Shown piece by piece: positions 1-64,000 of a DNA stretch of 64,000 nt. The stretch's first letter is position 1; each line of letters opens with the position of its first letter. Location: the NCBI RefSeq assembly GCF_016634425.1, contig NZ_JAEPES010000004.1, positions 410,925 to 474,924 on the forward strand. Direction: 5' to 3'. Below the pieces are notes generated by a model. The model was not told where the DNA came from. It searched no databases and saw only the letters and a list, made by a program, of their open reading frames with translations. This DNA is from Lacisediminihabitans changchengi. GTDB lineage: Bacteria > Actinomycetota > Actinomycetes > Actinomycetales > Microbacteriaceae. The position numbers were made by a program, and so were the translations under genes.

Positions 1-1277
1 AGGTCGTGCCGCACGACGATCGCCTCGCGGCCGGGGCCGACGCCGATCGCCGAGATGCGGGAACCACTCATCTTCTCCAGCGCGAGCACGTAGTTCTGCG
101 CATTGACCGGCAGATCTTCGAAGCTGCGGGCGCCGGTGATGTCTTCGGACCAGCCCGGGAACTGCTCGTAGATCGGCTTCGCGTGGTGGAAGTCCGACTG
201 CGACACCGGAACCTCCTCGACCCGCTGGCCGTCTACCTCGTAGGCCACACAGACCGGGATGTACTCGAGCCCGGTCAGCACGTCGAGCTTGGTCAGCACG
301 AAGTCGGTGACGCCGTTGATGCGGGCGCTGTAGCGCGCGACCGGAGCGTCGTACCATCCGCAGCGGCGCGGACGCCCGGTGGTGGTGCCGAACTCGAAGC
401 CGTGCGAGCGCAGGAATTCGCCCGACTCGTCGAACAGCTCGGTGGGGAACGGGCCGGCGCCGACGCGGGTCGTGTAGGCCTTGACCACGCCGATGACCCG
501 GTCGAAACGGTTGGGGGCGACGCCGGACCCGGTCGCCGCGCCGCCACTGGTGGCGTTCGAGGAGGTCACGAAGGGATACGTGCCGTGGTCGACATCCAGC
601 ATCGTGGCCTGGCCGCCTTCGAACAGCACGGTCTTGCCGGCGTCGAGCGCCTGGTTGAGCACCAGGCCGGTGTCGGCGACCATCGGACGCAGCCGCTCGG
701 CGTAGCTCAGCAGGTCTTCCACGACCTCGTCGACGCCGATCGCACGACGGTTGTAGATCTTGACCAGCAGGTGGTTCTTGAGATCGAGAGCTCCCTCGAC
801 CTTCTGGCGCAGGATGTTCTCGTCGAAAATGTCCTGAATACGGATGCCGACCCGGTTGATCTTGTCGGCATACGCCGGACCGATGCCCCGCCCGGTCGTG
901 CCGATCTGACGCTTGCCGAGGAAGCGCTCGGTCACCTTGTCGATCGTGCGGTGGTACTGCGTGATCACGTGGGCGTTCGCGCTGACCAGAAGCTTGGAGA
1001 TGTCGACGCCGCGCGAGCCGAGAGCCTCGAGCTCGTGGAACAGCACCTCGATGTCGACGACGACGCCGTTAGCGATCACGGGCGTGACGCCCTCACTGAG
1101 GATTCCCGACGGCAGCAGGTGAAGTGCGTACTTCTGGCTGCCGATCACGACGGTGTGGCCGGCGTTGTTTCCGCCGTTGAACTTGACGACGTAGTCGACG
1201 CGGCTTCCGAGAAGGTCAGTGGCCTTGCCCTTGCCCTCATCGCCCCATTGGGCGCCGATCAGAACGACTGCAGGCAT
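1..1277 (-). CDS. purA: Adenylosuccinate synthetase, 3' end cut by window edge
   Basis: This enzyme joins IMP and aspartate using GTP, the first committed step from IMP to AMP in the cytoplasm. Translating the minus strand from the ATG at 1277 gives [18 protein letters not shown], the family N-terminus with its GTP-binding GDEGKGK loop. The conserved NGGNNAGHT and [11 protein letters not shown] segments follow, and near the end VLTKLDVL (nucleotide specificity). About 425 residues are present, nearly the usual length, ending in the typical ...VVRHDL; only a few C-terminal codons lie outside the window. It is divergent from the TetR gene to its right. A long plus-strand reading frame across it is an antisense artefact. 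Confidence 0.97.
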
Positions 1278-1353
1278 AGGAGATCCGTTCGAGTTGGGTG
1301 GGGATGCACCTCATTCTACCGAGACTGCTCAGGGGGGCCCTCGAATGACCAGG

Positions 1354-1379
1354 TAACTTGCACAAGGCTGTGCAAGTTA
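1354..1379. promoter_or_regulatory. Perfect palindromic TetR operator
   Basis: An 11-base inverted repeat, TAACTTGCACA (1354-1364) and TGTGCAAGTTA (1369-1379), is separated by AGGC. It ends 10 bases before the GTG start of the TetR-family gene. TetR proteins usually bind such sites next to their own gene, so this is very probably the autoregulatory operator controlling the TetR/ABC-like/YhgE operon. It also lies within 80 bases of the purA start, so an effect on purA cannot be excluded. Confidence 0.8.
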
Positions 1380-1389
1380 TTACGATGAG

Positions 1390-2031
1390 GTGATGACCAT
1401 CCCCACGTCCGTGCGCGCCCCGCGCCGCGACGCCGCCGAGAACCGCGAGGCTCTGCTCGCCGCCGCCCGGGTCGTGCTCAACCGCGACCCGTCCAGCTCG
1501 CTCGAGACGATCGCCGCCGAGGCCGGTCTCAGCCGGCGCTCCGTGTACGGCCACTTCGCCACCCGCGACGACCTGCTGCGCGAACTCGTCACCGTCGGCG
1601 CCCGCCGCGTCGCCACCGCACTCTCCACCATCAGCCATCCCGACCCGCTCACCCGGCTCGCGCTGATCGCGTCGCACCTCTGGCGCGAGGTCGAGAGCGT
1701 ACGGATGATGGCGGTCCTCGCCGTGCGCGGCCCACTCGCGAAGAACACCGCCTCCTTGCTCAGCCCCATCCGGGTCAGCGTGCGCGAGGCCATCCACGAC
1801 GGGCAGGCCGACGGCAGCATGCGCACCGATCTCGATCCGGCCCTGCTGGCCCGTCTGGTCGAAGACACCGCGCTTCTCGTGCTCGAGGAGTCTGCCGAGC
1901 ATCCACTCGCCGCCCGCGACGGGCACCGCCTCACCATGCTCATGGTGCTCGGCTGCGTCGGCCTCGGCTGGACGGCGGCTGGCACCTTCATCGACGACAC
2001 CCCCGAACTGCAGTGGAAGGACCACTCCTGA
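1390..2031 (+). CDS. TetR-family transcriptional regulator
   Basis: This is a 213-residue one-component repressor. The N-terminal helix-turn-helix is visible around residues 30-65 (SLETIAAEAGLSRRSVYGHF followed by ATRDDLLREL), the classic TetR recognition-helix pattern. The remaining residues form a divergent all-helical ligand domain whose effector cannot be predicted. The GTG start is directly followed by an ATG, so either could be used. Its stop overlaps the next start by one base (TGATG), which makes a translationally coupled three-gene operon with the ABC-like and YhgE/Pip genes. The perfect palindrome just upstream suggests autorepression. Confidence 0.92.
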   Translation: MMTIPTSVRAPRRDAAENREALLAAARVVLNRDPSSSLETIAAEAGLSRRSVYGHFATRDDLLRELVTVGARRVATALSTISHPDPLTRLALIASHLWREVESVRMMAVLAVRGPLAKNTASLLSPIRVSVREAIHDGQADGSMRTDLDPALLARLVEDTALLVLEESAEHPLAARDGHRLTMLMVLGCVGLGWTAAGTFIDDTPELQWKDHS

Positions 2032-2666
2032 TGCGTATCACCCTCGACGACGCCGCCATCGGCGAAGGGCTCGGCGCAGACGTGCCGCCCACCAGCCTCA
2101 CCGTTGTGAGCGGCGCCCCCGTGGCGCTCGCGGTGGAAGGCGACGAGCGTCCGCTGCTGATCTCGATGCTGCTCGGCGGGCGGCTCAAGCCCGAGTCTGG
2201 CCGTGTTCTCATCGACGGTCGCTCCGACTTCGCCGATCTGCGCAATCGCACCGCCCTGGTGGACACCCCGTGGGTCGCCGAGCCCTCCGCCGGCATCGAC
2301 CTGCGCGTCATCGTGGCCGAGGAATTCGCCTTCGCCGGTCAGCCGACGGGACGCCGGGCCGTCGACGTATTCCTCTCCCGGCATGGGCTCGAAGAGTATG
2401 GCTCGCTGCCGATCCGGTCCCTGCCCGCTGGCGATCGCATCCGCCTATTCAGCGAACTCGCCGTGCTGCGCGACGAGGTGGACGGCATCATCGTCACCTC
2501 GCCAGAGCGCCACGGTGCCGGCGTCGAGGACTGGTACGAACCGCTCACCGGAATCGCCGACCGCGGCATCCTCGTCATCATCGTGACGGATGTCGCGACC
2601 GCCGCATCCCTCACCGCTCTCGGCGCCGCACTTCCCGCCGACCTCACCACCGCTTCTGAAAGCTGA
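2031..2666 (+). CDS. Degenerate ABC-ATPase-like protein lacking Walker A
   Basis: About 211 residues follow the layout of an ABC ATPase but without the nucleotide-binding signatures. The segment LAVEGDERPLLISMLLGGRL, followed by KPESGRVLIDG, aligns with the region that normally holds GxxGxGKS/T, yet there is no P-loop Lys or Ser/Thr. The position of the LSGGQ signature reads LPAGDRIRLFSEL, and the Walker B region reads DGIIVTSPER instead of LLLLDEP. I chose the ATG at 2031 because it overlaps the TetR stop; an upstream GTG is unlikely. It sits between the TetR gene and a YhgE/Pip membrane protein, so it may be a non-hydrolysing partner or regulator of that protein. The fold assignment is inference. 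Confidence 0.75.
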   Translation: MRITLDDAAIGEGLGADVPPTSLTVVSGAPVALAVEGDERPLLISMLLGGRLKPESGRVLIDGRSDFADLRNRTALVDTPWVAEPSAGIDLRVIVAEEFAFAGQPTGRRAVDVFLSRHGLEEYGSLPIRSLPAGDRIRLFSELAVLRDEVDGIIVTSPERHGAGVEDWYEPLTGIADRGILVIIVTDVATAASLTALGAALPADLTTASES

Positions 2667-2671
2667 TCGCC

Positions 2672-4591
2672 ATGACCATCGTTCCCCTCATTCGAGCCGA
2701 GTTCGCCCGGCTCACCGCGAGCAAGCTCGGCATCGCCTCGCTGATCGCACTCATGACGGTGCCGCTGTTCTACGGCGGGCTGTACCTCTGGGGCAACCAC
2801 GACCCGTACAGCAACCTCAAGAACATCCCGGCGGCGGTCGTCGTCGCCGACACCGGCACCACCGTCGATGGAAAGACCACCAATTACGGCGAGAAGACCG
2901 CGACCTCACTGCTGAAAGACAAGAAGTTCGACTGGGTCGAGGTCTCGGCGAAGCAGGCACGCGCCGGGGTGAAGAAGGGCACATACGACTTCTCGGTCAG
3001 CTTCCCGGCCGACTTCTCCACCAAGCTCGCCTCCGCCGCCGGCGACAACCCGTCCGCTGCCCGCATCGACCTCACCACCGACGACACCAACAGCTACCTC
3101 AGCACCACCATCGCCAAGCAGGCGACCGAGATGGTGCGCGTGGAGATCGCCAAGCAGGTCGGCGCGAAGGCGTCCCTCACCCTGTTGGATTCGATCGGCG
3201 ACATCCGCGACGGACTCGTGAAAGCGGATGACGGCGCCACCAAGCTCTCCGACGGTGCGGCCACCGCGGCCTCGGGTGCGAACTCCCTCGCCTCGGGTAA
3301 CGCACAGCTCGCGTCGGGGGCGGCGACCCTGAGCTCGGGACTCGCGCAGCTCGACGCGAAAGCATCGGGGCTGCCCGCGAACACGCAGAAGCTGAGCGCG
3401 GGGGCGAGCGCGCTGTCGAGCGGGCTGCAGGCCGCTGTAACGCCGGGGCCGAAATCGGTCGCGGCCCTGCAGTCGGGCGCTGCTCAGCTCGCCGCCGCAG
3501 CGCCGAGCGCAACCGAGCAAGCAGAGATCATCGGAGCTCTCACCCTTGCTGGCGCTTCTCCTCAGGAGATCGCCCAAGTGAATGCACAACTCAGCGGGAT
3601 CCGCGATGGCTCTGCACAGCTCTCATCGAGCATCACGACCGACCTCGTGCCCAGCGTCACCGCCGCTGCATCCGGCGCGGCCCAGGTCGCAGCCGGCGCC
3701 GCGGCGCTCAACTCCGCCGCGCCGACCCTGGCCTCCGCGGTGCACAGCGCCGCGACCGGGGCAGCCAGTCTGTCGACCGGGGCCGCTCAGGCCTCGAGTG
3801 GGGCATCCGATCTGTCCGGCGGGGTAAATCAGCTCGCCTCGGGATCATCAGAACTGTCGAGCTCGCTCGGGGACGCCGTGCAGAAGATCCCGACGATGAG
3901 CGGCGCCGATCGCACGACCGCGTCGAACCTCATTGCCGACCCGCTGTCGGTGAAGCAGGACGCGATCACCGAAGCGGCGGACTACGGTGCCGGGCTCGCG
4001 CCGTTCTTCCTCAGTCTCGCCTCGTGGATCGGCATCTATGCGCTGTTCCTGATCGTGCGGCCGCTGTCCCGCCGCGCACTCACGGCGGTGCGACGGCCGA
4101 TCCGCACGATGCTCGCCGGCTGGCTGACCCCGGCCATTCTCGGGGTGATCCAGATGGTGGCCCTGTTCGCCGTCGTCACGCTCGCCCTCGGGCTTCCCGT
4201 GGCAAACCCGGTCGGACTCGTCGCGTTCATGGCCTTCGTGGCGCTCTCGTTCGCCGCGATCGTGCTCGCGCTCAACGTGCTGCTCGGCAGCGTCGGGCAG
4301 TTCCTCGCGCTGATCTTCATGGTGGTGCAGCTGGTCGTCGCCGGCGGCACCTTCCCGTGGCAGACACTGCCGGGTCCGTTGCGCGCGCTGCACCAGGCGC
4401 TTCCGATGAGTCATGCGGTAGACGGCATCCGCCAGCTCATGTACGGCGGACTCAGCTCCGACGTCTGGCAGGCGATCCTGCCGCTGCTGTTCTGGCTGGT
4501 CGGCTCGCTGCTCGTCGCCGCATTAGGCGCCCGTCGCCAGGGCAAGTTCCGCACCCTGCGGGAGCTGCGCCCCTCCGCCATCGGCGGCTGA
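2672..4591 (+). CDS. YhgE/Pip-family membrane protein
   Basis: This 639-residue protein has the YhgE/Pip architecture: an N-terminal membrane segment (about residues 18-40), a large extracytoplasmic region, and five or six C-terminal membrane segments resembling ABC-2 permeases. The extracellular part contains repeating units such as ANSLASGNAQLASGA and AASLSTGAAQASSGASDL, typical of the family's heptad-like Ala/Ser/Gly repeats, which probably form long helical stalks. Family members include the Lactococcus phage infection protein Pip and EsaA-like proteins, so surface or export roles are known, but this member's substrate is unknown. It starts five bases after the ABC-like gene and is the last gene of the TetR operon. 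Confidence 0.9.
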   Translation: MTIVPLIRAEFARLTASKLGIASLIALMTVPLFYGGLYLWGNHDPYSNLKNIPAAVVVADTGTTVDGKTTNYGEKTATSLLKDKKFDWVEVSAKQARAGVKKGTYDFSVSFPADFSTKLASAAGDNPSAARIDLTTDDTNSYLSTTIAKQATEMVRVEIAKQVGAKASLTLLDSIGDIRDGLVKADDGATKLSDGAATAASGANSLASGNAQLASGAATLSSGLAQLDAKASGLPANTQKLSAGASALSSGLQAAVTPGPKSVAALQSGAAQLAAAAPSATEQAEIIGALTLAGASPQEIAQVNAQLSGIRDGSAQLSSSITTDLVPSVTAAASGAAQVAAGAAALNSAAPTLASAVHSAATGAASLSTGAAQASSGASDLSGGVNQLASGSSELSSSLGDAVQKIPTMSGADRTTASNLIADPLSVKQDAITEAADYGAGLAPFFLSLASWIGIYALFLIVRPLSRRALTAVRRPIRTMLAGWLTPAILGVIQMVALFAVVTLALGLPVANPVGLVAFMAFVALSFAAIVLALNVLLGSVGQFLALIFMVVQLVVAGGTFPWQTLPGPLRALHQALPMSHAVDGIRQLMYGGLSSDVWQAILPLLFWLVGSLLVAALGARRQGKFRTLRELRPSAIGG

Positions 4592-4600
4592 CCCTACTCG

Positions 4601-4702
4601 CCGGTCGAGTAGCGCCCGAGAGACGACGACGCGTATCGAGACCCGCCCGGGGCGGTTTCGATACGCGAACGCGCCAGAGCGCGTGCGCTACTCAACCAAC
4701 GG
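4601..4702. repeat. Head-to-head pair of GATACGCG REP-like elements
   Basis: Two copies of an interspersed element face each other between convergent genes. The left copy (4601-4643) reads in reverse and the right copy (4653-4702) forward. Their inner edges CGCGTATCGA (4630-4639) and TCGATACGCG (4658-4667) pair around a GC-rich centre, giving a strong hairpin that could end transcription from both sides. The outer right part repeats CGTTGGTTGAGTAG (on the minus strand) twice and runs into the methylase gene. Related copies lie at 36077-36115 and 55248-55295. Confidence 0.8.
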
Positions 4703-5362
4703 CCTACTCAACCAACGTCGTACTCCACCGGCGGAACGGGCGTGCTGGGTCACCCAGGCGTGCATGGCGACGGCGGCCGCGGCCGAGGCGTTGAGGCTGC
4801 GGGTGCTGCCGTATTGCGTGATCTCCACGACATCGGTTGCGGCAGCCACGGCCTCCGCGGAGAGGCCCGGTCCCTCCTGCCCGAACAGGAGCACGCAGCG
4901 CTCGGGGAACGTGAAACCCTCGATGGGGACGGAACCGTCGACGTTGTCGAGAGCGACGATCGGGAGCCGGGCATCCGTCGCCCACAGCGTGAACGCGGCG
5001 ACATCGGGGTGATAGAGCACGTGCTGGTAGCGGTCGGTGACCATGGCACCGCGCTTGTTCCACCGCTTGCGGCCGATGATGTGCACCGTGTCGGCGGCGA
5101 AGGCGTTGGCGCTGCGCACGATCGAGCCGATGTTCATGTCGTGCTGCCAGTTCTCGATCGCGACGTGGAACGGAAAGCGGCGCTCGTCGAGGTCGGCGAC
5201 GATCGCCTCCATGGTCCAGTATCGGTAGCGATCGATGACGTTGCGGCTATCACCGCGGGCGAGCAGCTCGGGGTCGTAGAACTCTTCGGTAGGCAGTTCG
5301 CCCTTCCACGGTCCGACGCCGTGGGTGGTCAGCTCGGCGCTCGGATCGGGGGTTTCACTCAC
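4688..5362 (-). CDS. SpoU/TrmH-family RNA 2'-O-methyltransferase
   Basis: This is a SAM-dependent SPOUT methyltransferase of about 224 residues that methylates ribose 2'-OH in tRNA or rRNA. All three SPOUT motifs are visible: NIGSIVRSANAF (motif 1), LLFGQEGPGLS (motif 2) and ITQYGSTRSLNASAAAAVAM (motif 3, the trefoil-knot SAM site). The start is a GTG. The last residues RWLSRPLVE and the stop codon come from two tandem copies of an intergenic repeat (CGTTGGTTGAGTAG on the coding strand), so the natural C-terminus was probably replaced by repeat-derived sequence. The target nucleotide cannot be deduced. Confidence 0.93.
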   Translation of the reverse strand: MSETPDPSAELTTHGVGPWKGELPTEEFYDPELLARGDSRNVIDRYRYWTMEAIVADLDERRFPFHVAIENWQHDMNIGSIVRSANAFAADTVHIIGRKRWNKRGAMVTDRYQHVLYHPDVAAFTLWATDARLPIVALDNVDGSVPIEGFTFPERCVLLFGQEGPGLSAEAVAAATDVVEITQYGSTRSLNASAAAAVAMHAWVTQHARSAGGVRRWLSRPLVE

Positions 5363-5382
5363 TCGTCTACGCTAGCCGCCAT

Positions 5383-6192
5383 TCAGGTCTCGTCGTCGTG
5401 GTCGCCGCGCACCCAGGCCGCATACCGCTCGGCCGAACGGATGACCGCGGCTCTCGCACCGTCACGGATCGCGTTGCCGAAGTTGCCGTAGGCCCGGTCG
5501 AACTCCCGCTCGCTAACCGTTGCTGCAACACGTTCGACCACGGCCGCCGATAGCGGGATGCCGTTCGGGAAGCTGCGCATGAAGGTCACCCACCGCTCCG
5601 ACGGACCCGGGAAGAACGTGTCTCCCGCCAGCACCACGCCGCGGCCGTCCCCGCCGTCCCAGTGCAGCACCGCGCTGCCCGGAAAGTGGCCGCCGATGGT
5701 GCGCAACGTCACGCCGGGCAGGATGTCGAGCTCGCCTGACCACGTCTCGATCGCCGGGTCATCGCGCTGCGCCCACCCACGGTCGGCGGCATTGACGAGG
5801 ATCGGAACCCCGCCGAGCGCCCGCGACCATTCCACCTGCGCCCCGAACATGTGCGGGTGACTCGTTGCGATCGCAACGACTCCGGTCAGCGTCGCGGCCG
5901 TTTCGTCGACGAAGCCTATCGGGTCCCAGAGAAGGCTGCCGGCATCCGTCTGCACCAGCATTGCCTGCTGGCCGATGCCGACGCCCGGGTCCGACCGGAT
6001 GCCGAGCAGCCCGGGTTCGACCTCGTGCGTCTCGAGTCGGGTCCCACGGTCACGTAGCCGCTCGATAGTTGTCCAGGCCTGACCGCTCGGAGGGACGAAC
6101 TGCCGCTCGTCCGCGCAGATCGCGCAGGCTGTTGGCGATTTCTCTGTATCGGGATATTCGACCGCGCACGCCGCACAGATCCAGACCGGCAT
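5383..6192 (-). CDS. MBL-fold hydrolase with N-terminal zinc-ribbon-like segment
   Basis: About 269 residues begin with a short Cys4 segment (WICAACAVEYP, then TACAICADE) that looks like a rubredoxin or zinc-ribbon knuckle, followed by a metallo-beta-lactamase-like domain. Visible metal-site elements are SHPHMFGA, where the family usually has HxHxDH, then GGHFPGS and LAGDTFFPG. The first motif is degenerate (HPHMFGA), so catalytic activity is uncertain. I chose the ATG at 6192 because GGAGG lies five bases upstream; a GTG two codons earlier would leave no spacing. It is preceded, across an intergenic region with a long palindrome, by the AEC transporter on the same strand. Confidence 0.85.
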   Translation of the reverse strand: MPVWICAACAVEYPDTEKSPTACAICADERQFVPPSGQAWTTIERLRDRGTRLETHEVEPGLLGIRSDPGVGIGQQAMLVQTDAGSLLWDPIGFVDETAATLTGVVAIATSHPHMFGAQVEWSRALGGVPILVNAADRGWAQRDDPAIETWSGELDILPGVTLRTIGGHFPGSAVLHWDGGDGRGVVLAGDTFFPGPSERWVTFMRSFPNGIPLSAAVVERVAATVSEREFDRAYGNFGNAIRDGARAAVIRSAERYAAWVRGDHDDET

Positions 6193-6198
6193 CGACAC

Positions 6199-6514
6199 CT
6201 CCTCGTGTTTCGGTCGACGCTACCCGCGTCGAGTCGGCAGTTGTTGTCGCGTGCAGCAAGCTCAGGCGACAACAACTGCCAACTGGATGACCGACTACTC
6301 GGCCCGCGCGCGACGGACGCGAAGCACGATCAGCGCGAGTCCCGCGGCGAGCAGCGAGAAGCGGCGCCGCCAGCGCCAGACCAGCTATAACAGCACCGAT
6401 TCGGACCTTCGCATTCATTGACATCCCACTCTCTCGGCCCGCGGAAGGGAGGGCCACGTTGAGAGTGGGGGGTAGCAGTGAACCCAGAACGAACTGTGGG
6501 CGAACGACGGCGGT
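6199..6514. other. Intergenic region with palindrome and an orphan membrane-tail fragment
   Basis: No complete gene is visible here. It holds the 15-base inverted repeat described separately at 6236-6280. On the minus strand, 6295-6384 is open for 29 codons between two stops, with no good start. It encodes a hydrophobic stretch ending in basic residues (SLLAAGLALIVLRVRRARAE), which looks like the C-terminal tail of a membrane-anchored protein. In a different frame just upstream, a signal-peptide-like start MNAKVRIGAVIAGLALAA is present. Together they could be the remains of one small exported membrane protein, but this is weak. Confidence 0.5.
6236..6280. repeat. Perfect 15-base inverted repeat
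   Basis: GGCAGTTGTTGTCGC (6236-6250) is followed after 15 bases by its exact reverse complement GCGACAACAACTGCC (6266-6280). It lies downstream of the AEC transporter and upstream of the MBL gene, both on the minus strand. There is no T-run on either side, so it is an atypical terminator; a REP-type element or protein-binding palindrome are alternatives. Confidence 0.75.
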
Positions 6515-7438
6515 TCACCCACCGAGCAGTGCGGCCACCACAACGAGCACCGGGATCGAGCCGATGGTGGTGATGAGCACTGCGTCACGAGCGATGATCT
6601 CGCCGCGGCCGTAACGCGAGGCATAGTTGAAGACGTTCTGCGCTGCGGGCAGCGCAGCGAGGGCGACGACCACGAATAGCGGATGCCCGCCCAGCCCGAA
6701 AACGACGCGCCCGAGTAGCCAGGCCGCCGCCGGCATCACGACCAACTTGATCGCGGACGCGAGCAGCACATCCCTACGCCCGCTGCCCGGCTGCAGTAGC
6801 TTCTGGCCGTGCAGCGACATGCCGAAGGCGAGCAGCACGACCGGAACGGCCGCATCTCCGAGAAGCACGAAGGGCTGCAGCACCGGGGCGGGCACGTGCA
6901 CTCCGGTGAGCGCGAACAGCACGCCGAGGGCGGACCCGATGATGAGAGGGTTGCTCACCAGCCCGCGCAGGATGTGACCGAGCGAGACGCGGCCGGTGGT
7001 GGTCGCATCGAGGATGGTGAGAGCGATAGGGGCGAAGATCAGCAACTGCAACAGCACCACCGGAGCCGAGTATGCGGCGCTGCCGAGGACGTATACCGCG
7101 ACGGGAATGCCGATATTGTTCGCGTTGACGTAGCCCGCGGCCAGCGAACCGATCACGAGTTCTGGTGTCGGCCGCCGCCAGAACAGGCGCGCGATCACCA
7201 GGTAGACGGTGAAGGCGACGACCGCAGCAGCTAGCGAGACCACCGTGAGCGACGAGAACAACTCGTGCACGGGAGCCTTCGCGAGCACCGTGAACAGCAG
7301 CGCGGGCGACAGGACGAAGAAGACGATGCGGTTGAGTACGTAGCCGGCGTTCGGGCCCAGGATGCCGAGACGACCGACGAGATATCCGACCAGGATGATG
7401 AACGCGATGATCGCGAACCCGACCAGCACTCCACCCAC
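6515..7438 (-). CDS. AEC-family (auxin efflux carrier-like) transporter
   Basis: This 307-residue integral membrane protein has about ten hydrophobic segments with the internal two-fold layout of the AEC/PIN-like family. Features visible are the opening LVGYLVGRLGILGP, the central NANNIGIPVAVYVLGSAAY crossover-type segment rich in Asn, Gly and Pro, and PAAQNVFNYASRYG near the C-terminus. Family members move small organic anions such as malonate, malate or auxin-like compounds by secondary transport; the substrate here is unknown. The GTG start is inferred from the hydrophobic start of the family. It is divergent from the HAD phosphatase gene. Confidence 0.9.
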   Translation of the reverse strand: MGGVLVGFAIIAFIILVGYLVGRLGILGPNAGYVLNRIVFFVLSPALLFTVLAKAPVHELFSSLTVVSLAAAVVAFTVYLVIARLFWRRPTPELVIGSLAAGYVNANNIGIPVAVYVLGSAAYSAPVVLLQLLIFAPIALTILDATTTGRVSLGHILRGLVSNPLIIGSALGVLFALTGVHVPAPVLQPFVLLGDAAVPVVLLAFGMSLHGQKLLQPGSGRRDVLLASAIKLVVMPAAAWLLGRVVFGLGGHPLFVVVALAALPAAQNVFNYASRYGRGEIIARDAVLITTIGSIPVLVVVAALLGG

Positions 7439-7493
7439 CGTCGAACTCCCCGCGTCCCAACCAGCCTAGTGACCGGGCCGTTAGCATGGCCCC

Positions 7494-8291
7494 ATGACTG
7501 ATCGCGGTGAAATCGAGTGCTGGCTGACCGATATGGACGGCGTACTCGTCCATGAGAACCACCCCCTGCCCGGAGCCTCCGACCTGCTGGAGCAGTGGCG
7601 CGATCAGGGCAAGCCCTATCTTGTGCTCACCAACAACTCGATCTTCACCCCCCGCGATCTGAGTGCACGACTCAAGGCATCCGGACTCGATGTGCCCGAG
7701 GACCGCATCTGGACCTCGGCGCTCGCCACCGCAGACTTCCTCGCCTCCCAGATGCCCGGCGGGTCGGCCTTCGTGATCGGCGAGGCCGGCATCACCACGG
7801 CCCTGCACGAAGCCGGCTTCATCATGACCGACACTGCCCCCGACTACGTGGTGGTCGGCGAGACGCGCAACTACTCGTTCGAGGCGATCACCCGCGCCAT
7901 CCGTCTCATCGGGGCGGGTGCCCGCTTCATCGTCACCAACCCGGATGCCACGGGGCCGAGCTCTGAAGGACCCTTGCCAGCCACTGGTGCCGTGGCCGCC
8001 CTCATCACGAAGGCGACCGGCAAGGAGCCCTACGTCGTGGGCAAGCCGAACCCGATGATGTTCCGCTCCGCGATGAACAAGATCGGCGCACACTCGGAGA
8101 ACACCGGGATGATCGGCGACCGCATGGACACCGACATCGTCGCCGGCATCGAGGCAGGGCTACACACGATCCTGGTGCTCACCGGAATCAGCGACCAGGC
8201 CGAGATCGAGCGCTACCCGTTCCGCCCCGACGAGATTCTGAGCGGCGTGCACGAACTGCTCGAGAAAGGGCCGATCGAGAGCGAGCTGTAG
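7494..8291 (+). CDS. HAD-IIA family phosphatase (NagD/pNPPase-like)
   Basis: This 265-residue cytoplasmic hydrolase uses an aspartyl-phosphate intermediate. Motif I is DMDGVLV near residue 13, motif II is LTNNS, the motif III lysine lies in VGKPNP, and motif IV is MIGDRMDTDI; these are the hallmark elements of the HAD-IIA (NagD) class with its C2 cap. Related enzymes dephosphorylate nucleoside monophosphates or sugar phosphates such as phosphoglycolate. The length is normal for the family. Its stop lies only 16 bases from the end of the convergent septum-formation-like gene. Confidence 0.95.
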   Translation: MTDRGEIECWLTDMDGVLVHENHPLPGASDLLEQWRDQGKPYLVLTNNSIFTPRDLSARLKASGLDVPEDRIWTSALATADFLASQMPGGSAFVIGEAGITTALHEAGFIMTDTAPDYVVVGETRNYSFEAITRAIRLIGAGARFIVTNPDATGPSSEGPLPATGAVAALITKATGKEPYVVGKPNPMMFRSAMNKIGAHSENTGMIGDRMDTDIVAGIEAGLHTILVLTGISDQAEIERYPFRPDEILSGVHELLEKGPIESEL

Positions 8292-8307
8292 CCGCCTTCG
8301 AACTCGG

Positions 8308-9282
8308 CTAGCCGGTCGCGGCGACGCTTCCGGTCAGCGGCTCTGCCGAGGCGCGGTTCACGAAGCAGAAGTAGTCGTGCTGACCCTCGGCCCACTCGGC
8401 GTCGGTCGCCGCGTATGAGGCCTGCACCTGAATGTTCGCGTATGCCCCGGCCGCGGCGAGATTGACGACCGTCGGCGAGCCGCAGAGCAGGTTGATCTGG
8501 GCCTGGAGGGCCGGCACTCCCGGGTAGGCGGCAGGGGCGTCCGGGAATGTTCCGCGGAAGATCATCTGCGCGGGATGCGGCGCCGCGCAGTCCACCACGG
8601 TAAAGGTCTCGGCCCAGACGGAGGTGAAGGGATCGACACACTCTCCCCCGCGTAGCTCGTTCCACTTGTGCGGTCCGGCGGCCGCAGGACCGGTCACGAC
8701 CGGGGCCGCAGTCGGGGTGGGCGTGGGTGTCGGCGTGGGCGTCGGGCTCGCGGTCGGGGTCTTCGTCGGGGCTGCGACCGGTGTCGCCGCTGACGACAGG
8801 CGCGTGCCGAGATAGAACAGGCCGATGAGAAGCAGCACGGCGACGAGCGCCGCGCCGATCAAGATCAGGATGTGCGGGTTGCGCCACATCGGCGCGTGGC
8901 CGTCCCCGGCCTGGCGGCTCGGCTCGGCAGGCGCAGCGTCTTCGACGGGCGCCGGAATCGCAACCGTGCTCGCTGTGGTGGGCGCGGTGGCAGGCGAGCC
9001 GATCGGCGGGAAGAACTCGAGCGGAACGGTCTCGCCGCTCGGGCCGGGTGGCGTCTCCCACGGGAAGATGACCCGGGGTGGCCCTTCGACAGGCTCAGGG
9101 ACCGTGGGCTCAGGTATCGATGGGGCCGCTGGCGCACCGAAGCCCCAGTCGAAGGCCGCGGGCTCGGGAGAAGCAGGCACCCCCTCGTGCGACGGCTCAT
9201 CCGACCCGAACTGGCGGGCGAACCAGGCCTGCGGATCAGTGTCGTTCAGACCGTTCGAGTCGTCGTCGTCTCGCCCGGTCAT
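8308..9282 (-). CDS. Septum-formation-domain membrane protein
   Basis: This 324-residue protein has a Pro/Ala-rich cytoplasmic N-terminus (about residues 1-130), one membrane helix (HILILIGAALVAVLLLIGLF), a threonine-proline linker with an uninterrupted TPTPTPTPTPT run, and an extracellular domain with four cysteines (GGECVDPF, VVDCAAPH, NLLCGSP, YFCFVNR). The domain resembles the actinobacterial Septum_form family, whose molecular role is poorly defined. The stretch VPEPVEGP in the N-terminus is encoded by a REP-like repeat. It lies 24 bases downstream of pyrE on the same strand and may be co-transcribed with it. Confidence 0.8.
   Translation of the reverse strand: MTGRDDDDSNGLNDTDPQAWFARQFGSDEPSHEGVPASPEPAAFDWGFGAPAAPSIPEPTVPEPVEGPPRVIFPWETPPGPSGETVPLEFFPPIGSPATAPTTASTVAIPAPVEDAAPAEPSRQAGDGHAPMWRNPHILILIGAALVAVLLLIGLFYLGTRLSSAATPVAAPTKTPTASPTPTPTPTPTPTAAPVVTGPAAAGPHKWNELRGGECVDPFTSVWAETFTVVDCAAPHPAQMIFRGTFPDAPAAYPGVPALQAQINLLCGSPTVVNLAAAGAYANIQVQASYAATDAEWAEGQHDYFCFVNRASAEPLTGSVAATG
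9083..9101. repeat. REP-like CCCTTCGACAGGCTCAGGG element inside a coding region
   Basis: CCCTTCGACAGGCTCAGGG is an imperfect palindrome that I recognise as an interspersed repeat found in many actinobacterial and alphaproteobacterial genomes. Here it is translated in frame as PEPVEG within the disordered N-terminus of the septum-formation-like protein. The other frames give the equally recognisable RQAQGP and LSLSKG strings. Confidence 0.7.
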
Positions 9283-9306
9283 CGCCGTCGTCCGACCGCT
9301 CGAAGG

Positions 9307-9873
9307 TCAGCCACGAAGTCCCAGGTCGTCCAGACCGATCGCGGCGAAGTACGGGTAGCCCGCCGCCTCGATCTTCTCGCGCGCACCGGTGTCGCGGTCC
9401 ACGACGACGGCGACGCCGGCGATGATTGCGCCGACCTTCTCGAGCGCCGCGATCGCGGCGAGAGGCGATCCACCGGTGGTGGAGGTGTCTTCGAGCACGA
9501 TGACACGCTTGCCTGCGAGCTCCGGTCCCTCGACCTGGCGACCGCGGCCGTGGTCTTTCGGCTCCTTGCGAACAACGAAGGCGTCGTAGGCCGCGCCGCG
9601 GGCGGCACCCTGGTGCAAAATGGCGGTCGCGACCGGGTCGGCGCCCATGGTCATGCCGCCGACGGCCACGACATCCGGCACCTCTGCGATGAGGTCGAGC
9701 ATGACCTGCCCGATGAGCGGGGCGACGCGATGGTCGAGGCTCACCTTGCGCAGGTCGACGTAATAGGTCGCCTTCTTGCCGCTGGTGAGGGTGAAGTCCC
9801 CGTGGAACACCGCGTCAGATGAGATGTAGTCGATGAGCTTCTGGCGGACGGATGCTGGGGTATCTTCAGGCAC
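9307..9873 (-). CDS. pyrE: Orotate phosphoribosyltransferase
   Basis: This enzyme converts orotate and PRPP to OMP in pyrimidine synthesis. The 188-residue protein shows GDFTLTSGKKATYYVDLR near the N-terminus (substrate loop), VGGMTMGADP, and the PRPP-binding signature VIVLEDTSTTGGS. The start is the GTG at 9873, followed by PEDTPASVRQKL; the reading frame stays open far upstream, but that extension is antisense to the exonuclease gene. It is divergent from exonuclease III and lies 24 bases before the septum-formation-like gene. Confidence 0.96.
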   Translation of the reverse strand: MPEDTPASVRQKLIDYISSDAVFHGDFTLTSGKKATYYVDLRKVSLDHRVAPLIGQVMLDLIAEVPDVVAVGGMTMGADPVATAILHQGAARGAAYDAFVVRKEPKDHGRGRQVEGPELAGKRVIVLEDTSTTGGSPLAAIAALEKVGAIIAGVAVVVDRDTGAREKIEAAGYPYFAAIGLDDLGLRG

Positions 9874-9936
9874 GGATTCACTGTAGCCGAGGGCCTGTGG
9901 CCGCATCCGTCTGGCGGAGTGACTACCGTTGACCGC

Positions 9937-10770
9937 ATGCGCGTCGCCACCTGGAATGTGAACTCCATCCGTACCCGTGTCGGCAGGGTCGTCGACTGGT
10001 TGGGGCGAGCCGACATCGACGTTCTCGCCATGCAGGAGCTGAAGTGCAAAGAGAACCAGTTTCCGTTCGACGCCTTCGAGGCCGCCGGGTATGAGGTGCA
10101 GATGCACGGCCTCAACCAGTGGAACGGCGTCGGGTTCGCCAGCCGCCTCCCGATGGAAGAGGTGACCGTCGGCTTCCCCTCCGCCCCCGGTTTCGGCAAA
10201 CCGAGTGAGGATGGCGCGCTGCCGCTCGAAGCGCGCTCGATGGGTGTCACCGTCGACGGCGTGCGGCTCTGGAGCCTCTACGTGCCCAACGGGCGCGCAC
10301 TCGGCGACCCGCACTACGCCTACAAGTTGGACTGGCTCGCGAAACTCGCCTCCGACACGAAGACCTGGATGACGCAACATCCGTCCACCCCCCTCGCGCT
10401 TATGGGCGACTGGAACATCGCCCCCCTTGACACGGATGTCTGGCCCACCTGGGACTTCGCGAACAACACCCACACCTCGGCTCCGGAGCGCGCGGCCCTC
10501 GCCGAATTCACCACGATCGGGCTCACGGATGTCGTGCGTCCGCTGGTTCCCGAGGGGTACACCTTCTGGGATTACCAGCAGCTGCGATTCCCTCGCAACG
10601 AGGGCATGCGGATCGACTTCATCCTGGCCTCGACGCATTTCGCCGACCTCGTGACCGGCGCCGAGATCGTTCGAGAAGAGCGCAAGGGCGATGGCCCGAG
10701 CGATCACGTCCCGGTCGTCGTCGACCTCGACGTGGCCGTCGATGACGACGACCGCCCGATGATTTTCTAG
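9937..10770 (+). CDS. xth: Exodeoxyribonuclease III / AP endonuclease
   Basis: This is a base-excision repair nuclease of the exonuclease-endonuclease-phosphatase fold that cuts at abasic sites and has 3' exonuclease activity. The 277-residue protein begins MRVATWNVNSIRTR, the family start with its active-site Asn, and continues with the metal-binding glutamate in MQELKCK, the catalytic GDWNIAPLDTD, IDFIL and the C-terminal SDHVPV histidine. I preferred the ATG at 9937 over an upstream in-frame GTG because the family starts exactly here. It is divergent from pyrE, with about 60 bases between starts. Confidence 0.95.
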   Translation: MRVATWNVNSIRTRVGRVVDWLGRADIDVLAMQELKCKENQFPFDAFEAAGYEVQMHGLNQWNGVGFASRLPMEEVTVGFPSAPGFGKPSEDGALPLEARSMGVTVDGVRLWSLYVPNGRALGDPHYAYKLDWLAKLASDTKTWMTQHPSTPLALMGDWNIAPLDTDVWPTWDFANNTHTSAPERAALAEFTTIGLTDVVRPLVPEGYTFWDYQQLRFPRNEGMRIDFILASTHFADLVTGAEIVREERKGDGPSDHVPVVVDLDVAVDDDDRPMIF

Positions 10771-10824
10771 CCACCCACAGCGGCTGCCGACCTCGAAACA
10801 CGGGACGCGGGTACATTTCTGCAC

Positions 10825-11535
10825 ATGTCCGATATACCTGAACAGGAAGTGCCGCAGGCGGAGTCTTTCGCCACGAGCAGTATCGTGACCACGGTTTTCG
10901 ACTCGATCTTGGCCGATGTGCATGAGGGGCGGCTGCTGCCGGGAACTCGCATCAGCGACTCCGACCTAGCTGAGAAGCTCGGGGTCTCTCGCACCCCGGT
11001 GCGTGAGGCACTTCAGCGCCTGCGCGAGATCGGCATCATCGAGGCCTCCGCTAGCCGGTTCACCCGCATATCGATCATCAGTCCGCAACAGACCGCCGAC
11101 GCGATGGTCGTCTGGGTCGCGCTGTACGGAGCGCTGGTTTCGGAGGTCATCTCGCGCGTACCGCCGGAGATGGTGCTGGCGATGCGCGCCGACCACGACC
11201 GGTTCGTCGAGCACCTGATGAACCCCGATCCGCAGAAGCTAGCGACCGCCAATGCCGACTTCTTCGCTCACTTCGTCACCTTGTCCACCAATCCGGCGCT
11301 GCAGCGCGGGATCACCTCGGTGGTGCACCAGATCCGGCTGGGCAGCCTCCACCTTCCCGATTACATCGATTTGCGCGCGCTCAGCGTTGCCCAGGACCTG
11401 CTGGTGCATGCCGCCCGCGATCATGATCGCGCCGCCGCTCTCGGATCGATGCGCATGCTCGGGCTGATCGAGATTCCCGTCGAGGATTCGGAGCAGGCGG
11501 ACGCCAACGACAAAGTGGTGCGGACAGAATTCTGA
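10825..11535 (+). CDS. GntR-family regulator (FadR/FCD type)
   Basis: This 236-residue regulator has an N-terminal winged helix-turn-helix spanning about residues 20-80 (GTRISDSDLAEKLGVSRTPV followed by REALQRLREIGII), the diagnostic GntR pattern. An all-helical effector domain of the FCD class follows, with metal or ligand His residues in ANADFFAHFVTLS and HAARDHDRAA. Such proteins usually respond to carboxylic or amino acids. It follows the exonuclease gene on the same strand after 54 bases. The target is unknown; the gene on its 3' side (an alpha/beta hydrolase) is separated by 260 bases and need not be regulated by it. Confidence 0.92.
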   Translation: MSDIPEQEVPQAESFATSSIVTTVFDSILADVHEGRLLPGTRISDSDLAEKLGVSRTPVREALQRLREIGIIEASASRFTRISIISPQQTADAMVVWVALYGALVSEVISRVPPEMVLAMRADHDRFVEHLMNPDPQKLATANADFFAHFVTLSTNPALQRGITSVVHQIRLGSLHLPDYIDLRALSVAQDLLVHAARDHDRAAALGSMRMLGLIEIPVEDSEQADANDKVVRTEF

Positions 11536-11710
11536 GTCACCCCCACATTTGGGGCCAAGTGTCCCCCACAATGCGGACCAATATACTGGTAGCTTCGATG
11601 TGAAGGCATAGAGATGGTGGAACGTCGAAGTGCCGGCCCGAACGGTTGACGCAGTTACCCCGCTTGAAAACCCCCGCAGATCGAGCGCTGTGAACGCCAC
11701 ACACGAGCCA

Positions 11711-11764
11711 TGACGTCACATACCCAGACGTCAGCAGTGGATCGGCCTCCCCGAGGGCCGGTCC
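11711..11764. promoter_or_regulatory. GACGTCA boxes and GC hairpin before the alpha/beta hydrolase
   Basis: The intergenic stretch between the GntR and hydrolase genes holds no gene. It contains the perfect palindrome TGACGTCA (11711-11718), a second AGACGTCA box (11726-11733), and then a hairpin with arms GGATCGGCC (11739-11747) and GGCCGGTCC (11756-11764) with one wobble pair. The paired boxes could be an operator for the hydrolase gene, and the hairpin could be a terminator for the GntR gene; no poly-T follows it. Confidence 0.35.
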
Positions 11765-11795
11765 GCTGGCTTAGTTAAGGGGTAGTTTCGACGAC

Positions 11796-12611
11796 ATGCC
11801 AGAACTCGAGGTCGCCGGCGCGACGTTGTACTACGAGACCGAGGGCCGCGTCTCCGACCCGGCTCTGCTGCTCATCCACGCTGGTCTCGCCAGCTTGCGG
11901 ATGTGGGACCCCTTGGTTCCCGAGCTCGCGACCGACCACTACGTCATCCGCTACGACACCAGGGGCTACGGCAGCACGGTATCGACGGAGGCCGCGTACT
12001 CTAACCGCACCGATGCCATCGATCTGCTCGACCACCTCGGCATCGTGCGGGTGACCGTGATCGGATGCTCGCGCGGCGGCTCGATCGGCATCGACCTGGC
12101 CCTGGAATACCCCGATCGCATCGTGGGGCTGGTCACGATCGGCTCGGCGCCCGGAGGCTGTCCGCCACCGCAGCTCAGCGCCCGGGAAGACGAACTGTTC
12201 GCCGCGATCAGTGCCGCCTTCGAGGAGGGCGACCTCGAGCGTGCCCACGACCTGGAAGTGGAGGCGTGGGCTTTCGGCCCCTCCCGAACTCCGGCCGACG
12301 TTGCTCCGTCGTTCGCCGCCACTGCATACGCCCTGCACCGGGCGAACCTGGCGCGCGCCGACGAAAACCCGCGCGCGATCCCACTCGATCCTCCCGCTTT
12401 CGGTCGGCTCGATGCGCTCGACCTGCCCGCGCTGATTATGGTGGGCGACCTCGACATCGGCGCCGAGCTGCGTCACTACGACTACCTCCTCGACGCGATC
12501 CCCGGTGCCGATGGTTGCCAGTTCGCCGGTGCCGCACATCTTCCGAGCGTGGAATATCCGGACGAGTTCGAGGCCGTGGTGCGCGGCTGGCTGGCCGACA
12601 AGCGACTCTGA
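11796..12611 (+). CDS. Alpha/beta-fold hydrolase
   Basis: This 271-residue cytoplasmic hydrolase has the oxyanion region LLLIHAGLAS, the strand YDTRGYGST, and the nucleophile elbow VIGCSRGGS, giving Ser as nucleophile. The acid is probably in MVGDLDIG and the catalytic His in GAAHLPSVEYP close to the C-terminus. This is the arrangement of esterases, lactonases and haloperoxidase-like hydrolases; the substrate is not predictable. It stands alone between the GntR gene and the DUF6421-like gene. Confidence 0.9.
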   Translation: MPELEVAGATLYYETEGRVSDPALLLIHAGLASLRMWDPLVPELATDHYVIRYDTRGYGSTVSTEAAYSNRTDAIDLLDHLGIVRVTVIGCSRGGSIGIDLALEYPDRIVGLVTIGSAPGGCPPPQLSAREDELFAAISAAFEEGDLERAHDLEVEAWAFGPSRTPADVAPSFAATAYALHRANLARADENPRAIPLDPPAFGRLDALDLPALIMVGDLDIGAELRHYDYLLDAIPGADGCQFAGAAHLPSVEYPDEFEAVVRGWLADKRL

Positions 12612-12763
12612 GTCGACATCCGCCCTACCCACGATTGTGCGCGCATTGCAGCGCATTCGACGAAAACCTGCGTCTAGGGCAAAGAAACGCTCAAGACCCT
12701 TCGGTTAGCCTGGATTCCTCACAACTTTTGTGACCCACCACGTCTGGAATCGGAGGTCGAACC

Positions 12764-14182
12764 ATGAGCATCGCTGAAACACCAGTAGACGCAATCGTCG
12801 GGGAGCCCGAGGTTCTGGAAGACGCCCCGACTCTCGAAGACCTGGTTCTGGAAGACACGGCCTTGGAGAACACGGCGCAATGGCAGGCCATCAAGTCCGC
12901 CGCGGTCGCCCTGCAAGAGCTGCAGGCGAAGGATGGCAGCATCCCGAACGCCGCTGACCACGCCGCCGCCCGCGAGCACACCGCCACCATCGCACGCACC
13001 GTTCTCTCCTTCACGGTGGCCCTCCCCCACGACGTGGCCTACCTCCAGGCACTCAGCCTTGACTTCGCGCGCTGGGCCGATGAGGACTTCGGCGTGCCGG
13101 ACTTCTACGACTCGCTCATGGCATTCCAGCCACAGCTCGATCGCATCGACGGCCTGCGCCACCTCGTCGTCTTCCCGATGCTGACCCAGAACGGCAGCAC
13201 CAGCCGCCTGGTCGAGGCCGTGCTGATCGAGGTGCTCTGGCCGGAGTTCGTCTCCGAGCTCGAGGCCGGCGACTACGCGAACGCACTTTTCGTGCCGATC
13301 CGCTTCATCGACTTCACCCCTGGCTACGACACCAACTCGGCCGTGCTGTTCCCCGAAACTGTGGCGATGCGCGAGATCCCGACCTTCACCTGGGGAGCGA
13401 TCTTCGCCGATCGCGAGGCCGCACGGTTCCGCCGGGTCGTGCGCGCGGCATCCGAGATCACGAAGCTCGAGCTTCCCGCCGACGCAGCCCGGCTGCTCGA
13501 CGACCAGCGCCTCACCGAAGAGACCTTCGTGATGTGGGACCTCATCCACGACCGCACGCACATGCGCGGTGACCTGCCCTTCGATCCGTTCATGATCAAG
13601 CAGCGGATGCCGTTCTTCCTCTATTCGCTTGAGGAGCTTCGCTGCGACCTCACCGCCTTCCGCGAAGCGGTCACGATCGAACACGCCGAGCAAACGGATG
13701 CCGTCACCCGCGACCGCGCCAGGCTGGTTCAGTACGCGGTGATCTTCGATCGCATCTTCCGCTTCGCCATCACCGGGTCCCGCGTGCGCAACTACGACGG
13801 CCTCGGCGGTCAGCTGCTGTTCGCCTGGCTGCATCAGCACCACGTGCTGCACTGGACCGACACCCGGCTCACCATCGATTGGGACGAGGTGCCGGAGGTG
13901 GTCATCGCGCTCGGGCGCGAAATCGAGGAGCTGTACTGGCGCTCGATCGACCGGCCGAAGACCGCGCACTGGCTCGCCGCCTACGACCTGGTGTCGGCGA
14001 CGGTGACCCCGCACCCCGCGTCGAACTGGGCGAAGCGCGAGCTGCCGTTGGACGGCCCGCCGAAGGGCTTCACCGACGCCGTGCTCGACGACGAATTTCC
14101 GCTCTCGATGTTCTACGAGGCCCTCTCCAAGAAGATGGCCGGCGTGATCGAGTCGACCGAAGGCATCACCGCGCGCGGCTGA
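12764..14182 (+). CDS. DUF6421-like conserved protein with putative metal site
   Basis: This 472-residue soluble protein has no signal peptide or membrane helix. It resembles the actinobacterial family named DUF6421, of unknown function. The N-terminus has repeated acidic units (VLEDAPTLEDLVLEDTALEN). The strongest conserved-looking block is residues 258-300: HDRTHMRGDLPFDPFMIKQR followed by LYSLEELRCDLTAF. His262, His266 and Glu290/291 are spaced like a zincin motif (HxxxH plus a distal Glu in an EExRxD helix), reminiscent of M49 dipeptidyl peptidases. A metal-dependent hydrolase is therefore possible, but this is inference. The family name is from memory. Confidence 0.75.
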   Translation: MSIAETPVDAIVGEPEVLEDAPTLEDLVLEDTALENTAQWQAIKSAAVALQELQAKDGSIPNAADHAAAREHTATIARTVLSFTVALPHDVAYLQALSLDFARWADEDFGVPDFYDSLMAFQPQLDRIDGLRHLVVFPMLTQNGSTSRLVEAVLIEVLWPEFVSELEAGDYANALFVPIRFIDFTPGYDTNSAVLFPETVAMREIPTFTWGAIFADREAARFRRVVRAASEITKLELPADAARLLDDQRLTEETFVMWDLIHDRTHMRGDLPFDPFMIKQRMPFFLYSLEELRCDLTAFREAVTIEHAEQTDAVTRDRARLVQYAVIFDRIFRFAITGSRVRNYDGLGGQLLFAWLHQHHVLHWTDTRLTIDWDEVPEVVIALGREIEELYWRSIDRPKTAHWLAAYDLVSATVTPHPASNWAKRELPLDGPPKGFTDAVLDDEFPLSMFYEALSKKMAGVIESTEGITARG

Positions 14183-14245
14183 CGCGCGCGGGTTCCTCTC
14201 TTCCGGGTCCGTCTGTACGGTGGATCGGGACGAGAGGGAGCATCG

Positions 14246-15127
14246 ATGCTGCAGGTCCACCGCGTGTCCAGGAGGTTCGGCGAGCGTCGGGCCCTCGACG
14301 ATGTGAGTTTCACGGTGGGGGGCGGCCGCATCACCGGCTTCGTCGGCGCCAACGGAGCCGGCAAGACGACGGCGATGCGGATCATCCTCGGCGTGCTCAC
14401 CCCCGACTCCGGCACGGTGACCGTCGATGGACGCCCGATCGACGCCGACGACCGGCACGCCATCGGCTACATGCCCGAAGAGCGCGGTCTCTACCCGAAG
14501 ATGAAGGTTGCCGAGCAGGTCGCCTACCTCGGCAGGCTGCACGGGATGTCGAAGAAAGCCGCAGAGGACAGCACGTCACGCCTGCTCGACCGCCTCGCCA
14601 TTGCCGAGCGCGCGAACGACGCCGTCGAAACACTGTCGCTCGGCAACCAGCAGCGCGCCCAGATCGCCGCCGCGCTGGTGCACGAACCGACGGCCTTGGT
14701 ACTTGACGAGCCGTTCTCCGGGCTCGACCCGATCGGCGTCGAAACGGTGCTCTCCGTGCTGCGGGATGCGGCGGCAGGCGGCGCACCCGTGCTGTTCTCC
14801 AGTCATCAGCTCGATGTCGTCGAGCGGCTCTGCGACGATCTGGTCATCATCGCCGACGGCCAGGTGCGTGCGGCCGGATCGCGCGACCAGCTCCGCGCAG
14901 AGCACGGCGGCGACAGCTGGCAGCTCAGCACGCCGGGCGACCTGAGCTGGGTGGCGTCGGTGAGCGGGGTGACGGGAGTCGAAGCCGCGGGTGACGGGGT
15001 GCTGTTTCACGCGGACGCCTCCACCGCGCAGAACGTAGTGAGGCGAGCCGTGGAGGCCGGGCCCGTGACGAGCTTCGGGCCGCAGCATCCGTCGCTCGCC
15101 CAGATCTTCGCGGAGGTGGTGAAGTGA
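14246..15127 (+). CDS. ABC transporter ATP-binding protein (NatA/CcmA type)
   Basis: This 293-residue ATPase energises an ABC-2 exporter. Walker A is GANGAGKTT (residues 34-42), the signature is the variant LSLGNQQR, Walker B is ALVLDEPFSGLDP, and the H-switch lies in FSSHQLDVVE. The C-terminal 70 residues form the extra domain typical of NatA-like proteins. It overlaps the permease gene by four bases (GTGA). NatAB-type systems move sodium ions or small toxic compounds outward; the substrate here is unknown. Confidence 0.95.
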   Translation: MLQVHRVSRRFGERRALDDVSFTVGGGRITGFVGANGAGKTTAMRIILGVLTPDSGTVTVDGRPIDADDRHAIGYMPEERGLYPKMKVAEQVAYLGRLHGMSKKAAEDSTSRLLDRLAIAERANDAVETLSLGNQQRAQIAAALVHEPTALVLDEPFSGLDPIGVETVLSVLRDAAAGGAPVLFSSHQLDVVERLCDDLVIIADGQVRAAGSRDQLRAEHGGDSWQLSTPGDLSWVASVSGVTGVEAAGDGVLFHADASTAQNVVRRAVEAGPVTSFGPQHPSLAQIFAEVVK

Positions 15128-16206
15128 CCGCCCGCAGCATTCCCTCCGCGGCATGGCTGGTCGCTCGGCGCGAGGTGACCATGCGTCTGCGCAGCAAGGC
15201 CTTCCTGATCTCGACCGGCATTCTGTTGTTGGCCGTGCTCGCGGGAATCGTGATCGGCGGCATCGCGAGTGCGACGGCCTCCGACCCCAAGGTCGCGGCC
15301 GTCGGAACGGCCCAGGCCGCCGCCGATCGCGCTACCGGACTAGTGGTGCGGCACGTCGACAGCGTGGCCGAAGCACGATCGCTCGTGAAGAAGGGAACCG
15401 TGGACGCCGCCCTCGTGCCCTCGACGAAGACGCCGCTCGGCTACGAGGTGATCGGCGACAGCTCGCCGCCCGAGGCGGTGATCGCGAAGCTCAGCATCTC
15501 TCCGCCCGTCACTCTGCTCGACCCGCCCAGCCAGAACGGGCTGCTCACCTACCTCGTGGCGCTCGGCTTCGGACTGGTGTTCTTCGTCTCGTCGATCACG
15601 TTTGGCAGCACCATCGCGCAGAGCGTGATCGAAGAGAAGCAGACGCGGGTGGTCGAGATTTTGATGACCGCCATCCCGGTGCGGGCGCTGCTCGCCGGCA
15701 AGGTTCTGGGCAACAGCATCCTCGCCTTCGCGCAGATCGCGGCGATCGCCGTGCTCACCGTCGGCGGTTTGCTGATCACGGGGCAGACCTCGGTGATCGG
15801 GCTTATCGGGCCGGCACTGATCTGGTTCGTCGTCTTCTTCGCGCTCGGCTTCGTGCTGCTTGCCGCGCTCTTCTCGGCCGCTGCCTCGCTGGTCTCGCGG
15901 CAGGAGGACGCGGCATCCGTCACTACCCCGCTGACGATGCTGGTGATGGTGCCGTATCTGTTGGTGATCCTGTTCAACGACAACGCTCTCGTGCTGGGGA
16001 TCATGTCGTACGTGCCGTTCAGCGCTCCGGTGGGAATGCCGATGCGGATCTTCCTCGGGACCGCGCAGTGGTGGGAGCCGATTTTGTCCCTGGTGATCCT
16101 GCTGGTGTCGACGCTGCTGGTGATCATCCTCGGCGCCCGGATCTACTCGAACTCGCTGCTGCGTATGGGCGGACGGGTGAAGCTGAAGGAGGCGTTGGCG
16201 CGGTAG
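15124..16206 (+). CDS. ABC-2 type permease (NatB-like)
   Basis: This 360-residue permease starts with a GTG inside the ATPase stop. It has an N-terminal helix (LISTGILLLAVLAGIVIGGI), a roughly 130-residue extracellular segment, then five or six membrane helices, the layout of the NatB/YhaP branch of ABC-2 permeases. SVIEEKQTRVVEILMTAIPV, the cytoplasmic coupling segment with its ExxRVxEIL pattern, is diagnostic. With the preceding ATPase it forms a complete exporter. Confidence 0.94.
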   Translation: MTARSIPSAAWLVARREVTMRLRSKAFLISTGILLLAVLAGIVIGGIASATASDPKVAAVGTAQAAADRATGLVVRHVDSVAEARSLVKKGTVDAALVPSTKTPLGYEVIGDSSPPEAVIAKLSISPPVTLLDPPSQNGLLTYLVALGFGLVFFVSSITFGSTIAQSVIEEKQTRVVEILMTAIPVRALLAGKVLGNSILAFAQIAAIAVLTVGGLLITGQTSVIGLIGPALIWFVVFFALGFVLLAALFSAAASLVSRQEDAASVTTPLTMLVMVPYLLVILFNDNALVLGIMSYVPFSAPVGMPMRIFLGTAQWWEPILSLVILLVSTLLVIILGARIYSNSLLRMGGRVKLKEALAR

Positions 16207-16268
16207 GGCGGTGCGGGATCCGCATCCTGGTTGGGCCCGTCAACATGATGAGATCGCCGAATCGTCGC

Positions 16269-16312
16269 TCAACAGGACGGATTCGGGAGTTTTGCCCGCC
16301 GCATCCTGTTGA
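16269..16312. repeat. Inverted repeat downstream of the NatAB-like operon
   Basis: TCAACAGGA (16269-16277) and TCCTGTTGA (16304-16312) form a 9-base inverted repeat around 26 bases. It lies between the exporter operon and a small minus-strand gene. GCATCCTG and GGATGCG strings recur nearby, so this may be part of a larger decayed repeat. It could act as a bidirectional terminator, but no T-run is present. Confidence 0.45.
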
Positions 16313-16327
16313 CGGATGCGTCGCCGT

Positions 16328-16549
16328 TTAGTGGCGCAGAGCGCGCAGAGCCTCGTCGAAGTCCGGGCCGAACGACGCCTCGAAGGGCTCCCCCGACTCG
16401 TGCAGTTCTCCGTCGAGCACCTGGCCGAGGCGGATCTCGTAGCGCGAGTCGGTGCCGGTCGGGCAGACCCGGGCGACGAGCTGGTAGCCGACCTCGATGT
16501 CGACAGGCCAGACCTGATCGACCTGCGCGTGTGTCTGCGAAATGTTCAC
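16328..16549 (-). CDS. Small conserved-looking protein of unknown function
   Basis: About 73 residues are encoded from a GTG start (MNISQTHAQVDQVWPVDIEV...), soluble and acidic, ending FGPDFDEALRALRH. I do not recognise a family. The reading frame continues 38 codons further upstream, to an ATG at 16663, but that part is more AT-rich and overlaps the remains of the broken SDR gene. I therefore prefer the internal GTG, and the true start is uncertain. It converges on the ABC exporter operon. Confidence 0.5.
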   Translation of the reverse strand: MNISQTHAQVDQVWPVDIEVGYQLVARVCPTGTDSRYEIRLGQVLDGELHESGEPFEASFGPDFDEALRALRH

Positions 16550-16666
16550 CCCACCAACATTATCTATGCGGCGAGATTTTCTCGACTCGGAATCGACGAT
16601 TCGTCCAGGCAATTCCTCCAATATCGCCCGAAACCATGGATATTCGAGCAGGATGCTGGACATTCT

Positions 16667-17289
16667 TCACGTTGACTTAGTTCGGTCGTGCACTGAGCGG
16701 GCAGCTCGCGCGGCTCGCCGGAGAGCCGCGGCCCAGTCGGTGTCGAATCCACCGGGCTCGACGGGGGTGACTGTGATGCCGAAGCCAGCGACCTCTTGGG
16801 CAAGCGACTCGGTGAGACCCTCGAGCGCCCACGTGGATGCATGGTAGCCACCGGGGTTCGGGAAGGCCGCGACGCCGCCGATTGTCGACACCTGGATGAT
16901 GTGTGCCCCGAGGCCTGCTCCCGCATGATCGGCAGCACGGCCTGCGTGGCATTGACCACGCCGAACAGGTTGGTCTCGAGCTGGTCGCGCAGCTGCTCCG
17001 GCGTGATCTCCTCGACAGTGCCGAAGAGGCCATATCCCGCGTTATTGACGACGATGTCAATCTGCCCGAACGTGTCGTGCGCTGTCTTCACCGCGCCGAA
17101 AGCCTGCTCGCGGTTGGTGACATCGAGCTGGATCGGCCGGACGGCGTCGCCGTACTTCTCCACCAGGTCATCCAGCGCCGACATATTACGTGCTGTGGCG
17201 GCGACCTTGTCACCGCGGTCGAGGGCGGCAACAACAAACTCGCGCCCGAAGCCCTTCGACGTTCCTGTGACAAACCAAACCTTGCTCAT
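16667..17289 (-). pseudogene. Frameshifted short-chain dehydrogenase/reductase
   Basis: The first 130 codons encode a normal classical SDR start: VTGTSKGFGREF (NAD(P)-binding TGxxxGxG), LDVTNREQ, and IVVNNAGYG (the NAG motif). Near 16899-16906 the frame breaks at a GTGTG dinucleotide run. The rest of the protein, VSTIGGVAAFPNPGGYHAS then WALEGLTESLAQEVAG, continues in another frame and includes the catalytic Ser and Tyr; the active-site YxxxK reads YHASTWA, with the Lys changed to Thr. The second frame stops early, at about 206 codons where about 280 are usual. It is divergent from a TetR gene that is frameshifted as well. Confidence 0.88.
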
Positions 17290-17347
17290 GATAGAAATCT
17301 CCCTCTCTGAGCTTCACCTGAAGCGCCAGATTTGCTGAAGGTCATAA

Positions 17348-17364
17348 CTGACACTGGGTGTCAG
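17348..17364. promoter_or_regulatory. Palindromic operator between SDR and TetR remnants
   Basis: CTGACAC (17348-17354) and GTGTCAG (17358-17364) flank TGG, a perfect 17-base operator of the kind bound by TetR proteins next to divergent SDR genes. It is intact although both neighbouring genes are frameshifted. Confidence 0.7.
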
Positions 17365-17393
17365 GTATGCCATCCAGTGGTACGCGTGAAAGC

Positions 17394-18009
17394 ATGACCG
17401 ACGACGCACCGACTGGGTTGCGCGAGCGCACCCGCCGCATCGTGCAGTCAGAACTCACTCACTGTTGTCGCGCAGGATTTGTTTCTCGCCCACGGTTACG
17501 AGTCGACCACCGTCGACCAAATTGCGGCGGCTGCCGGCATGTCGAAGCGAACCTTCTTCCGTTATCTCGCCTCGAAGGAAAACCTCGTCATCGGGAAATA
17601 TGATTTTTTGGGAGACCGTATGGCTGAGGTCCTCGCACAGCGGCCCGACGATGAGCCAGTGTGGCTGTCACTGCGTCGAGTCTTCGACCTGACCGTGGCT
17701 TATGTGCAGAACGAGCAGGAGAGAATCCGCAGCGACGCGATGGAACGGATCATGCAGAGCACTCCGGCCCTGAACGCCGGGTACCTCGACAAACTGTCGA
17801 GGATGCAGGCCCTACTCGTCGACGGTGTCCGTCAGCGCCTCGGCCCGAGGGAAGCGGACGGAACCGGCCCGGATCCGCGGCCCGCGGCCATAGTGGGGGC
17901 CGCATTCGCCTGCCTGCTCGCCGCCAGGACGACCTGGCTCGCCTCGGATCAGGCGCGTCCCTTCGCCGAATTGCTCGACGAGTCGATGGCCGCGCTATCG
18001 CTCGGATAG
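17394..18009 (+). pseudogene. Frameshifted TetR-family regulator
   Basis: The ATG start gives MTDDAPTGLRERTRRIVQSEL, a normal TetR N-terminus. The frame then breaks at a tandem CTCACTCA (17454-17461). Removing one 4-base copy restores QSELTVVAQDLFLAHGYEST and the downstream helix-turn-helix TVDQIAAAAGMSKRTFFRYL, for a total of 203 residues. The downstream frame has a good ATG-less continuation only, so a functional repressor would need an internal start that lacks helix 1. A recent 4-base duplication, or a sequencing error, explains this. Its probable targets were the divergent SDR gene and itself. Confidence 0.88.
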
Positions 18010-18080
18010 CGGTTCGCCGATAGCGCGGCCCACAGCGTGATCGCGTGGACGTCCTCGACCACCGCATCCACCGGGAAGAA

Positions 18081-18971
18081 TCAGCCGAAGCGGCCGTTCA
18101 CGTAGTCGAAGGTGCGCGCATCGATCGGCTCCGAGAACATCGCCTCTGTGTCGCCGTGCTCGACGATCGCGCCGGGCGTTCCCTGCGCGGCGAGGAAGAA
18201 GGCGCACTGGGTCGATACCCGCTGGGCCTGCTGCATGTTGTGGGTGACGATCACGATCGTGACGTCGTTGACCAACTCGAGCATGGTCTCTTCGATGACG
18301 CGGGTCGAGGTGGGGTCGAGGGCAGAGCACGGCTCGTCCATCAGCAGTACACGCGGGGTCACCGCCAGCGAGCGTGCGATGCAGAGCCGCTGCTGCTGCC
18401 CACCGGAGAGTCCGCCGCCGGGAGCCCGCAGGCGATCCTTCACCTCTTTCCAGAGGCCGGCCTTGGTGAGGCAACTCTCGACCAGGAAGTCGCGCTGGTC
18501 GCGATCGGCGTGGGTTCCGGTGAGTTTGAGCCCCGCCAGCACGTTGTCGTAGATCGACATCGCCGGAAACGGGTTCGGCTTCTGAAAGACCATTCCGATG
18601 CTCTTGCGCGCCTCGACCAGCTTGCGATCGGCGTTGTAGATGTCCTGCCCGTCGATCAGCACCTCACCGGCGAGGCTGGCGGATGGCACCAGCTCGTGCA
18701 TCCGGTTCAGGATGCGCAGGAAAGTCGACTTGCCGCACCCCGAAGGCCCGATGAGCGACGTGATAACGCCGGCCGGCATCGTCAGGGAGACCCGATCGAG
18801 TACCTGGTGGTCGCCAAACCAGGCGGAGATGTCGCGTGCCTCGAGGGATGCCAGCGGCTCGGGTTCTGCAGGTGGCAGATCGAGCGCGGGTGCCGACCGT
18901 CGCGGCAGACGGGCGAACAACGAGCGCGGCGAGGGCAGCACGCGGGTGACATCGGTGAGTTGGTCGGTCAT
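18081..18971 (-). CDS. pstB: Pst-type ABC transporter ATP-binding protein
   Basis: This 296-residue ATPase is the last gene of a ten-gene array. Walker A is GPSGCGKST (75-83), [10 protein letters not shown] is the PstB-specific Q-loop, the signature is [16 protein letters not shown], Walker B is [13 protein letters not shown], and [13 protein letters not shown] is the switch. These mark PstB rather than a generic importer. It carries about 40 extra N-terminal residues rich in Pro and Arg compared with usual PstB. It lies 14 bases after the sortase-fold gene and more than 8 kb from its permeases, a strange gene order. No phoU is present in the array. Confidence 0.95.
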
Positions 18972-18985
18972 GGGGTTCCCTGCGA

Positions 18986-19957
18986 TCAGAGGAGGTTGGG
19001 CAAGAGGATGGTCACCTGGTTGGTGACGTAGATACCGGCGAGCACGGTGAGCGGAACGAACACGATCCAGGTCTTCTGTGCGCCGATGCGGCGGTAGGCC
19101 CAGACCGCGCCGATCTCGACCACGATGAGGAACTGCAGCGCGAACACCAGCGCCCAGACCGTGGTGGTGTCGGAGGCGAGAGGCGCGTCTTCAGGCGGCA
19201 AAGAAACGATCGTGGTCTGACGCTGCCCTACGGGTAGCGCCGCGGAGGTCGCCTGTGCATCGACATAGGCAACGCCGGATGGAGCGAATGGCGCTCCTCG
19301 AGCGGTTTCCAGAATCAGACGGCTCTGCTTACCATTCGGCGCTGTGGGCACCGGATCTCCGGCGTAGCGCACGCCAATCACGGAAAAATCAGTAACACCC
19401 TGCCCGGTGCGCGCCGTGAAGGTATCGCCCGGGGCGAGCTCTTGGATTCGCGCAAAAGGCCCACCGAATGCCGAAGCGCGACCCAGGATCACACTGGTGC
19501 CGATTTGCCCCGGCAGTACCGTGTCGCGTCGATGACCGGGGCCGGCGGTGAGTGTGCTCGAGGATGTTCCCTCCACGAACACCTGGTTAACGCCCAGGCT
19601 GGGGATGGATATGAATCCGAGCGGAGTGCCGTCTTCGAGAAGGTGGTCGTCGAAATCCCCTTCGCTCACAGGAAGAGTCCCCGCGGCAAACTGTTCCGAG
19701 ATGGAGTCGCGTAGTCGTTGTTGCGCCACCAGGTGTTGCACCTGACTGAGAACCGTAACGTTCAGCACGAATGCGATCAGGAGCGCAGCGACAATGGCGA
19801 GAGTGCTTCGAACAAAGAACTGAGCCGGCGTGAGCACAACTGGTGGACGCGGAGCACGCGGGAGCCGTCGCGGAGGCTTAGGCGTACGCGGAGGTTTCGG
19901 GGCGGAGCCGCGACGATTGCCTGAAGCCGGCGGGGCCTCGATGACTGGACTGATCAC
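18986..19957 (-). CDS. Sortase-fold membrane protein lacking catalytic Cys and His
   Basis: About 323 residues: a Pro/Arg-rich cytoplasmic N-terminus, a membrane helix ([20 protein letters not shown]), an extracellular sortase-like domain, and two C-terminal helices ([20 protein letters not shown] and [13 protein letters not shown]). The domain follows sortase landmarks: [30 protein letters not shown], and [15 protein letters not shown], where sortases have GHR. At the LxTC position it reads [13 protein letters not shown]. There is no cysteine anywhere in the protein and the catalytic His is replaced. It is thus probably a pseudo-sortase with a structural or binding role. The GTG start overlaps the previous stop by four bases. 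Confidence 0.82.
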
Positions 19958-20679
19958 CCGACGCTCCGGAAAATCAGCGCGAGGCGCGCTAACCAGGCAA
20001 AGCGGACGCCGAGCAAGGCAATGACCGCGAGCGCTCCGCCGCAGCCGATGGCGACAACCGGCGGGACCACGACAAACGAGTCGCGGGTCACCGAAGACAG
20101 CTTCTTGCCGTCGACGATTTTCGGGGGGGAGAACTTGACGTGGGTGTGAATCGCAGTCCACTGTCCGAAGCCGGAGAGACTGGTCTCGACAACGCGAGTC
20201 TCGTTCGGCTTCAGCGCGCTAATCGGGAGTTTGTGTGAGGTTCCGATACGTGAGCCCACCGGGGATGTGGCCCAAAACTCGGCGGTGGAGTCGATGCTCG
20301 ACTTGGCATCATTGCGCACAGTGAACCGGAGCAAGACCTTGCTGTCGACGGGTGAACTCGACCAGACGTAGTGCGAGGAGAGACCGCTGACAAAGACGAT
20401 CCCACCGAGCCCACCGTCGTGCGACGACTCGTGAGGAGTCGATGCGCTCGGCGATGGCATCGGAGATTCACTTTCCGAGGGAGATGATCCCCCGCCGCCC
20501 GACCCAGCGCCCGACGGCGACGGCGACGGCGCCACCGTTACCGTCAATCCGATTCCGTCGTCTGACGGTGCCGCCATCGCAGACAGGCCGAATCCGCCCC
20601 CGGCGATCAACAGAACACCGAGACCGAGAAGCGCCGCGAAAAGTCGTCGAGCTAGCACATTGCGTCTAGCTGGCGTCAT
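19954..20679 (-). CDS. Membrane-tethered extracellular protein of the Pst/WxL array
   Basis: This 241-residue protein has an N-terminal signal or anchor (LFAALLGLGVLLIAGGGFGL), a Ser/Pro/Gly-rich linker (about 45-95), one beta-sandwich-like domain (residues 100-205, with LLRFTVRNDAKSSIDSTAEF and NETRVVETSLSGFGQW), and a C-terminal helix (VVAIGCGGALAVIALLGVRF). The domain looks like an Ig/DUF916-type module of the kind that follows the WxL-binding region. The first 14 bases overlap the DUF916-like gene, and its stop overlaps the sortase-fold gene. I do not recognise a named family. The context suggests a scaffold part of the same surface complex. Confidence 0.75.
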   Translation of the reverse strand: MTPARRNVLARRLFAALLGLGVLLIAGGGFGLSAMAAPSDDGIGLTVTVAPSPSPSGAGSGGGGSSPSESESPMPSPSASTPHESSHDGGLGGIVFVSGLSSHYVWSSSPVDSKVLLRFTVRNDAKSSIDSTAEFWATSPVGSRIGTSHKLPISALKPNETRVVETSLSGFGQWTAIHTHVKFSPPKIVDGKKLSSVTRDSFVVVPPVVAIGCGGALAVIALLGVRFAWLARLALIFRSVG

Positions 20680-21760
20680 TGTTCACACCCGTCGTGATGA
20701 GTTGGTCCTCGATTGCCTCGGCTGCCTTGCGTCGCGCCTCGCTCTCGGTGTGCTCGATCCAGGCGGTCGCGCGGATGCGGTCGGAACGCCGGCGGAGGCG
20801 CACGATCAGGACCACGAGGCCAGCAACCACGAGCAGGATCAGCACCCACCACGGCATCACGAATAGGGTTGAGTCTCGCTCGATGGTTCGCAGGGGGCCC
20901 GGGTTCAGAGCATCTTTATCCACAGTTGGCACAAGATTCACGTGCGGATTGAGGTAGCCCAGCTGCGGAACGCCGGGAACAGCAACGGTCACGACTCTCG
21001 TGCTGCCCGGTAGCAGTTCAGAAACACTGGTGCGGACTAGCCCGGAGGCACCGATGCCGAGGTAGGTCTTGACGTTCACCACCATGTCGGCGCCGAGGGC
21101 CACGTTCCCATTGTTGCGAACGGTGAACTTCACGTCGGTGGTGCCGTTGAAAGGGTTGAGCGATCCCGCGTAGTCGGCCGAGATATTGCCAACGGTCAAC
21201 GCGGGCTGCAGGGCTCCCTTAACCCGCACGTACATGCGGGTAGCAACTCGGCGATCAACCATGATTGACCCCTGCGCCGTGGCAACGGAGATTACGATTC
21301 CACCGGCGTGGTCCCCAGGAGCAGCATTCGACGGCACATCCAGACGGAACGAGACGACCTTCGTCTCACCGGCGGCGATCGGCAGATCTATCGAATGCTG
21401 ACCGTTCGCAAAGGTCACCCACGAGCCTCCATCAACCGGAGCCTGCTTGGTATCGAGAAGACTGAAAGCGCCCTGGGCTGTGTCGAAAGCATCTGTCGCC
21501 AAGATTTTCATCGTCTGCGCGGTGGACCCCGTGTTGCGCACGAGATATGAGTCGTCGACGTGCTGACCAGGGTCGACCTGATAGCTGAACCGAGATCGAT
21601 CGTCGGTGCTTGTCCCGTCGGATGGCGCGCCGGAGATTCCGGTGGTGTCGTCCGCGCGCGCAGGGGAGGCAGCGGAGAAAAGTCCAGCACCTAGGGCGAC
21701 GAATACTGCAAGGGCGGCAATGTGTCGAAGTGAGCGTTCGACATTCGGGTTGGCGAGCAC
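20666..21760 (-). CDS. DUF916-like (WxL-interacting, peptidoglycan-binding) membrane protein
   Basis: This 364-residue protein has a signal peptide (HIAALAVFVALGAGLFSAAS), two beta-sandwich domains and a C-terminal helix (WVLILLVVAGLVVLIVRLRR) with a charged cytoplasmic tail. Landmarks of DUF916 are FSYQVDPGQHVDDSYLVRN, FRLDVPSNAAPGDHAGGIV and RVATRMYVRVKG. The second domain (FTVRNNGNVALGADMVVNV) matches the following DUF3324-like part. In Firmicutes such proteins tether WxL proteins to the wall, and the WxL-like gene here lies immediately upstream. A terminator-like hairpin separates the two. Confidence 0.85.
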   Translation of the reverse strand: MLANPNVERSLRHIAALAVFVALGAGLFSAASPARADDTTGISGAPSDGTSTDDRSRFSYQVDPGQHVDDSYLVRNTGSTAQTMKILATDAFDTAQGAFSLLDTKQAPVDGGSWVTFANGQHSIDLPIAAGETKVVSFRLDVPSNAAPGDHAGGIVISVATAQGSIMVDRRVATRMYVRVKGALQPALTVGNISADYAGSLNPFNGTTDVKFTVRNNGNVALGADMVVNVKTYLGIGASGLVRTSVSELLPGSTRVVTVAVPGVPQLGYLNPHVNLVPTVDKDALNPGPLRTIERDSTLFVMPWWVLILLVVAGLVVLIVRLRRRSDRIRATAWIEHTESEARRKAAEAIEDQLITTGVNNDAS

Positions 21761-21846
21761 GGTCTATCTATCCAAACTGAGCTTGACGGCGGTGATCGCG
21801 GCGCTTAACTGCAACTGAACGCGGGCGATGCGGTATGGAAAACGTG

Positions 21847-21884
21847 GGCGGGAGAAGCCACGAGCACCCGTGACTTCTCCCGCC
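21847..21884 (-). terminator. Intercistronic hairpin after the WxL-like gene
   Basis: Arms GGCGGGAGAAG (21847-21857) and CTTCTCCCGCC (21874-21884) pair perfectly, with a further CACG/CGTG inner pairing. The hairpin lies 14 bases after the WxL-like stop and, on the minus strand, is followed by ACGTTTTCC, a short T-run. It is probably a partial terminator or mRNA-stabilising structure that lowers expression of the DUF916-to-pstB part relative to the surface proteins. Confidence 0.65.
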
Positions 21885-21898
21885 GGTTATCGCGGGTA

Positions 21899-22975
21899 CT
21901 ACTTCGAGGTGAGCGTGAGCGTCAGGGTCGAGTCGTACGTGCCGGCCGCAGCCGTCGCCGGGGCGACGAATGTGAGGTCGGCGTTCACGACGGTGTCACC
22001 GACGTTTACGCCGTTGTCCGCCGAGGCGAACGCTGCGTCGTAGACGGCGGTTCCGGCGGCTTGCTTCGTCCCGGCAGTGATGTTCGCACCGGTCGGCTTG
22101 CTGATCAGCTTGGGCGCGAAGCCCAGCTGCGCCTTCGAGATCGTCTTGGTGTTGTCACCCTCGAGCACGAAGTCCGTCACCTTGGTAGTAAGGTCCCAGC
22201 CCGTGTGGCTCGCGACGCGCCCGTCACTCACCTTCACGTCGCCGAGCGTTCCGGTCGACGTGGAGAGCTGCGTGGCCGGATCGAGCACCGGGTTACCGAT
22301 GAGCACAGTGGTCGCCGCGGGGGCAACCAGGCTGAGTACGCCATCCTGGGCTGCGAGAGTGGTCGCTTTCAGGTTGAGGTCAGCGGAGCCGGTCGGCGGG
22401 GTGGGCGGGGTGGTCGAGCCGGTCTCGGTGGGCTGGTCGACCGTGAACTTTCCCGTGACGGCGGTCACGTGGATCGACGCGAAGAAGACACCAGTGGATG
22501 CCAGCTTCGAACCGTTGTTGATAGTGCAGGCAAGGCCGATGCTGTAGTCACCGCCCGCTGCCTTCACTGCTGCCGCGTTGCCGACATTCTGCTGATACGG
22601 GGACGTAGTGAACTGAGCGACGTTCTTGCTGCCGGCCGGGTAGAACAACGAAGACCCCACCGCCGAGTAGTTGGCCATGGTGAATTCCTGCCCCTTGGGG
22701 GCGAGGAAGGTTACCGAACCGGTCGCGTCGGCGGGGCACACGTACGGAGTGGAAACGTCTGCGGGATTGTTGAATCCGAAATTGTCGTCGTTCCAGTCGA
22801 TGACGGACCCGGCCGGGATCAGCGCGTTGGTGTTGCTGTCGCCGATGTACACCGGCGCCTGGGATCCGTTGGGCTGGATTGCGGCGGAGGCCGAGATCGC
22901 GACCGTTGCGCCAGCAACGACTGCGAGAACGGCCGCGCCTACGAGAATGGTGCGCGATTTAGTGAAGGAGAGCAT
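21899..22975 (-). CDS. Secreted WxL-like surface protein
   Basis: This 358-residue exported protein has a clear signal peptide (ILVGAAVLAVVAGATVAISA, cut near ASA-A), an N-terminal beta-rich domain with two cysteines (YVCPAD, GLACTIN), a TTPPTPPTG linker, and a C-terminal domain that follows the WxL family. That domain has DGRVASHTGWDLTTKVTDF, with the W-x-L motif, and closes with FVAPATAAAGTYDSTLTLTL; the second usual WxL motif has Leu in place of Trp. WxL domains bind peptidoglycan non-covalently. GAAAGG lies before the ATG. There is no LPXTG anchor. The adjacent DUF916-like gene supports the assignment. Confidence 0.78.
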   Translation of the reverse strand: MLSFTKSRTILVGAAVLAVVAGATVAISASAAIQPNGSQAPVYIGDSNTNALIPAGSVIDWNDDNFGFNNPADVSTPYVCPADATGSVTFLAPKGQEFTMANYSAVGSSLFYPAGSKNVAQFTTSPYQQNVGNAAAVKAAGGDYSIGLACTINNGSKLASTGVFFASIHVTAVTGKFTVDQPTETGSTTPPTPPTGSADLNLKATTLAAQDGVLSLVAPAATTVLIGNPVLDPATQLSTSTGTLGDVKVSDGRVASHTGWDLTTKVTDFVLEGDNTKTISKAQLGFAPKLISKPTGANITAGTKQAAGTAVYDAAFASADNGVNVGDTVVNADLTFVAPATAAAGTYDSTLTLTLTSK

Positions 22976-22998
22976 GGTGGTTGTGCCTTTCTATCGGG

Positions 22999-24126
22999 TT
23001 AGGAGGCGTTGGCGCGGAGGATGGTGGTGGACGACGGAGCGAGGAAGCCGAACTTGGCCTTGACAGCGCCCGAGGTGGTCGGGCCGGTGCCGAAGTTGCT
23101 GAGGCTCTTCGCCTTCGTGGGGTTCACGAGGTCAGCAAGACCCTGCTCGAACTTCGCGTTCGCACTGTCGATTCGTGCGTACTCAACGACCATGTAGGTG
23201 TCTCGACCCCACACGGAGTTGGCGTAGTAGGTCGAGTTGGCAGCGAGCGCGGTGCCGGTTCCGGTGAAAGGCGCAGTGCCGATCGGCGAACCCAGCGCTG
23301 CGGCTCCGGTACGGTTCTGAGCTGCGCCGTTGCTCTGCGCGATGAAGCTCGCGACGGAGAACGGAGCGATCTGGCCGACGGCCGTAAGGGCGGTTCCATC
23401 GTTCTCGTTGATGGCGGCGAACGTAGGGTTAGCCCCGTTGTTCGTGACACAGTTGACGAGCGCCTGGTTGTCGGTCACGCCAATCGCGCCCAGGAAAAAC
23501 TTGCGGGTGCCCGAGCCTGCCTGCGGCAGCAACGGCTGCACCGTTACTCCGTTGATCACGTTCGCGCCGGCAACGCAGGTGTAGATCTGCGTGAGCTGCG
23601 CGGTGGTGATGGAACCGAGCGCCGCGGCCGATCCGTTGAACGCATAGGTAACCGCATCGCGAGCGAAGGGCACGTAGGCGAGTACACCGCTTGCGGTGTT
23701 GGTAGCCGAGCCAGGGCCGCTGGAGGAGCGAGCGACATCGACCTGACCGGGGATCTTCATTGTCGGCGTCGAGTTGTTCGCGACGGCAAAGGTCTCTCCG
23801 TCGATCGAGCGGCTGAGAGCCTTCACGCCGTCACCAGACCCAGCGGGTCGAGCGAAGGACGGGCCACCCTGCTTCACCTGGATGGCTGCCGAGCCGAACG
23901 CGTCGAAGGAACCGAGCGAAGCTCCGGAGCTTGCGAGCACGCGCACCGAAGACCCCGTGATGGAGGTGCCGTTAACCAGGGCGTTCGAGACGTCCTGGAG
24001 AGTGTCGGACCCTACGAGTGTGTAGCTATTGGAGATCGGGTCTGCGTGAGCGGGAACTGCGATGGCGACACCGGCGATGGCGACACCGACTGCTGCGCAA
24101 ACGGCAGCGGCCTTGATCTTCTTCAC
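22999..24126 (-). CDS. Secreted phosphate-type substrate-binding protein
   Basis: About 375 residues start at a GTG preceded by GAAAGGAAAC. The signal peptide is AAAVCAAVGVAIAGVAIAVP, cleaved around AHA-D, and the mature protein begins DPISNSYTLVGSDTLQDVSN, the PBP-like opening (GSDTLQD) used to bind oxyanions. Later landmarks are VPFARDAVTYAF, QIYTCVAG (tip loop), QAGSGTRKFFL (second oxyanion loop, GSGT) and VWGRDTYMVVEYARID. There is no lipobox and no C-terminal anchor, so it should be freely secreted or bound by the surface complex. It is the second of three binding-protein-like products in this array. Confidence 0.85.
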   Translation of the reverse strand: MKKIKAAAVCAAVGVAIAGVAIAVPAHADPISNSYTLVGSDTLQDVSNALVNGTSITGSSVRVLASSGASLGSFDAFGSAAIQVKQGGPSFARPAGSGDGVKALSRSIDGETFAVANNSTPTMKIPGQVDVARSSSGPGSATNTASGVLAYVPFARDAVTYAFNGSAAALGSITTAQLTQIYTCVAGANVINGVTVQPLLPQAGSGTRKFFLGAIGVTDNQALVNCVTNNGANPTFAAINENDGTALTAVGQIAPFSVASFIAQSNGAAQNRTGAAALGSPIGTAPFTGTGTALAANSTYYANSVWGRDTYMVVEYARIDSANAKFEQGLADLVNPTKAKSLSNFGTGPTTSGAVKAKFGFLAPSSTTILRANAS

Positions 24127-24236
24127 TTCGTTTCCTTTCGAGGGGGGGGGTTCGACCACTCGCGGGAGGCGGTTGATCGACTTGGCGTCCGCTGCGACGG
24201 ACGTCGGCTGGCGTTCGGGTCCAAGAATGTGGGGCA

Positions 24237-26768
24237 TCAGATCCGTCGTCTGAGTCGGGGGATGATTGGAACAGCGAGCGCGGCGATGATGCCGGCGAGG
24301 AGGCTGAGTGGGACCGCGGACGCGATCTCGCTCATGTCGTGGTCCTTTGGGGTGACGCCACTGGTAAGGCTCAGCGCTGGGTCCCCCGATGCACTAGGTC
24401 CAGCGAATGTCGGAGAAGGCGTGTCGCTCGAACCTCCAGTGCCCGCGCTGGTCGCATCGTCTGCGCTTACCGCCGAGTCGCCCGATTCGACGGTTGGCGG
24501 CAGGACCGAAACTCCCGCGACGATCGCAGCGGCAGCGTTTTTCGAAAGTTCACGCCACGATGCGGGAAGCGGTGCATATCCGTCTGGCAACTGCCCCTGT
24601 GCCGTTCCCGGTTCCTGCCCCTTCGTCGACGCATAGTTGATGAATGCGGCGTACGAGTCCCGAGTTGCCTGGTCGTTCTGAGTCGGATTCGTCGCGGCAT
24701 AGACCGGCATAGTTAGCGGGTACGCGGTTGGTGCCGCTTTCGCGGCCTCGCCCGCAGGGTTGTACTCGTACACCTGCGCCTGCGCGGCCGTTCGTGTCAT
24801 CGCCGCTGACGCCGCAGTCATTGCCTCGGCGGTAGGCGAAGCGAACGCACCGGCGGGGTTCCGAAGTGACGCGGACACGAGCTGATACTTCGCCGCCGAC
24901 GCCGTGTCCGTGAGGCCGAGCACGTTCTGGAAGCCTGGATTGTTTCTGACCGCCTTGATGTAAGCAGGCGGTGTCTTCGTGATGTCCCAAGGGCCGAGCA
25001 CCTGTCCATCTCCGCGAAGGGTGAGGTAGCCACCGGTGTCAAGGTCGTTTGTATATGGGCGCCAGGTGACCAGGTTGAGAGCGCCAGCCCCGTTGGGTAC
25101 AGCGGGTACTTCAGCCGGGTCCGACTTCGGGAACGAATCCATGGGTAGGGAAAGTCCAACTTTGGCCGGGTTGATCGAAGCGTCGGTCGAATTCCACGGA
25201 TTGACGAACATTCCCCAGGCATCAGGTTTGCCGGCGACGAAGTCACGACCTTCCTGGTCGGCCATCACATAACGCCAGAGCTGAAATGCCACGTCGGACC
25301 GGCCCTGCGGAACCAAGAGATCGGCGAGTGACGGCGAAACGAGGGCCTGAGTCTTCCACTCTGGGTCGTTGATCGCCAGGAAGTCAGGATCAGTCGTCAG
25401 GTTCCGGGCATTGTGCCCCGGGTTGGCTGGGCTGTGGTATCCGATGTCACTCTTGTCACCAGGCAAAGAGTCCAGATACGAGTTCGTGAGTAGCTTCGCG
25501 ATCAGACGCGGAGTGAGCTTCATCGAGCTAAATGCCTGATTCGCCTTGGCCAGGTCGGCAGAGTCGGTGTTCGGGCCTGCGAGCGGTCGCCTATCGATGG
25601 CGAACGCGACAGAGATTCCCGATAGTGCGATAGGGGCGTAGACGTCTGGATCGGGCGAACCGTCGGATGTATCGAGAGCGCGCGAGGTGAGCGCGAGCGC
25701 CGCAGGTACGGCTGGATCGCTGGCCGCTCTGAGCGCATCGGGCTCGGCCCCGGTGCTGATGGTGAAGATCGAGCCCGAGCTCCCCGCGCACAAAACGGGC
25801 TGCCAGGATCCGACTGCACCAGCGACGAGCTCGCTGCCGGAAATCTGCTTCTCGGCTGACCCGATCGGGCAATTGATTCCAATGGGCTTAAAGTTCACGC
25901 GGAACGCGATGCGGTGCTTCCACGCGTCCCAGAACAGCCCGGAGTGGACTATATGGCTCTCGCCAGCGTCTTGGGTTCCTCGCGGTACGACGACTATCCA
26001 GCAGGACTTCCCTGTGATCGCCGCACCCGTGGTGACGACCTTGGCACCGCAGTCAATTCCAGACGACTGTTGCGCGGTCTGCACCTCGAACTTCACCGAG
26101 CCCTTGCCGTCCGCGCTCGACCCCGCCCACTTAACCTCGTTGGAGCTGTAGGCAGTGAAGAACTCGTTGGTGTTGGGGTCGACTGTGTCGAGCTTCACGT
26201 GATTCACGACGGACGCGATTACCTTGCCCGACGGCGCCCGGAACGGGATCGAAGTATAGGTGGGGTGCGCGAAACCGTCGCCCGGAGCGGTGAACGGATC
26301 ATCCTGCGGTGCCACCTCGTCGTCGGTGACGAAGTTGTCGCGGGTAGCCCCAGGGGTGAGGAAGCCGCCGTACTGGCAGGTCGTGCGGTCGGGCTGAGCT
26401 GGCTGCCCGGCCGCCACTGCGGGGTCGTCGCCCCAGCACTGCATGATTTGCAAGAAGTTCTCTCCACCGTTGTCGGTGGCGGGCTGGGTGGATTTCTCGG
26501 CTCCGGTCCAGCTGATTTGAAGACCTTGCGCGACAAGGTCTTTGGTCTGAGCGATGGTGACCGAGAGATCCTTCATTGGTGCGTGTGCTAAATCGTCGTC
26601 AGCCTGCTTGGCCGTGATCGTCACCGCTGACGAGTCACTCGCGGTGGCCGAGGGCGCTCCGGTCCCGAAGGCTACAGAAATACCGCCGACGACAAGGGCG
26701 ACGAGAAGGCCGACGACAACCGAGGCGAGCCACGGTTTCTGCGCATGGGATTTCGAGGGCGAAAGCAC
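24237..26768 (-). CDS. Large membrane-anchored binding-protein-like surface protein
   Basis: This 843-residue protein has an N-terminal signal or anchor (WLASVVVGLLVALVVGGISV) and a C-terminal helix with a basic tail (LSLLAGIIAALAVPIIPRLR). The extracellular region has paired cysteines (IMQCWGDD/TTCQYGG, GIDCGAKV/GKSCWIVV, GINCPIG/PVLCAG). The segment YAPIALSGISVAFAIDRRPL with MKLTPRLIAKLLTNSYLD aligns in style with the PstS core (SGVTYA... and KLTP..LAKIFTG), so an expanded phosphate-binding-like domain is likely. A Thr/Ser/Pro linker precedes the anchor. I know of no characterised homologue. It lies between pstS and the second binding protein. Confidence 0.78.
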   Translation of the reverse strand: MLSPSKSHAQKPWLASVVVGLLVALVVGGISVAFGTGAPSATASDSSAVTITAKQADDDLAHAPMKDLSVTIAQTKDLVAQGLQISWTGAEKSTQPATDNGGENFLQIMQCWGDDPAVAAGQPAQPDRTTCQYGGFLTPGATRDNFVTDDEVAPQDDPFTAPGDGFAHPTYTSIPFRAPSGKVIASVVNHVKLDTVDPNTNEFFTAYSSNEVKWAGSSADGKGSVKFEVQTAQQSSGIDCGAKVVTTGAAITGKSCWIVVVPRGTQDAGESHIVHSGLFWDAWKHRIAFRVNFKPIGINCPIGSAEKQISGSELVAGAVGSWQPVLCAGSSGSIFTISTGAEPDALRAASDPAVPAALALTSRALDTSDGSPDPDVYAPIALSGISVAFAIDRRPLAGPNTDSADLAKANQAFSSMKLTPRLIAKLLTNSYLDSLPGDKSDIGYHSPANPGHNARNLTTDPDFLAINDPEWKTQALVSPSLADLLVPQGRSDVAFQLWRYVMADQEGRDFVAGKPDAWGMFVNPWNSTDASINPAKVGLSLPMDSFPKSDPAEVPAVPNGAGALNLVTWRPYTNDLDTGGYLTLRGDGQVLGPWDITKTPPAYIKAVRNNPGFQNVLGLTDTASAAKYQLVSASLRNPAGAFASPTAEAMTAASAAMTRTAAQAQVYEYNPAGEAAKAAPTAYPLTMPVYAATNPTQNDQATRDSYAAFINYASTKGQEPGTAQGQLPDGYAPLPASWRELSKNAAAAIVAGVSVLPPTVESGDSAVSADDATSAGTGGSSDTPSPTFAGPSASGDPALSLTSGVTPKDHDMSEIASAVPLSLLAGIIAALAVPIIPRLRRRI

Positions 26769-26910
26769 GGGTTACTCCAAGTGGGGATCCAGCGTTTACT
26801 GGGGGCGGGGAAAAAGTATGGGCGGTTGGTGTCATCGGGATGAACGAATTGGGTACTGGAACTCTGCGAATAACGACGTAACGGGGCTGCCCAATCCGGC
26901 CGATGGCACG

Positions 26911-26944
26911 CCGACCACCGGTGCCTCTCGGCACCGGTGGTCGG
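26911..26944 (-). terminator. Perfect 14-bp hairpin after pstS
   Basis: CCGACCACCGGTGC (26911-26924) and GCACCGGTGGTCGG (26931-26944) pair fully around CTCTCG. The structure begins 12 bases after the pstS stop and lies inside a 187-base gap before the 843-residue gene. There is no T-run, so read-through or an mRNA 3'-end stabiliser is more likely than complete termination. The gap could also carry a promoter for the downstream genes, but I cannot identify one with confidence. Confidence 0.65.
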
Positions 26945-26955
26945 CTGATCGTGAG

Positions 26956-28563
26956 CTACTTCTTGGGGTCTGCGCCGAGCTTTTTCAGCCGTGACGAGAG
27001 CAGAGCGGGAAGCACGATGACGAGTACGAGGAATGCCCCGGCCCCGAGCATCACGAACTGTCCCGTTCCCCAACTCGCGCTGGCGAGCGTGTAGGGGGTG
27101 GAAACCGCCCCTCCCGTCGCACCGGAGCTCGCGGACGCGTCGGCGGACCCTATATCCGCCGCACTGCCAGCGGATGACGAGGCGCCATCGGTCATGGCAC
27201 CTCCGGCGGCGTTGGCGGTATTGCTGGATGATCCGCCTTTACCGCTACCGCTGACCACTGTCGCGGTTCCGGCAGCACCGGCTGTCCCCGTCGTGCACTG
27301 GTCGGGGCCCTGTTTATCGCAGGCCGCCGGCTGCGGGGCTGTTACCGCGAGCTGATTGTTCGACGGCGAGTCACCCTTCTTGAAGGTGGGGTTGTTGCAC
27401 GAGTTCGGATCAACGTTGGCGGAGCCCGCTCCGGGAACTCGCTTGATCTGGTCGAATCCGGCCAGCACGAGGTTCATCGGCAGCGGTGAGTACCCGAGCG
27501 CCGCGGCCTGCTGTTGTCCCTCGCACAGCATGTAGCTGGCGAAGGTGCCGAGAGTGTTTCCCTTGTCTGTGTTGAATACCCCTCCAACCTCGGTCGGAAC
27601 AATCATGTACGAGTAGCTAGACAGGGGGTAAGTGCGCTTGTCCGGGTTGTTGTACACCCCGTCGAGGATCTGCGTCAGGTACTCAGCAGACGAGGCGTTC
27701 GTATTGATCTGCGCCTTCAGTAGCGCAACGGCGACCGAGGGCGCGGTGGGCTCCACGTAGTAGCCGGAGGAGTTCAAGATCTTGGCGACGGGGAATCCCG
27801 ACTTGAGAGCGTACGAGTACTCGACGTAGGTGATCGCCCCTTCGCCGTAGGCCTGGCTCACGTATCCGGCGACACCGAGTGATCCGTTCTGCGCCTTCGT
27901 CGCCCCCTTTACCGGGTACTGCGAGGTCAGCCCAGCCTTGCCTGAGAACGACTGCCACAGCGCCGGGTACTGCTTAGACATCCAGAGGGTGAATTGCGCC
28001 GTCGATCCCGAGCCGTCCGAGCGAACTACGGGAACGATCGGCTTGTTGGGCATAGCCAGACCGGGATTATCCGCCGCGATCTGCGGATCATTCCAGTTCG
28101 TGATCTTGCCGGTGAATATCTTGGTGACCGTCTCGCCGCCGAGTCGCAGGTTAGTCACGCGTTTGCCACCGATTTTCACGTTGTACATGAACGACGTCCC
28201 ACCGGCAACGATCGGCATGTACGCGAACCCGCGCGGGGGCTTTTCCGCCGCAGACCCGTCCTCGGGAGAGGCCTGAAACGGAATCTCGCTCACTGCAAAG
28301 TCGACCGTGCCAGCGACGAAGTCGCGGCGCCCGGCGGACGAGCCGGTCCCGGAGTAGTTCACCGTCATTCCGTAGTTTGCTGCGACATTCTTTCGCCACT
28401 GATCGAGCGCATTCTGCGACCACGTCGAACCCGTTCCGCTGATCGGGGTGTAGGTCGCGGCCGCGGCTCGCTGGGGAGAGGAGCCCACCGCTGCCGCACC
28501 TGCGAAGAACATGACCGCGAGCAACATGCTGAAAAGTTGGATGATGCGAAAACGGGTGGTCAC
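26956..28563 (-). CDS. pstS: Phosphate-binding protein PstS with C-terminal membrane anchor
   Basis: This 535-residue exported binding protein has a signal peptide (LFSMLLAVMFFAGAAAVG), then the PstS core: ISGTGSTWSQNALDQW, VNYSGTGSSAGRRDFVAGTV, FTGKITNWNDPQIAADNPGL and VVRSDGSGSTAQFTLWMSK, the residues that wrap phosphate. After the core comes a roughly 90-residue Ala/Gly/Ser-rich linker (GSGKGGSSSNTANAAGG and similar), then a membrane helix (FVMLGAGAFLVLVIVLPALL) and a basic tail. It lacks the lipobox usual for actinobacterial PstS, so it is tethered by its C-terminus through a flexible stalk. It overlaps pstA by four bases. Confidence 0.93.
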   Translation of the reverse strand: MTTRFRIIQLFSMLLAVMFFAGAAAVGSSPQRAAAATYTPISGTGSTWSQNALDQWRKNVAANYGMTVNYSGTGSSAGRRDFVAGTVDFAVSEIPFQASPEDGSAAEKPPRGFAYMPIVAGGTSFMYNVKIGGKRVTNLRLGGETVTKIFTGKITNWNDPQIAADNPGLAMPNKPIVPVVRSDGSGSTAQFTLWMSKQYPALWQSFSGKAGLTSQYPVKGATKAQNGSLGVAGYVSQAYGEGAITYVEYSYALKSGFPVAKILNSSGYYVEPTAPSVAVALLKAQINTNASSAEYLTQILDGVYNNPDKRTYPLSSYSYMIVPTEVGGVFNTDKGNTLGTFASYMLCEGQQQAAALGYSPLPMNLVLAGFDQIKRVPGAGSANVDPNSCNNPTFKKGDSPSNNQLAVTAPQPAACDKQGPDQCTTGTAGAAGTATVVSGSGKGGSSSNTANAAGGAMTDGASSSAGSAADIGSADASASSGATGGAVSTPYTLASASWGTGQFVMLGAGAFLVLVIVLPALLSSRLKKLGADPKK

Positions 28564-29867
28564 GAGGCGGGCTCCTGGGGTGCGGGTAGAGCGGTTGCGG
28601 GCTGAGTCTGAGCGGGCTGAGGCGGTTCGGGTGCGAGCGGCCGCGACATCCGTTGCAGGTCGTCGGCGGATGCTGCGCTGACGCGACGGCGCTGGCGATC
28701 GGTAAGCTGCCCCGGCCCGCGTCCGCCGATGACGCGGGCGACCGCGAACAGCGCGAGCACGAGCAGCAGCAGCACGGCGGCGGTGCCGAAGCCGCGGGCG
28801 ATCATGTTCGGCTCCGGCGACTTGACGAAGTCGAAGACCTGCAGCGGCAGCGAGATCATCGGCCCGGAGAACGGATTCAGGTTGAGCACCGAGGTCACGC
28901 CCGAGGTCAGCAAGACGGGTGAGGTCTCCCCGATTCCGCGGGCGGTGCCCAGGATGATCGCGGTGACGAGCCCCGACCGCGCCGTCGGAAGTACCACGTG
29001 CCAGACGGTGGCCCAGCGTGTGGAGCCGAGGGCGTATGACGCCTCGCGGAGATTTCCCGGAACGAGTCGCAGCACGACATCCGAGGCCCTGATCACGATG
29101 GGAAGCATCATCACGGTGATCGCCATCGCGGCCGCGAAGCCCGACCGCTGGTGCGTGATCAACTGGATGACCGCGACGTAGACGAACAGGCCGGCGACGA
29201 TCGACGGCAGTGCGGTCATCGCGTCGGCTATGGTGCGCACGAAGCGGGCGAATCGTCCGCCGATCTCGTTGAGGAAGACCGCGGTGGTGATGCCCAACGG
29301 AATGGTGATGGTGAGCGCGATGCCGATCTGGATCAGCGAGCCCACGATGGCGTGCAGGATTCCGCCGAGTGACAGCGGATCGAGCGGCCCCGCGAGCTCC
29401 ATCGTCTCGGTGAAGAAGTTGAGATGCGGCAGCGCCTCTCGCCCGCGGATCAGAGTGTAGGCCACGACGAAGATTAAGGCCCCGAACAGGATGACCCCGG
29501 CGCTCGCCAGCAGCACCGTCATGATCCTGTCCTTGACGTCTTGCCGGTCGGAGCGGATCGCGACCAGCAGCGCGTAGAACCCGATGAAGAGGAGGAACGC
29601 GACGACGAACCAGCCGACCGCCCCCGACAACGGAAGAAACCAGCCGAACAGCAGTGTGGTGAGCGCGAGACTGGCGGCGAGCGCCCCGAGCAGGTCGAAA
29701 CGCTGGTCGAGCGTAGCGGTGCGCAGGCGACGGCGCGGGCCGGAGTCGGTGCGGTCGTGTCGTGGCGTGCTGGTGCGCGCCGGGCGACCGTCGTCGAGCA
29801 CCTGTTCGAGTTCCGCAGTGTCCACGGCAGCGCTATCGATGGAGTCCACGGTGGTCGACACGGTCAC
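28560..29867 (-). CDS. pstA: Pst-type permease PstA with extended termini
   Basis: This 435-residue permease is longer than the usual roughly 300. The N-terminal 60 residues are hydrophilic and followed by two extra membrane helices (LGALAASLALTTLLFGWFLP, FVVAFLLFIGFYALLVAI). The canonical PstA part then starts around VLLASAGVILFGALIFVVAY. Landmarks are LPSIVAGLFVYV, ASYALGSTRWATVWHVVLPT (the EAA coupling loop) and ARGIGETSPVLLT. The C-terminal 50 residues are Pro/Gln-rich and cytoplasmic. The GTG start overlaps the pstC stop (GTGA). A longer open frame upstream is antisense-derived. Confidence 0.93.
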   Translation of the reverse strand: MTVSTTVDSIDSAAVDTAELEQVLDDGRPARTSTPRHDRTDSGPRRRLRTATLDQRFDLLGALAASLALTTLLFGWFLPLSGAVGWFVVAFLLFIGFYALLVAIRSDRQDVKDRIMTVLLASAGVILFGALIFVVAYTLIRGREALPHLNFFTETMELAGPLDPLSLGGILHAIVGSLIQIGIALTITIPLGITTAVFLNEIGGRFARFVRTIADAMTALPSIVAGLFVYVAVIQLITHQRSGFAAAMAITVMMLPIVIRASDVVLRLVPGNLREASYALGSTRWATVWHVVLPTARSGLVTAIILGTARGIGETSPVLLTSGVTSVLNLNPFSGPMISLPLQVFDFVKSPEPNMIARGFGTAAVLLLLVLALFAVARVIGGRGPGQLTDRQRRRVSAASADDLQRMSRPLAPEPPQPAQTQPATALPAPQEPAS

Positions 29868-30880
29868 CCCGTTTCTGCGCCAGAGCGCGACCGGGCGACG
29901 ATGGACGACGCCGTGAAGTTGACGATGAGGGTGATGATGAACAGCACCAAGCCCGCGGCCATGAGCGCGGAGAGTCCGAACTCGCTCGCCTCGCCGTAGC
30001 GGAGCGCGATGAGAGCAGAGACCGAGTTGGTACCGGTGGTGAGCACATGCCAGTTGATGGTGAAGATCGGCGAGATGATCAGGTAGACAGCGATAGTCTC
30101 GCCGAGCGCTCGGCCCAGCCCGAGCATCGTTCCGCCGATGATGCCGCCGCGTCCGAAGGGCAGCACCACGGTGCGGATCATCCCCCAACGGGTCGAGCCG
30201 AGGGCGAGAGCAGCTTCCCGCTCCCCCACCGGCGCCTGCGAGAAGGCCTCCCGCATCACCGAGGTCTGGGTGGGAACGACCATCAGCCCGACCACGATGC
30301 CGGCGATGAAGGCCGAGGAGGTGTACGAACTCGCCTCGGTGAGGTGGTGGCCGGTCGAGTCGGTCGCCGAGAGAAACGGAATCCAGCCGAAGTAGGTGGA
30401 GATCCACTCCGACACCGGGATGACGTTCTCCTGCAGGAAGAACAGACCCCAGAGGCCGTAGATCACGCTCGGCACCGCGGCCATCAGGTCGACCAGGGAG
30501 ACGAGAGCCGACCGCATCCGCCCCGGCACGATCTCGGAGAGCAGCAACGCGGTGCCGATTGCGAGCGGAACGCCGACGCACATTGCGATGACGGCGATCG
30601 TGATGGTGCCGAACAGCACAGCGGCGATGCCGAACTGGTGCGTCTCCGGCGACCAGCGCTGCTCGAACAGGAACGAGATGCCCGACACGGAGAGTGCGTT
30701 GCCCGCCCGCACCGAGAGGAAGAGTCCGACAGCCAGCATGATCCCGACCGTGGTCGCACCGGCGGTGTAACTCACTGCCCGGAAGGCCGAGTCGGAACGC
30801 GATGGCGCAGACAGCAATGATCGCTTCACCGGCGGCAACACCGTGCCGCGGTCGTCACGCAAGGCGGTTTCGATCGCCAC
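29864..30880 (-). CDS. pstC: Pst-type permease PstC
   Basis: This 338-residue permease with six membrane helices is the first gene of the array. Landmarks are SFLFEQRWSPETHQFG (the PstC periplasmic segment F.....W.P....FG), AAVPSVIYGLWGLFFL, the coupling loop REAALALGSTRWGMIRTVVL and GLGRALGETIAVYLI. The GTG start has GAGGTGAG just upstream. With PstA it forms the membrane channel of a phosphate-type importer powered by PstB. Only 132 bases separate it from the kinase gene upstream, and no PHO-box-like direct repeats are convincing there. Confidence 0.95.
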   Translation of the reverse strand: MAIETALRDDRGTVLPPVKRSLLSAPSRSDSAFRAVSYTAGATTVGIMLAVGLFLSVRAGNALSVSGISFLFEQRWSPETHQFGIAAVLFGTITIAVIAMCVGVPLAIGTALLLSEIVPGRMRSALVSLVDLMAAVPSVIYGLWGLFFLQENVIPVSEWISTYFGWIPFLSATDSTGHHLTEASSYTSSAFIAGIVVGLMVVPTQTSVMREAFSQAPVGEREAALALGSTRWGMIRTVVLPFGRGGIIGGTMLGLGRALGETIAVYLIISPIFTINWHVLTTGTNSVSALIALRYGEASEFGLSALMAAGLVLFIITLIVNFTASSIVARSRSGAETG

Positions 30881-31012
30881 AGCTCACCTCTCTCGTTCGC
30901 GCCATGGCGCGGCATTGTGCCCCAGACCAGAGCGTGGGGGCCATAGGTGAACAGCACGGGTCACCGGCGTGGCCGCAGCGTGGACTACAACGTGCCGGGT
31001 CATGGTGTCGCG

Positions 31013-32650
31013 TCATTGTGTGGGTCCGGTCGTCGGTGTCATGCTCGGGGTCGCAGTCGGGGAGGCGATCGGGGCCGCACGCGCGACCAGCACAGCAACT
31101 TCCGATCCGACCGGCGCTTTCTCCGCCTCCGCCGGCTCGCTCGACAGCACGGTTCCATCGGCGTGGTCGGCATCCACTCGACGAATCAGGCTCGGGATGA
31201 ACCCTGCCGCCCGCACCGCGTCCACCGCGGCGGTCGCGCTCAGCCCGACCACCCGGGGCACGGCGTTGGAGCCGCTAGCGACACTCACGTCGACCGCGGT
31301 GCCGCGGTCGATTCGCGACCCGGCCGGCTGAGAAGCAGAGAGCACCGTGTCGGCGACCGCAGCGACATCCGTTCTGGTCACGATGCCGGTCGCCAGCCCC
31401 ACGGCCGCGAGCGCCGATTGGGCGTCGCCGAGGCTCAGGCCGGTGAGCGTCGGGACGGTCGAGCGGGTGCGATCCACGGCGATGACAGAGATCGTAGGTG
31501 TCGGAGTCGGGGTAGTCGTGGGCGTCGGGGTGGCGGTCGCGGCCGACCTCGTCGGCGCGGGCCCCGGCGCCCCCGACGCCGCTGCCCAGCCGAGGCCGAG
31601 CACGGCCAGTACCACCGCGACGCCAGCCCACAGTGGAGCATTGTCGATTCGGGGCCGGCGTCGAACCTTCGCCGACGATGCGACCGGCGCGCGACGCGCG
31701 GGCGCGAGCAGCTCGGTCTTTACCTCGAGAGAGACCGTCGTCACCCCGGGGACCGTGAAGCGCGTGGTGCCGCCCGCCGGCGTTTCAGCGTCCGACTGTG
31801 TTGCAGAAAGCTCGACCACCGCCAGCGCGGTCAGCATCTCCTCCGCACCGTCGAAGCGGTTCTCGGGAGCTTTCGCGAGCGCGGTAATGATCAGCCGGTC
31901 GAGGGAGGTCGGAAGACCGGGCCGCAGCACGGACGGCACGGGCGCCGGTGCCTGAACGTGTGCTCTCAGCATCGCCTCGGCGCTCGGCCGCTCGAATGGC
32001 GCACGGCCGACGACGGCGAAGTAGAGAGTGGCACCGGCCTGGTAGAGGTCAGAACGGCGGTCGACCGGGAGTCCGAGCGCGTGCTCGGGCGAGACGTAGG
32101 CCGGGTTGCCGAGCAGAGTGTCGTCGGCCGGGTTGCCCGCGGGCGCACACAGCCCGAAGTCGATCAGCCGTACTGTTCCTGGTCGCAGGCGCCCCCGGCG
32201 GTCGACGTCGAGCATCACGTTCGACGGGGTCACGTCGCGGTGCACCAGCCCGGCATGGTGGACCGCGGCGAGCGCGGCGACCAATTCGCGACCGACGTCG
32301 ACGACATCCGTCGCGGTCAGCGGCCCCCGCGCCGCGACCACATCGGCCAGGGTGTGTCCCGCGACCGACTCGAGGGCTATCCAGGCCTGGGGTTGTCCGG
32401 CGGCATCGTGGCTGCCGCGATCCACCACGAGGACGACTCCCGGATGCGCGGCCCGCTCGGCCGCATCGGCCTCCGCGAAGAAAGCTGCCGTGGCTTTCTC
32501 ATCGACCGCAAGATGCGGGTGCAGCAGCTTGAGCGCCACAGCGTCACCGCTGCGCTCGTCCACCGCCGCGAACACCGACGCAAAGCCGCCGGAGCCGAGC
32601 AGGTCACCGAGCAGGAATCGCCCCGCGATCAACCCGCGCGCGTCGGTCAC
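31013..32650 (-). CDS. PASTA-domain serine/threonine protein kinase
   Basis: This membrane kinase of 545 residues (from the GTG that overlaps the previous stop) has a Gly-rich loop LLGSGGFASVF, Lys in VALKLLHPHL, catalytic loop HRDVTPSNVML, LIDFGLC (DFG) and SPEHALG. After a linker it has one membrane helix (WAGVAVVLAVLGLGWAAA), a TPTP-rich stretch, and two PASTA repeats (PTLTGLSLGDAQSALAAVGL and PRVVGLSATAAVDAVRAAGF), which usually sense muropeptides or lipid II. The catalytic-loop Lys (HRDxK) is Thr, a variant to note, though some actinobacterial kinases tolerate it. It lies directly upstream of the Pst/WxL array on the same strand. Confidence 0.93.
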   Translation of the reverse strand: MTDARGLIAGRFLLGDLLGSGGFASVFAAVDERSGDAVALKLLHPHLAVDEKATAAFFAEADAAERAAHPGVVLVVDRGSHDAAGQPQAWIALESVAGHTLADVVAARGPLTATDVVDVGRELVAALAAVHHAGLVHRDVTPSNVMLDVDRRGRLRPGTVRLIDFGLCAPAGNPADDTLLGNPAYVSPEHALGLPVDRRSDLYQAGATLYFAVVGRAPFERPSAEAMLRAHVQAPAPVPSVLRPGLPTSLDRLIITALAKAPENRFDGAEEMLTALAVVELSATQSDAETPAGGTTRFTVPGVTTVSLEVKTELLAPARRAPVASSAKVRRRPRIDNAPLWAGVAVVLAVLGLGWAAASGAPGPAPTRSAATATPTPTTTPTPTPTISVIAVDRTRSTVPTLTGLSLGDAQSALAAVGLATGIVTRTDVAAVADTVLSASQPAGSRIDRGTAVDVSVASGSNAVPRVVGLSATAAVDAVRAAGFIPSLIRRVDADHADGTVLSSEPAEAEKAPVGSEVAVLVARAAPIASPTATPSMTPTTGPTQ

Positions 32651-33117
32651 CGTCGACCACGTTCCGGGCGCACCGACCGGGTACCGGGTTGCACCGTGGC
32701 GACCGCGAGCGACGCGACGGCGAGTTCGAGCGAGTTGCGGCGGTCGCGCTCGGTCACGAACCACCGCGACGCGGTCATGACCGGCACGCCCGAGATGCTG
32801 GCGAACCAGCCGAACAGGTTCCGGGTTTCATTGCTGACCAGGTGAGTCTCAATCCGTGCGCTCGCGGCCACCAGGCGCTCGACCCGCTCCTCCGCGTTGT
32901 CCACTCCCGGGTAGAGGAGGGCGCTGCGCGCGAGGATGCGGTTGTTCAGCGAGAGCAGCTGCCAGACGACGATCGAGGGCACCGCCACATCCGTCGGCAA
33001 TCCGTAGGTTGGAGCCGGGCCGCCGATAACGCGACGGCAGTGCTCCTGCCACGGCTCCAGGGCAGGCGCATGACGCGACGAGAATCGCAGCAGCGAGATG
33101 CGCGGGCCGATCGACAT
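32647..33117 (-). CDS. Unknown protein translationally coupled to the kinase
   Basis: This 156-residue predicted cytoplasmic protein (MSIGPRISLLRFSSRHAPAL...) has no signal peptide or membrane helix. It is rich in Arg and has a Trp-containing middle (VVWQLLSLNNRILARSALLY). I recognise no domain. Its stop overlaps the kinase GTG by four bases (GTGA), so the two are translationally coupled and it may be a kinase partner or substrate. The reading frame has normal codon use for the region, supporting a real gene. Confidence 0.6.
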   Translation of the reverse strand: MSIGPRISLLRFSSRHAPALEPWQEHCRRVIGGPAPTYGLPTDVAVPSIVVWQLLSLNNRILARSALLYPGVDNAEERVERLVAASARIETHLVSNETRNLFGWFASISGVPVMTASRWFVTERDRRNSLELAVASLAVATVQPGTRSVRPERGRR

Positions 33118-33241
33118 GGGTAGGTGACTTTCGTTGTGCCGGCTCGGGCGCCGAGGCGAATGCAGTCAATTGAGATCGGGGGAACAGCGACCCCGAGGCC
33201 CGTGCACAACGACGCAACGAGCGGTGAACAGTGAATGTCGC

Positions 33242-33261
33242 ATCCCCCGTTTGGGGGGGAT
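33242..33261. other. GC hairpin in the 200-base gap before threonine aldolase
   Basis: ATCCCCC (33242-33248) and GGGGGAT (33255-33261) form a hairpin in the divergent gap between the 156-residue unknown gene and the aldolase gene. It is closely followed by TTTCC on the plus strand. Its position in a divergent promoter region argues for an operator or leader structure rather than a terminator. Nothing else in the gap is recognisable. Confidence 0.4.
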
Positions 33262-33317
33262 TTCCAGGGATGACGCGCTAGGGACTCAGGCACCGAAACG
33301 GCGCGAGACAATGGAGG

Positions 33318-34382
33318 GTGACCGAATTCCTCCCCCTCCACGACACCGACTACCGCGGCTTCGCCTCCGACAACTACGCCGGAGCCCACCCCGAGATCAT
33401 CGCGGCGATCGCCGCGGCCAACGGCGGCCACCAGATCGCCTATGGCGAAGACGACTACACCGCGCGTCTGCAGGAGGTCATGCGCGAGCACTTCGGCGAC
33501 CAGGCCGAGGCCTTCCCGGTCTTCAACGGCACGGGAGCAAACGTCACGGCGCTCACCTCGGTGATGCCGCGCTGGGGTGCGGTCGTCGCGTCATCCACCG
33601 CGCACATCAACACCGACGAGGGCGGAGCACCAGAACGCGTCAGCGGGCTCAAGCTGCTCACCGTCCCCGCCCCCGACGGCAAGCTCACCCCCGATCTGAT
33701 CGACCGCGAGGCCTGGGGCTGGGGCGACGAACACCGCGCCCAGCCGCTCGCCGTCAGCCTGACGCAGACCACCGAGCTCGGCACCCTGTACACGGTCGAT
33801 GAGCTGAAGGCCATCACCAGCCACGCGCACTCACTCGGCATGACCGTGCACATGGACGGTGCGCGCATCTCCAACGCCGCGGCGGCCCTGGGGGTTCCGC
33901 TTCGCGACTTCACGACGGATGCCGGGGTCGACATCCTGAGCTTCGGCGGTACCAAGAACGGCCTGCTCTACGGCGAGGCGATCGTGGTGCTGCGCCCCGC
34001 GGCATCCGATGGTCTCCGCTATCTGCGCAAGCTGAACATGCAGCTCGCGAGCAAGATGCGGTTCGTGTCGGCGCAGCTCATCGCGCTGCTGACGGATGAC
34101 CTCTGGCTCACGTCCGCACGGCACGCCAACGCGATGGCGTCCCGGTTGCGCACGGCCCTCGAGACCGCGCACCCGGCCGGACTCTCGTTCAGCCAGCAGA
34201 CCCAGGCCAACGCGGTGTTCGCGGTGCTCGACAACGCGATCGCGGATCGCATTCGTGAGCGGGTGCGGTTCTACGACTGGGACCGCGCGGCCGGCCAGGT
34301 GCGCTGGATGGCTGCGTTCGACACCACCGAGGCCGACGTCGACAACTTCGTGGCGGTCATCCTCGAGGAGCTCGGGCGCTAG
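33318..34382 (+). CDS. ltaE: Low-specificity threonine aldolase
   Basis: This PLP-dependent fold-type I enzyme cleaves L-threonine or L-allo-threonine to glycine and acetaldehyde. The 354-residue sequence shows the early FASDNYAGAHPE segment, FNGTGANVTAL (cofactor phosphate loop), the Asp in MTVHMDGARISNAA that holds the pyridine N, and the Schiff-base lysine in SFGGTKNGLLYGEA. The GTG start has a GGAGG only one or two bases away, so initiation may be unusual or leaderless. It converges on the amino-acid permease gene. Confidence 0.93.
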   Translation: MTEFLPLHDTDYRGFASDNYAGAHPEIIAAIAAANGGHQIAYGEDDYTARLQEVMREHFGDQAEAFPVFNGTGANVTALTSVMPRWGAVVASSTAHINTDEGGAPERVSGLKLLTVPAPDGKLTPDLIDREAWGWGDEHRAQPLAVSLTQTTELGTLYTVDELKAITSHAHSLGMTVHMDGARISNAAAALGVPLRDFTTDAGVDILSFGGTKNGLLYGEAIVVLRPAASDGLRYLRKLNMQLASKMRFVSAQLIALLTDDLWLTSARHANAMASRLRTALETAHPAGLSFSQQTQANAVFAVLDNAIADRIRERVRFYDWDRAAGQVRWMAAFDTTEADVDNFVAVILEELGR

Positions 34383-34434
34383 CTCGCCATCGGTCCCTGC
34401 GCTCGGCTTGGGGTCCCGCGCCTGTCGAGAGGCG

Positions 34435-35967
34435 CTACTCCTCGGGAGCTGGCGGCGAGGCCGGCCGGTTCGCCACGGTCGGGAAGGGCCCGGTATACCC
34501 CTCCCGCGCCTTCGCCAGCGCGAGAATGCGGCCGCGGAAGACGAACCAGCCGAGGATCAGCAACGGGATGATGATCACCAGCGAGGCCACCGTGAAGGTG
34601 CCGGCCGGGTAGTCGAAGGCCATCAGTATCAGCACCGCCACCAGGAACGCCAGCGTCAGATAGGACGTGTACGGCGCTCCGAACAGCCGGAACTTGGGCC
34701 GCTCGAGCAGCCCCTGTTTCGCCATTTTCTGCAGCTTAATCTGGCAGAGCACGATCGTTCCCCAACTCGACACGATTCCCAGCGCCGAGACGTTGAGCAC
34801 GATCTCGAACGCCTGCTTGGGCACGAAGAAGTTGAGTGCGACGCCGAGCAGCGCCACCGCCGACGTCAGCAGGATTCCGCCGTATGGCACGCCGCGCCGG
34901 TTCATGCGCCCGGTGAACTTCGGGGCCGCGCCGCTGATCGACATCGAATGCAGGATGCGACCGGTCGAATACAGACCGGCATTCAGACTCGACAGGGCCG
35001 CGGTCAGCACCACGAAATTCATGGCCGAGCCAGCGATCGCCGCCACCGTCGGATTGCCGATGTGCGAGAAGAACGTGACGAATGGACTCTGGTTGGCGGC
35101 ATAGGTGCTGGCCGGCAGCAGCAGGGCGAGCACCAGCACCGATCCCACGTAGAAGACCGCGATGCGCAGGATGACGCTGTTGATCGCGCGCGGCATGATC
35201 TTCTCGGGGTTCGGCGTCTCCCCCGCGGCCGTACCGACGAGCTCGATGCCGGCGTAGGCGAACACGACGCCCTGCACGATGATGATGGCCATCACGATGC
35301 TGGAGAGGCCCTTCGGGAGGAATCCGCCCTCATTGATGAAGAGTGCGGCACCGGTCGGGCCGGCATCCGTCGGGAAGGCGAATGCGAGAAACACCACGCC
35401 GATGATGAGGAAGGCGACCAGTGCGACGACCTTGATCAGCGCGAACCAGAACTCCATCTCGCCGAAGACTTTCACCGAGATCATGTTGAGCGTGAGCACG
35501 ATGGCCAGCGCTATCAGAGCGAGCAGCCACTGCGGCACGACAGTGAAGGCCTTCCAGAACTGCACGTAGACGGCGACCGCGGTCGAATCGACGATGGCGG
35601 TCATCGCCCAGTTGAGGAAGTACATCCACCCGGCGACGTATGCGGCCTTCTCGCCGTAGAACTCGCGGGCGTATGACACGAAGGATCCGGATGACGGCCG
35701 GTGCAGCACCAGCTCACCGAGCGCCCGCAGGATGAGGAAGGCGAAGAAGCCACAGATCGCATAGTCGAAGACCAACAGCGGACCGGCATCGTGAAGCCGG
35801 CCGCCCGCGCCGAGAAAAAGCCCGGTGCCGATCGCGCCACCGATCGCGATCATCTGCAGCTGCCGGGAACTCAGTCCCTTGTGGTACCCGGCCTGCTCAT
35901 CTGAGAAATCGCGAGCAGGCTCTGGCCCGTCGACATCCTGTGCTGTCCCGTGTGCGTCTTGGCTCAC
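34435..35967 (-). CDS. Amino-acid permease (APC superfamily)
   Basis: This 510-residue transporter with twelve predicted membrane helices matches the AAT branch of amino acid/proton symporters (asparagine, GABA or aromatic permeases). The N-terminal signature is [20 protein letters not shown] followed by [13 protein letters not shown], and [20 protein letters not shown] is the second conserved segment. The exact substrate cannot be read from the sequence. The next minus-strand gene upstream is the alcohol dehydrogenase, separated by a strong hairpin and a REP-like element. Confidence 0.93.
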
Positions 35968-36019
35968 TGTGATCCTCCCCGATCGATACTGGGGCCACGG
36001 TACTCCCGGGCTTAAGTGA

Positions 36020-36054
36020 CAGGCGCAGGGACCGAGGTACGGTCCCTGCGCCTG
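36020..36054. terminator. 15-bp perfect hairpin between permease and dehydrogenase
   Basis: CAGGCGCAGGGACCG (36020-36034) and CGGTCCCTGCGCCTG (36040-36054) pair fully around AGGTA. It lies about 70 bases beyond the dehydrogenase stop and 50 bases before the permease start, both on the minus strand. Despite the lack of a T-run, its strength and position suggest it ends dehydrogenase transcripts. Confidence 0.65.
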
Positions 36055-36076
36055 CCGAAGGGTCTAGTCCAGCGGG

Positions 36077-36115
36077 CCTCGATACGCGTCCTCGTCCCTC
36101 GGGCGCTACTCGACC
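36077..36115. repeat. GATACGCG REP-like element, single copy
   Basis: CCTCGATACGCGTCCTCG, followed by GGGCGCTACTCGACC, matches the core of the elements at 4601-4702 and 55248-55295. It sits immediately downstream of the dehydrogenase stop and next to the strong hairpin, a typical place for this family. Confidence 0.75.
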
Positions 36116-36123
36116 AGCAACAG

Positions 36124-37173
36124 CTACGGCCTCAGCAGCACCTTGGTCGCGCGGCGTTCGTCCATCGCGGCATACGCCTCGGCGACCTCGGCGAGCGGCA
36201 ACTGCAGGTCAAACACCTTGCCCGGCTGGATCGCGCCAGACAGCACCTCGGGCAACAGCTCCTCGATGTAGTTACGCACCGGCGCAACCCCACCATTGAC
36301 GCCGACGTTGGTGTTGAACAGGCGACGGATGGGAAGCTCGGCTCCCCCGTTCGGAACTCCGACGTAGCCCACCATGCCACCCGGGCGGGTGGAACGGATG
36401 GCCTGATCCATCGACTCCTCGGTGCCGACGCACTCGAGCACGCAGTCCGCGCCGATGCCGTCGAACATCGCTTTGATGGCCGCCACTCCCTCGTCGCCGC
36501 GCGACTCGACGATGTCGGTCGCACCGAAGTCCCGGGCAAGCGCCTGACGATCGGCGTGCCGCGACATGGCGACGATGCGGGATGCCCCGAGTCGCTTGGC
36601 CGCGATGATCGCGCAGAGTCCTACCGCGCCATCCCCCACGACCACGACGGTGCTGCCCGTGGTCACGCCGGCAGAGAGCGCGGCGTGGTGACCGGTGCCC
36701 ATCACGTCGGAGAGGGTGAGCACACCGGGAATCTGCTCCGGCGTCGGGTGCGACGGGGTCGCCACCAACGTGCCGTCGGCGTGCGGCACACGCACGTATT
36801 CACCCTGGCCGCCGTCTGCGAACGCGCCCTCCCGGTCATCCTGTCCCCACCATCCGCCATGAAGGCAGGAGGTGCTGACGCCGTTGAGACAGTTGGCACA
36901 GGTCATGTCGCAGTCGTAGAACGGCGCGATGACGAAGTCGCCGACCTTGATCTTGCTGACCTGGTCTCCGACCTCCTCGACCACGCCGATGAACTCATGA
37001 CCGATGCGGTGCGGACGGTCGGTGGGGGTCACGCCGCGATACGGCCAGAGGTCGGAACCGCAGACGCATGCCGCGGTCACGCGCACGATGGCGTCGATTC
37101 CGGAGGAGAGCTGGGGATGAGGGACCTCTTCGAGGCGGATGTCCCGTTCGCCGTGAATTACTGTTGCACGCAT
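36124..37173 (-). CDS. Zinc-dependent alcohol dehydrogenase family protein
   Basis: This 349-residue medium-chain dehydrogenase has a catalytic zinc site with Cys in ACVCGSDLW and GHEFIGVVEEVG, a partial structural zinc site (DCDMTCANCLNGVSTSC), and the Rossmann NAD(P) loop VVVVGDGAVGLCAI. The length and the motif set suit glutathione-independent formaldehyde, threonine or aryl-alcohol dehydrogenases, but the substrate is unknown. It follows the large LAXTG protein gene after nine bases on the same strand and may be co-transcribed with it. Confidence 0.92.
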   Translation of the reverse strand: MRATVIHGERDIRLEEVPHPQLSSGIDAIVRVTAACVCGSDLWPYRGVTPTDRPHRIGHEFIGVVEEVGDQVSKIKVGDFVIAPFYDCDMTCANCLNGVSTSCLHGGWWGQDDREGAFADGGQGEYVRVPHADGTLVATPSHPTPEQIPGVLTLSDVMGTGHHAALSAGVTTGSTVVVVGDGAVGLCAIIAAKRLGASRIVAMSRHADRQALARDFGATDIVESRGDEGVAAIKAMFDGIGADCVLECVGTEESMDQAIRSTRPGGMVGYVGVPNGGAELPIRRLFNTNVGVNGGVAPVRNYIEELLPEVLSGAIQPGKVFDLQLPLAEVAEAYAAMDERRATKVLLRP

Positions 37174-37182
37174 CCGTCAAGC

Positions 37183-40100
37183 CTATGCGCGCGGCAGGGC
37201 GTCGGTACGCGCTCGACGCCGCAGGATCGTCACGACTACGCCGATCGCGATCAGCAGCGCGCCTCCGAGGAGCCCGGCAAACGCATTCACACCGGTGAAC
37301 GCGAGGGGTCCGGATGTCGAGACCGGGGTTGTGACTCCGCCCCCTCCGCCGCCCGCACCGGGAACGCCTGGGCCGCTCGGCACGCCGGGGTCACCCGGAG
37401 CAGCCGCGGCGACCACAGTGACGACGGCCGTGTCAGTGAGACCGCCGGCCGTGATCGAGATAGACGCTGTGCCAGGTGCGACCGCGGTCACAGCTCCGGT
37501 GATCGGATCGACCGAGGCGACCTTCGGATCGGAACTCGTCCAGCGGTGCGACACCGGGTCAGCGATCGGAAGCGTGATCGGATCTGCGACATTGGTGCCG
37601 GTCTGCTCCACGCCGCTCGCTGCGAGAACGACACCCGAGCCGACGGGGAGTGGAACCCCCTTGGTCACACCCGCTGCTGCACTGATGGAGAGCGACTCGA
37701 TCACCGGCTCGACGTCGACCTGCACGCGCCCATCGGCGGTGACGTTCACCAGACCGAAGTTGTAGAAACCACCGCGGTCAATGGCCCCGTAGGCCGGCAT
37801 TCCGAGGTCGGCGAAGACGAACTGCGGGATGCCCGCGGAACCGCTGACCTGGTTGCCCTGCGGATCGAGGATCTGCTCCGAGAACCCGCGAGCGTGACCG
37901 TAGGTCATGATCACGTGCGTCTGCGGGTGAGTGTCCTGGTAGCTCTGCACGATCTTCAGGTACTGCTGCGCCTCCCAGCGGTCATTGAACTGGCTGTTCT
38001 TGGCTGGGAACGGGTCGTAGGCGGGCATGTGAACGGAGACGATCGCGACCGGCGTGGTCACGGCATCCAGCTGCTGCTGCAGCCACTGGTACTGCTTCGC
38101 CGCGGGGGCCTGGAACGGGTCGGAAAGCGTGATGCCACCGTGCGCGTTATCGAGTGCGATGACAGTGCTCGGGCCCGCGGTGTAGGAGTAATGCGTATCG
38201 CCGAAGGTGTTCGAGAACCCGCCGGTCTCCGCATCCGCCCCCTGGGTTATCTCATGGTTGCCCACCAGGTCGTGGAAGGGCTTGCCCAGCGCCGCGATCT
38301 TGCCCTTGGCGAAGTCGAGGTCGGGCTGCTTGCCGTCGTCGGACATGTCGCCGAGCATCTGCACGGTGTCTGGCACGGCGACCGCGGGCAGCGGTGCGAT
38401 CTCCTGGTTGCCAGACGAGGTGAAAGCCGTGCCACCGACGCGCTTCGCGATCGTATCCATCACGTGACTGCTCACGCCTTCGGGCTGGTTCGCGAGCATG
38501 TGCGCGTCATCCCCCATCAGGAAGGTGTGACCGCCATCGGTGAACTCGCTCGGCGACTCCACGTAACTCAGCCACTTCGGGTTCTGCGGGATGGCGGTGT
38601 AGTCATTCGCCGCCGGGGTCCGCGCCGAATAGAGCGCCTGCAGCGACGAGAGCCGCATGGTGCCGGTCGATGCCTTCGTGGGGTTGATGCTCAGCATGTC
38701 GATCCAGTTGAGAGACAACGGGAAAGCAGTGCCGGCGGGGATCGGAGTTTTGAGCAGCGCCCACCCGTTGTAGACGATCGCGGTGTCGTAGACGGTCGTG
38801 CTCTGCCCGTTCGACTGCTTCCACGAGGTAGCGAACTCGAACGCGTCATGCACCTGGTCGTCGACACGCAGCCAGACACCGAGCGCGGTCGGATCCTGCC
38901 CCGCAGCGTTGGCACTGATCGTGATCGCCTTCTTGGGCGAGATCACCATCTGGTGCACGCCGCTGGTGCCCGGCATCGTGTAATCGAGGCGGATCGAGGA
39001 TGCCGCGGCCGACCCAGCCGGAACCTGCGGGTCTGTCGTGACCGTCGCCGTCGCGCCATTCTTGATGCTGTAGGTCCACGCGGTGGAGTCCGAGAGCGGG
39101 TCGAGTTCGACCGACGTGCTGCCGACGGCAATCGAGACCTCGGTGCTCGAGCCCCCGGCCGTGACGGTAACCGTCTCCAGGCCGGAGCCATCAGCCGCCG
39201 CTGTGAACACCCCGGTGGCCGGGTCGATCGAGCCGAGCTTCGGATCGCTCAGCGTCCAGTGCGCGCTCTGTGGCGTCACTGGCAGCGACTGACCTTCCGC
39301 CGTGCTGCCGACCAGCGTCTCGGTGGTCGTCGCGCCGTTGTCGAGGTCCGGTGCAGCCGGGGTCGCCCGCAACGTGGCCAGCGAATCGGCGACCGTGAGC
39401 GGCACGAAGGCGGTTGCCGCGCCGTCGGTCACGGTGAGCGTTCCGGTGCCCGCGGCCCCTGGGCTGAACACGCCGTTCGCCCAGGTGCCGAGACTGGTCG
39501 GGTTGGCCGTCACCGTCAGCTTGCCATCGTCTACCGGGTTGCCCCGGTTGTCACTGGCGAAGGCCTTGATGGGCTGTGCGAGACCAGTGACCGCGGTCAC
39601 CGGGTTGCCGCCGGCGACGGAGGCGGAGGTCGGTGCTGCTCCGGCCGGCGCCGTGCTGTAGACGAAGATGCCGTTGCCGACGGGGCGCTCACCAGTGTTG
39701 TCCGAGGGAGTGTTGCGCAGCGTGGCGACCGTGTCGCCAGGTGCCCGGGTCACGAGGCCGGTCGAGCCGCCGCCATCCAGCAGCACCGCGTCGCGCACGC
39801 CGAGGTTCAGCAGGTAACCCGCCACCTGGGAGCTGGTGACACCGATCGCGGTGGAAGTGGTGCCGTGGCCGTCGAGAGCGACCATCACGAGCTTGCCGTC
39901 CACCGTCGTTCCGATCGCCGACTCGGGGTTGAGCTGCGTTGCGGGCGGGTTCTGGTTGGTCGGATCGGTGAAGATCGCGCCGTCTTTGAGCAGCTGCCCC
40001 GGGCCCTGCACGAGCTGTTGCAGGTCGTTGTCTGGGGCGATCTGCGTGCTGACGGTCACTGTGTCACCAACGGAGATCGAGTTAGTGAGCCACGTCGCGC

Positions 40101-40932
40101 CGGCGCCAGACGCAAGCAACCCGGCGGTGCCAGCGGCGAGCGCAGGCAGTGTGGTGATGGCATTGATGCTCGTCACGGTGATGCTCTTTCCGCCGTCGGT
40201 GCTCGTCCCGAGCACCAGCGTCGGCTTAGTGGCCGCGACGTCGGTCGGTCCACCGAGGCGCGGGGTGATCTCGGTGATCTTCGTGCCGGTCGCGTCGTCT
40301 GTCCAGTTGAGTGAACTCAGAGCGTGGCTGGCCGCACCATCGATGATGGTGCCGCTGAACGTCTGTGCACCGATCACGATGCTGCCGTCCGGCTTCACGC
40401 CGACCATTCCGTTTCGCCCCGGCTCCGGGCTCTTCCAGATCTCACCGTCGATGATCTGGCCACCGGTGGCCTGACCGCTCGCATTGATCGCGAAGTATCC
40501 GCCGTTCACGCCCGCGACCGCACCCGTTCGGGCCGCCATCGAGGTGATCTTCTCGTCCTTCGGGTTAATCAGAGTGTCACCGGCGTTCACGACACCGAGT
40601 CGCACGTTGGCGTTCTTCGGGTCGATCGATACGACCTGTGCCGGCTCGCGTCCGGCCACGGTGTTGAGCACATCGGAGTGAGTGGTCACGCCAGCGGTGA
40701 CGAGCTGTTCAGCACCGACGGAGCGCGAGGAGACGGTTGACCAGTTCGCGGGAGTATCCGGAATCCAGCCCGCCTGAGCGGTAGCGGAGGGAATCTGGGC
40801 GGCGCCGAGGGCGGAGACGAGGAGCACCGTCAGCGCGGCGCACCCCCCGACGACGGACTTTCTCGTTCGGCTGTGGGGACCTGCAAAAACGTTTCGGTAT
40901 AAAGGCACGAGCGACGACGGTACGAACGTCAT
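37183..40932 (-). CDS. LAXTG-anchored phosphodiester glycosidase/metallophosphoesterase fusion
   Basis: This 1249-residue surface protein has a signal peptide (VVGGCAALTVLLVSALGAAQ), a NAGPA-type phosphodiester glycosidase domain (about 90-430; AGVNGGYFAINASG, VALDGHG, LLDGGGSTGLV), Ig-like and Big repeats (430-830), a calcineurin-like phosphoesterase domain (about 840-1090; MLGDMSDDG, LVGNHEIT, VHMPAYDP, TYGHARGF), a Big_2 domain, and a C-terminal sorting signal LAFTG with membrane helix and RRRAR tail. LAXTG is the class E sortase motif. Two phosphodiester-cleaving modules in one wall protein suggest degradation of teichoic-acid-like or glycan phosphodiesters outside the cell. No functional sortase is encoded in this window. 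Confidence 0.9.
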   Translation of the reverse strand: MTFVPSSLVPLYRNVFAGPHSRTRKSVVGGCAALTVLLVSALGAAQIPSATAQAGWIPDTPANWSTVSSRSVGAEQLVTAGVTTHSDVLNTVAGREPAQVVSIDPKNANVRLGVVNAGDTLINPKDEKITSMAARTGAVAGVNGGYFAINASGQATGGQIIDGEIWKSPEPGRNGMVGVKPDGSIVIGAQTFSGTIIDGAASHALSSLNWTDDATGTKITEITPRLGGPTDVAATKPTLVLGTSTDGGKSITVTSINAITTLPALAAGTAGLLASGAGATWLTNSISVGDTVTVSTQIAPDNDLQQLVQGPGQLLKDGAIFTDPTNQNPPATQLNPESAIGTTVDGKLVMVALDGHGTTSTAIGVTSSQVAGYLLNLGVRDAVLLDGGGSTGLVTRAPGDTVATLRNTPSDNTGERPVGNGIFVYSTAPAGAAPTSASVAGGNPVTAVTGLAQPIKAFASDNRGNPVDDGKLTVTANPTSLGTWANGVFSPGAAGTGTLTVTDGAATAFVPLTVADSLATLRATPAAPDLDNGATTTETLVGSTAEGQSLPVTPQSAHWTLSDPKLGSIDPATGVFTAAADGSGLETVTVTAGGSSTEVSIAVGSTSVELDPLSDSTAWTYSIKNGATATVTTDPQVPAGSAAASSIRLDYTMPGTSGVHQMVISPKKAITISANAAGQDPTALGVWLRVDDQVHDAFEFATSWKQSNGQSTTVYDTAIVYNGWALLKTPIPAGTAFPLSLNWIDMLSINPTKASTGTMRLSSLQALYSARTPAANDYTAIPQNPKWLSYVESPSEFTDGGHTFLMGDDAHMLANQPEGVSSHVMDTIAKRVGGTAFTSSGNQEIAPLPAVAVPDTVQMLGDMSDDGKQPDLDFAKGKIAALGKPFHDLVGNHEITQGADAETGGFSNTFGDTHYSYTAGPSTVIALDNAHGGITLSDPFQAPAAKQYQWLQQQLDAVTTPVAIVSVHMPAYDPFPAKNSQFNDRWEAQQYLKIVQSYQDTHPQTHVIMTYGHARGFSEQILDPQGNQVSGSAGIPQFVFADLGMPAYGAIDRGGFYNFGLVNVTADGRVQVDVEPVIESLSISAAAGVTKGVPLPVGSGVVLAASGVEQTGTNVADPITLPIADPVSHRWTSSDPKVASVDPITGAVTAVAPGTASISITAGGLTDTAVVTVVAAAAPGDPGVPSGPGVPGAGGGGGGVTTPVSTSGPLAFTGVNAFAGLLGGALLIAIGVVVTILRRRARTDALPRA

Positions 40933-41007
40933 GTGACCCGATTAAGGCCGCCAGATTAACGCGCGGGATTAGTTGAGTTGCCGAAAGGATTTATTTCGAA
41001 TGCAGCG

Positions 41008-43059
41008 CTACAACCCCGCCGGCGCTAGCCGCGACTCGAGCGCCGCACCGATCTTGTCGCGCATCGTGAGGGTCCAGGTGACGGTGAGGTGGTCCTGGTC
41101 CCGGTATACATCAGCGCCGCCGACGACGCTGAAGCAGCGGGTGTCGTCGCAGTACTTGTCGGTCAGGTCGAGCAGTGTAGCGCCGTGCTTCTTCGCCGCG
41201 AGCGAGATCGGGTCGACCTTCTTCAGCACGTCGGACCTGGCTTCGGTGCAGTCCTTCGCCGCGCTCGCCCGCAGGCACTTATTCGGGTCGGTGAGGAAGT
41301 CGGGGTTGTCGACGATGGTGACGATCGGGGCACCCTTGGCCTGCGACCATGCCTTGTCGTAGCCGTCGGCGATCTCCTGCGTCGCATCGTTCGACGACGT
41401 GATGTACGGAGTATCGGCAAGCGCGGATGCGAAGATCGCGTCGTACTTCGGCTGCTGTGCAAGCACCCCCTTGAGGTTGCTGAGCCAGGTGGCACACGAG
41501 TTGGTGAACTCCGGGCTCGGGCCACCGATGGGGGTGGTGTTCCACGGGCAGGCACCCTTGAGATACGTGGTGAGCGCCCAGCCCTTCTCGTCGGCGAGTC
41601 GAATCATCGCCTCGATGTACTGGTACGCATGGCTGTCACCGATCAGGGCGACGCGCGGCGCGTCATCCTTGGTCGAACCGAAGTGGCAGGCCTTCACGTC
41701 GGAGGCGTTCAACTGCACGAAGCACTCGACGTGACCGGGGGTGTCCGCATTGCCGAAACCGGCGCTCGGGATGACCGCATCCGCCAGTTTCGGGTTGACG
41801 CAGGTTGCACTCGCCTCCGCGCCGAAGCAGTCGGGCGGGTTCTCGTTGATCGACGCCAGCTCGGTGGCTGCCGCCTGGTACTTCGGGTTCTGCACCGCGA
41901 AGACACCGCCCACGAGCAGCGCGGTGATCGCCATCGCGGCCAGCACGAAACCGTAGGTGACCCGCGGCTTGCGCAGGGTGAGGAACTTCCAGGTGCGGGC
42001 GGGGTCTTCGATCAACTTCTTGGTGAGCCAGCCGAGCAGGAAGGAGCCGAGGAAGAGCACAACTCGATTCCAGCCGTCGAGCCCCCAGCCCGGGATGTAC
42101 GGGGCGATGATGATGAGCGGCCAGTGCCAGAGGTAGACGGAATACGAGATGTCACCGATGAATCTGGCCGGTCGCATGCCCAGCACGCGGCCGACATCCC
42201 ACGGCTTCTCGGCTCGCCCGGAGGCGATGATCGCGGCGGTGCCGAGCACCGGCAACAGCGCCGCGTATCCCGGGAACGGGGTCGTCGGACCGAAACGATA
42301 TGCCGAGGCGAGAATGACGACGAGTCCGCCATAGCCCAGGACGTTGGGCAGCCAGGCACCGAGCGGACGCAGCCGCGGCAGCAACGCGAGGATGGCACCG
42401 ACGCCGAACTCCCAGACCCGGGTGAAGGTGGCGAAGAAGGCCTCGGACGGGTGGCTTCGCGTGTACAGCACCGACACGATCAGCGAGATGACGCTCACGG
42501 CGATGACGATGCTGATCATCGGCAGCCAGCGACGCTTGGAGAAGAACCTGACTCCGAGCCAGGTCGCGAACAGCAGCAGCAACGGCCAGACGATGTAGAA
42601 CTGCTCTTCGAGCGACAGCGACCAGTAGTGCTGCACCAGGGTGGCGTCGTGGGCGGCGAGGTAGTCGACCGAGGAGGCGGCGAGCGACCAGTTCTCCACA
42701 TAGAACGTGCTGGCCAGGATCTCGCGCAGCGAGCTCGGCAGGCTCGACAACGGAAGCAGGAACACGGTGGCGATGACGCTGAAGATGAGCACGGTGATCG
42801 ACGCAGGGAGCAGGCGGCGCGCCCGCTTCGCCCAGAAGCTGGGAAGGCGGATGCGGCCGGTCTGTTCGATCTCCCGCGCCAGCTGGCCCGTGATGAGATA
42901 GCCGGAGATCACGAAGAAGATGTCGACGCCGATGTACCCGCCGGAGAGCCGCCCGGGCCAGAAGTGATACAGCACCACCAGGATGACGGCGATCGCGCGC
43001 AGGCCCTGAATGTGCGCCTGGAAGTGTGTTGGCTTATGTGGTGCCCGGTGCGTGCTCAT
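41008..43059 (-). CDS. Acyltransferase-3/SGNH O-acyltransferase
   Basis: This 683-residue membrane enzyme probably acetylates cell-wall or surface polysaccharide. The N-terminal AT3 domain has about ten helices, with the family opening IQGLRAIAVILVVLYHFWPG (catalytic His in LYHF), FFVISGYLI, and the WSLSLEEQFYIVWPL motif. The C-terminal extracytoplasmic SGNH domain contains VALIGDSHAYQYIEAM (nucleophile Ser) and DVYRDQDHLT (catalytic Asp and His). This is the OatA-like layout. It has several paired cysteines in the outer domain. Confidence 0.94.
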   Translation of the reverse strand: MSTHRAPHKPTHFQAHIQGLRAIAVILVVLYHFWPGRLSGGYIGVDIFFVISGYLITGQLAREIEQTGRIRLPSFWAKRARRLLPASITVLIFSVIATVFLLPLSSLPSSLREILASTFYVENWSLAASSVDYLAAHDATLVQHYWSLSLEEQFYIVWPLLLLFATWLGVRFFSKRRWLPMISIVIAVSVISLIVSVLYTRSHPSEAFFATFTRVWEFGVGAILALLPRLRPLGAWLPNVLGYGGLVVILASAYRFGPTTPFPGYAALLPVLGTAAIIASGRAEKPWDVGRVLGMRPARFIGDISYSVYLWHWPLIIIAPYIPGWGLDGWNRVVLFLGSFLLGWLTKKLIEDPARTWKFLTLRKPRVTYGFVLAAMAITALLVGGVFAVQNPKYQAAATELASINENPPDCFGAEASATCVNPKLADAVIPSAGFGNADTPGHVECFVQLNASDVKACHFGSTKDDAPRVALIGDSHAYQYIEAMIRLADEKGWALTTYLKGACPWNTTPIGGPSPEFTNSCATWLSNLKGVLAQQPKYDAIFASALADTPYITSSNDATQEIADGYDKAWSQAKGAPIVTIVDNPDFLTDPNKCLRASAAKDCTEARSDVLKKVDPISLAAKKHGATLLDLTDKYCDDTRCFSVVGGADVYRDQDHLTVTWTLTMRDKIGAALESRLAPAGL

Positions 43060-43095
43060 CGCCGGTCAGCCTAACAGCGGGCCGATTGCGGGCCC

Positions 43096-45255
<2,160 letters not shown>

Positions 45256-45309
45256 TCGAACTTCCTCCGTAAACGTCGGGAATCGGGATGCTTCTGTTCT
45301 ACTGCTGGT

Positions 45310-46464
45310 TCACGAGCGTGAATCGGGTCGGGATGACGCGGCGACGGTGAACTTCGCGTTACGGGCCACCTCGCGCGTGGGCCCGACCAGCTGCTGCAAC
45401 TCGGGGCGGTAGCCCAGCGACGAGTTGAAGACCGTCCAGAGTTCGCCGCCCGGCCTCAGCACGCGCGCCGCCTCACGAAAGAGGTTCTCCGCGATTCCGG
45501 TAGTGACGGCCGCGCCGGTGTGAAACGGCGGATTGAGCAGGATGAGGTCGGCGCTCGCGTCGGGCTGAGACTCGAGCCCGATGTCCCGCACGACGGTCAC
45601 GTTCGCGATGTCGTTTGCTGCCATCGTCGCCTCGGCGGAGGCGACGGCGATGCGGCTCTGGTCGGTGGCGATCACGCGCAACTCCGGGCGGGAGCGGGCG
45701 ATTGCGGCGGCCAGGATGCCGGTGCCGCAGCCGAGGTCGATGGCGAGCCGGGCATCCGGTACCGCCTGATCCATCACGCTCAGTAGAAAGCGGGTGCCGA
45801 TGTCGAGCTTGGTACCGGAGAACGCCCCGCCGTGAGCGCAGACCCAGAGGTCCAATTCCTCATTGAACTCGCGCTGAGGGAACTCGCGCTGAGGGAATTC
45901 GCGCTGCGAAAAACCGTCGGGCGTGACGATGGGCCCGCGCGCAGTGAGCGCCCGAGACTTCTGCCGCGCAAGCGACGCGGTGACCTCCCCGAAGTGCCGC
46001 CCGAGCACGACGTTCATCTCGCGGGTCATGTGCTTGAGGCGTCCGCCGGCGACGACCATCACATCCGGCGCGGCGAAGCGCGCGATCGCACTCGCCAGCT
46101 CGTCGAGTTCGTCGAGGCTCTTCGGCAACTGCAATAGCACCACGCGAGCGCCGTCGAGTAGCTCGCGGCCGAGCGGCAGGCTGCGGTAGTCCGCGCCGGG
46201 CCCGTTCGACGCCAACGCCCGCTCGCCGAGCAGCGAGTCCTGGTAGCTGCGCACCGCGGTGGCGCCGAGCGCTAGGGCACCGAGGGTGAGCGCCCCGTAG
46301 TGATCGCCGAGCGTCACCACGGCGCCGGGACCAGCCGCCGCGACATCCGCCGCCGCCTCGTCGAGGATCAGCCGGTCGCTGGCATCGACCGCAACGAGGT
46401 TCGGGGCCTCGAGATCGGGGTACCGGCGCAGAGTGTCGAGAATTGCCAGATCCGTCATGGTCAC
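45310..46464 (-). CDS. RsmC/RlmG-like class I methyltransferase
   Basis: This 384-residue protein has an N-terminal degenerate methylase-like half and a C-terminal SAM-binding half with DLGCGTG (243-249) and the amino-methylase motif NPPF (311-314), the pattern of 16S rRNA G1207 or 23S G1835 N2-guanine methylases. Residues 186-200 are three copies of (S/P)QREF, encoded by a 15-base tandem repeat between the two halves. It overlaps hspR (GTGA) if the GTG is used; an ATG lies two codons downstream. Its place between hspR and clpB suggests heat-shock co-regulation. Confidence 0.88.
45865..45907. repeat. In-frame 15-base tandem repeat
   Basis: GAACTCGCGCTGAGG (45865-45879) is repeated exactly at 45880-45894, and a third, diverged unit follows (GAATTCGCGCTG). 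It encodes the QREFP repeats of the methyltransferase, in what should be the linker between its two domains. The unit length is a multiple of three, so copy number can change without breaking the gene. Confidence 0.9.
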
Positions 46465-46877
46465 TCGCGGTCGAGCGGTCGCCAGACGACCAGCTGGGTA
46501 TTGCGTTGCGTACGCTTGCCGGCCCGGAGCGAGACGACCTCACCCGTTCCGCCGCCCGCGAAGATCCGGCGGCCGGGACGGTTCAGCAATTCGTCTGCAA
46601 GAGCCGCCTCGAGCTCGTGGACTCGCTCGGAGAGCTCCGCCACCTGGTTCTCGAGCTGCAGGATGCGACGGATGCCCTCCAGGCTCACGCCCTCCGTGCC
46701 CAGCCGCGCGATCTCCCGCAGCTGCACCACGTCACGCATGGAGTAGCGACGCGACTGACCGGCGGTGCGCTTCGGCACCACGAGCTCGAGGCGGTCGTAT
46801 TGGCGGAGCGTCTGCGGGTGCATGCCCGCGAGCTCTGCCGCGACCGCGATCGCGAAGATGGGGTCGGTGGGCTCCAC
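46461..46877 (-). CDS. hspR: HspR, MerR-family heat-shock repressor
   Basis: This 138-residue repressor of the dnaK operon binds HAIR inverted repeats with DnaK as co-repressor. The N-terminal MerR helix-turn-helix is AVAAELAGMHPQTLRQYDRL with the wing RRYSMRDVVQLREI; a coiled-coil helix follows (ENQVAELSERVHELEAAL). The GTG start lies one base after the dnaJ stop. Two HAIR sites upstream of dnaK, at 50493-50513 and 50557-50577, are its expected targets. Confidence 0.95.
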   Translation of the reverse strand: MEPTDPIFAIAVAAELAGMHPQTLRQYDRLELVVPKRTAGQSRRYSMRDVVQLREIARLGTEGVSLEGIRRILQLENQVAELSERVHELEAALADELLNRPGRRIFAGGGTGEVVSLRAGKRTQRNTQLVVWRPLDRE

Positions 46878-46878
46878 G

Positions 46879-47871
46879 TCAGTCGGCTTTCGCCTTGGCG
46901 AGCAGCTCTTCGCGCGGGTTCTCGGCGGGCTGCAGCTTTGCGAAGGCCTCGAGTGCCTCGGTGGCTTCGGCGCTGAGGTGCGCGGGCACCGCGACGACGA
47001 TGGTCGCGAGCAGGTCGCCCGTTCCCTTCGCGGTCTCCACGCCGCGACCCTTGACGCGCAGCACGCGCCCCGAGGGCGTGCCTGGAGCAACGCGTAGTTT
47101 CACCGGATCGCCGCCGAGGGTCGGAACCTCGATCGTCGCACCGAGGGTCGCCTCGGTGAAGGTGACCGGAACATCCACCCGCAGGTTGATGCCGTCGCGC
47201 TCGAAAATCGGATGCTTGCGCACCGTGACCGTGAGAGTCAGGTCGCCGGGAGCTCCGCCATCCATGCTGGGCTCGCCCTTGCCCTTGAGGCGGATCTTCT
47301 GGCCGTCATTGACGCCGGCGGGGATCTTGACACTCATCGACTTGCCACCCTCGGGCTGCAGGCGGATCGTCTCGCCCCTGATCGCGGTGTGGAAATCAAG
47401 TGTGGTGGTGGCAGTGAGGTCGCGACCCTTGGTCGGTCCTCCCTGGCCACGGAACCCGCCGGACGGCTGACCGAAGTTGCCGCCGCCGCCGAACAGGTTG
47501 CTGAAGATGTCGTCGAAGCCGCCACCCTGCTGCGCATAACGCTGACCGCCGGCCTGCTGATTGAACATGCCGCCAAAGACGTCGTCGAAACCGCCGCCCT
47601 GGCCGGTGCCGCCGGAGGTGAAGCGCGGACGACCGGGGCCCATGGCCCGCATCTGGTCGTACTCCTGGCGCTGCTCGGGATCACTCAGCACGGAATGCGC
47701 CTCGCTGATCTCCTTGAACTTCGCCTCCGCTGCCGCATCCCCGGGGTTGGAGTCGGGGTGATACTTTCGCGCGAGCTTGCGGTAAGTCTTTTTGAGATCT
47801 GCCTCAGACACATCCTTGGACACACCGAGAACGGCGTAGAAGTCCTTGTCGAACCAGTCTTGGCTGGCCAC
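46879..47871 (-). CDS. dnaJ: DnaJ/CbpA-type co-chaperone without zinc finger
   Basis: This 330-residue J-protein has an N-terminal J domain (DFYAVLGVSKDVSEADLKKT, with HPD in RKYHPDSNPG), a Gly/Phe-rich region (GGGFDDVFGGMFNQQ, GGGFDDIFSNLFGGGG), and two C-terminal beta-barrel substrate domains. The CxxCxGxG zinc repeats of class A DnaJ are absent, so this is the class B (DnaJ1/CbpA-like) protein typical of the actinobacterial dnaK operon. It stimulates DnaK ATP hydrolysis. Confidence 0.95.
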   Translation of the reverse strand: MASQDWFDKDFYAVLGVSKDVSEADLKKTYRKLARKYHPDSNPGDAAAEAKFKEISEAHSVLSDPEQRQEYDQMRAMGPGRPRFTSGGTGQGGGFDDVFGGMFNQQAGGQRYAQQGGGFDDIFSNLFGGGGNFGQPSGGFRGQGGPTKGRDLTATTTLDFHTAIRGETIRLQPEGGKSMSVKIPAGVNDGQKIRLKGKGEPSMDGGAPGDLTLTVTVRKHPIFERDGINLRVDVPVTFTEATLGATIEVPTLGGDPVKLRVAPGTPSGRVLRVKGRGVETAKGTGDLLATIVVAVPAHLSAEATEALEAFAKLQPAENPREELLAKAKAD

Positions 47872-47894
47872 GGGCGCCTGCTTTCTGTGGGAGA

Positions 47895-47952
47895 GGGTCG
47901 AGCCGCCGGGACCACTTCAGCGTTGTGGCTGGGGTCCCGGCAGACTCGACCC
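47895..47952 (-). other. Long hairpin in the grpE-dnaJ gap
   Basis: GGGTCGAG (47895-47902) pairs with CTCGACCC (47945-47952), and GCCGGGACC (47905-47913) with GGTCCCGGC (47933-47941), giving a two-part stem of 17 pairs around a 19-base loop. It lies in the 139-base gap between grpE and dnaJ, 23 bases before the dnaJ start. Beside it, TGCGGTG occurs three times (47959-47999). It could set the relative amounts of DnaJ and upstream proteins by termination, RNA processing or temperature-dependent folding. Confidence 0.7.
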
Positions 47953-48010
47953 GGGTTGTGCGGTGTTTCTGTGCGGTGCTGTTTATTCTGCGGTGCTTAT
48001 TTGGCCGTCT

Positions 48011-48592
48011 TCATTCGGCCGGAACCGCGACGGCGACCTTGGCCGGGCGCAGCAGACGCTCGCCGATCTTGTAGCCGGGCGCGATCACGTCGGCGACGGT
48101 GTTGACCGTCACATCCGGCGTGGGCAACTGAACGAGCGCCTCGTGCAGGTTGGGGTCGAACACGTCGCCCTTCGCGCCGACGGAGGTGAGCCCGAACTTG
48201 TCGAGCCCCGCCCGCAGCTTCTGCACGATGACGACCATCGGGCCATCGGTGAGGTCACCGTGGGCCTCGGCAAGCGCGAGGTCGTCGAGCACCGGGAGCA
48301 GCGCCTTGACCACCTCGGCGATGTTCAGCTCGCGGGTCGCCTCCCGGTCGCGCTCGACGCGCTTGCGGTAATTGGCGAACTCGGCCTGAACGCGCTTGAG
48401 GTCCCCGAGGATCTCCACCGCCGGGTCGACGTCCGTCGACGCCGCGGCCGACGGGTCGGCCAGGAAGGCGAGGTCGTCATCGGAGAAGGAGGTCTCGATG
48501 TCGGGACCTTCCGCCTCGATGAGTCCCTCGGCGTCGGTCGACCCCGTGGGCTCGGTGTTCTCCGAGTCGTCGGGCTTCTTGTCGTCAGTCAT
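48011..48592 (-). CDS. grpE: GrpE nucleotide-exchange factor
   Basis: This 193-residue protein releases ADP from DnaK. It has an acidic, disordered N-terminus, a long helix around residues 60-100 (VEILGDLKRVQAEFANYRKR) typical of the GrpE dimer stalk, and the C-terminal beta domain with DPNLHEALVQLP and VIAPGYKIGERLLRPAKVAV, the family signature. It starts two bases after the dnaK stop, as usual for the actinobacterial operon. Confidence 0.96.
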   Translation of the reverse strand: MTDDKKPDDSENTEPTGSTDAEGLIEAEGPDIETSFSDDDLAFLADPSAAASTDVDPAVEILGDLKRVQAEFANYRKRVERDREATRELNIAEVVKALLPVLDDLALAEAHGDLTDGPMVVIVQKLRAGLDKFGLTSVGAKGDVFDPNLHEALVQLPTPDVTVNTVADVIAPGYKIGERLLRPAKVAVAVPAE

Positions 48593-48594
48593 TG

Positions 48595-50513
<1,919 letters not shown>

Positions 50514-50556
50514 TTTCCACCCTGTGGATAACTCGTGTCAAGTCGAGACCAAAAAA

Positions 50557-50577
50557 CTTGAGTCGCCCTGGCTCAAC
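50557..50577. promoter_or_regulatory. HAIR operator 2 for HspR
   Basis: CTTGAGT-N7-GCTCAAC (50557-50577) is a second HAIR-type site, with one full consensus arm and one arm with two changes. Its centre is 64 bases from that of site 1, close to six helical turns, so two HspR units could sit on the same face of the DNA. Confidence 0.82.
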
Positions 50578-50845
50578 CAGCCGCGCTGGAGCGCTCCGCC
50601 CGAGGAAGGCCACCTTCGTTATTCAGAATGCTGTGGGGCAGGCTCCATCACCCCTTCCTCGTAATTCAGGATGCTGTGTGACAGGAGTTGTCCGAGGTGC
50701 AGGAGTGACTAACATCCGTCACTTCCGTCACCCGAGTCACGCACCCTCCTGAATTCGGCGGAAGCACGACGAGAAACCGGGACAGCGAGACGCAAGGAAG
50801 TCGCCAGATGGGGCCTGGGCCCCGCACCCCTCTAGCTGTAGTTGC

Positions 50846-51376
50846 CTAGAACTTGCGGGTGAAGGGCAGCGGCTTGCGCATCCGGATGAGGAGCAGCAGC
50901 GGGAACAGGATGTACGGCCCGTTGTACAGCAGGAACACTCCGGGGTTCGGGGTGCGCTCGCCGACCGGGCCGAAGAACTCGACGCCGAAGATCGGGATGC
51001 CGGTGAGGGCGATGATCATCGTCGCGTAGATCACCGAGTACAGCTGAATCCAGTTGAAGCCCTTGACGATCGAGATGATCAGCAGGATGTAGAAGAAGAC
51101 GTAGATGAACGCCGAGGTGCCGCTGATGAACCGCAGCCAGAGCGGGTGCGACTGGTACAGCGGGTCGAAGTTCGACGAGTAGGTGTAGTTCCACTGCACC
51201 AGGATGTTCGACGAATTCGCCACCTGGTCGAGCCCGAGGCCCTCCACCGAATCGCTGATGATGCAGGTCACGATGAACAGCGAGAAGATCACCAAAAACA
51301 CGATGTCGAACGGTCGCTTGCGCAGCGGCAGGTTCTCGACGGCCATGGGCGCAGGGGCGACGACAGTTTCGGTCAT
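50846..51376 (-). CDS. EXPERA/emopamil-binding-like membrane protein
   Basis: This 176-residue protein with four membrane helices resembles the EXPERA domain (EBP/TMEM97-like). Landmarks are RPFDIVFLVIFSLFIVTCII with SDSVEGLG, a WLRFISGTSAFIYVFFYILL segment, and VEFFGPVGERTPNPGVFLLY then NGPYILFPLLLLIRM. Eukaryotic members bind or isomerise sterols and lipids; bacterial roles are undefined. The ATG overlaps the stop of the SdrD-B-like fragment by one base. The downstream neighbour is dnaK on the same strand, after a long gap. Confidence 0.8.
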   Translation of the reverse strand: MTETVVAPAPMAVENLPLRKRPFDIVFLVIFSLFIVTCIISDSVEGLGLDQVANSSNILVQWNYTYSSNFDPLYQSHPLWLRFISGTSAFIYVFFYILLIISIVKGFNWIQLYSVIYATMIIALTGIPIFGVEFFGPVGERTPNPGVFLLYNGPYILFPLLLLIRMRKPLPFTRKF

Positions 51377-51792
51377 TACTGCATGGTACCGAAATACCAG
51401 GGTCCGCTCAGAACCGTCGGTGACCGGGCCCCAGCCACTCTGGGGCGGGGCCCGGAGACCAGGTCAGGCGGTGTGCCGCGGGCGACGGTGACGACGGATG
51501 CGCGCGAAGCCGAACGTGAAGAGTGCTCAGCGACCAGTTGCCCCGAGATGCCGTCCGCTCCGCCGTCCGGGCCAAACCAGACCCGGCTGACGGTTGCCCC
51601 GACGATTACGGGCTCTCCGGCCGTCTTCGTGCCGTCGCCGTCCAGGTCGTACCAGACGGTGTCGCCGATGCTGCCCCGGACAGGCGGTGGCCCCGTCGGC
51701 GGGAAGCTCGAACGTGGGCGCGGGTAAACGGGTATTCGGGTGACTCGGGTGAATCGGGTTCTAGCTGAAGTTATCGGACCGGAGAGCCTCAT
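51376..51792 (-). pseudogene. Fragment with an SdrD-B-like domain
   Basis: This 138-codon open frame has one recognisable segment, SIGDTVWYDLDGDGTKTAGE followed by PVIVGATVSRVWFGPDG. That is the start of an SdrD-B/Cna-type surface repeat (G.IGD.VWYD..G.G....GEPGI.G..V). The residues before and after look like unselected high-GC sequence, with no signal peptide, no second repeat and no wall anchor. It is best read as a decayed piece of a larger adhesin. An alternative is a short coding gene coupled to the EXPERA gene through the TAATG overlap. Confidence 0.55.
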
Positions 51793-51888
51793 GTGTAAGC
51801 AAACGCATCAAACTCCCCACAATTGGGGGCAGGGCCGAAATCTCCCCGGTTCGCTCGCGAATTTACCGGTCCCCACTACCCTGTGGGC

Positions 51889-53328
51889 ATGAGCGACACG
51901 ACGCCGAGCGTTCCCCAACCTGCAAAGACCGGAGCGATCGCCGTCGCCGGACTCGACCTGCAGGAGGGCAAAGTCATCCCCCGCCGCTGGGTTGCGGCCT
52001 GGGCATTCTGGGACTGGGGCGGCGCCGCATTCAACGCCGTAATCACGACCTTCGTCTTCACGGTCTACCTGACCAGCAGCTACTTCGTGTCCCCCGGCAT
52101 CGTTGCGGCGCGGGATGCGGAGAAAGACACCGCCGGGGCCGCGCATCGCGCGTACACCGCGGCAGAGGCATCCCTCACCTCGCAGCTCGGCTTCGGCCTC
52201 GCCATCGCTGGCATCGTCGTGGCGCTGATCGCCCCCGTGCTCGGACAGCGAACGGATGCCTCGGGCCGCCGCAAACTCTGGCTGGCGATCAATACCGGGG
52301 TCGTCGTGGTCATCACCGCCCTGATGTTCTTCGTCGAGGGCAAGCCAGCGTTCTTCCTGCTCGGCGTCGCACTGGTCTGTGTCGGGACCGTCTTCTACGA
52401 GATCGCCACGGTCAACTACAACGCCATGCTGGTGCAGGTCTCCACCCCGAAGACGGTGGGTAAGGTGAGCGGCCTGGGCTGGGGGGCCGGATACCTCGGC
52501 GGCATCGTCCTGCTGCTGATCGTGCTGCTCGGCCTGGTGGGATTGTCGGCCGGGTCAGGCGGACTGTTCGGTGTTTCGCATGACGACGGCCTCAACATCC
52601 GTCTGATCGCGGTGATCGCCGCTGCCTGGACGCTGGTGTTCTCGCTTCCGGTGCTGTTCACCGTGCCCGAGATTTCGGTCGCCGAACGCCGGGTGAAGGT
52701 CGGGTTCTTCCAGTCCTATGTCGTGCTGGTGCGCGACATCTCCCGCCTCTGGAAGGAGAGCCGCAACACCGTCTACTTCCTCATCGCCAGCGCGCTGTTC
52801 CGCGACGGGCTGGTGGGCGTGTTCACGTTCGGCGGCATCCTGGCGCAGGGCACGTTCGGCTTCTCGAGCAGCCAGGTGATCATCTTCGCCATCGCCGCGA
52901 ACGTGGTCGCGGGAGTCAGCACCTTCATCTCGGGGCTGTTCGACGACCGCTTCGGCGCCAAACCGGTGATCGTGGTGTCGCTGATCGGACTGCTGGTCTC
53001 GGGGCTCGGAGTGTTCTTCGCTCACGACGGCGGACAGACCGCGTTCTGGATCGGCGGCCTGCTGCTCTGCCTCTTCGTCGGCCCGGCCCAGTCGGCCAGC
53101 CGCAGCTTCTTGGCGCGGGTCACCCCGGCCGGTCGCGAGGGCGAGGTGTTCGGCCTCTACGCCACGACCGGGCGTGCGGTGAGCTTCCTCGCTCCCCTGT
53201 TGTTCTCGGCCTTCGTCGCGATCGCGGGCGCGCAGTACTGGGGCATCCTGGGCATCATGATCGTGTTGCTCGCGGGACTGCTGCTGCTGATCCCGGTGCG
53301 CGCGATCTCGTCCCGTCGCTCTGAGTGA
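51889..53328 (+). CDS. MFS transporter, UMF1/Atg22-like
   Basis: About 479 residues form twelve membrane helices. The N-terminal AWAFWDWGGAAFNAVITTFV opening (WxxYDxxxSAF-like) and the gap before the second helix, with a 30-residue Ala-rich loop, are typical of the UMF1 (unknown major facilitator) branch related to vacuolar Atg22. LGQRTDASGRRKLWL is the MFS loop 2-3 motif, and GWGAGYLGGIVLLL matches the family too. The ATG at 51889 is used; earlier in-frame codons are part of the gap. The substrate is unknown; amino acids are possible by family. Confidence 0.9.
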   Translation: MSDTTPSVPQPAKTGAIAVAGLDLQEGKVIPRRWVAAWAFWDWGGAAFNAVITTFVFTVYLTSSYFVSPGIVAARDAEKDTAGAAHRAYTAAEASLTSQLGFGLAIAGIVVALIAPVLGQRTDASGRRKLWLAINTGVVVVITALMFFVEGKPAFFLLGVALVCVGTVFYEIATVNYNAMLVQVSTPKTVGKVSGLGWGAGYLGGIVLLLIVLLGLVGLSAGSGGLFGVSHDDGLNIRLIAVIAAAWTLVFSLPVLFTVPEISVAERRVKVGFFQSYVVLVRDISRLWKESRNTVYFLIASALFRDGLVGVFTFGGILAQGTFGFSSSQVIIFAIAANVVAGVSTFISGLFDDRFGAKPVIVVSLIGLLVSGLGVFFAHDGGQTAFWIGGLLLCLFVGPAQSASRSFLARVTPAGREGEVFGLYATTGRAVSFLAPLLFSAFVAIAGAQYWGILGIMIVLLAGLLLLIPVRAISSRRSE

Positions 53329-53349
53329 GGTGCGCACTTACCCCTAGTA

Positions 53350-53402
53350 AGTTGCACGGTCGAGTGGTTATTTCGGGCTCAGAACCACTCAAATGTGCAA
53401 CT
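53350..53402. terminator. Two-part hairpin after the MFS gene
   Basis: AGTTGCAC (53350-53357) pairs with GTGCAACT (53395-53402), and GAGTGGTT (53362-53369) with AACCACTC (53383-53390), separated by a symmetric internal loop of four bases on each side. It starts 22 bases after the transporter stop and probably ends transcription on one or both strands. The tandem repeat begins directly at its right edge. Confidence 0.7.
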
Positions 53403-53474
53403 CGGTGCTCGCGGGTCGGTACTCGCGGGTCAGTGCTCTATGGGTCAGCGCTCGCAGGTCGGTGCTCTACGGGG
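53403..53474. repeat. Five imperfect 14-15 base tandem repeats
   Basis: Successive units are CGGTGCTCGCGGGT, CGGTACTCGCGGGT, CAGTGCTCTATGGGT, CAGCGCTCGCAGGT and CGGTGCTCTACGGGG. They lie between the MFS hairpin and the YozE-like gene, and the last unit contains that gene's stop codon. The changes between units argue for an old array rather than an active expansion. Confidence 0.85.
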
Positions 53475-53685
53475 CGACGTGCTTGCCCTCGAACTCTTCC
53501 CATGCGCGCTCGAACGCGACGCCGTTGTGCTTCGGTTCCGACGCCGAGGTGAACCAACCCTCGAAGATCGCCTTGTCGCCGTGGGCGGGAAACCGCGGAT
53601 CCTTGGCAACGGATGCCGCCAGCTCACCCACCTCGTCGCGTCGCTCGGCCTGCTCGAGCAGCCAGTCGTGAAAACTCTCGGTCAT
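53467..53685 (-). CDS. YozE-like SAM-fold small protein
   Basis: This 72-residue soluble protein (MTESFHDWLLEQAERRDEVG...) has FPAHGDKAIFEGWFTSAS and EAWEEFE-like features of the YozE/DUF1250 family, a small helical bundle of unknown role. The pattern FxxWLLxQxxRxDxVGxLAxxVxxDxxFP is visible. I start at the ATG at 53685; the frame extends upstream through repeated sequence that does not look coding. It is flanked on both sides by repeats. Confidence 0.8.
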   Translation of the reverse strand: MTESFHDWLLEQAERRDEVGELAASVAKDPRFPAHGDKAIFEGWFTSASEPKHNGVAFERAWEEFEGKHVAP

Positions 53686-53700
53686 GGGTAACCCTCTCCG

Positions 53701-53736
53701 TCGAATGCGCAGTGCTTTCCTTCGAATGCGTAGTGC
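53701..53736. repeat. Two-copy 21-base direct repeat
   Basis: TCGAATGCGCAGTGC (53701-53715) recurs as TCGAATGCGTAGTGC (53722-53736), a 21-base period. It lies immediately upstream of the YozE-like start, so it could influence that gene's promoter or be part of a decayed element. Confidence 0.7.
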
Positions 53737-53802
53737 CCACTCTGCTCGCACTCGCGCCCGCTGACCAGGGGTGCACGAGAGCCGGGCTCGCGGCCTCCGC
53801 CG

Positions 53803-53872
53803 CCGATTGTGCCCGTTCGTCGCGATTGTGCCGGCTCGAGCAGGCACAACTGCCTCGAACGGGCACAATCGG
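53803..53872. repeat. Nested double palindrome built on GATTGTGCC
   Basis: The outer arms CCGATTGTGCCCGTTC (53803-53818) and GAACGGGCACAATCGG (53857-53872) match perfectly over 16 bases. Inside lies a second palindrome, TTGTGCC (53826-53832) and GGCACAA (53843-53849). The motif TTGTGCC thus occurs four times, twice in each direction. The element follows the crtEb stop by about 30 bases and could terminate the carotenoid operon, but its design is more like a REP or miniature mobile element. Confidence 0.85.
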
Positions 53873-53901
53873 AGCCGGTTTGGCCAACTCGTCGCCTAAC
53901 C

Positions 53902-54921
53902 TCAGCGCGACACGCACGCGGAGAAGTGCTGCGCGAGCGGCGAGCCACCGACGAAACCGAAGTCGGTGCCGTTCGTGAGCGGCGCGTACGAGCCGGAGTA
54001 GCGCGTCTCGAGCGGGGCGTACGCGGTCCACCCGAAGGTCACGGTGCATGGCGTGAGCACCCAGAACCAGATGAGCAGCATCGTCACCAGAAACCCGGTG
54101 ACGAAATTGAGAGCCAGGAATTTGCGCCAGCCGCGGTTGGCGCGTTCGGCCTCGTCATCCGTGAGGTTCCAGAACGGCGCGACCACGAGCGCGTAGGGGA
54201 TGAGCAGTATGGCGGCCAGCGGCCCGGGCCAGAGGGTGAACAGCAACAGGATGCCCGCGGCGACGTAGGCGAAGAACGACAGCCGCACGGTCAGTTTCGC
54301 CCCGATCACCGTGGCGATCGACGAGATGTTCGCCTCGCGGTCGGCGACGATGTCTTGCACCGCACCGAACGCGTGCGATGCCATTCCCCAGAGGAAGAAC
54401 GCACCGAGCAGACACCACAGCGACGGCCGGAACCAGAACTGCGCGAAGATTCCGGCACCGAGCACGACGCCGTAAACGGCGGGCGAAACGAAGTGGGTGG
54501 CCGAGGTGATCGAGTCGAGGAACGGACGCTCCTTGAACCGCAGCTTCGGCGCGGAATAGGCGATCACCGCAAAGACGCTGATCGCCAGGACCAGCCACGA
54601 CAGCGGTGTGCCGACGATCACGAGATATACCAGGAACGGAATGTTCGTGATCACCGCGGCCCAGAGGGTTATCCGGTGTACCGCCGGATCGAGCAGAGCG
54701 CCCTCGACGCCGCCCTTGCGCGGGTTGCGCAGGTCGGACTCGTAGTCGAACACGTCGTTGATGCCGTACATGGCGAGGTTGTAGGGGATGAGGAAATAGA
54801 GCGTGCCGATGACGAACGTCGCGTCGACCTCGCGGGTGACCAGCAGGTAGGCGGCCGCGAACGGGAACGCCGTGTTCACCCAGCTGAGCGGGCGGGAGGA
54901 GACGAAAAGCTGGCGGATCAC
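53902..54921 (-). CDS. crtEb: Lycopene elongase, UbiA-type prenyltransferase
   Basis: This membrane enzyme adds C5 units to both ends of lycopene, giving the C50 backbone. The 339-residue protein has about eight helices with the prenyl-diphosphate motif NDVFDYESD (NDxxDxxxD) and the second Asp motif DIVADREAN. It opens RQLFVSSRPLSWVNTAFPFA, typical of CrtEb. The GTG start overlaps crtYf by four bases. The last 40 residues after the last helix are hydrophilic. It is the final gene of the carotenoid operon. Confidence 0.93.
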   Translation of the reverse strand: MIRQLFVSSRPLSWVNTAFPFAAAYLLVTREVDATFVIGTLYFLIPYNLAMYGINDVFDYESDLRNPRKGGVEGALLDPAVHRITLWAAVITNIPFLVYLVIVGTPLSWLVLAISVFAVIAYSAPKLRFKERPFLDSITSATHFVSPAVYGVVLGAGIFAQFWFRPSLWCLLGAFFLWGMASHAFGAVQDIVADREANISSIATVIGAKLTVRLSFFAYVAAGILLLFTLWPGPLAAILLIPYALVVAPFWNLTDDEAERANRGWRKFLALNFVTGFLVTMLLIWFWVLTPCTVTFGWTAYAPLETRYSGSYAPLTNGTDFGFVGGSPLAQHFSACVSR

Positions 54922-55238
54922 TGTTCTCCCTCCCGACGACGGGGCGCGAGCAGCACCCACAGCGACGGCAGCAGCAGCGCCGCGGCGAGAGCGTAGGCGA
55001 AGTCCTCGAGCGGGGCGATGCCGATGAAGGCGCCCGAGATCTTCGCGGCGTCGTACCCGACGAGTCCGATGCCGATCATCACATTGTCGAACACCGCGGT
55101 GAACACGAGAAGGATCAGCAGGGTCAGCAGAACGGATGCCGCCCCCCGGCGCAGCGAGCGCCTCGCCCGGACGAGGGAGAGAGCCCCCACCACGGCCACC
55201 GGGATGAGAAAGAGGAGGTTGAGCTGCCAGTAGCTCAT
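54918..55238 (-). CDS. crtYf: Lycopene cyclase subunit, heterodimeric C50 type
   Basis: This 106-residue membrane protein with three helices is one half of the heterodimeric C50 epsilon/gamma cyclase. The motif FDNVMIGIGLVGYD and the C-terminal PLEDFAYALAAALLLPSLW (PxEDxxY, catalytic in this cyclase family) are present. It overlaps crtYe by four bases (ATGA) and crtEb by four. By position it corresponds to crtYf of the Corynebacterium type cluster. Confidence 0.92.
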   Translation of the reverse strand: MSYWQLNLLFLIPVAVVGALSLVRARRSLRRGAASVLLTLLILLVFTAVFDNVMIGIGLVGYDAAKISGAFIGIAPLEDFAYALAAALLLPSLWVLLAPRRREGEQ

Positions 55239-55588
55239 TTCGTACCGGGTTTCGATACGCGTCCTCGCGCGGGCGCTCGGTCGCTACTCAACCGACGGGC
55301 AGCCCCGAACAGGTTCATCGTGAGATAGCAGAGCAGGGCGAGGAAGAACAGCTCCTCCACCGGCAGCTCCGGCGCGAGCACGAGGCCCGTCATGAACGAC
55401 GTCTCGCCGCGGAAGAAGATGCCGAGACCGATACCCGACAGGTCCCAGGAGAGAAAGAACAGCACCCCGACGACCAGCACGATCGCTGCGCGCACGGGCC
55501 CGCACCAGAAAAACAGTCGAAACCGTCGATCGAGCATCACCATGCCGAACAGCGCGATGAGCAGCCCGAGCAGATAGAGAACACCCAT
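55235..55588 (-). CDS. crtYe: Lycopene cyclase subunit with repeat-derived C-terminus
   Basis: This 117-residue membrane protein is the partner cyclase subunit. It has helices at residues 3-20 and 35-55, the motif FFLSWDLSGIGLGIFF (WDxxG) and LPVEELFFLALLCYLTMNL (PxEExxF), which carry the cyclase active-site acids. The ATG overlaps the crtI stop by one base. The last 18 or so residues (LSSDRAPARGRVSKPGTK) are encoded by a GATACGCG repeat element, so the C-terminus has been replaced or extended by the repeat. Confidence 0.9.
   Translation of the reverse strand: MGVLYLLGLLIALFGMVMLDRRFRLFFWCGPVRAAIVLVVGVLFFLSWDLSGIGLGIFFRGETSFMTGLVLAPELPVEELFFLALLCYLTMNLFGAARRLSSDRAPARGRVSKPGTK
55248..55295. 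repeat. GATACGCG REP-like element inside the crtYe 3' end
   Basis: GGTTTCGATACGCGTCCTCG, then a GC-rich centre and CGCTACTCAACC, matches the copies at 4653-4702 and 36077-36115. Here it is inside the translated end of crtYe, immediately before the overlapping crtYf start. Confidence 0.8.
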
Positions 55589-57141
55589 CAGACCGTGCGC
55601 TGCAGGGGTTCGGCCATCGGCTCGGTCGACGTGTCGTGGCGCAGCCGCTTCACCAACACCTCGGCGCTGATCAGGCACATCGGCAGACCGATGCCGGGGA
55701 TGGTCGAGCCACCCGCGTAGAACAGCCCGCGCACCTTCTTGCTGCGATTACCGGCGCGGAACATCGCACTCTGCCCGAGGATGTGCGCCGGGCCGAGCGC
55801 CGTACCGCGCCACGAGTTGAGGTCGTCGACGAAGTCCGCCGGGCCAACGGCCCTGCGCAGCACAATGCGCGAGGCGAGGTCGGGAATGCCCGCCCACTCC
55901 CCGATCTGCTCGATCACGCGGTCGCCCACCGCGTCGAGGTCGGCCCCGTGCCCGAGTGAGGGGTCGGCGGGTATCGGCACCAGAACGAACACGTTCTCGT
56001 GCCCGGCCGGCGCGACGGTCGGATCGATGCCGCTCGGCTTGCAGACGTAGATGGATGCCGGGTCGGGAATAGACGACTTCTTACCGAAGATCTTGGCGAA
56101 GCCCTTCTTCCAATCCCGCGCGAAGAAGAGCGTGTGGTGCTCGAGCTCGGGCAGCTCGCCGCTCACGCCCAGGTAGAGCAGCAGCGCGCTCGGCCCCGGC
56201 ACCTTCTTGTCCCAGTACGACTGCGGAAAGGTCTGCTGCGCAAGGGGCAGCAGCTGCGTCTCGGTGTGGTGGAGATCGGCGGCTGAGACGACGATGTCGG
56301 CGGCCAGCGTGTGGGTCTGGCGCGCAGCATCCGTATAGTCCACGCCGGTGACACGGCCATGATCGCTGAGAATGCGGCGTGCGCTCGCTCCTGTCACGAT
56401 GGTGACGCCCTCCGCGCGGGCGAGACCGGCGATCGCCTCGATCAGGCGGGTGAAGCCGCCCATCGGGTAGAGCACGCCGCCCTCCAGGTCGAGGTGACTC
56501 ATCAGGTGATACATGCTCGGAGCGATATATGGCGAACTGCCGAGGAAGACCGCGGGGTACCCGAGAATCTGGCGCAGTCGACGGTCTTTCACCGTGCGGC
56601 CGACGAGACGCGAGAGCGGGCTCAGCAGAAGCCGGACCAGCGTTCCGAGCTTGCTCACGACATCCCGGCGCAGCAGCGGACGGATGCTCGCGAAGCTCGT
56701 GTACAGAAAGCGCAGCTTCGCGATCTCGTACGTCTCCCGCGCCGACTCGAGGTAGCGCTCCATGCGGGCCCACGACTTCGGCTCGATCGCGGCGAAGGTG
56801 TCGAGGTTCTCCTCGCGCGACGCGGTGATGTCGATCGGCTCGGCGACCCCCTCGAACAGCACCCGGTAGCCGGGGTCGAGGGTCACCAGCTTGAGCTGCT
56901 CCTCGGCAGTGGTGCCGAGGAGCTTGAAGAAGTGGTCGAAGACCTCGGGCATGAGGTACCAGCTGGGGCCGGTGTCGAAGCGGAAGCCGTCTTTCTCCCA
57001 CGAGCCGGCCCGCCCGCCGAGCTGATCGCGCGCCTCGATGAGCGTGACGGAGTGGCCATCGCGGGCGAGGAGCGCCGCGGAGGCGAGTCCGGCGATGCCT
57101 CCCCCGATGACGACGATGCGACTGGCGACGAGTTTGCTCAC
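55588..57141 (-). CDS. crtI: Phytoene desaturase
   Basis: This FAD enzyme takes phytoene to lycopene. The 517-residue protein begins with the dinucleotide fold RIVVIGGGIAGLASAALLAR, followed by the GGRAGSWEKDGFRFDTGPSW substrate segment. The C-terminal FAD signature is LFYAGGSTIPGIGLPMCLIS. All are diagnostic of CrtI. The GTG start overlaps crtB by four bases. Confidence 0.96.
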   Translation of the reverse strand: MSKLVASRIVVIGGGIAGLASAALLARDGHSVTLIEARDQLGGRAGSWEKDGFRFDTGPSWYLMPEVFDHFFKLLGTTAEEQLKLVTLDPGYRVLFEGVAEPIDITASREENLDTFAAIEPKSWARMERYLESARETYEIAKLRFLYTSFASIRPLLRRDVVSKLGTLVRLLLSPLSRLVGRTVKDRRLRQILGYPAVFLGSSPYIAPSMYHLMSHLDLEGGVLYPMGGFTRLIEAIAGLARAEGVTIVTGASARRILSDHGRVTGVDYTDAARQTHTLAADIVVSAADLHHTETQLLPLAQQTFPQSYWDKKVPGPSALLLYLGVSGELPELEHHTLFFARDWKKGFAKIFGKKSSIPDPASIYVCKPSGIDPTVAPAGHENVFVLVPIPADPSLGHGADLDAVGDRVIEQIGEWAGIPDLASRIVLRRAVGPADFVDDLNSWRGTALGPAHILGQSAMFRAGNRSKKVRGLFYAGGSTIPGIGLPMCLISAEVLVKRLRHDTSTEPMAEPLQRTV

Positions 57142-58022
57142 GAGCGGGGAGTCCGTCCTGCGAGAGCACCCGCGGCGATTCGGAATTTCACGGGGTCAGG
57201 CACTCGCACGCGGGAGCGTACGAGTTGTTCGGCCGGGGTGGCACGCAGCCGCACCGCGAGTTCGGTAAACAGGCCCTGAGCCAGGGCGACCGCTCTCCGT
57301 GACGACGACGGTAGGAGCGGGATGACTGCGGCCGACTCACGCAGGTCGGAGTCGATATCGTCGAGCAGCCGCAGCTTGTCCACCTCGGCGAAGGAGTCGA
57401 CGTTCACCCCCGGGAAGTAGCTGCGGCCAAGCGTCTCGAAGTCCGCGGAGAGGTCGCGCAAAAAATTGACCTTCTGAAAGGCGGCCCCGAGCCGGCGGGC
57501 GCCGTGCATGAGCCGGGCATCCTGCTCGTCGGTGAGGTTCTGGCCGAGCAGGAAGCTGCGTAGGCACATGAGGCCGACGACCTCGGCCGAGCCGTAGACG
57601 TAGCGGTCGAAACTTTCCTGGTCGTGCTCGGTGGCGGTGAGGTCGGCGCGCATCGACTCGAAGAACGGCCGGGTGAGGTCGGGGGTGATGCCCGATTCGC
57701 GCGCGGTGCGGGCGAAGGCGTGAACGACCAGGTTGGCGCTGAAGCCGCGGGTCATGGCGGACTCGGTCTCAGTCTCCAGTTCGTGAAGCACGCCGGCCGC
57801 GTCGAGCGGGCTGAGGCCAGCATCCGTCGCCGGCCCGTCGACGATCTCGTCGGCCACCCGCACCAGCGCGTAGATGTTCTCCACGTGCCGTCGAACCGGC
57901 GGGGCCAGCAGCCGGGAGGCGAGACCGAACGAGGTGGAGTAGCGACGGATCACGATGGACGCCGTCTCGTCGGCCACCCGATCGTAGAGACCCAGTCCGG
58001 TCTGGGCTGTGATGCGGGTCAT
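57138..58022 (-). CDS. crtB: Phytoene synthase
   Basis: This enzyme condenses two GGPP molecules to phytoene. The 294-residue protein shows YSTSFGLASRLL, the first Asp-rich motif VRVADEIVDGP (DExxD), AAFQKVNFLRDLSADFETLG (the second Asp motif, NFLRDLxxD), and GRSYFPG. The ATG lies 10 bases after the GGPP synthase stop; the longer frame upstream is antisense-like. Confidence 0.96.
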   Translation of the reverse strand: MTRITAQTGLGLYDRVADETASIVIRRYSTSFGLASRLLAPPVRRHVENIYALVRVADEIVDGPATDAGLSPLDAAGVLHELETETESAMTRGFSANLVVHAFARTARESGITPDLTRPFFESMRADLTATEHDQESFDRYVYGSAEVVGLMCLRSFLLGQNLTDEQDARLMHGARRLGAAFQKVNFLRDLSADFETLGRSYFPGVNVDSFAEVDKLRLLDDIDSDLRESAAVIPLLPSSSRRAVALAQGLFTELAVRLRATPAEQLVRSRVRVPDPVKFRIAAGALAGRTPRS

Positions 58023-58032
58023 GCGCTGCGCC

Positions 58033-59103
58033 TCATTTGATTCGACCGAGCAGGTCGGCGGCGAGCGGCTCGAGCTCGGCACGGAGCGCGGCGGGGATGT
58101 CGGTGGTGCGCAGGTGCGCCAGGGCCTCGTTCGTGTAGTTGCGGGCGAGCCCCTCGGTGAAGGCACGGCATCCCGAGCTCTCCAGCACGGATCGGATGTA
58201 GTCGGCCTCGTCGTGGTTCAGGTCGGGCTTGCCCACCAGGTGCTCGATCAGCGGCCACTCCTTGGTGCTGGTGGCGTAGGCGATCAGCACGGTGCGCTTG
58301 CCCTCGCGCAGGTCGCCGATGGTGGTCTTTCCGGTCTGCGCCTCGGAGCCGAAGACCCCGAGCAGATCGTCGACGATCTGGTAGGCGATGCCGATCTCGC
58401 GACCGAACCTACCCAGGCAGTCGACGGCGTCTTCGCTCGCTCCGGCCAGAACGGCCCCGGCCTGCAACGGGCACTCGAACGAATAGACGGCGGTCTTGAA
58501 CCGCTCCATGGTGATCACGTCGTGCACGCGCGGCACGTCGGTGGTGGTGGAGAAGTCCACATCGATGAGCTCGCCAGCAGCGGAGGCGAACAGCGCCTCA
58601 TCCATGATCTCGAGCAGCCGGGCGCGCACGGTGTCGCTTGCCCCGCTGCGGTCGATCAGGCGCAGCGAGTTGAACAGGGCCAGATCGCCGGCGATGACGG
58701 CGGCCGAGATACCGCGGTGCTCTGCCCGCGGAATCGGGATGCCTGCGGTCGTCGCGATGTCCCGATAGCTCCCCGAGACATTGGGGGCGCCGCGCCGGCT
58801 GAAGTCCCGGTCGATGACGTCGTCGTGCACGATGAGGGCGGTGTGCAGCAGCTCGAAAGCGGCGCCGACGTACGCGGCGGCCTCGGCATCCGTTCCCCCG
58901 AAGCCGTCGTAGGCGGTCATGACCATGCGCGGGCGAAAGCGTTTGCCGCCAACCGTGTTCGACTCGAGCGTTTCCCAGAGCCTCACGTAGTCGGCGCCGA
59001 AGCTGGTCGCGCGGTTCTTGGCTAGGCTGAAGAAGCGATCCAGCACGGCGTCGACCTGGGCCTGTCTCTTCGATGAGACTGTCTCAAGCTCATGGCCGGT
59101 CAT
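58033..59103 (-). CDS. crtE: Geranylgeranyl diphosphate synthase
   Basis: This polyprenyl synthase makes C20-PP for carotenoids, and is the first gene of the operon. The 356-residue protein has GGKRFRPRMVM, first Asp-rich motif LIVHDDVIDRD, GDLALFNSLRL and the second motif YQIVDDLLGVFG. The ATG lies only 22 bases from the divergent idi start, leaving no room for usual leaders, so the message may be leaderless. IdsA-type naming is equally possible. Confidence 0.95.
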   Translation of the reverse strand: MTGHELETVSSKRQAQVDAVLDRFFSLAKNRATSFGADYVRLWETLESNTVGGKRFRPRMVMTAYDGFGGTDAEAAAYVGAAFELLHTALIVHDDVIDRDFSRRGAPNVSGSYRDIATTAGIPIPRAEHRGISAAVIAGDLALFNSLRLIDRSGASDTVRARLLEIMDEALFASAAGELIDVDFSTTTDVPRVHDVITMERFKTAVYSFECPLQAGAVLAGASEDAVDCLGRFGREIGIAYQIVDDLLGVFGSEAQTGKTTIGDLREGKRTVLIAYATSTKEWPLIEHLVGKPDLNHDEADYIRSVLESSGCRAFTEGLARNYTNEALAHLRTTDIPAALRAELEPLAADLLGRIK

Positions 59104-59125
59104 TTTTACAGGCTATCGGACGGTC

Positions 59126-59644
59126 ATGGTTACAGACACGGAGTTGGTTGTTCTGGTCGATGATCGGGGCACCCCCGTCGGCACCGCTGATAAGCGAATA
59201 GTGCATTCGACGGAGACTCCGCTGCACCTGGCGTTCTCCTGTCACGTCTACAACTCCGACGGTCTGGTACTGGTCACCCGGCGAGCTCTGTCGAAGCTGA
59301 CCTGGCCCGGAGTCTGGACCAACTCGTTCTGCGGGCATCCCGCACCAGACGAATCGATGGAGCAGGCGATCGCCCGCCGCTCCGCCTTCGAGCTCGGGAT
59401 CACCGTCGAGTCGATCGAGCTGGTGCTCCCCGACTTCCGCTACCGCGCGGTCGACGCCTCGGGCATCGTCGAGAACGAGATCTGCCCCGTCTTCCGCGCG
59501 GTGACGACGGATGCCGTGGCAGCCAACCCCGACGAGGTCTCGGAATTCGCCTGGCTGGCCCCCGACGCCCTGCGCACGTCCGTCGCCGCTGCGCCCTTTG
59601 CGTTCAGCCCCTGGCTCGGCTGGCAGCTGCAGCAGCTCGGCTAA
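59126..59644 (+). CDS. idi: Isopentenyl-diphosphate delta-isomerase, type I
   Basis: This Nudix-fold enzyme interconverts IPP and DMAPP, supplying the carotenoid genes next door. The 172-residue protein shows the metal His in HLAFSCHVYN, the catalytic Cys in TNSFCGHP and the catalytic Glu in GIVENEICPVF. I use the ATG at 59126 (MVTDTELVV), because the frame upstream is antisense to crtE. No clear ribosome site is present in the 22-base gap. Confidence 0.96.
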   Translation: MVTDTELVVLVDDRGTPVGTADKRIVHSTETPLHLAFSCHVYNSDGLVLVTRRALSKLTWPGVWTNSFCGHPAPDESMEQAIARRSAFELGITVESIELVLPDFRYRAVDASGIVENEICPVFRAVTTDAVAANPDEVSEFAWLAPDALRTSVAAAPFAFSPWLGWQLQQLG

Positions 59645-59654
59645 CGGCGCGCCC

Positions 59655-60254
59655 TCAGTCGAGCTGCGACTCGTCGCGCGAGATCTGCGTGAGGTGAAAG
59701 TTCTGGAACGAGCGCGACGCCGTCGGTCCGCGCTGCCCCTGGTATCGGTTGCCGTAGGTACCCGAGCCGTAGGGGTTCTCGACCGGCGAACTCGTGCGGA
59801 TGAAGCAGAGCTGGCCGATCTTCATCCCGGGCCAGAGCTTGATCGGCAGGGTAGCGACGTTGGAGAGCTCGAGGGTCACATGCCCGCTGAAGCCCGGGTC
59901 GACGAATCCTGCCGTGGAATGGGTGAGGAGGCCCAGGCGCCCCAGGGAGCTCTTTCCCTCGAGACGGGCGGCCAGGTCATCCGGAAGCGTCACGGTCTCG
60001 TAGGTGGAGCCGAGCACGAACTCCCCGGGGTGCAGGATGAACGGCGCATCTGGAGCGGTCTCGACCAGGCGAGTCAGCTCGGGCTGGTCTTCGGCCGGAT
60101 CGATGAACGGGTACTTGTGGTTGTCGAACAGCCGGAAAAACCGGTCGAGTCGCACATCCACACTCGACGGCTGGATCATCGCGGGGTCGTACGGTTCGAG
60201 TCCCACCCGTCCTGAATCGAGTTCGGCCCTGATGTCACGATCCGAGAGCAGCAT
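59655..60254 (-). CDS. dcd: dCTP deaminase (dUTP-forming or bifunctional)
   Basis: This 199-residue homotrimeric enzyme makes dUTP or dUMP from dCTP for thymidylate synthesis. Landmarks are [20 protein letters not shown] at the start, [34 protein letters not shown] (catalytic core with Ser/Arg and the turn before the Glu), and GHVTLELSN. The C-terminal [15 protein letters not shown] segment is a flexible lid. The actinobacterial enzyme is often bifunctional, but I cannot prove that here. Confidence 0.95.
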
Positions 60255-60330
60255 GAGGCGAGCCTACCGAGCAGACGCGCCGGAGTCGTCACTGCGACGC
60301 ACGGTGACACGACCTGACTATGGTGAGCAA

Positions 60331-61257
60331 ATGACAAATTCTGGCGGGATCGTCGCCCGCGGGCTCGCCCGCTCCTTCGGCACGGTGCACGCGGTCACCG
60401 ACATCAGCTTCACGGCAGAGCCCGGCCGGGTCACCGGGCTCATCGGGCCCAACGGATCGGGCAAGACGACCCTCATGCTGATGCTCGCCTCGCTGCTACG
60501 CCCGGACGCCGGCCAGGTGTTGATCTCGGGAATCGACCCCACGCTCGATGCGGAAGGCGTGCGCGCCCGGATGGGCTGGATGCCCGACGCGCTCGGGTCG
60601 TGGAGCGTGCTGACCGTGCGCTCCGCGCTCGAGACCACCGGGCGTCTGTACCGCATGGACCGTGTGCGGGCCGCCGAGCGGGCATCCGAACTCCTCAGTC
60701 TTGTGGGTCTCGCACAGCTCGCCGACCAGCCGACGCGGGTGTTATCTCGGGGCCAGAAGCAGCGGCTCAGCCTGGCCAGGGCTCTGGTGCACGACCCGGA
60801 GGTTCTACTGCTCGACGAGCCGGCATCCGGTCTCGACCCGATAGCACGGCTCGATCTGCAGCGCCTCGTGCGCGGCATGGCGGCCGAGGGCAAGACGGTG
60901 CTGATCTCGAGCCACGTGCTTGCTGAGCTCGACGACATGGCCGATGACGCCGTCTATGTCGCGGACGGAGCGACGGCATCGGTCGAGCGGGTCGCCCAGG
61001 CGCGCAGCTCGTCGCGGCTCTGGCGCATCCGCGCCGCGGAGCGCGAGCCCCTGCGCGCGGCGCTGGTGCACCACGGCGACGGACCGGTGAGGGATGATCG
61101 CGGCGACCTGCTCGTGCCCGTGGCGAGTGAGGCTGCCGCCGCCGACCTGCTGCGCGCCCTCGTCGCCGCAGACCTCTCGATCAGCGTCTTTGCACCGGCC
61201 GTGGGCGACCTCGAACACACCTTCCTCGATCTCAACCGGACGGCGGACAACGCGTGA
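60331..61257 (+). CDS. ABC transporter ATP-binding protein
   Basis: This 308-residue ATPase starts at the ATG at 60331; the frame is open much further upstream, but that part is antisense to dcd. It has Walker A GPNGSGKTT, the signature LSRGQKQRLSLARAL, Walker B VLLLDEPASGLDP, and a switch in SSHVLAELDDMADDAVYVAD. The C-terminal 80 residues form the regulatory-like domain of CcmA-type exporter ATPases. It overlaps the permease gene by four bases (GTGA). Confidence 0.95.
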   Translation: MTNSGGIVARGLARSFGTVHAVTDISFTAEPGRVTGLIGPNGSGKTTLMLMLASLLRPDAGQVLISGIDPTLDAEGVRARMGWMPDALGSWSVLTVRSALETTGRLYRMDRVRAAERASELLSLVGLAQLADQPTRVLSRGQKQRLSLARALVHDPEVLLLDEPASGLDPIARLDLQRLVRGMAAEGKTVLISSHVLAELDDMADDAVYVADGATASVERVAQARSSSRLWRIRAAEREPLRAALVHHGDGPVRDDRGDLLVPVASEAAAADLLRALVAADLSISVFAPAVGDLEHTFLDLNRTADNA

Positions 61258-62306
61258 GCGACTTTCTGAACGGCGTCGGCGTCGTGTTCTCCCTGGAGAT
61301 GCGACAACGGGTGCGCGGCACCGCGTGGTACATCATGCTCGCGGTGTTCTTCGTGCTGATCTTTCTGGTGACCGGAATCCTCACCGCGGTATTGCAGGGC
61401 ACGATCTCAGACAGTGACGAACGAGCAGGCGCCAGTGCCTTCTCCACGATCATCTACTTCGTGCTGCTGCTCGGCACCCTGGTCGCCCCCGCGCTCAGCG
61501 GCAACGCGATCAACGGGGACCGGGATGACGGCACGCTCGCCACCCTCCAGGTCACGCTGGTTTCGCACTGGCAGATCGTGGTCGGCAAGTTCCTGGCCGC
61601 CTGGGTCACCGCGCTGGCGTTCCTCGTCGCGGCGCTCCCGTTTCTCGTCTTCACCATCGTCCGCGGCGTCGCCCCGCTGACGATCCTGGTCTCGGTGCTC
61701 GTGCTCGCTCTCGAACTCGGCGTGGTCGCCGCCATCGGCGTGGGCCTGTCCGGGCTGATCGTCCGCCCGCTGTTCTCGATCGTTCTCACCTATCTCGTCG
61801 TCGCGGTGCTCAGCCTTGGCACTCTGATCGCCTTCGGACTCGGCGACCTCGTGAACCAGAGCCCGACGGTAACGAAGGTGTACTCCTCCACGGCCGTCGG
61901 TGACGACGGCACCGCTCTGGAGTGTGCATACACCGGCGAGGAGACCGGGACGGCGGTGCGGTTCGATCGGGTCTGGGGGCTGTTGGTCGCGAACCCGTAC
62001 GTGCTGTTGGCGGATGCCGTGCCCGCCGATCGCTCGCAGGCCTACCCCTCCGATCTGTTCGGCATCATCAAGTTCGGAGAGCGGTCGGCGCAGCTCCCCC
62101 CGAAACTCACCCTCACCCAGAACGAGTGCACCGGCGATTATGGTGCGCCGCAGGTGTCGTACCGGAAGGCGATCGACTCGACCGTGCCGGGCTGGCTGGT
62201 CGGGCTGATCATCCAGTTGGCGCTCGCAGGGGCAGCGCTGGGCGGAGCCGGGCTGCGGCTGCGCACGCCCGCCGGTCGCCTCGCGAAGGGCAGCCGGATC
62301 GCCTGA
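61254..62306 (+). CDS. ABC-2 type permease
   Basis: This 350-residue permease has six predicted membrane helices and a large external loop between helices 5 and 6 containing two cysteines (LECAYTGEE, TQNECTGDYG), which could be disulfide-linked. The segment NAINGDRDDGTLATLQVTLV (ExxxGTLexLL-type coupling helix) marks it as ABC-2. It forms an exporter with the preceding ATPase. The substrate is unknown. Confidence 0.93.
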   Translation: MSDFLNGVGVVFSLEMRQRVRGTAWYIMLAVFFVLIFLVTGILTAVLQGTISDSDERAGASAFSTIIYFVLLLGTLVAPALSGNAINGDRDDGTLATLQVTLVSHWQIVVGKFLAAWVTALAFLVAALPFLVFTIVRGVAPLTILVSVLVLALELGVVAAIGVGLSGLIVRPLFSIVLTYLVVAVLSLGTLIAFGLGDLVNQSPTVTKVYSSTAVGDDGTALECAYTGEETGTAVRFDRVWGLLVANPYVLLADAVPADRSQAYPSDLFGIIKFGERSAQLPPKLTLTQNECTGDYGAPQVSYRKAIDSTVPGWLVGLIIQLALAGAALGGAGLRLRTPAGRLAKGSRIA

Positions 62307-62324
62307 CGAAGCAGGCTGACCGCA

Positions 62325-62414
62325 GTGGCGGGCGAAACTTTCGTCGGCCTGGGGCTGCTCGTGGTAGGTGGTGGACTCGCCTATGCGTCCCTGCGACTTC
62401 GCCGACGCAAGTGA
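62325..62414 (+). CDS. 29-residue single-helix membrane ORF
   Basis: A GTG-started 29-codon frame, 18 bases after the permease stop, encodes MAGETFVGLGLLVVGGGL, then AYASLRLRRRK: one hydrophobic helix followed by basic residues. Its position behind the exporter genes suggests either a small accessory membrane peptide or the surviving tail of an anchored surface protein (the form matches a sorting-signal tail without its LPXTG/LAXTG). The ribosome site is weak. It is supported only by composition and position. Confidence 0.4.
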   Translation: MAGETFVGLGLLVVGGGLAYASLRLRRRK

Positions 62415-62451
62415 TCGGCTAGGGTGTTTATGGTCGGCTTCTGGCCGATTC

Positions 62452-62525
62452 GCGAGTGTAGTTCAATGGTAGAACTCCAGCTTCCCAAGCTGGTAGCGCG
62501 GGTTCGATTCCCGTCACTCGCTCCA
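62452..62525 (+). tRNA. tRNA-Gly (CCC anticodon)
   Basis: The acceptor arms GCGAGTG and CACTCGC pair perfectly, the D loop contains TTCAATGGTAGAA, the anticodon stem CCAGC/GCTGG encloses the loop TTCCCAA with anticodon CCC, and the T arm is CGGGTTCGATTCCCG. The 3' CCA is encoded (62523-62525). The body is 71 bases, short as usual for tRNA-Gly. It reads GGG codons. Confidence 0.97.
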
Positions 62526-62560
62526 CTTTCTTTTTCACTCTCGGCGATGTCACTGCCGGA

Positions 62561-63406
62561 TCATCCCCCGGCGTTGGACGTCTCGATTACATCGATGTCC
62601 ACCCACCACCGCAAAGGCTCCTCGCGCTGGAGGATTGCGGCGGCTCCGTTGCTCACGGCCTTGGCGAGCGAATCGGCGAAGCCGAGTGCCGGCTCGATCG
62701 CCACCACCGCCTGCGCTGCGTACGCAGCATGGTCGAACCACAGGCCGAGGTAACGAACGTCATTGGACCAGCGCATTCGTAGGCTGACCCCCTCCGGCCG
62801 AACGAGCGTTGCGCTCGTCGCGATCATCGACGGGTCCACGTAGACCTTACGGAATCCGCCCGGCGCGACCGAGTCGAAAGACGCGAGAGCGGATGTCCAG
62901 GGAAGGGGGGGCTGAGACTCGGCGAGGATATCGACCACTCGCGTGATTCCACCACCGAGTTGGACGTAGCTGCCCGCGGGTGCGACGAACTGCGGATGCG
63001 CCGCCCACAGGAAGGGAACGCGGTCCCCGGCAGCCCGGGCGACATACGACAGTCGAATCCCTCCGAATGGCGATTGCTCGACGGTTCGTTCGAGCGAATA
63101 CGGCCAGGATGTCCCGTTGACCGACGTCCTGTTCCCATCCTCCGACCAGGCGACGTCCCAGAGGTCGCCGTGGTCGGGGAGCTCTCTGCCCTGAACCGTG
63201 CATGCGTCGATCGTCGGCGCGCATTCGTCCCACCCTGCCATCTCCGCCTGGCCGAAGGACCGTCCCGGCCCCACGTTCGGTCGGGTCGTCTGTGACAACC
63301 ACTCCCGACCATGCTGATCGCGAAGGCTCACGAACTTTGCGCCGCGCGACGGCACCCATGTGATGGTGAGGCCGCCCTGTGCCGTAAAGCTTCGCCGAAG
63401 TGCCAT
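62561..63406 (-). CDS. Aldose 1-epimerase-like (galactose mutarotase-fold) protein
   Basis: This 281-residue protein has the galactose-mutarotase fold pattern: FGQAEMAGWDECAPTIDAC (the usual FGGWDEM.P), LPDHGDLW with the proton-donor-like His, and FLWAAHPQFVAPAGSYVQL holding the second His. It lacks an obvious C-terminal Glu at the usual distance (IEPALGFADSL is the candidate). It is more divergent than typical GalM, so sugar specificity or even catalysis is uncertain. It converges on the tRNA-Gly gene, and its start faces the ABC transporter gene across 191 bases that hold no recognisable gene. Confidence 0.8.
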   Translation of the reverse strand: MALRRSFTAQGGLTITWVPSRGAKFVSLRDQHGREWLSQTTRPNVGPGRSFGQAEMAGWDECAPTIDACTVQGRELPDHGDLWDVAWSEDGNRTSVNGTSWPYSLERTVEQSPFGGIRLSYVARAAGDRVPFLWAAHPQFVAPAGSYVQLGGGITRVVDILAESQPPLPWTSALASFDSVAPGGFRKVYVDPSMIATSATLVRPEGVSLRMRWSNDVRYLGLWFDHAAYAAQAVVAIEPALGFADSLAKAVSNGAAAILQREEPLRWWVDIDVIETSNAGG

Positions 63407-63597
63407 GATCGCGAGCGTATCGACGATCGCGAAGCCGATGCCCGCGGGCGTGAGGCACCGATCAATCGTCCATGTCTGGGAGTCGGTTGCACCATGTGCC
63501 CCGACTGGTTCGCCTCATAGGGTTACTACTTCGTTGACACTACAGACCGTCGGACTCTGCCCCTCATTTCAGCGGCACTTGATCAATGACTAGGCAC

Positions 63598-64000
63598 ATG
63601 GGCACCTCTGACCGCCACTCCACGAAATCCCCATCTGACCCGAAGTGCGTCCCTACCTCAGGGATGGTGCTGCGCGCCCAGCGACCGATGTCATCCCTGA
63701 TCCGGATGCTCGGGACCTATCGGTGGAGCCTCGTTGTCGTTGCACTGATCTTTGTCGTGAAAGACAGCTCGCTGTGGCTGCTCCCCGTGATTACGAGCAA
63801 GGTCATCGACGCTGTCGTCGCGGGCGGACCGGTCTCCACGATCGCGGTACTCGGGCTGATCGGCGGGCTCCTGCTTGTGCAGGTCTATCCGCTTCACGTG
63901 CTCTTTACCCGCGTCTACATGGGCGTAGTTCGCAACCTTGCGGCCGGGCTCCGCAACGCGCTCACCGCGAGGCTTCAATCTCTCTCTATCGGCTACCACG
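63598..64000 (+). CDS. ABC transporter membrane domain, 5' part only
   Basis: From the ATG at 63598, 134 codons are open to the window edge. After a 38-residue hydrophilic start, the sequence shows LGTYRWSLVVVALIFVVKDS, a first membrane helix, a second helix around VSTIAVLGLIGGLLLVQVY, then FTRVYMGVVRNLAAGLRNAL with TARLQSLSIGYH. This is the type I ABC exporter membrane domain (first coupling helix, RxxL...LQSLSxxYH). The ATP-binding half should follow outside the window. Aldose-epimerase neighbours suggest sugar-related export, but this is weak. Confidence 0.85.
   Translation, partial: MGTSDRHSTKSPSDPKCVPTSGMVLRAQRPMSSLIRMLGTYRWSLVVVALIFVVKDSSLWLLPVITSKVIDAVVAGGPVSTIAVLGLIGGLLLVQVYPLHVLFTRVYMGVVRNLAAGLRNALTARLQSLSIGYH

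Follow-up and report, generated by a model that had tools for sequence, protein, structure and literature searches.

A predicted sortase-fold family without the catalytic residues is encoded with phosphate transporter genes in Actinomycetota

Sortases are enzymes that fix proteins to the cell wall. For the class E enzyme SrtE1 of Streptomyces coelicolor, the available part of one report names His251, Cys320 and Arg329 together with the substrate residue Tyr229 (PMC5148588). Bacillus subtilis YwpE is a small natural sortase relative which, according to the accessible text, apparently does not work as one (PMC3222306); it is a truncated piece of 102 residues keeping the LxTC motif, whereas the protein described here is a full barrel in which the catalytic residues are replaced. 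In the sections at hand, the "inactive sortase" of PMC3516528 is a made mutant, and PMC8615915 deals with a degenerate cleavage motif and not with a degenerate sortase. Regarding the surrounding genes, the closest described systems are the phosphate ABC transporter PstSCAB and the WxL/Csc clusters of Firmicutes, in which WxL-like proteins and WxL-interacting proteins (WxLIP) are encoded together (cluster definition in the available part of PMC9772566). Neither a pseudo-sortase family nor a Pst-linked sortase appeared among the matches listed in the open-access literature (titles and abstract starts), which leaves room for a description elsewhere in print, and the word "sortase" is absent from the accessible part of a review on actinobacterial phosphate transport (PMC7866108).

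Here we describe such a protein, hereafter the pseudo-sortase, encoded in a 64-kb stretch of Lacisediminihabitans changchengi DNA (the window, meaning the whole stretch that was analysed). Its gene and the positions discussed below are as follows:

18986..19957, minus strand: pseudo-sortase gene, 323 aa, GTG start at 19957, TGA at 18986, no Cys
19682..19828, minus strand: predicted long N-terminal helix, residues 44-92, holding TM1 (AlphaFold secondary structure; hydrophobic stretch in homologues)
19250..19624, minus strand: predicted sortase beta-barrel, residues 112-236 (AlphaFold model and structural matches)
19529..19531, minus strand: R143, counterpart of the substrate Tyr in class E (alignment; reading of the GPGHY/GPGHR motif)
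19478..19480, minus strand: R160, catalytic His position (family alignment)
19301..19303, minus strand: A219, catalytic Cys position (family alignment)
19271..19273, minus strand: V229, catalytic Arg position (family alignment)
19088..19168, minus strand: predicted C-terminal helix TM2, residues 264-290 (AlphaFold model)
19004..19081, minus strand: predicted C-terminal helix TM3, residues 293-318 (AlphaFold model)
18989..19006, minus strand: C-terminal LLPNLL, residues 318-323 (alignment)

The sortase landmarks quoted by the initial annotation are all present in this 323-residue frame ([46 protein letters not shown]). Its start codon overlaps the stop codon of the upstream 241-aa gene as GTGA, and 14 bases lie between the end of the gene and the start of pstB downstream, so that the gene looks like part of an operon, whose other members are:

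29864..30880, minus strand: PstC permease (TIGR02138, 247.2 bits, cut-off 196.45)
28560..29867, minus strand: PstA (TIGR00974, 217 bits, cut-off 193.45)
26956..28563, minus strand: PstS, with a C-terminal membrane helix by eye (TIGR00975, 226.9 bits, cut-off 205)
24237..26768, minus strand: PBP843, 843-aa membrane-anchored protein of predicted PstS fold (model compared with PstS; co-occurrence)
22999..24237, minus strand: PBP412, 412-aa PstS-like binding protein (TIGR02136, E 0.0021, far below cut-off)
21899..22975, minus strand: 358-aa secreted protein of a WxL-like family (no Pfam match itself; PF13731 in relatives)
20666..21760, minus strand: WxL-interacting protein (WxLIP_PGBD, PF06030; E 3.1e-07, 30.9 bits, cut-off 27.3)
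19954..20679, minus strand: 241-aa protein (p241), by eye with a hydrophobic stretch near each end (no Pfam family above cut-off)
18081..18971, minus strand: PstB ATPase, directly downstream of the pseudo-sortase (TIGR00972, 331.7 bits, just under the cut-off of 343.2)

The order toward downstream is PstC, PstA, PstS, PBP843, PBP412, the WxL-like protein, WxLIP, the 241-aa protein, the pseudo-sortase and PstB. PstA probably starts at a GTG overlapping the PstC stop as GTGA (our choice), its open frame extending to 30581. As in PstSCAB, the four transporter components share one operon; here, however, two additional PstS-like proteins and the pseudo-sortase are found and PstS bears a C-terminal membrane helix. 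As in the WxL/Csc clusters, WxL-like and WxLIP genes occur together, but they are embedded in a phosphate ABC transporter operon, and many related arrays show no WxL genes. Among scanned relatives, 4/17 of those of the 358-aa protein carry PF13731 (WxL) and 7/15 of those of PBP412 carry PBP_like_2, while the p241 profile also matches frames at the WxLIP position. Some of these relatives contain Ig-like or fibronectin domains (I-set in 2/17 and fn3 in 1/17; Big_3_5 in 3/15), and the displayed part may thus be exchangeable between arrays. PBP843 is modelled (pLDDT 88) with a beta-rich N-terminal extension, a region (residues 302-753) superposing on PstS with a Z of about 30, and a C-terminal helix. 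Its family consensus, read by eye, seems to be GxSDA at the place of the PstS phosphate loop, which we take to be of the RSDGSGT type, and PBP843 may no longer bind phosphate in the usual way. Elsewhere in the window, a short-chain dehydrogenase gene (16564-17289) matches its family over about the first 130 residues only, the remainder being unlike the family, and is probably frameshifted or truncated.

A second Pst set is encoded elsewhere in the genome (PstS at C4:55324 and PstB at C4:58680, both above cut-offs), and the array of the window is hence an additional system. Sortases with His and Cys are likewise present in the host, on contigs C1 and C3 (with equal scores, and apparently copies of each other) and at C4:402035. 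The C1 and C3 matches, sortase included, are mirrored with equal scores over about 907848-1147911 and 187016-426411, respectively; this looks like a duplicated stretch of the assembly and is consistent with its contamination value of 11.6%.

By prediction, the 323-aa protein is a sortase barrel, in agreement with the fold initially proposed. The Pfam Sortase family (PF04203) matches residues 116-197 only, the N-terminal part of the domain, with E 2.3e-10 (40.7 bits, cut-off 26.6), and the top NCBIfam model is the class E sortase NF033747, at 54.6 bits below its cut-off of 160. A phmmer search against solved structures returned 15 sequences, all of them sortases (best 5uus, E 5.1e-07), counting 5go6, a "putative secreted protein" in the phmmer listing and sortase E in that of Foldseek. 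An AlphaFold model built from 55 family sequences (mean pLDDT 92.2, pTM 0.82) places a helix at residues 44-92, corresponding to the N-terminal membrane helix of membrane-bound sortases, a barrel at 112-236 and two further helices at 264-290 and 293-318. The best 50 of 113 PDB matches found by Foldseek (E up to 0.001) were all sortases (4d70, E 2.0e-09), and solved sortases are matched by the model over approximately residues 73-240. With VIA-align, the highest structural scores were obtained with class C (6ixz, Z 17.7, 2.9 A, 163 residues) and class D (4d70, Z 17.4, 2.6 A, 148 residues) enzymes, from which the pseudo-sortase differs by its lack of catalytic residues and its pst context. The barrel of class E SrtE1 (5cuw) superposes with Z 14.9 and 2.0 A over 129 residues, and all 55 members of the alignment used (A1) match the NCBIfam class E model at E<=0.001; nevertheless, each of the SrtE1 residues His251, Cys320, Arg329 and Tyr229 is replaced in the pseudo-sortase. 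The protein is a member of the sortase superfamily by fold and, by its catalytic features, not a sortase enzyme.

Homologues were collected as family-profile matches among the open reading frames of all fetched loci, giving 243 frames, of which 168 are distinct. The 122 distinct frames above 118 bits (119 to 459 bits) constitute the family and include three fragments (L131, L133, L167) and one broken copy (L051), while the 46 lower-scoring frames comprise 43 active sortases and three that were set aside, namely L134 (a C-terminal family fragment), L190 (a fragment) and L197 (Asn and Ser). The initial annotation had seen that the His of the GHR motif and the Cys of the TLxTC motif are replaced, which the alignment bears out as R160 and A219, and the catalytic Arg, missing from its list of positions, can be added as V229. 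His, Cys and, with one exception, Arg are lost across the whole family of Pst-linked pseudo-sortases. Over the 122 sequences, the His position holds Arg in 117 and Lys in four, with one gap (fragment L133) and no His; the Cys position holds Ala in 99, Ser in 15, Gly in five, Thr in two and Val in one, with no Cys; and the Arg position holds Val in 64, Ile in 26, Ala in 13, Thr in nine and other residues, with Arg once (L177) and one gap (fragment L131). In a first alignment, which joined the window protein to 67 homologues (51 found in the sampled genomes of Microbacteriaceae, 16 in named contigs), the same catalytic pattern was seen row by row, except for the broken L051. The pre-set comparison with homologues in equivalent arrays thus turned up His or Cys in 0/122, and a sequencing error or a local mutation is ruled out, the same losses being found across the whole family. 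No sequence with a catalytic Cys or His fell within the family score range of 119 to 459 bits, although the gap to other sortases is partly expected from a search with the family's own profiles. The catalytic Arg is kept in 43/43 active sortases from the same searches, a result that is independent for Arg alone since these sequences were selected on His and Cys. Its absence is nonetheless a weaker feature, because the host's own His/Cys sortases (L001, L003) have, in our reading, no Arg at the like place either. Outside the family, the sortase-like frame L197 (G398) carries Asn in place of the His and Ser in place of the Cys; its branch is very long, and it is perhaps an independent loss.

Beyond the catalytic positions, residue 143, whose correspondence to SrtE1 Tyr229 is read from the GPGHY/GPGHR motif, is Arg in 96 of the 122 members (Leu in eight, Gln in six, Ser and Val in four each, Glu in two, Met in one, one gap) and never Tyr, against Tyr in 27/43 active sortases. 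The family also conserves R197 (116/122), D201 (110/122) and D233 (115/122), three positions that vary among active sortases, the alignment to the latter being unsure for the loop with R160, R197 and D201. A PN-containing tail is found in 111/117 full-length members. The complete lack of Cys, on which the initial annotation had insisted, is exact; it is however less telling than it sounds, since a 364-aa neighbour is likewise Cys-free and 33/122 family members have a Cys somewhere in the chain, and the informative point is that no Cys stands at the catalytic position. Among the 117 full-length members, the barrel is Cys-free in 114 (L060, L061 and L065 having two each, at non-catalytic places), and 86 are Cys-free from residue 40 to the end.

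The genomic context of the family was then considered in 107 loci containing a member, 101 of them with at least 7 kb of context. In these 101 loci, PstB was found in 95, PBP843 in 88, PstS in 86, PBP412 in 84, PstA in 70, WxLIP in 63, WxL in 53, PstC in 39 and p241 in 37, counts which are lowered by the cut ends of contigs and loci. In 103 loci with sufficient room, the next recognised gene downstream was PstB in 82, PBP412 in 11, PBP843 in one, PstC in one and none in eight. Five loci had no pst gene (L136, L141, L157, L165, L168), with array partners still present in L141, L157 and L165. Conversely, in 17 control loci with an active sortase only (L242 being stop-cut, and L169 left out as a family fragment adjoining PstB), PstS, PstA, PstC, PBP843 and PBP412 were found in 0/17; weak PstB-profile matches in 10/17 came, where inspected, from other ABC ATPases, and WxL with WxLIP occurred in one (L241). 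The array had been initially described as a Pst/WxL array; the pst operon stands, but WxLIP and WxL, at 63 and 53 of 101 loci, are ruled out as constant partners. Indeed, arrays such as L066 and L137, with no WxL genes seen, keep PstC, PstA, PstS, PBP843, PBP412 and the pseudo-sortase, which makes Pst plus PBP843 the constant core. Among 197 genomes, 26 had both the pseudo-sortase and PBP843, four the pseudo-sortase only, two PBP843 only and 165 neither (Fisher p 5e-26), a co-occurrence confounded by the sharing of one operon and obtained with a profile for the former and the window's protein for the latter; in G332, one of the four, PBP843 is seen by profile (L166).

The family is spread through Actinomycetota. 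Strong matches were found in 46/199 Microbacteriaceae genomes by our count (any match in 154/199) and in 18/198, 30/197 and 6/198 genomes of the order, class and phylum samples, the four samples overlapping in part and weaker matches being looked at where the locus was retrieved. Named genomes gave 16 loci in Microbacterium, Cryobacterium, Frigoribacterium, Lacisediminihabitans and unclassified Microbacteriaceae, and a plasmid search gave one weak match only, covering 26% of the query, on a record of 11.85 Mb. The gene is under purifying selection and maintained, since in pairwise comparisons with five relatives dN (0.20-0.28) is far under dS (1.3-1.9 in four, saturated in one), which rules out a decaying gene. 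One genome (G118) contains a broken extra copy (L051, 9234-10520) besides a full-length copy elsewhere.

Regarding its origin, 92 rows were placed on a tree by a quick method that left out the columns of His and Cys; in this tree, 39 of 89 inner branches are drawn open. On this tree the catalytic or non-catalytic label changes twice, compared with a mean of 30 after shuffling, one active sequence (L218) standing inside the non-catalytic group, at its base. When all non-catalytic rows are kept in a single clade, the best tree exceeds that of the free quick search by 17 log units (p-AU 0.84). Because of the few label changes and of this better score, the alignment data are compatible with a single old loss of the catalytic residues, without proving it. 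In a distant member (L177), His is replaced by Arg and Cys by Ser while Arg is retained, and the locus (L233) already has pst genes. The two C-terminal hydrophobic helices, present in 121/122 members (the exception, L131, stops at a contig end), had been regarded as an extra feature of the pseudo-sortase; this did not hold, as they are also found in 11/43 active sortases (L183, L195, L199, L200 and L218 among them), with LP- or MP-containing tails such as LLPPNL. An innovation of the pseudo-sortases is thereby ruled out, and the three-helix layout looks inherited from active enzymes. These active three-helix sortases resemble the pseudo-sortase in layout and C-terminal end but keep His, Cys and Arg, and of five loci inspected four lie by CcmA/CcmF-like genes, one by WxL and none by pst. 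Active three-helix sortases from other classes adjoin CcmA-like ATPase and CcmF-like genes (L235, L244, L234, L238; names by eye). Two genomes, G473 and G562, each encode a pseudo-sortase (L230, L231) plus an active three-helix sortase (L243, L244). In L241 (8849-14746), an active three-helix sortase stands beside two WxL-like proteins, a WxLIP, an LPNTG-ended protein and an ABC ATPase, and this locus is an active counterpart to the kind of assembly seen in the window.

Taken together, we consider it very probable (roughly 0.9) that the protein belongs, as a sortase-fold component without catalysis, to a surface system linked to Pst. The initial suggestion of a pseudo-sortase recruited into a complex is well supported at the level of the family, with His or Cys in 0/122 members and a predicted barrel; the structural or ligand-binding role suggested with it is conjectural. 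As to its role, the absence of the catalytic residues makes a scaffold most likely rather than an enzyme, and we give about even odds to its serving a second, surface-elaborated Pst transporter as a scaffold in the membrane or a clasp for peptides, what it binds being inferred. On this reading the pseudo-sortase is a three-helix membrane protein whose extracellular barrel goes back to an active cysteine transpeptidase, class E-like and equal in layout, and has lost His, Cys and Arg. It would work without catalysis as a fixed membrane subunit, holding the membrane-anchored PstS, PBP843 and, where present, the WxLIP and WxL proteins beside the PstC/PstA channel. The former substrate groove, in which the conserved R143, R160, R197 and D201 are presumed to lie together, would hold a juxtamembrane or loop stretch of a partner non-covalently, like a clasp, PBP843 being the likeliest partner. 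However, the Tyr that binds substrate in class E is replaced as well, the groove may not hold peptides at all, and the conserved charges would be just as compatible with an anion site or with a structural lock. The possibility that it recognises a degenerate sorting signal of PstS was considered, but the tails show no conserved motif, L[PA]xTG being present in 3/91 PstS tails of arrays (one of these well away from the helix). A looser pattern matches a few tails in most array families, and by eye the PstS of the window has no such signal.

Several other functions have to be weighed against this scaffold. A regulator or sensor of the Pst channel, in which the barrel binds an anion or a partner outside and the N-terminal tail (outside the scope of the alignment, whose homologues were trimmed at about residue 28) or the short TM2-TM3 loop signals to PstB or another cytoplasmic protein in a PhoU-like role, would fit the three membrane helices, the conserved Arg at and near the old active site and the presence of pstB as next recognised gene in 82/103 loci; yet regulation is not shown by gene order alone, the second Pst set has its own PstS and PstB over cut-offs, and we regard this role as unlikely. 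Still less likely is a chaperone or decoy that binds sorting-signal-like C-terminal segments of the anchored array proteins and shields them from genuine sortases: PstS, PBP843, WxLIP and the 241-aa protein do end, by eye, in a hydrophobic stretch and the genome also encodes His/Cys sortases, but LPxTG or LAxTG is so rare in the PstS tails (3/91) and the class E substrate Tyr is lost as well. That the protein is a hidden enzyme using other residues might be suggested by the strong conservation around the old site and by 17/122 members having Ser or Thr in place of the Cys; with Ala in 99, Gly in five and Val in one, this position offers no conserved nucleophile to replace it, the His position carries Arg or Lys in all members that cover it, and the chance of such an activity appears slight. 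Finally, a decaying relic or a local mutation, for which the broken copy L051 in G118 could be invoked, is close to excluded by 117 full-length open-frame homologues, purifying selection and deep conservation.

It is conceivable, though at present doubtful, that the array is an ancient actinobacterial phosphate-capture machine in which two components went from an active to a structural role: the sortase, now clasping its partners and no longer cutting them, and PBP843, whose phosphate loop looks replaced. Both together would form a surface scaffold offering a single Pst channel several binding proteins, and full-length pseudo-sortases could then be defined here as a family for the first time. 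Sortases are regarded as cysteine enzymes, and naming by sequence likely labels these proteins as sortases. A conserved branch without catalysis, linked to phosphate uptake throughout Actinomycetota, would indicate that a core nutrient transporter bears an accessory layer, of which the open-access literature listed gave no description, and would show a second use of the sortase barrel.
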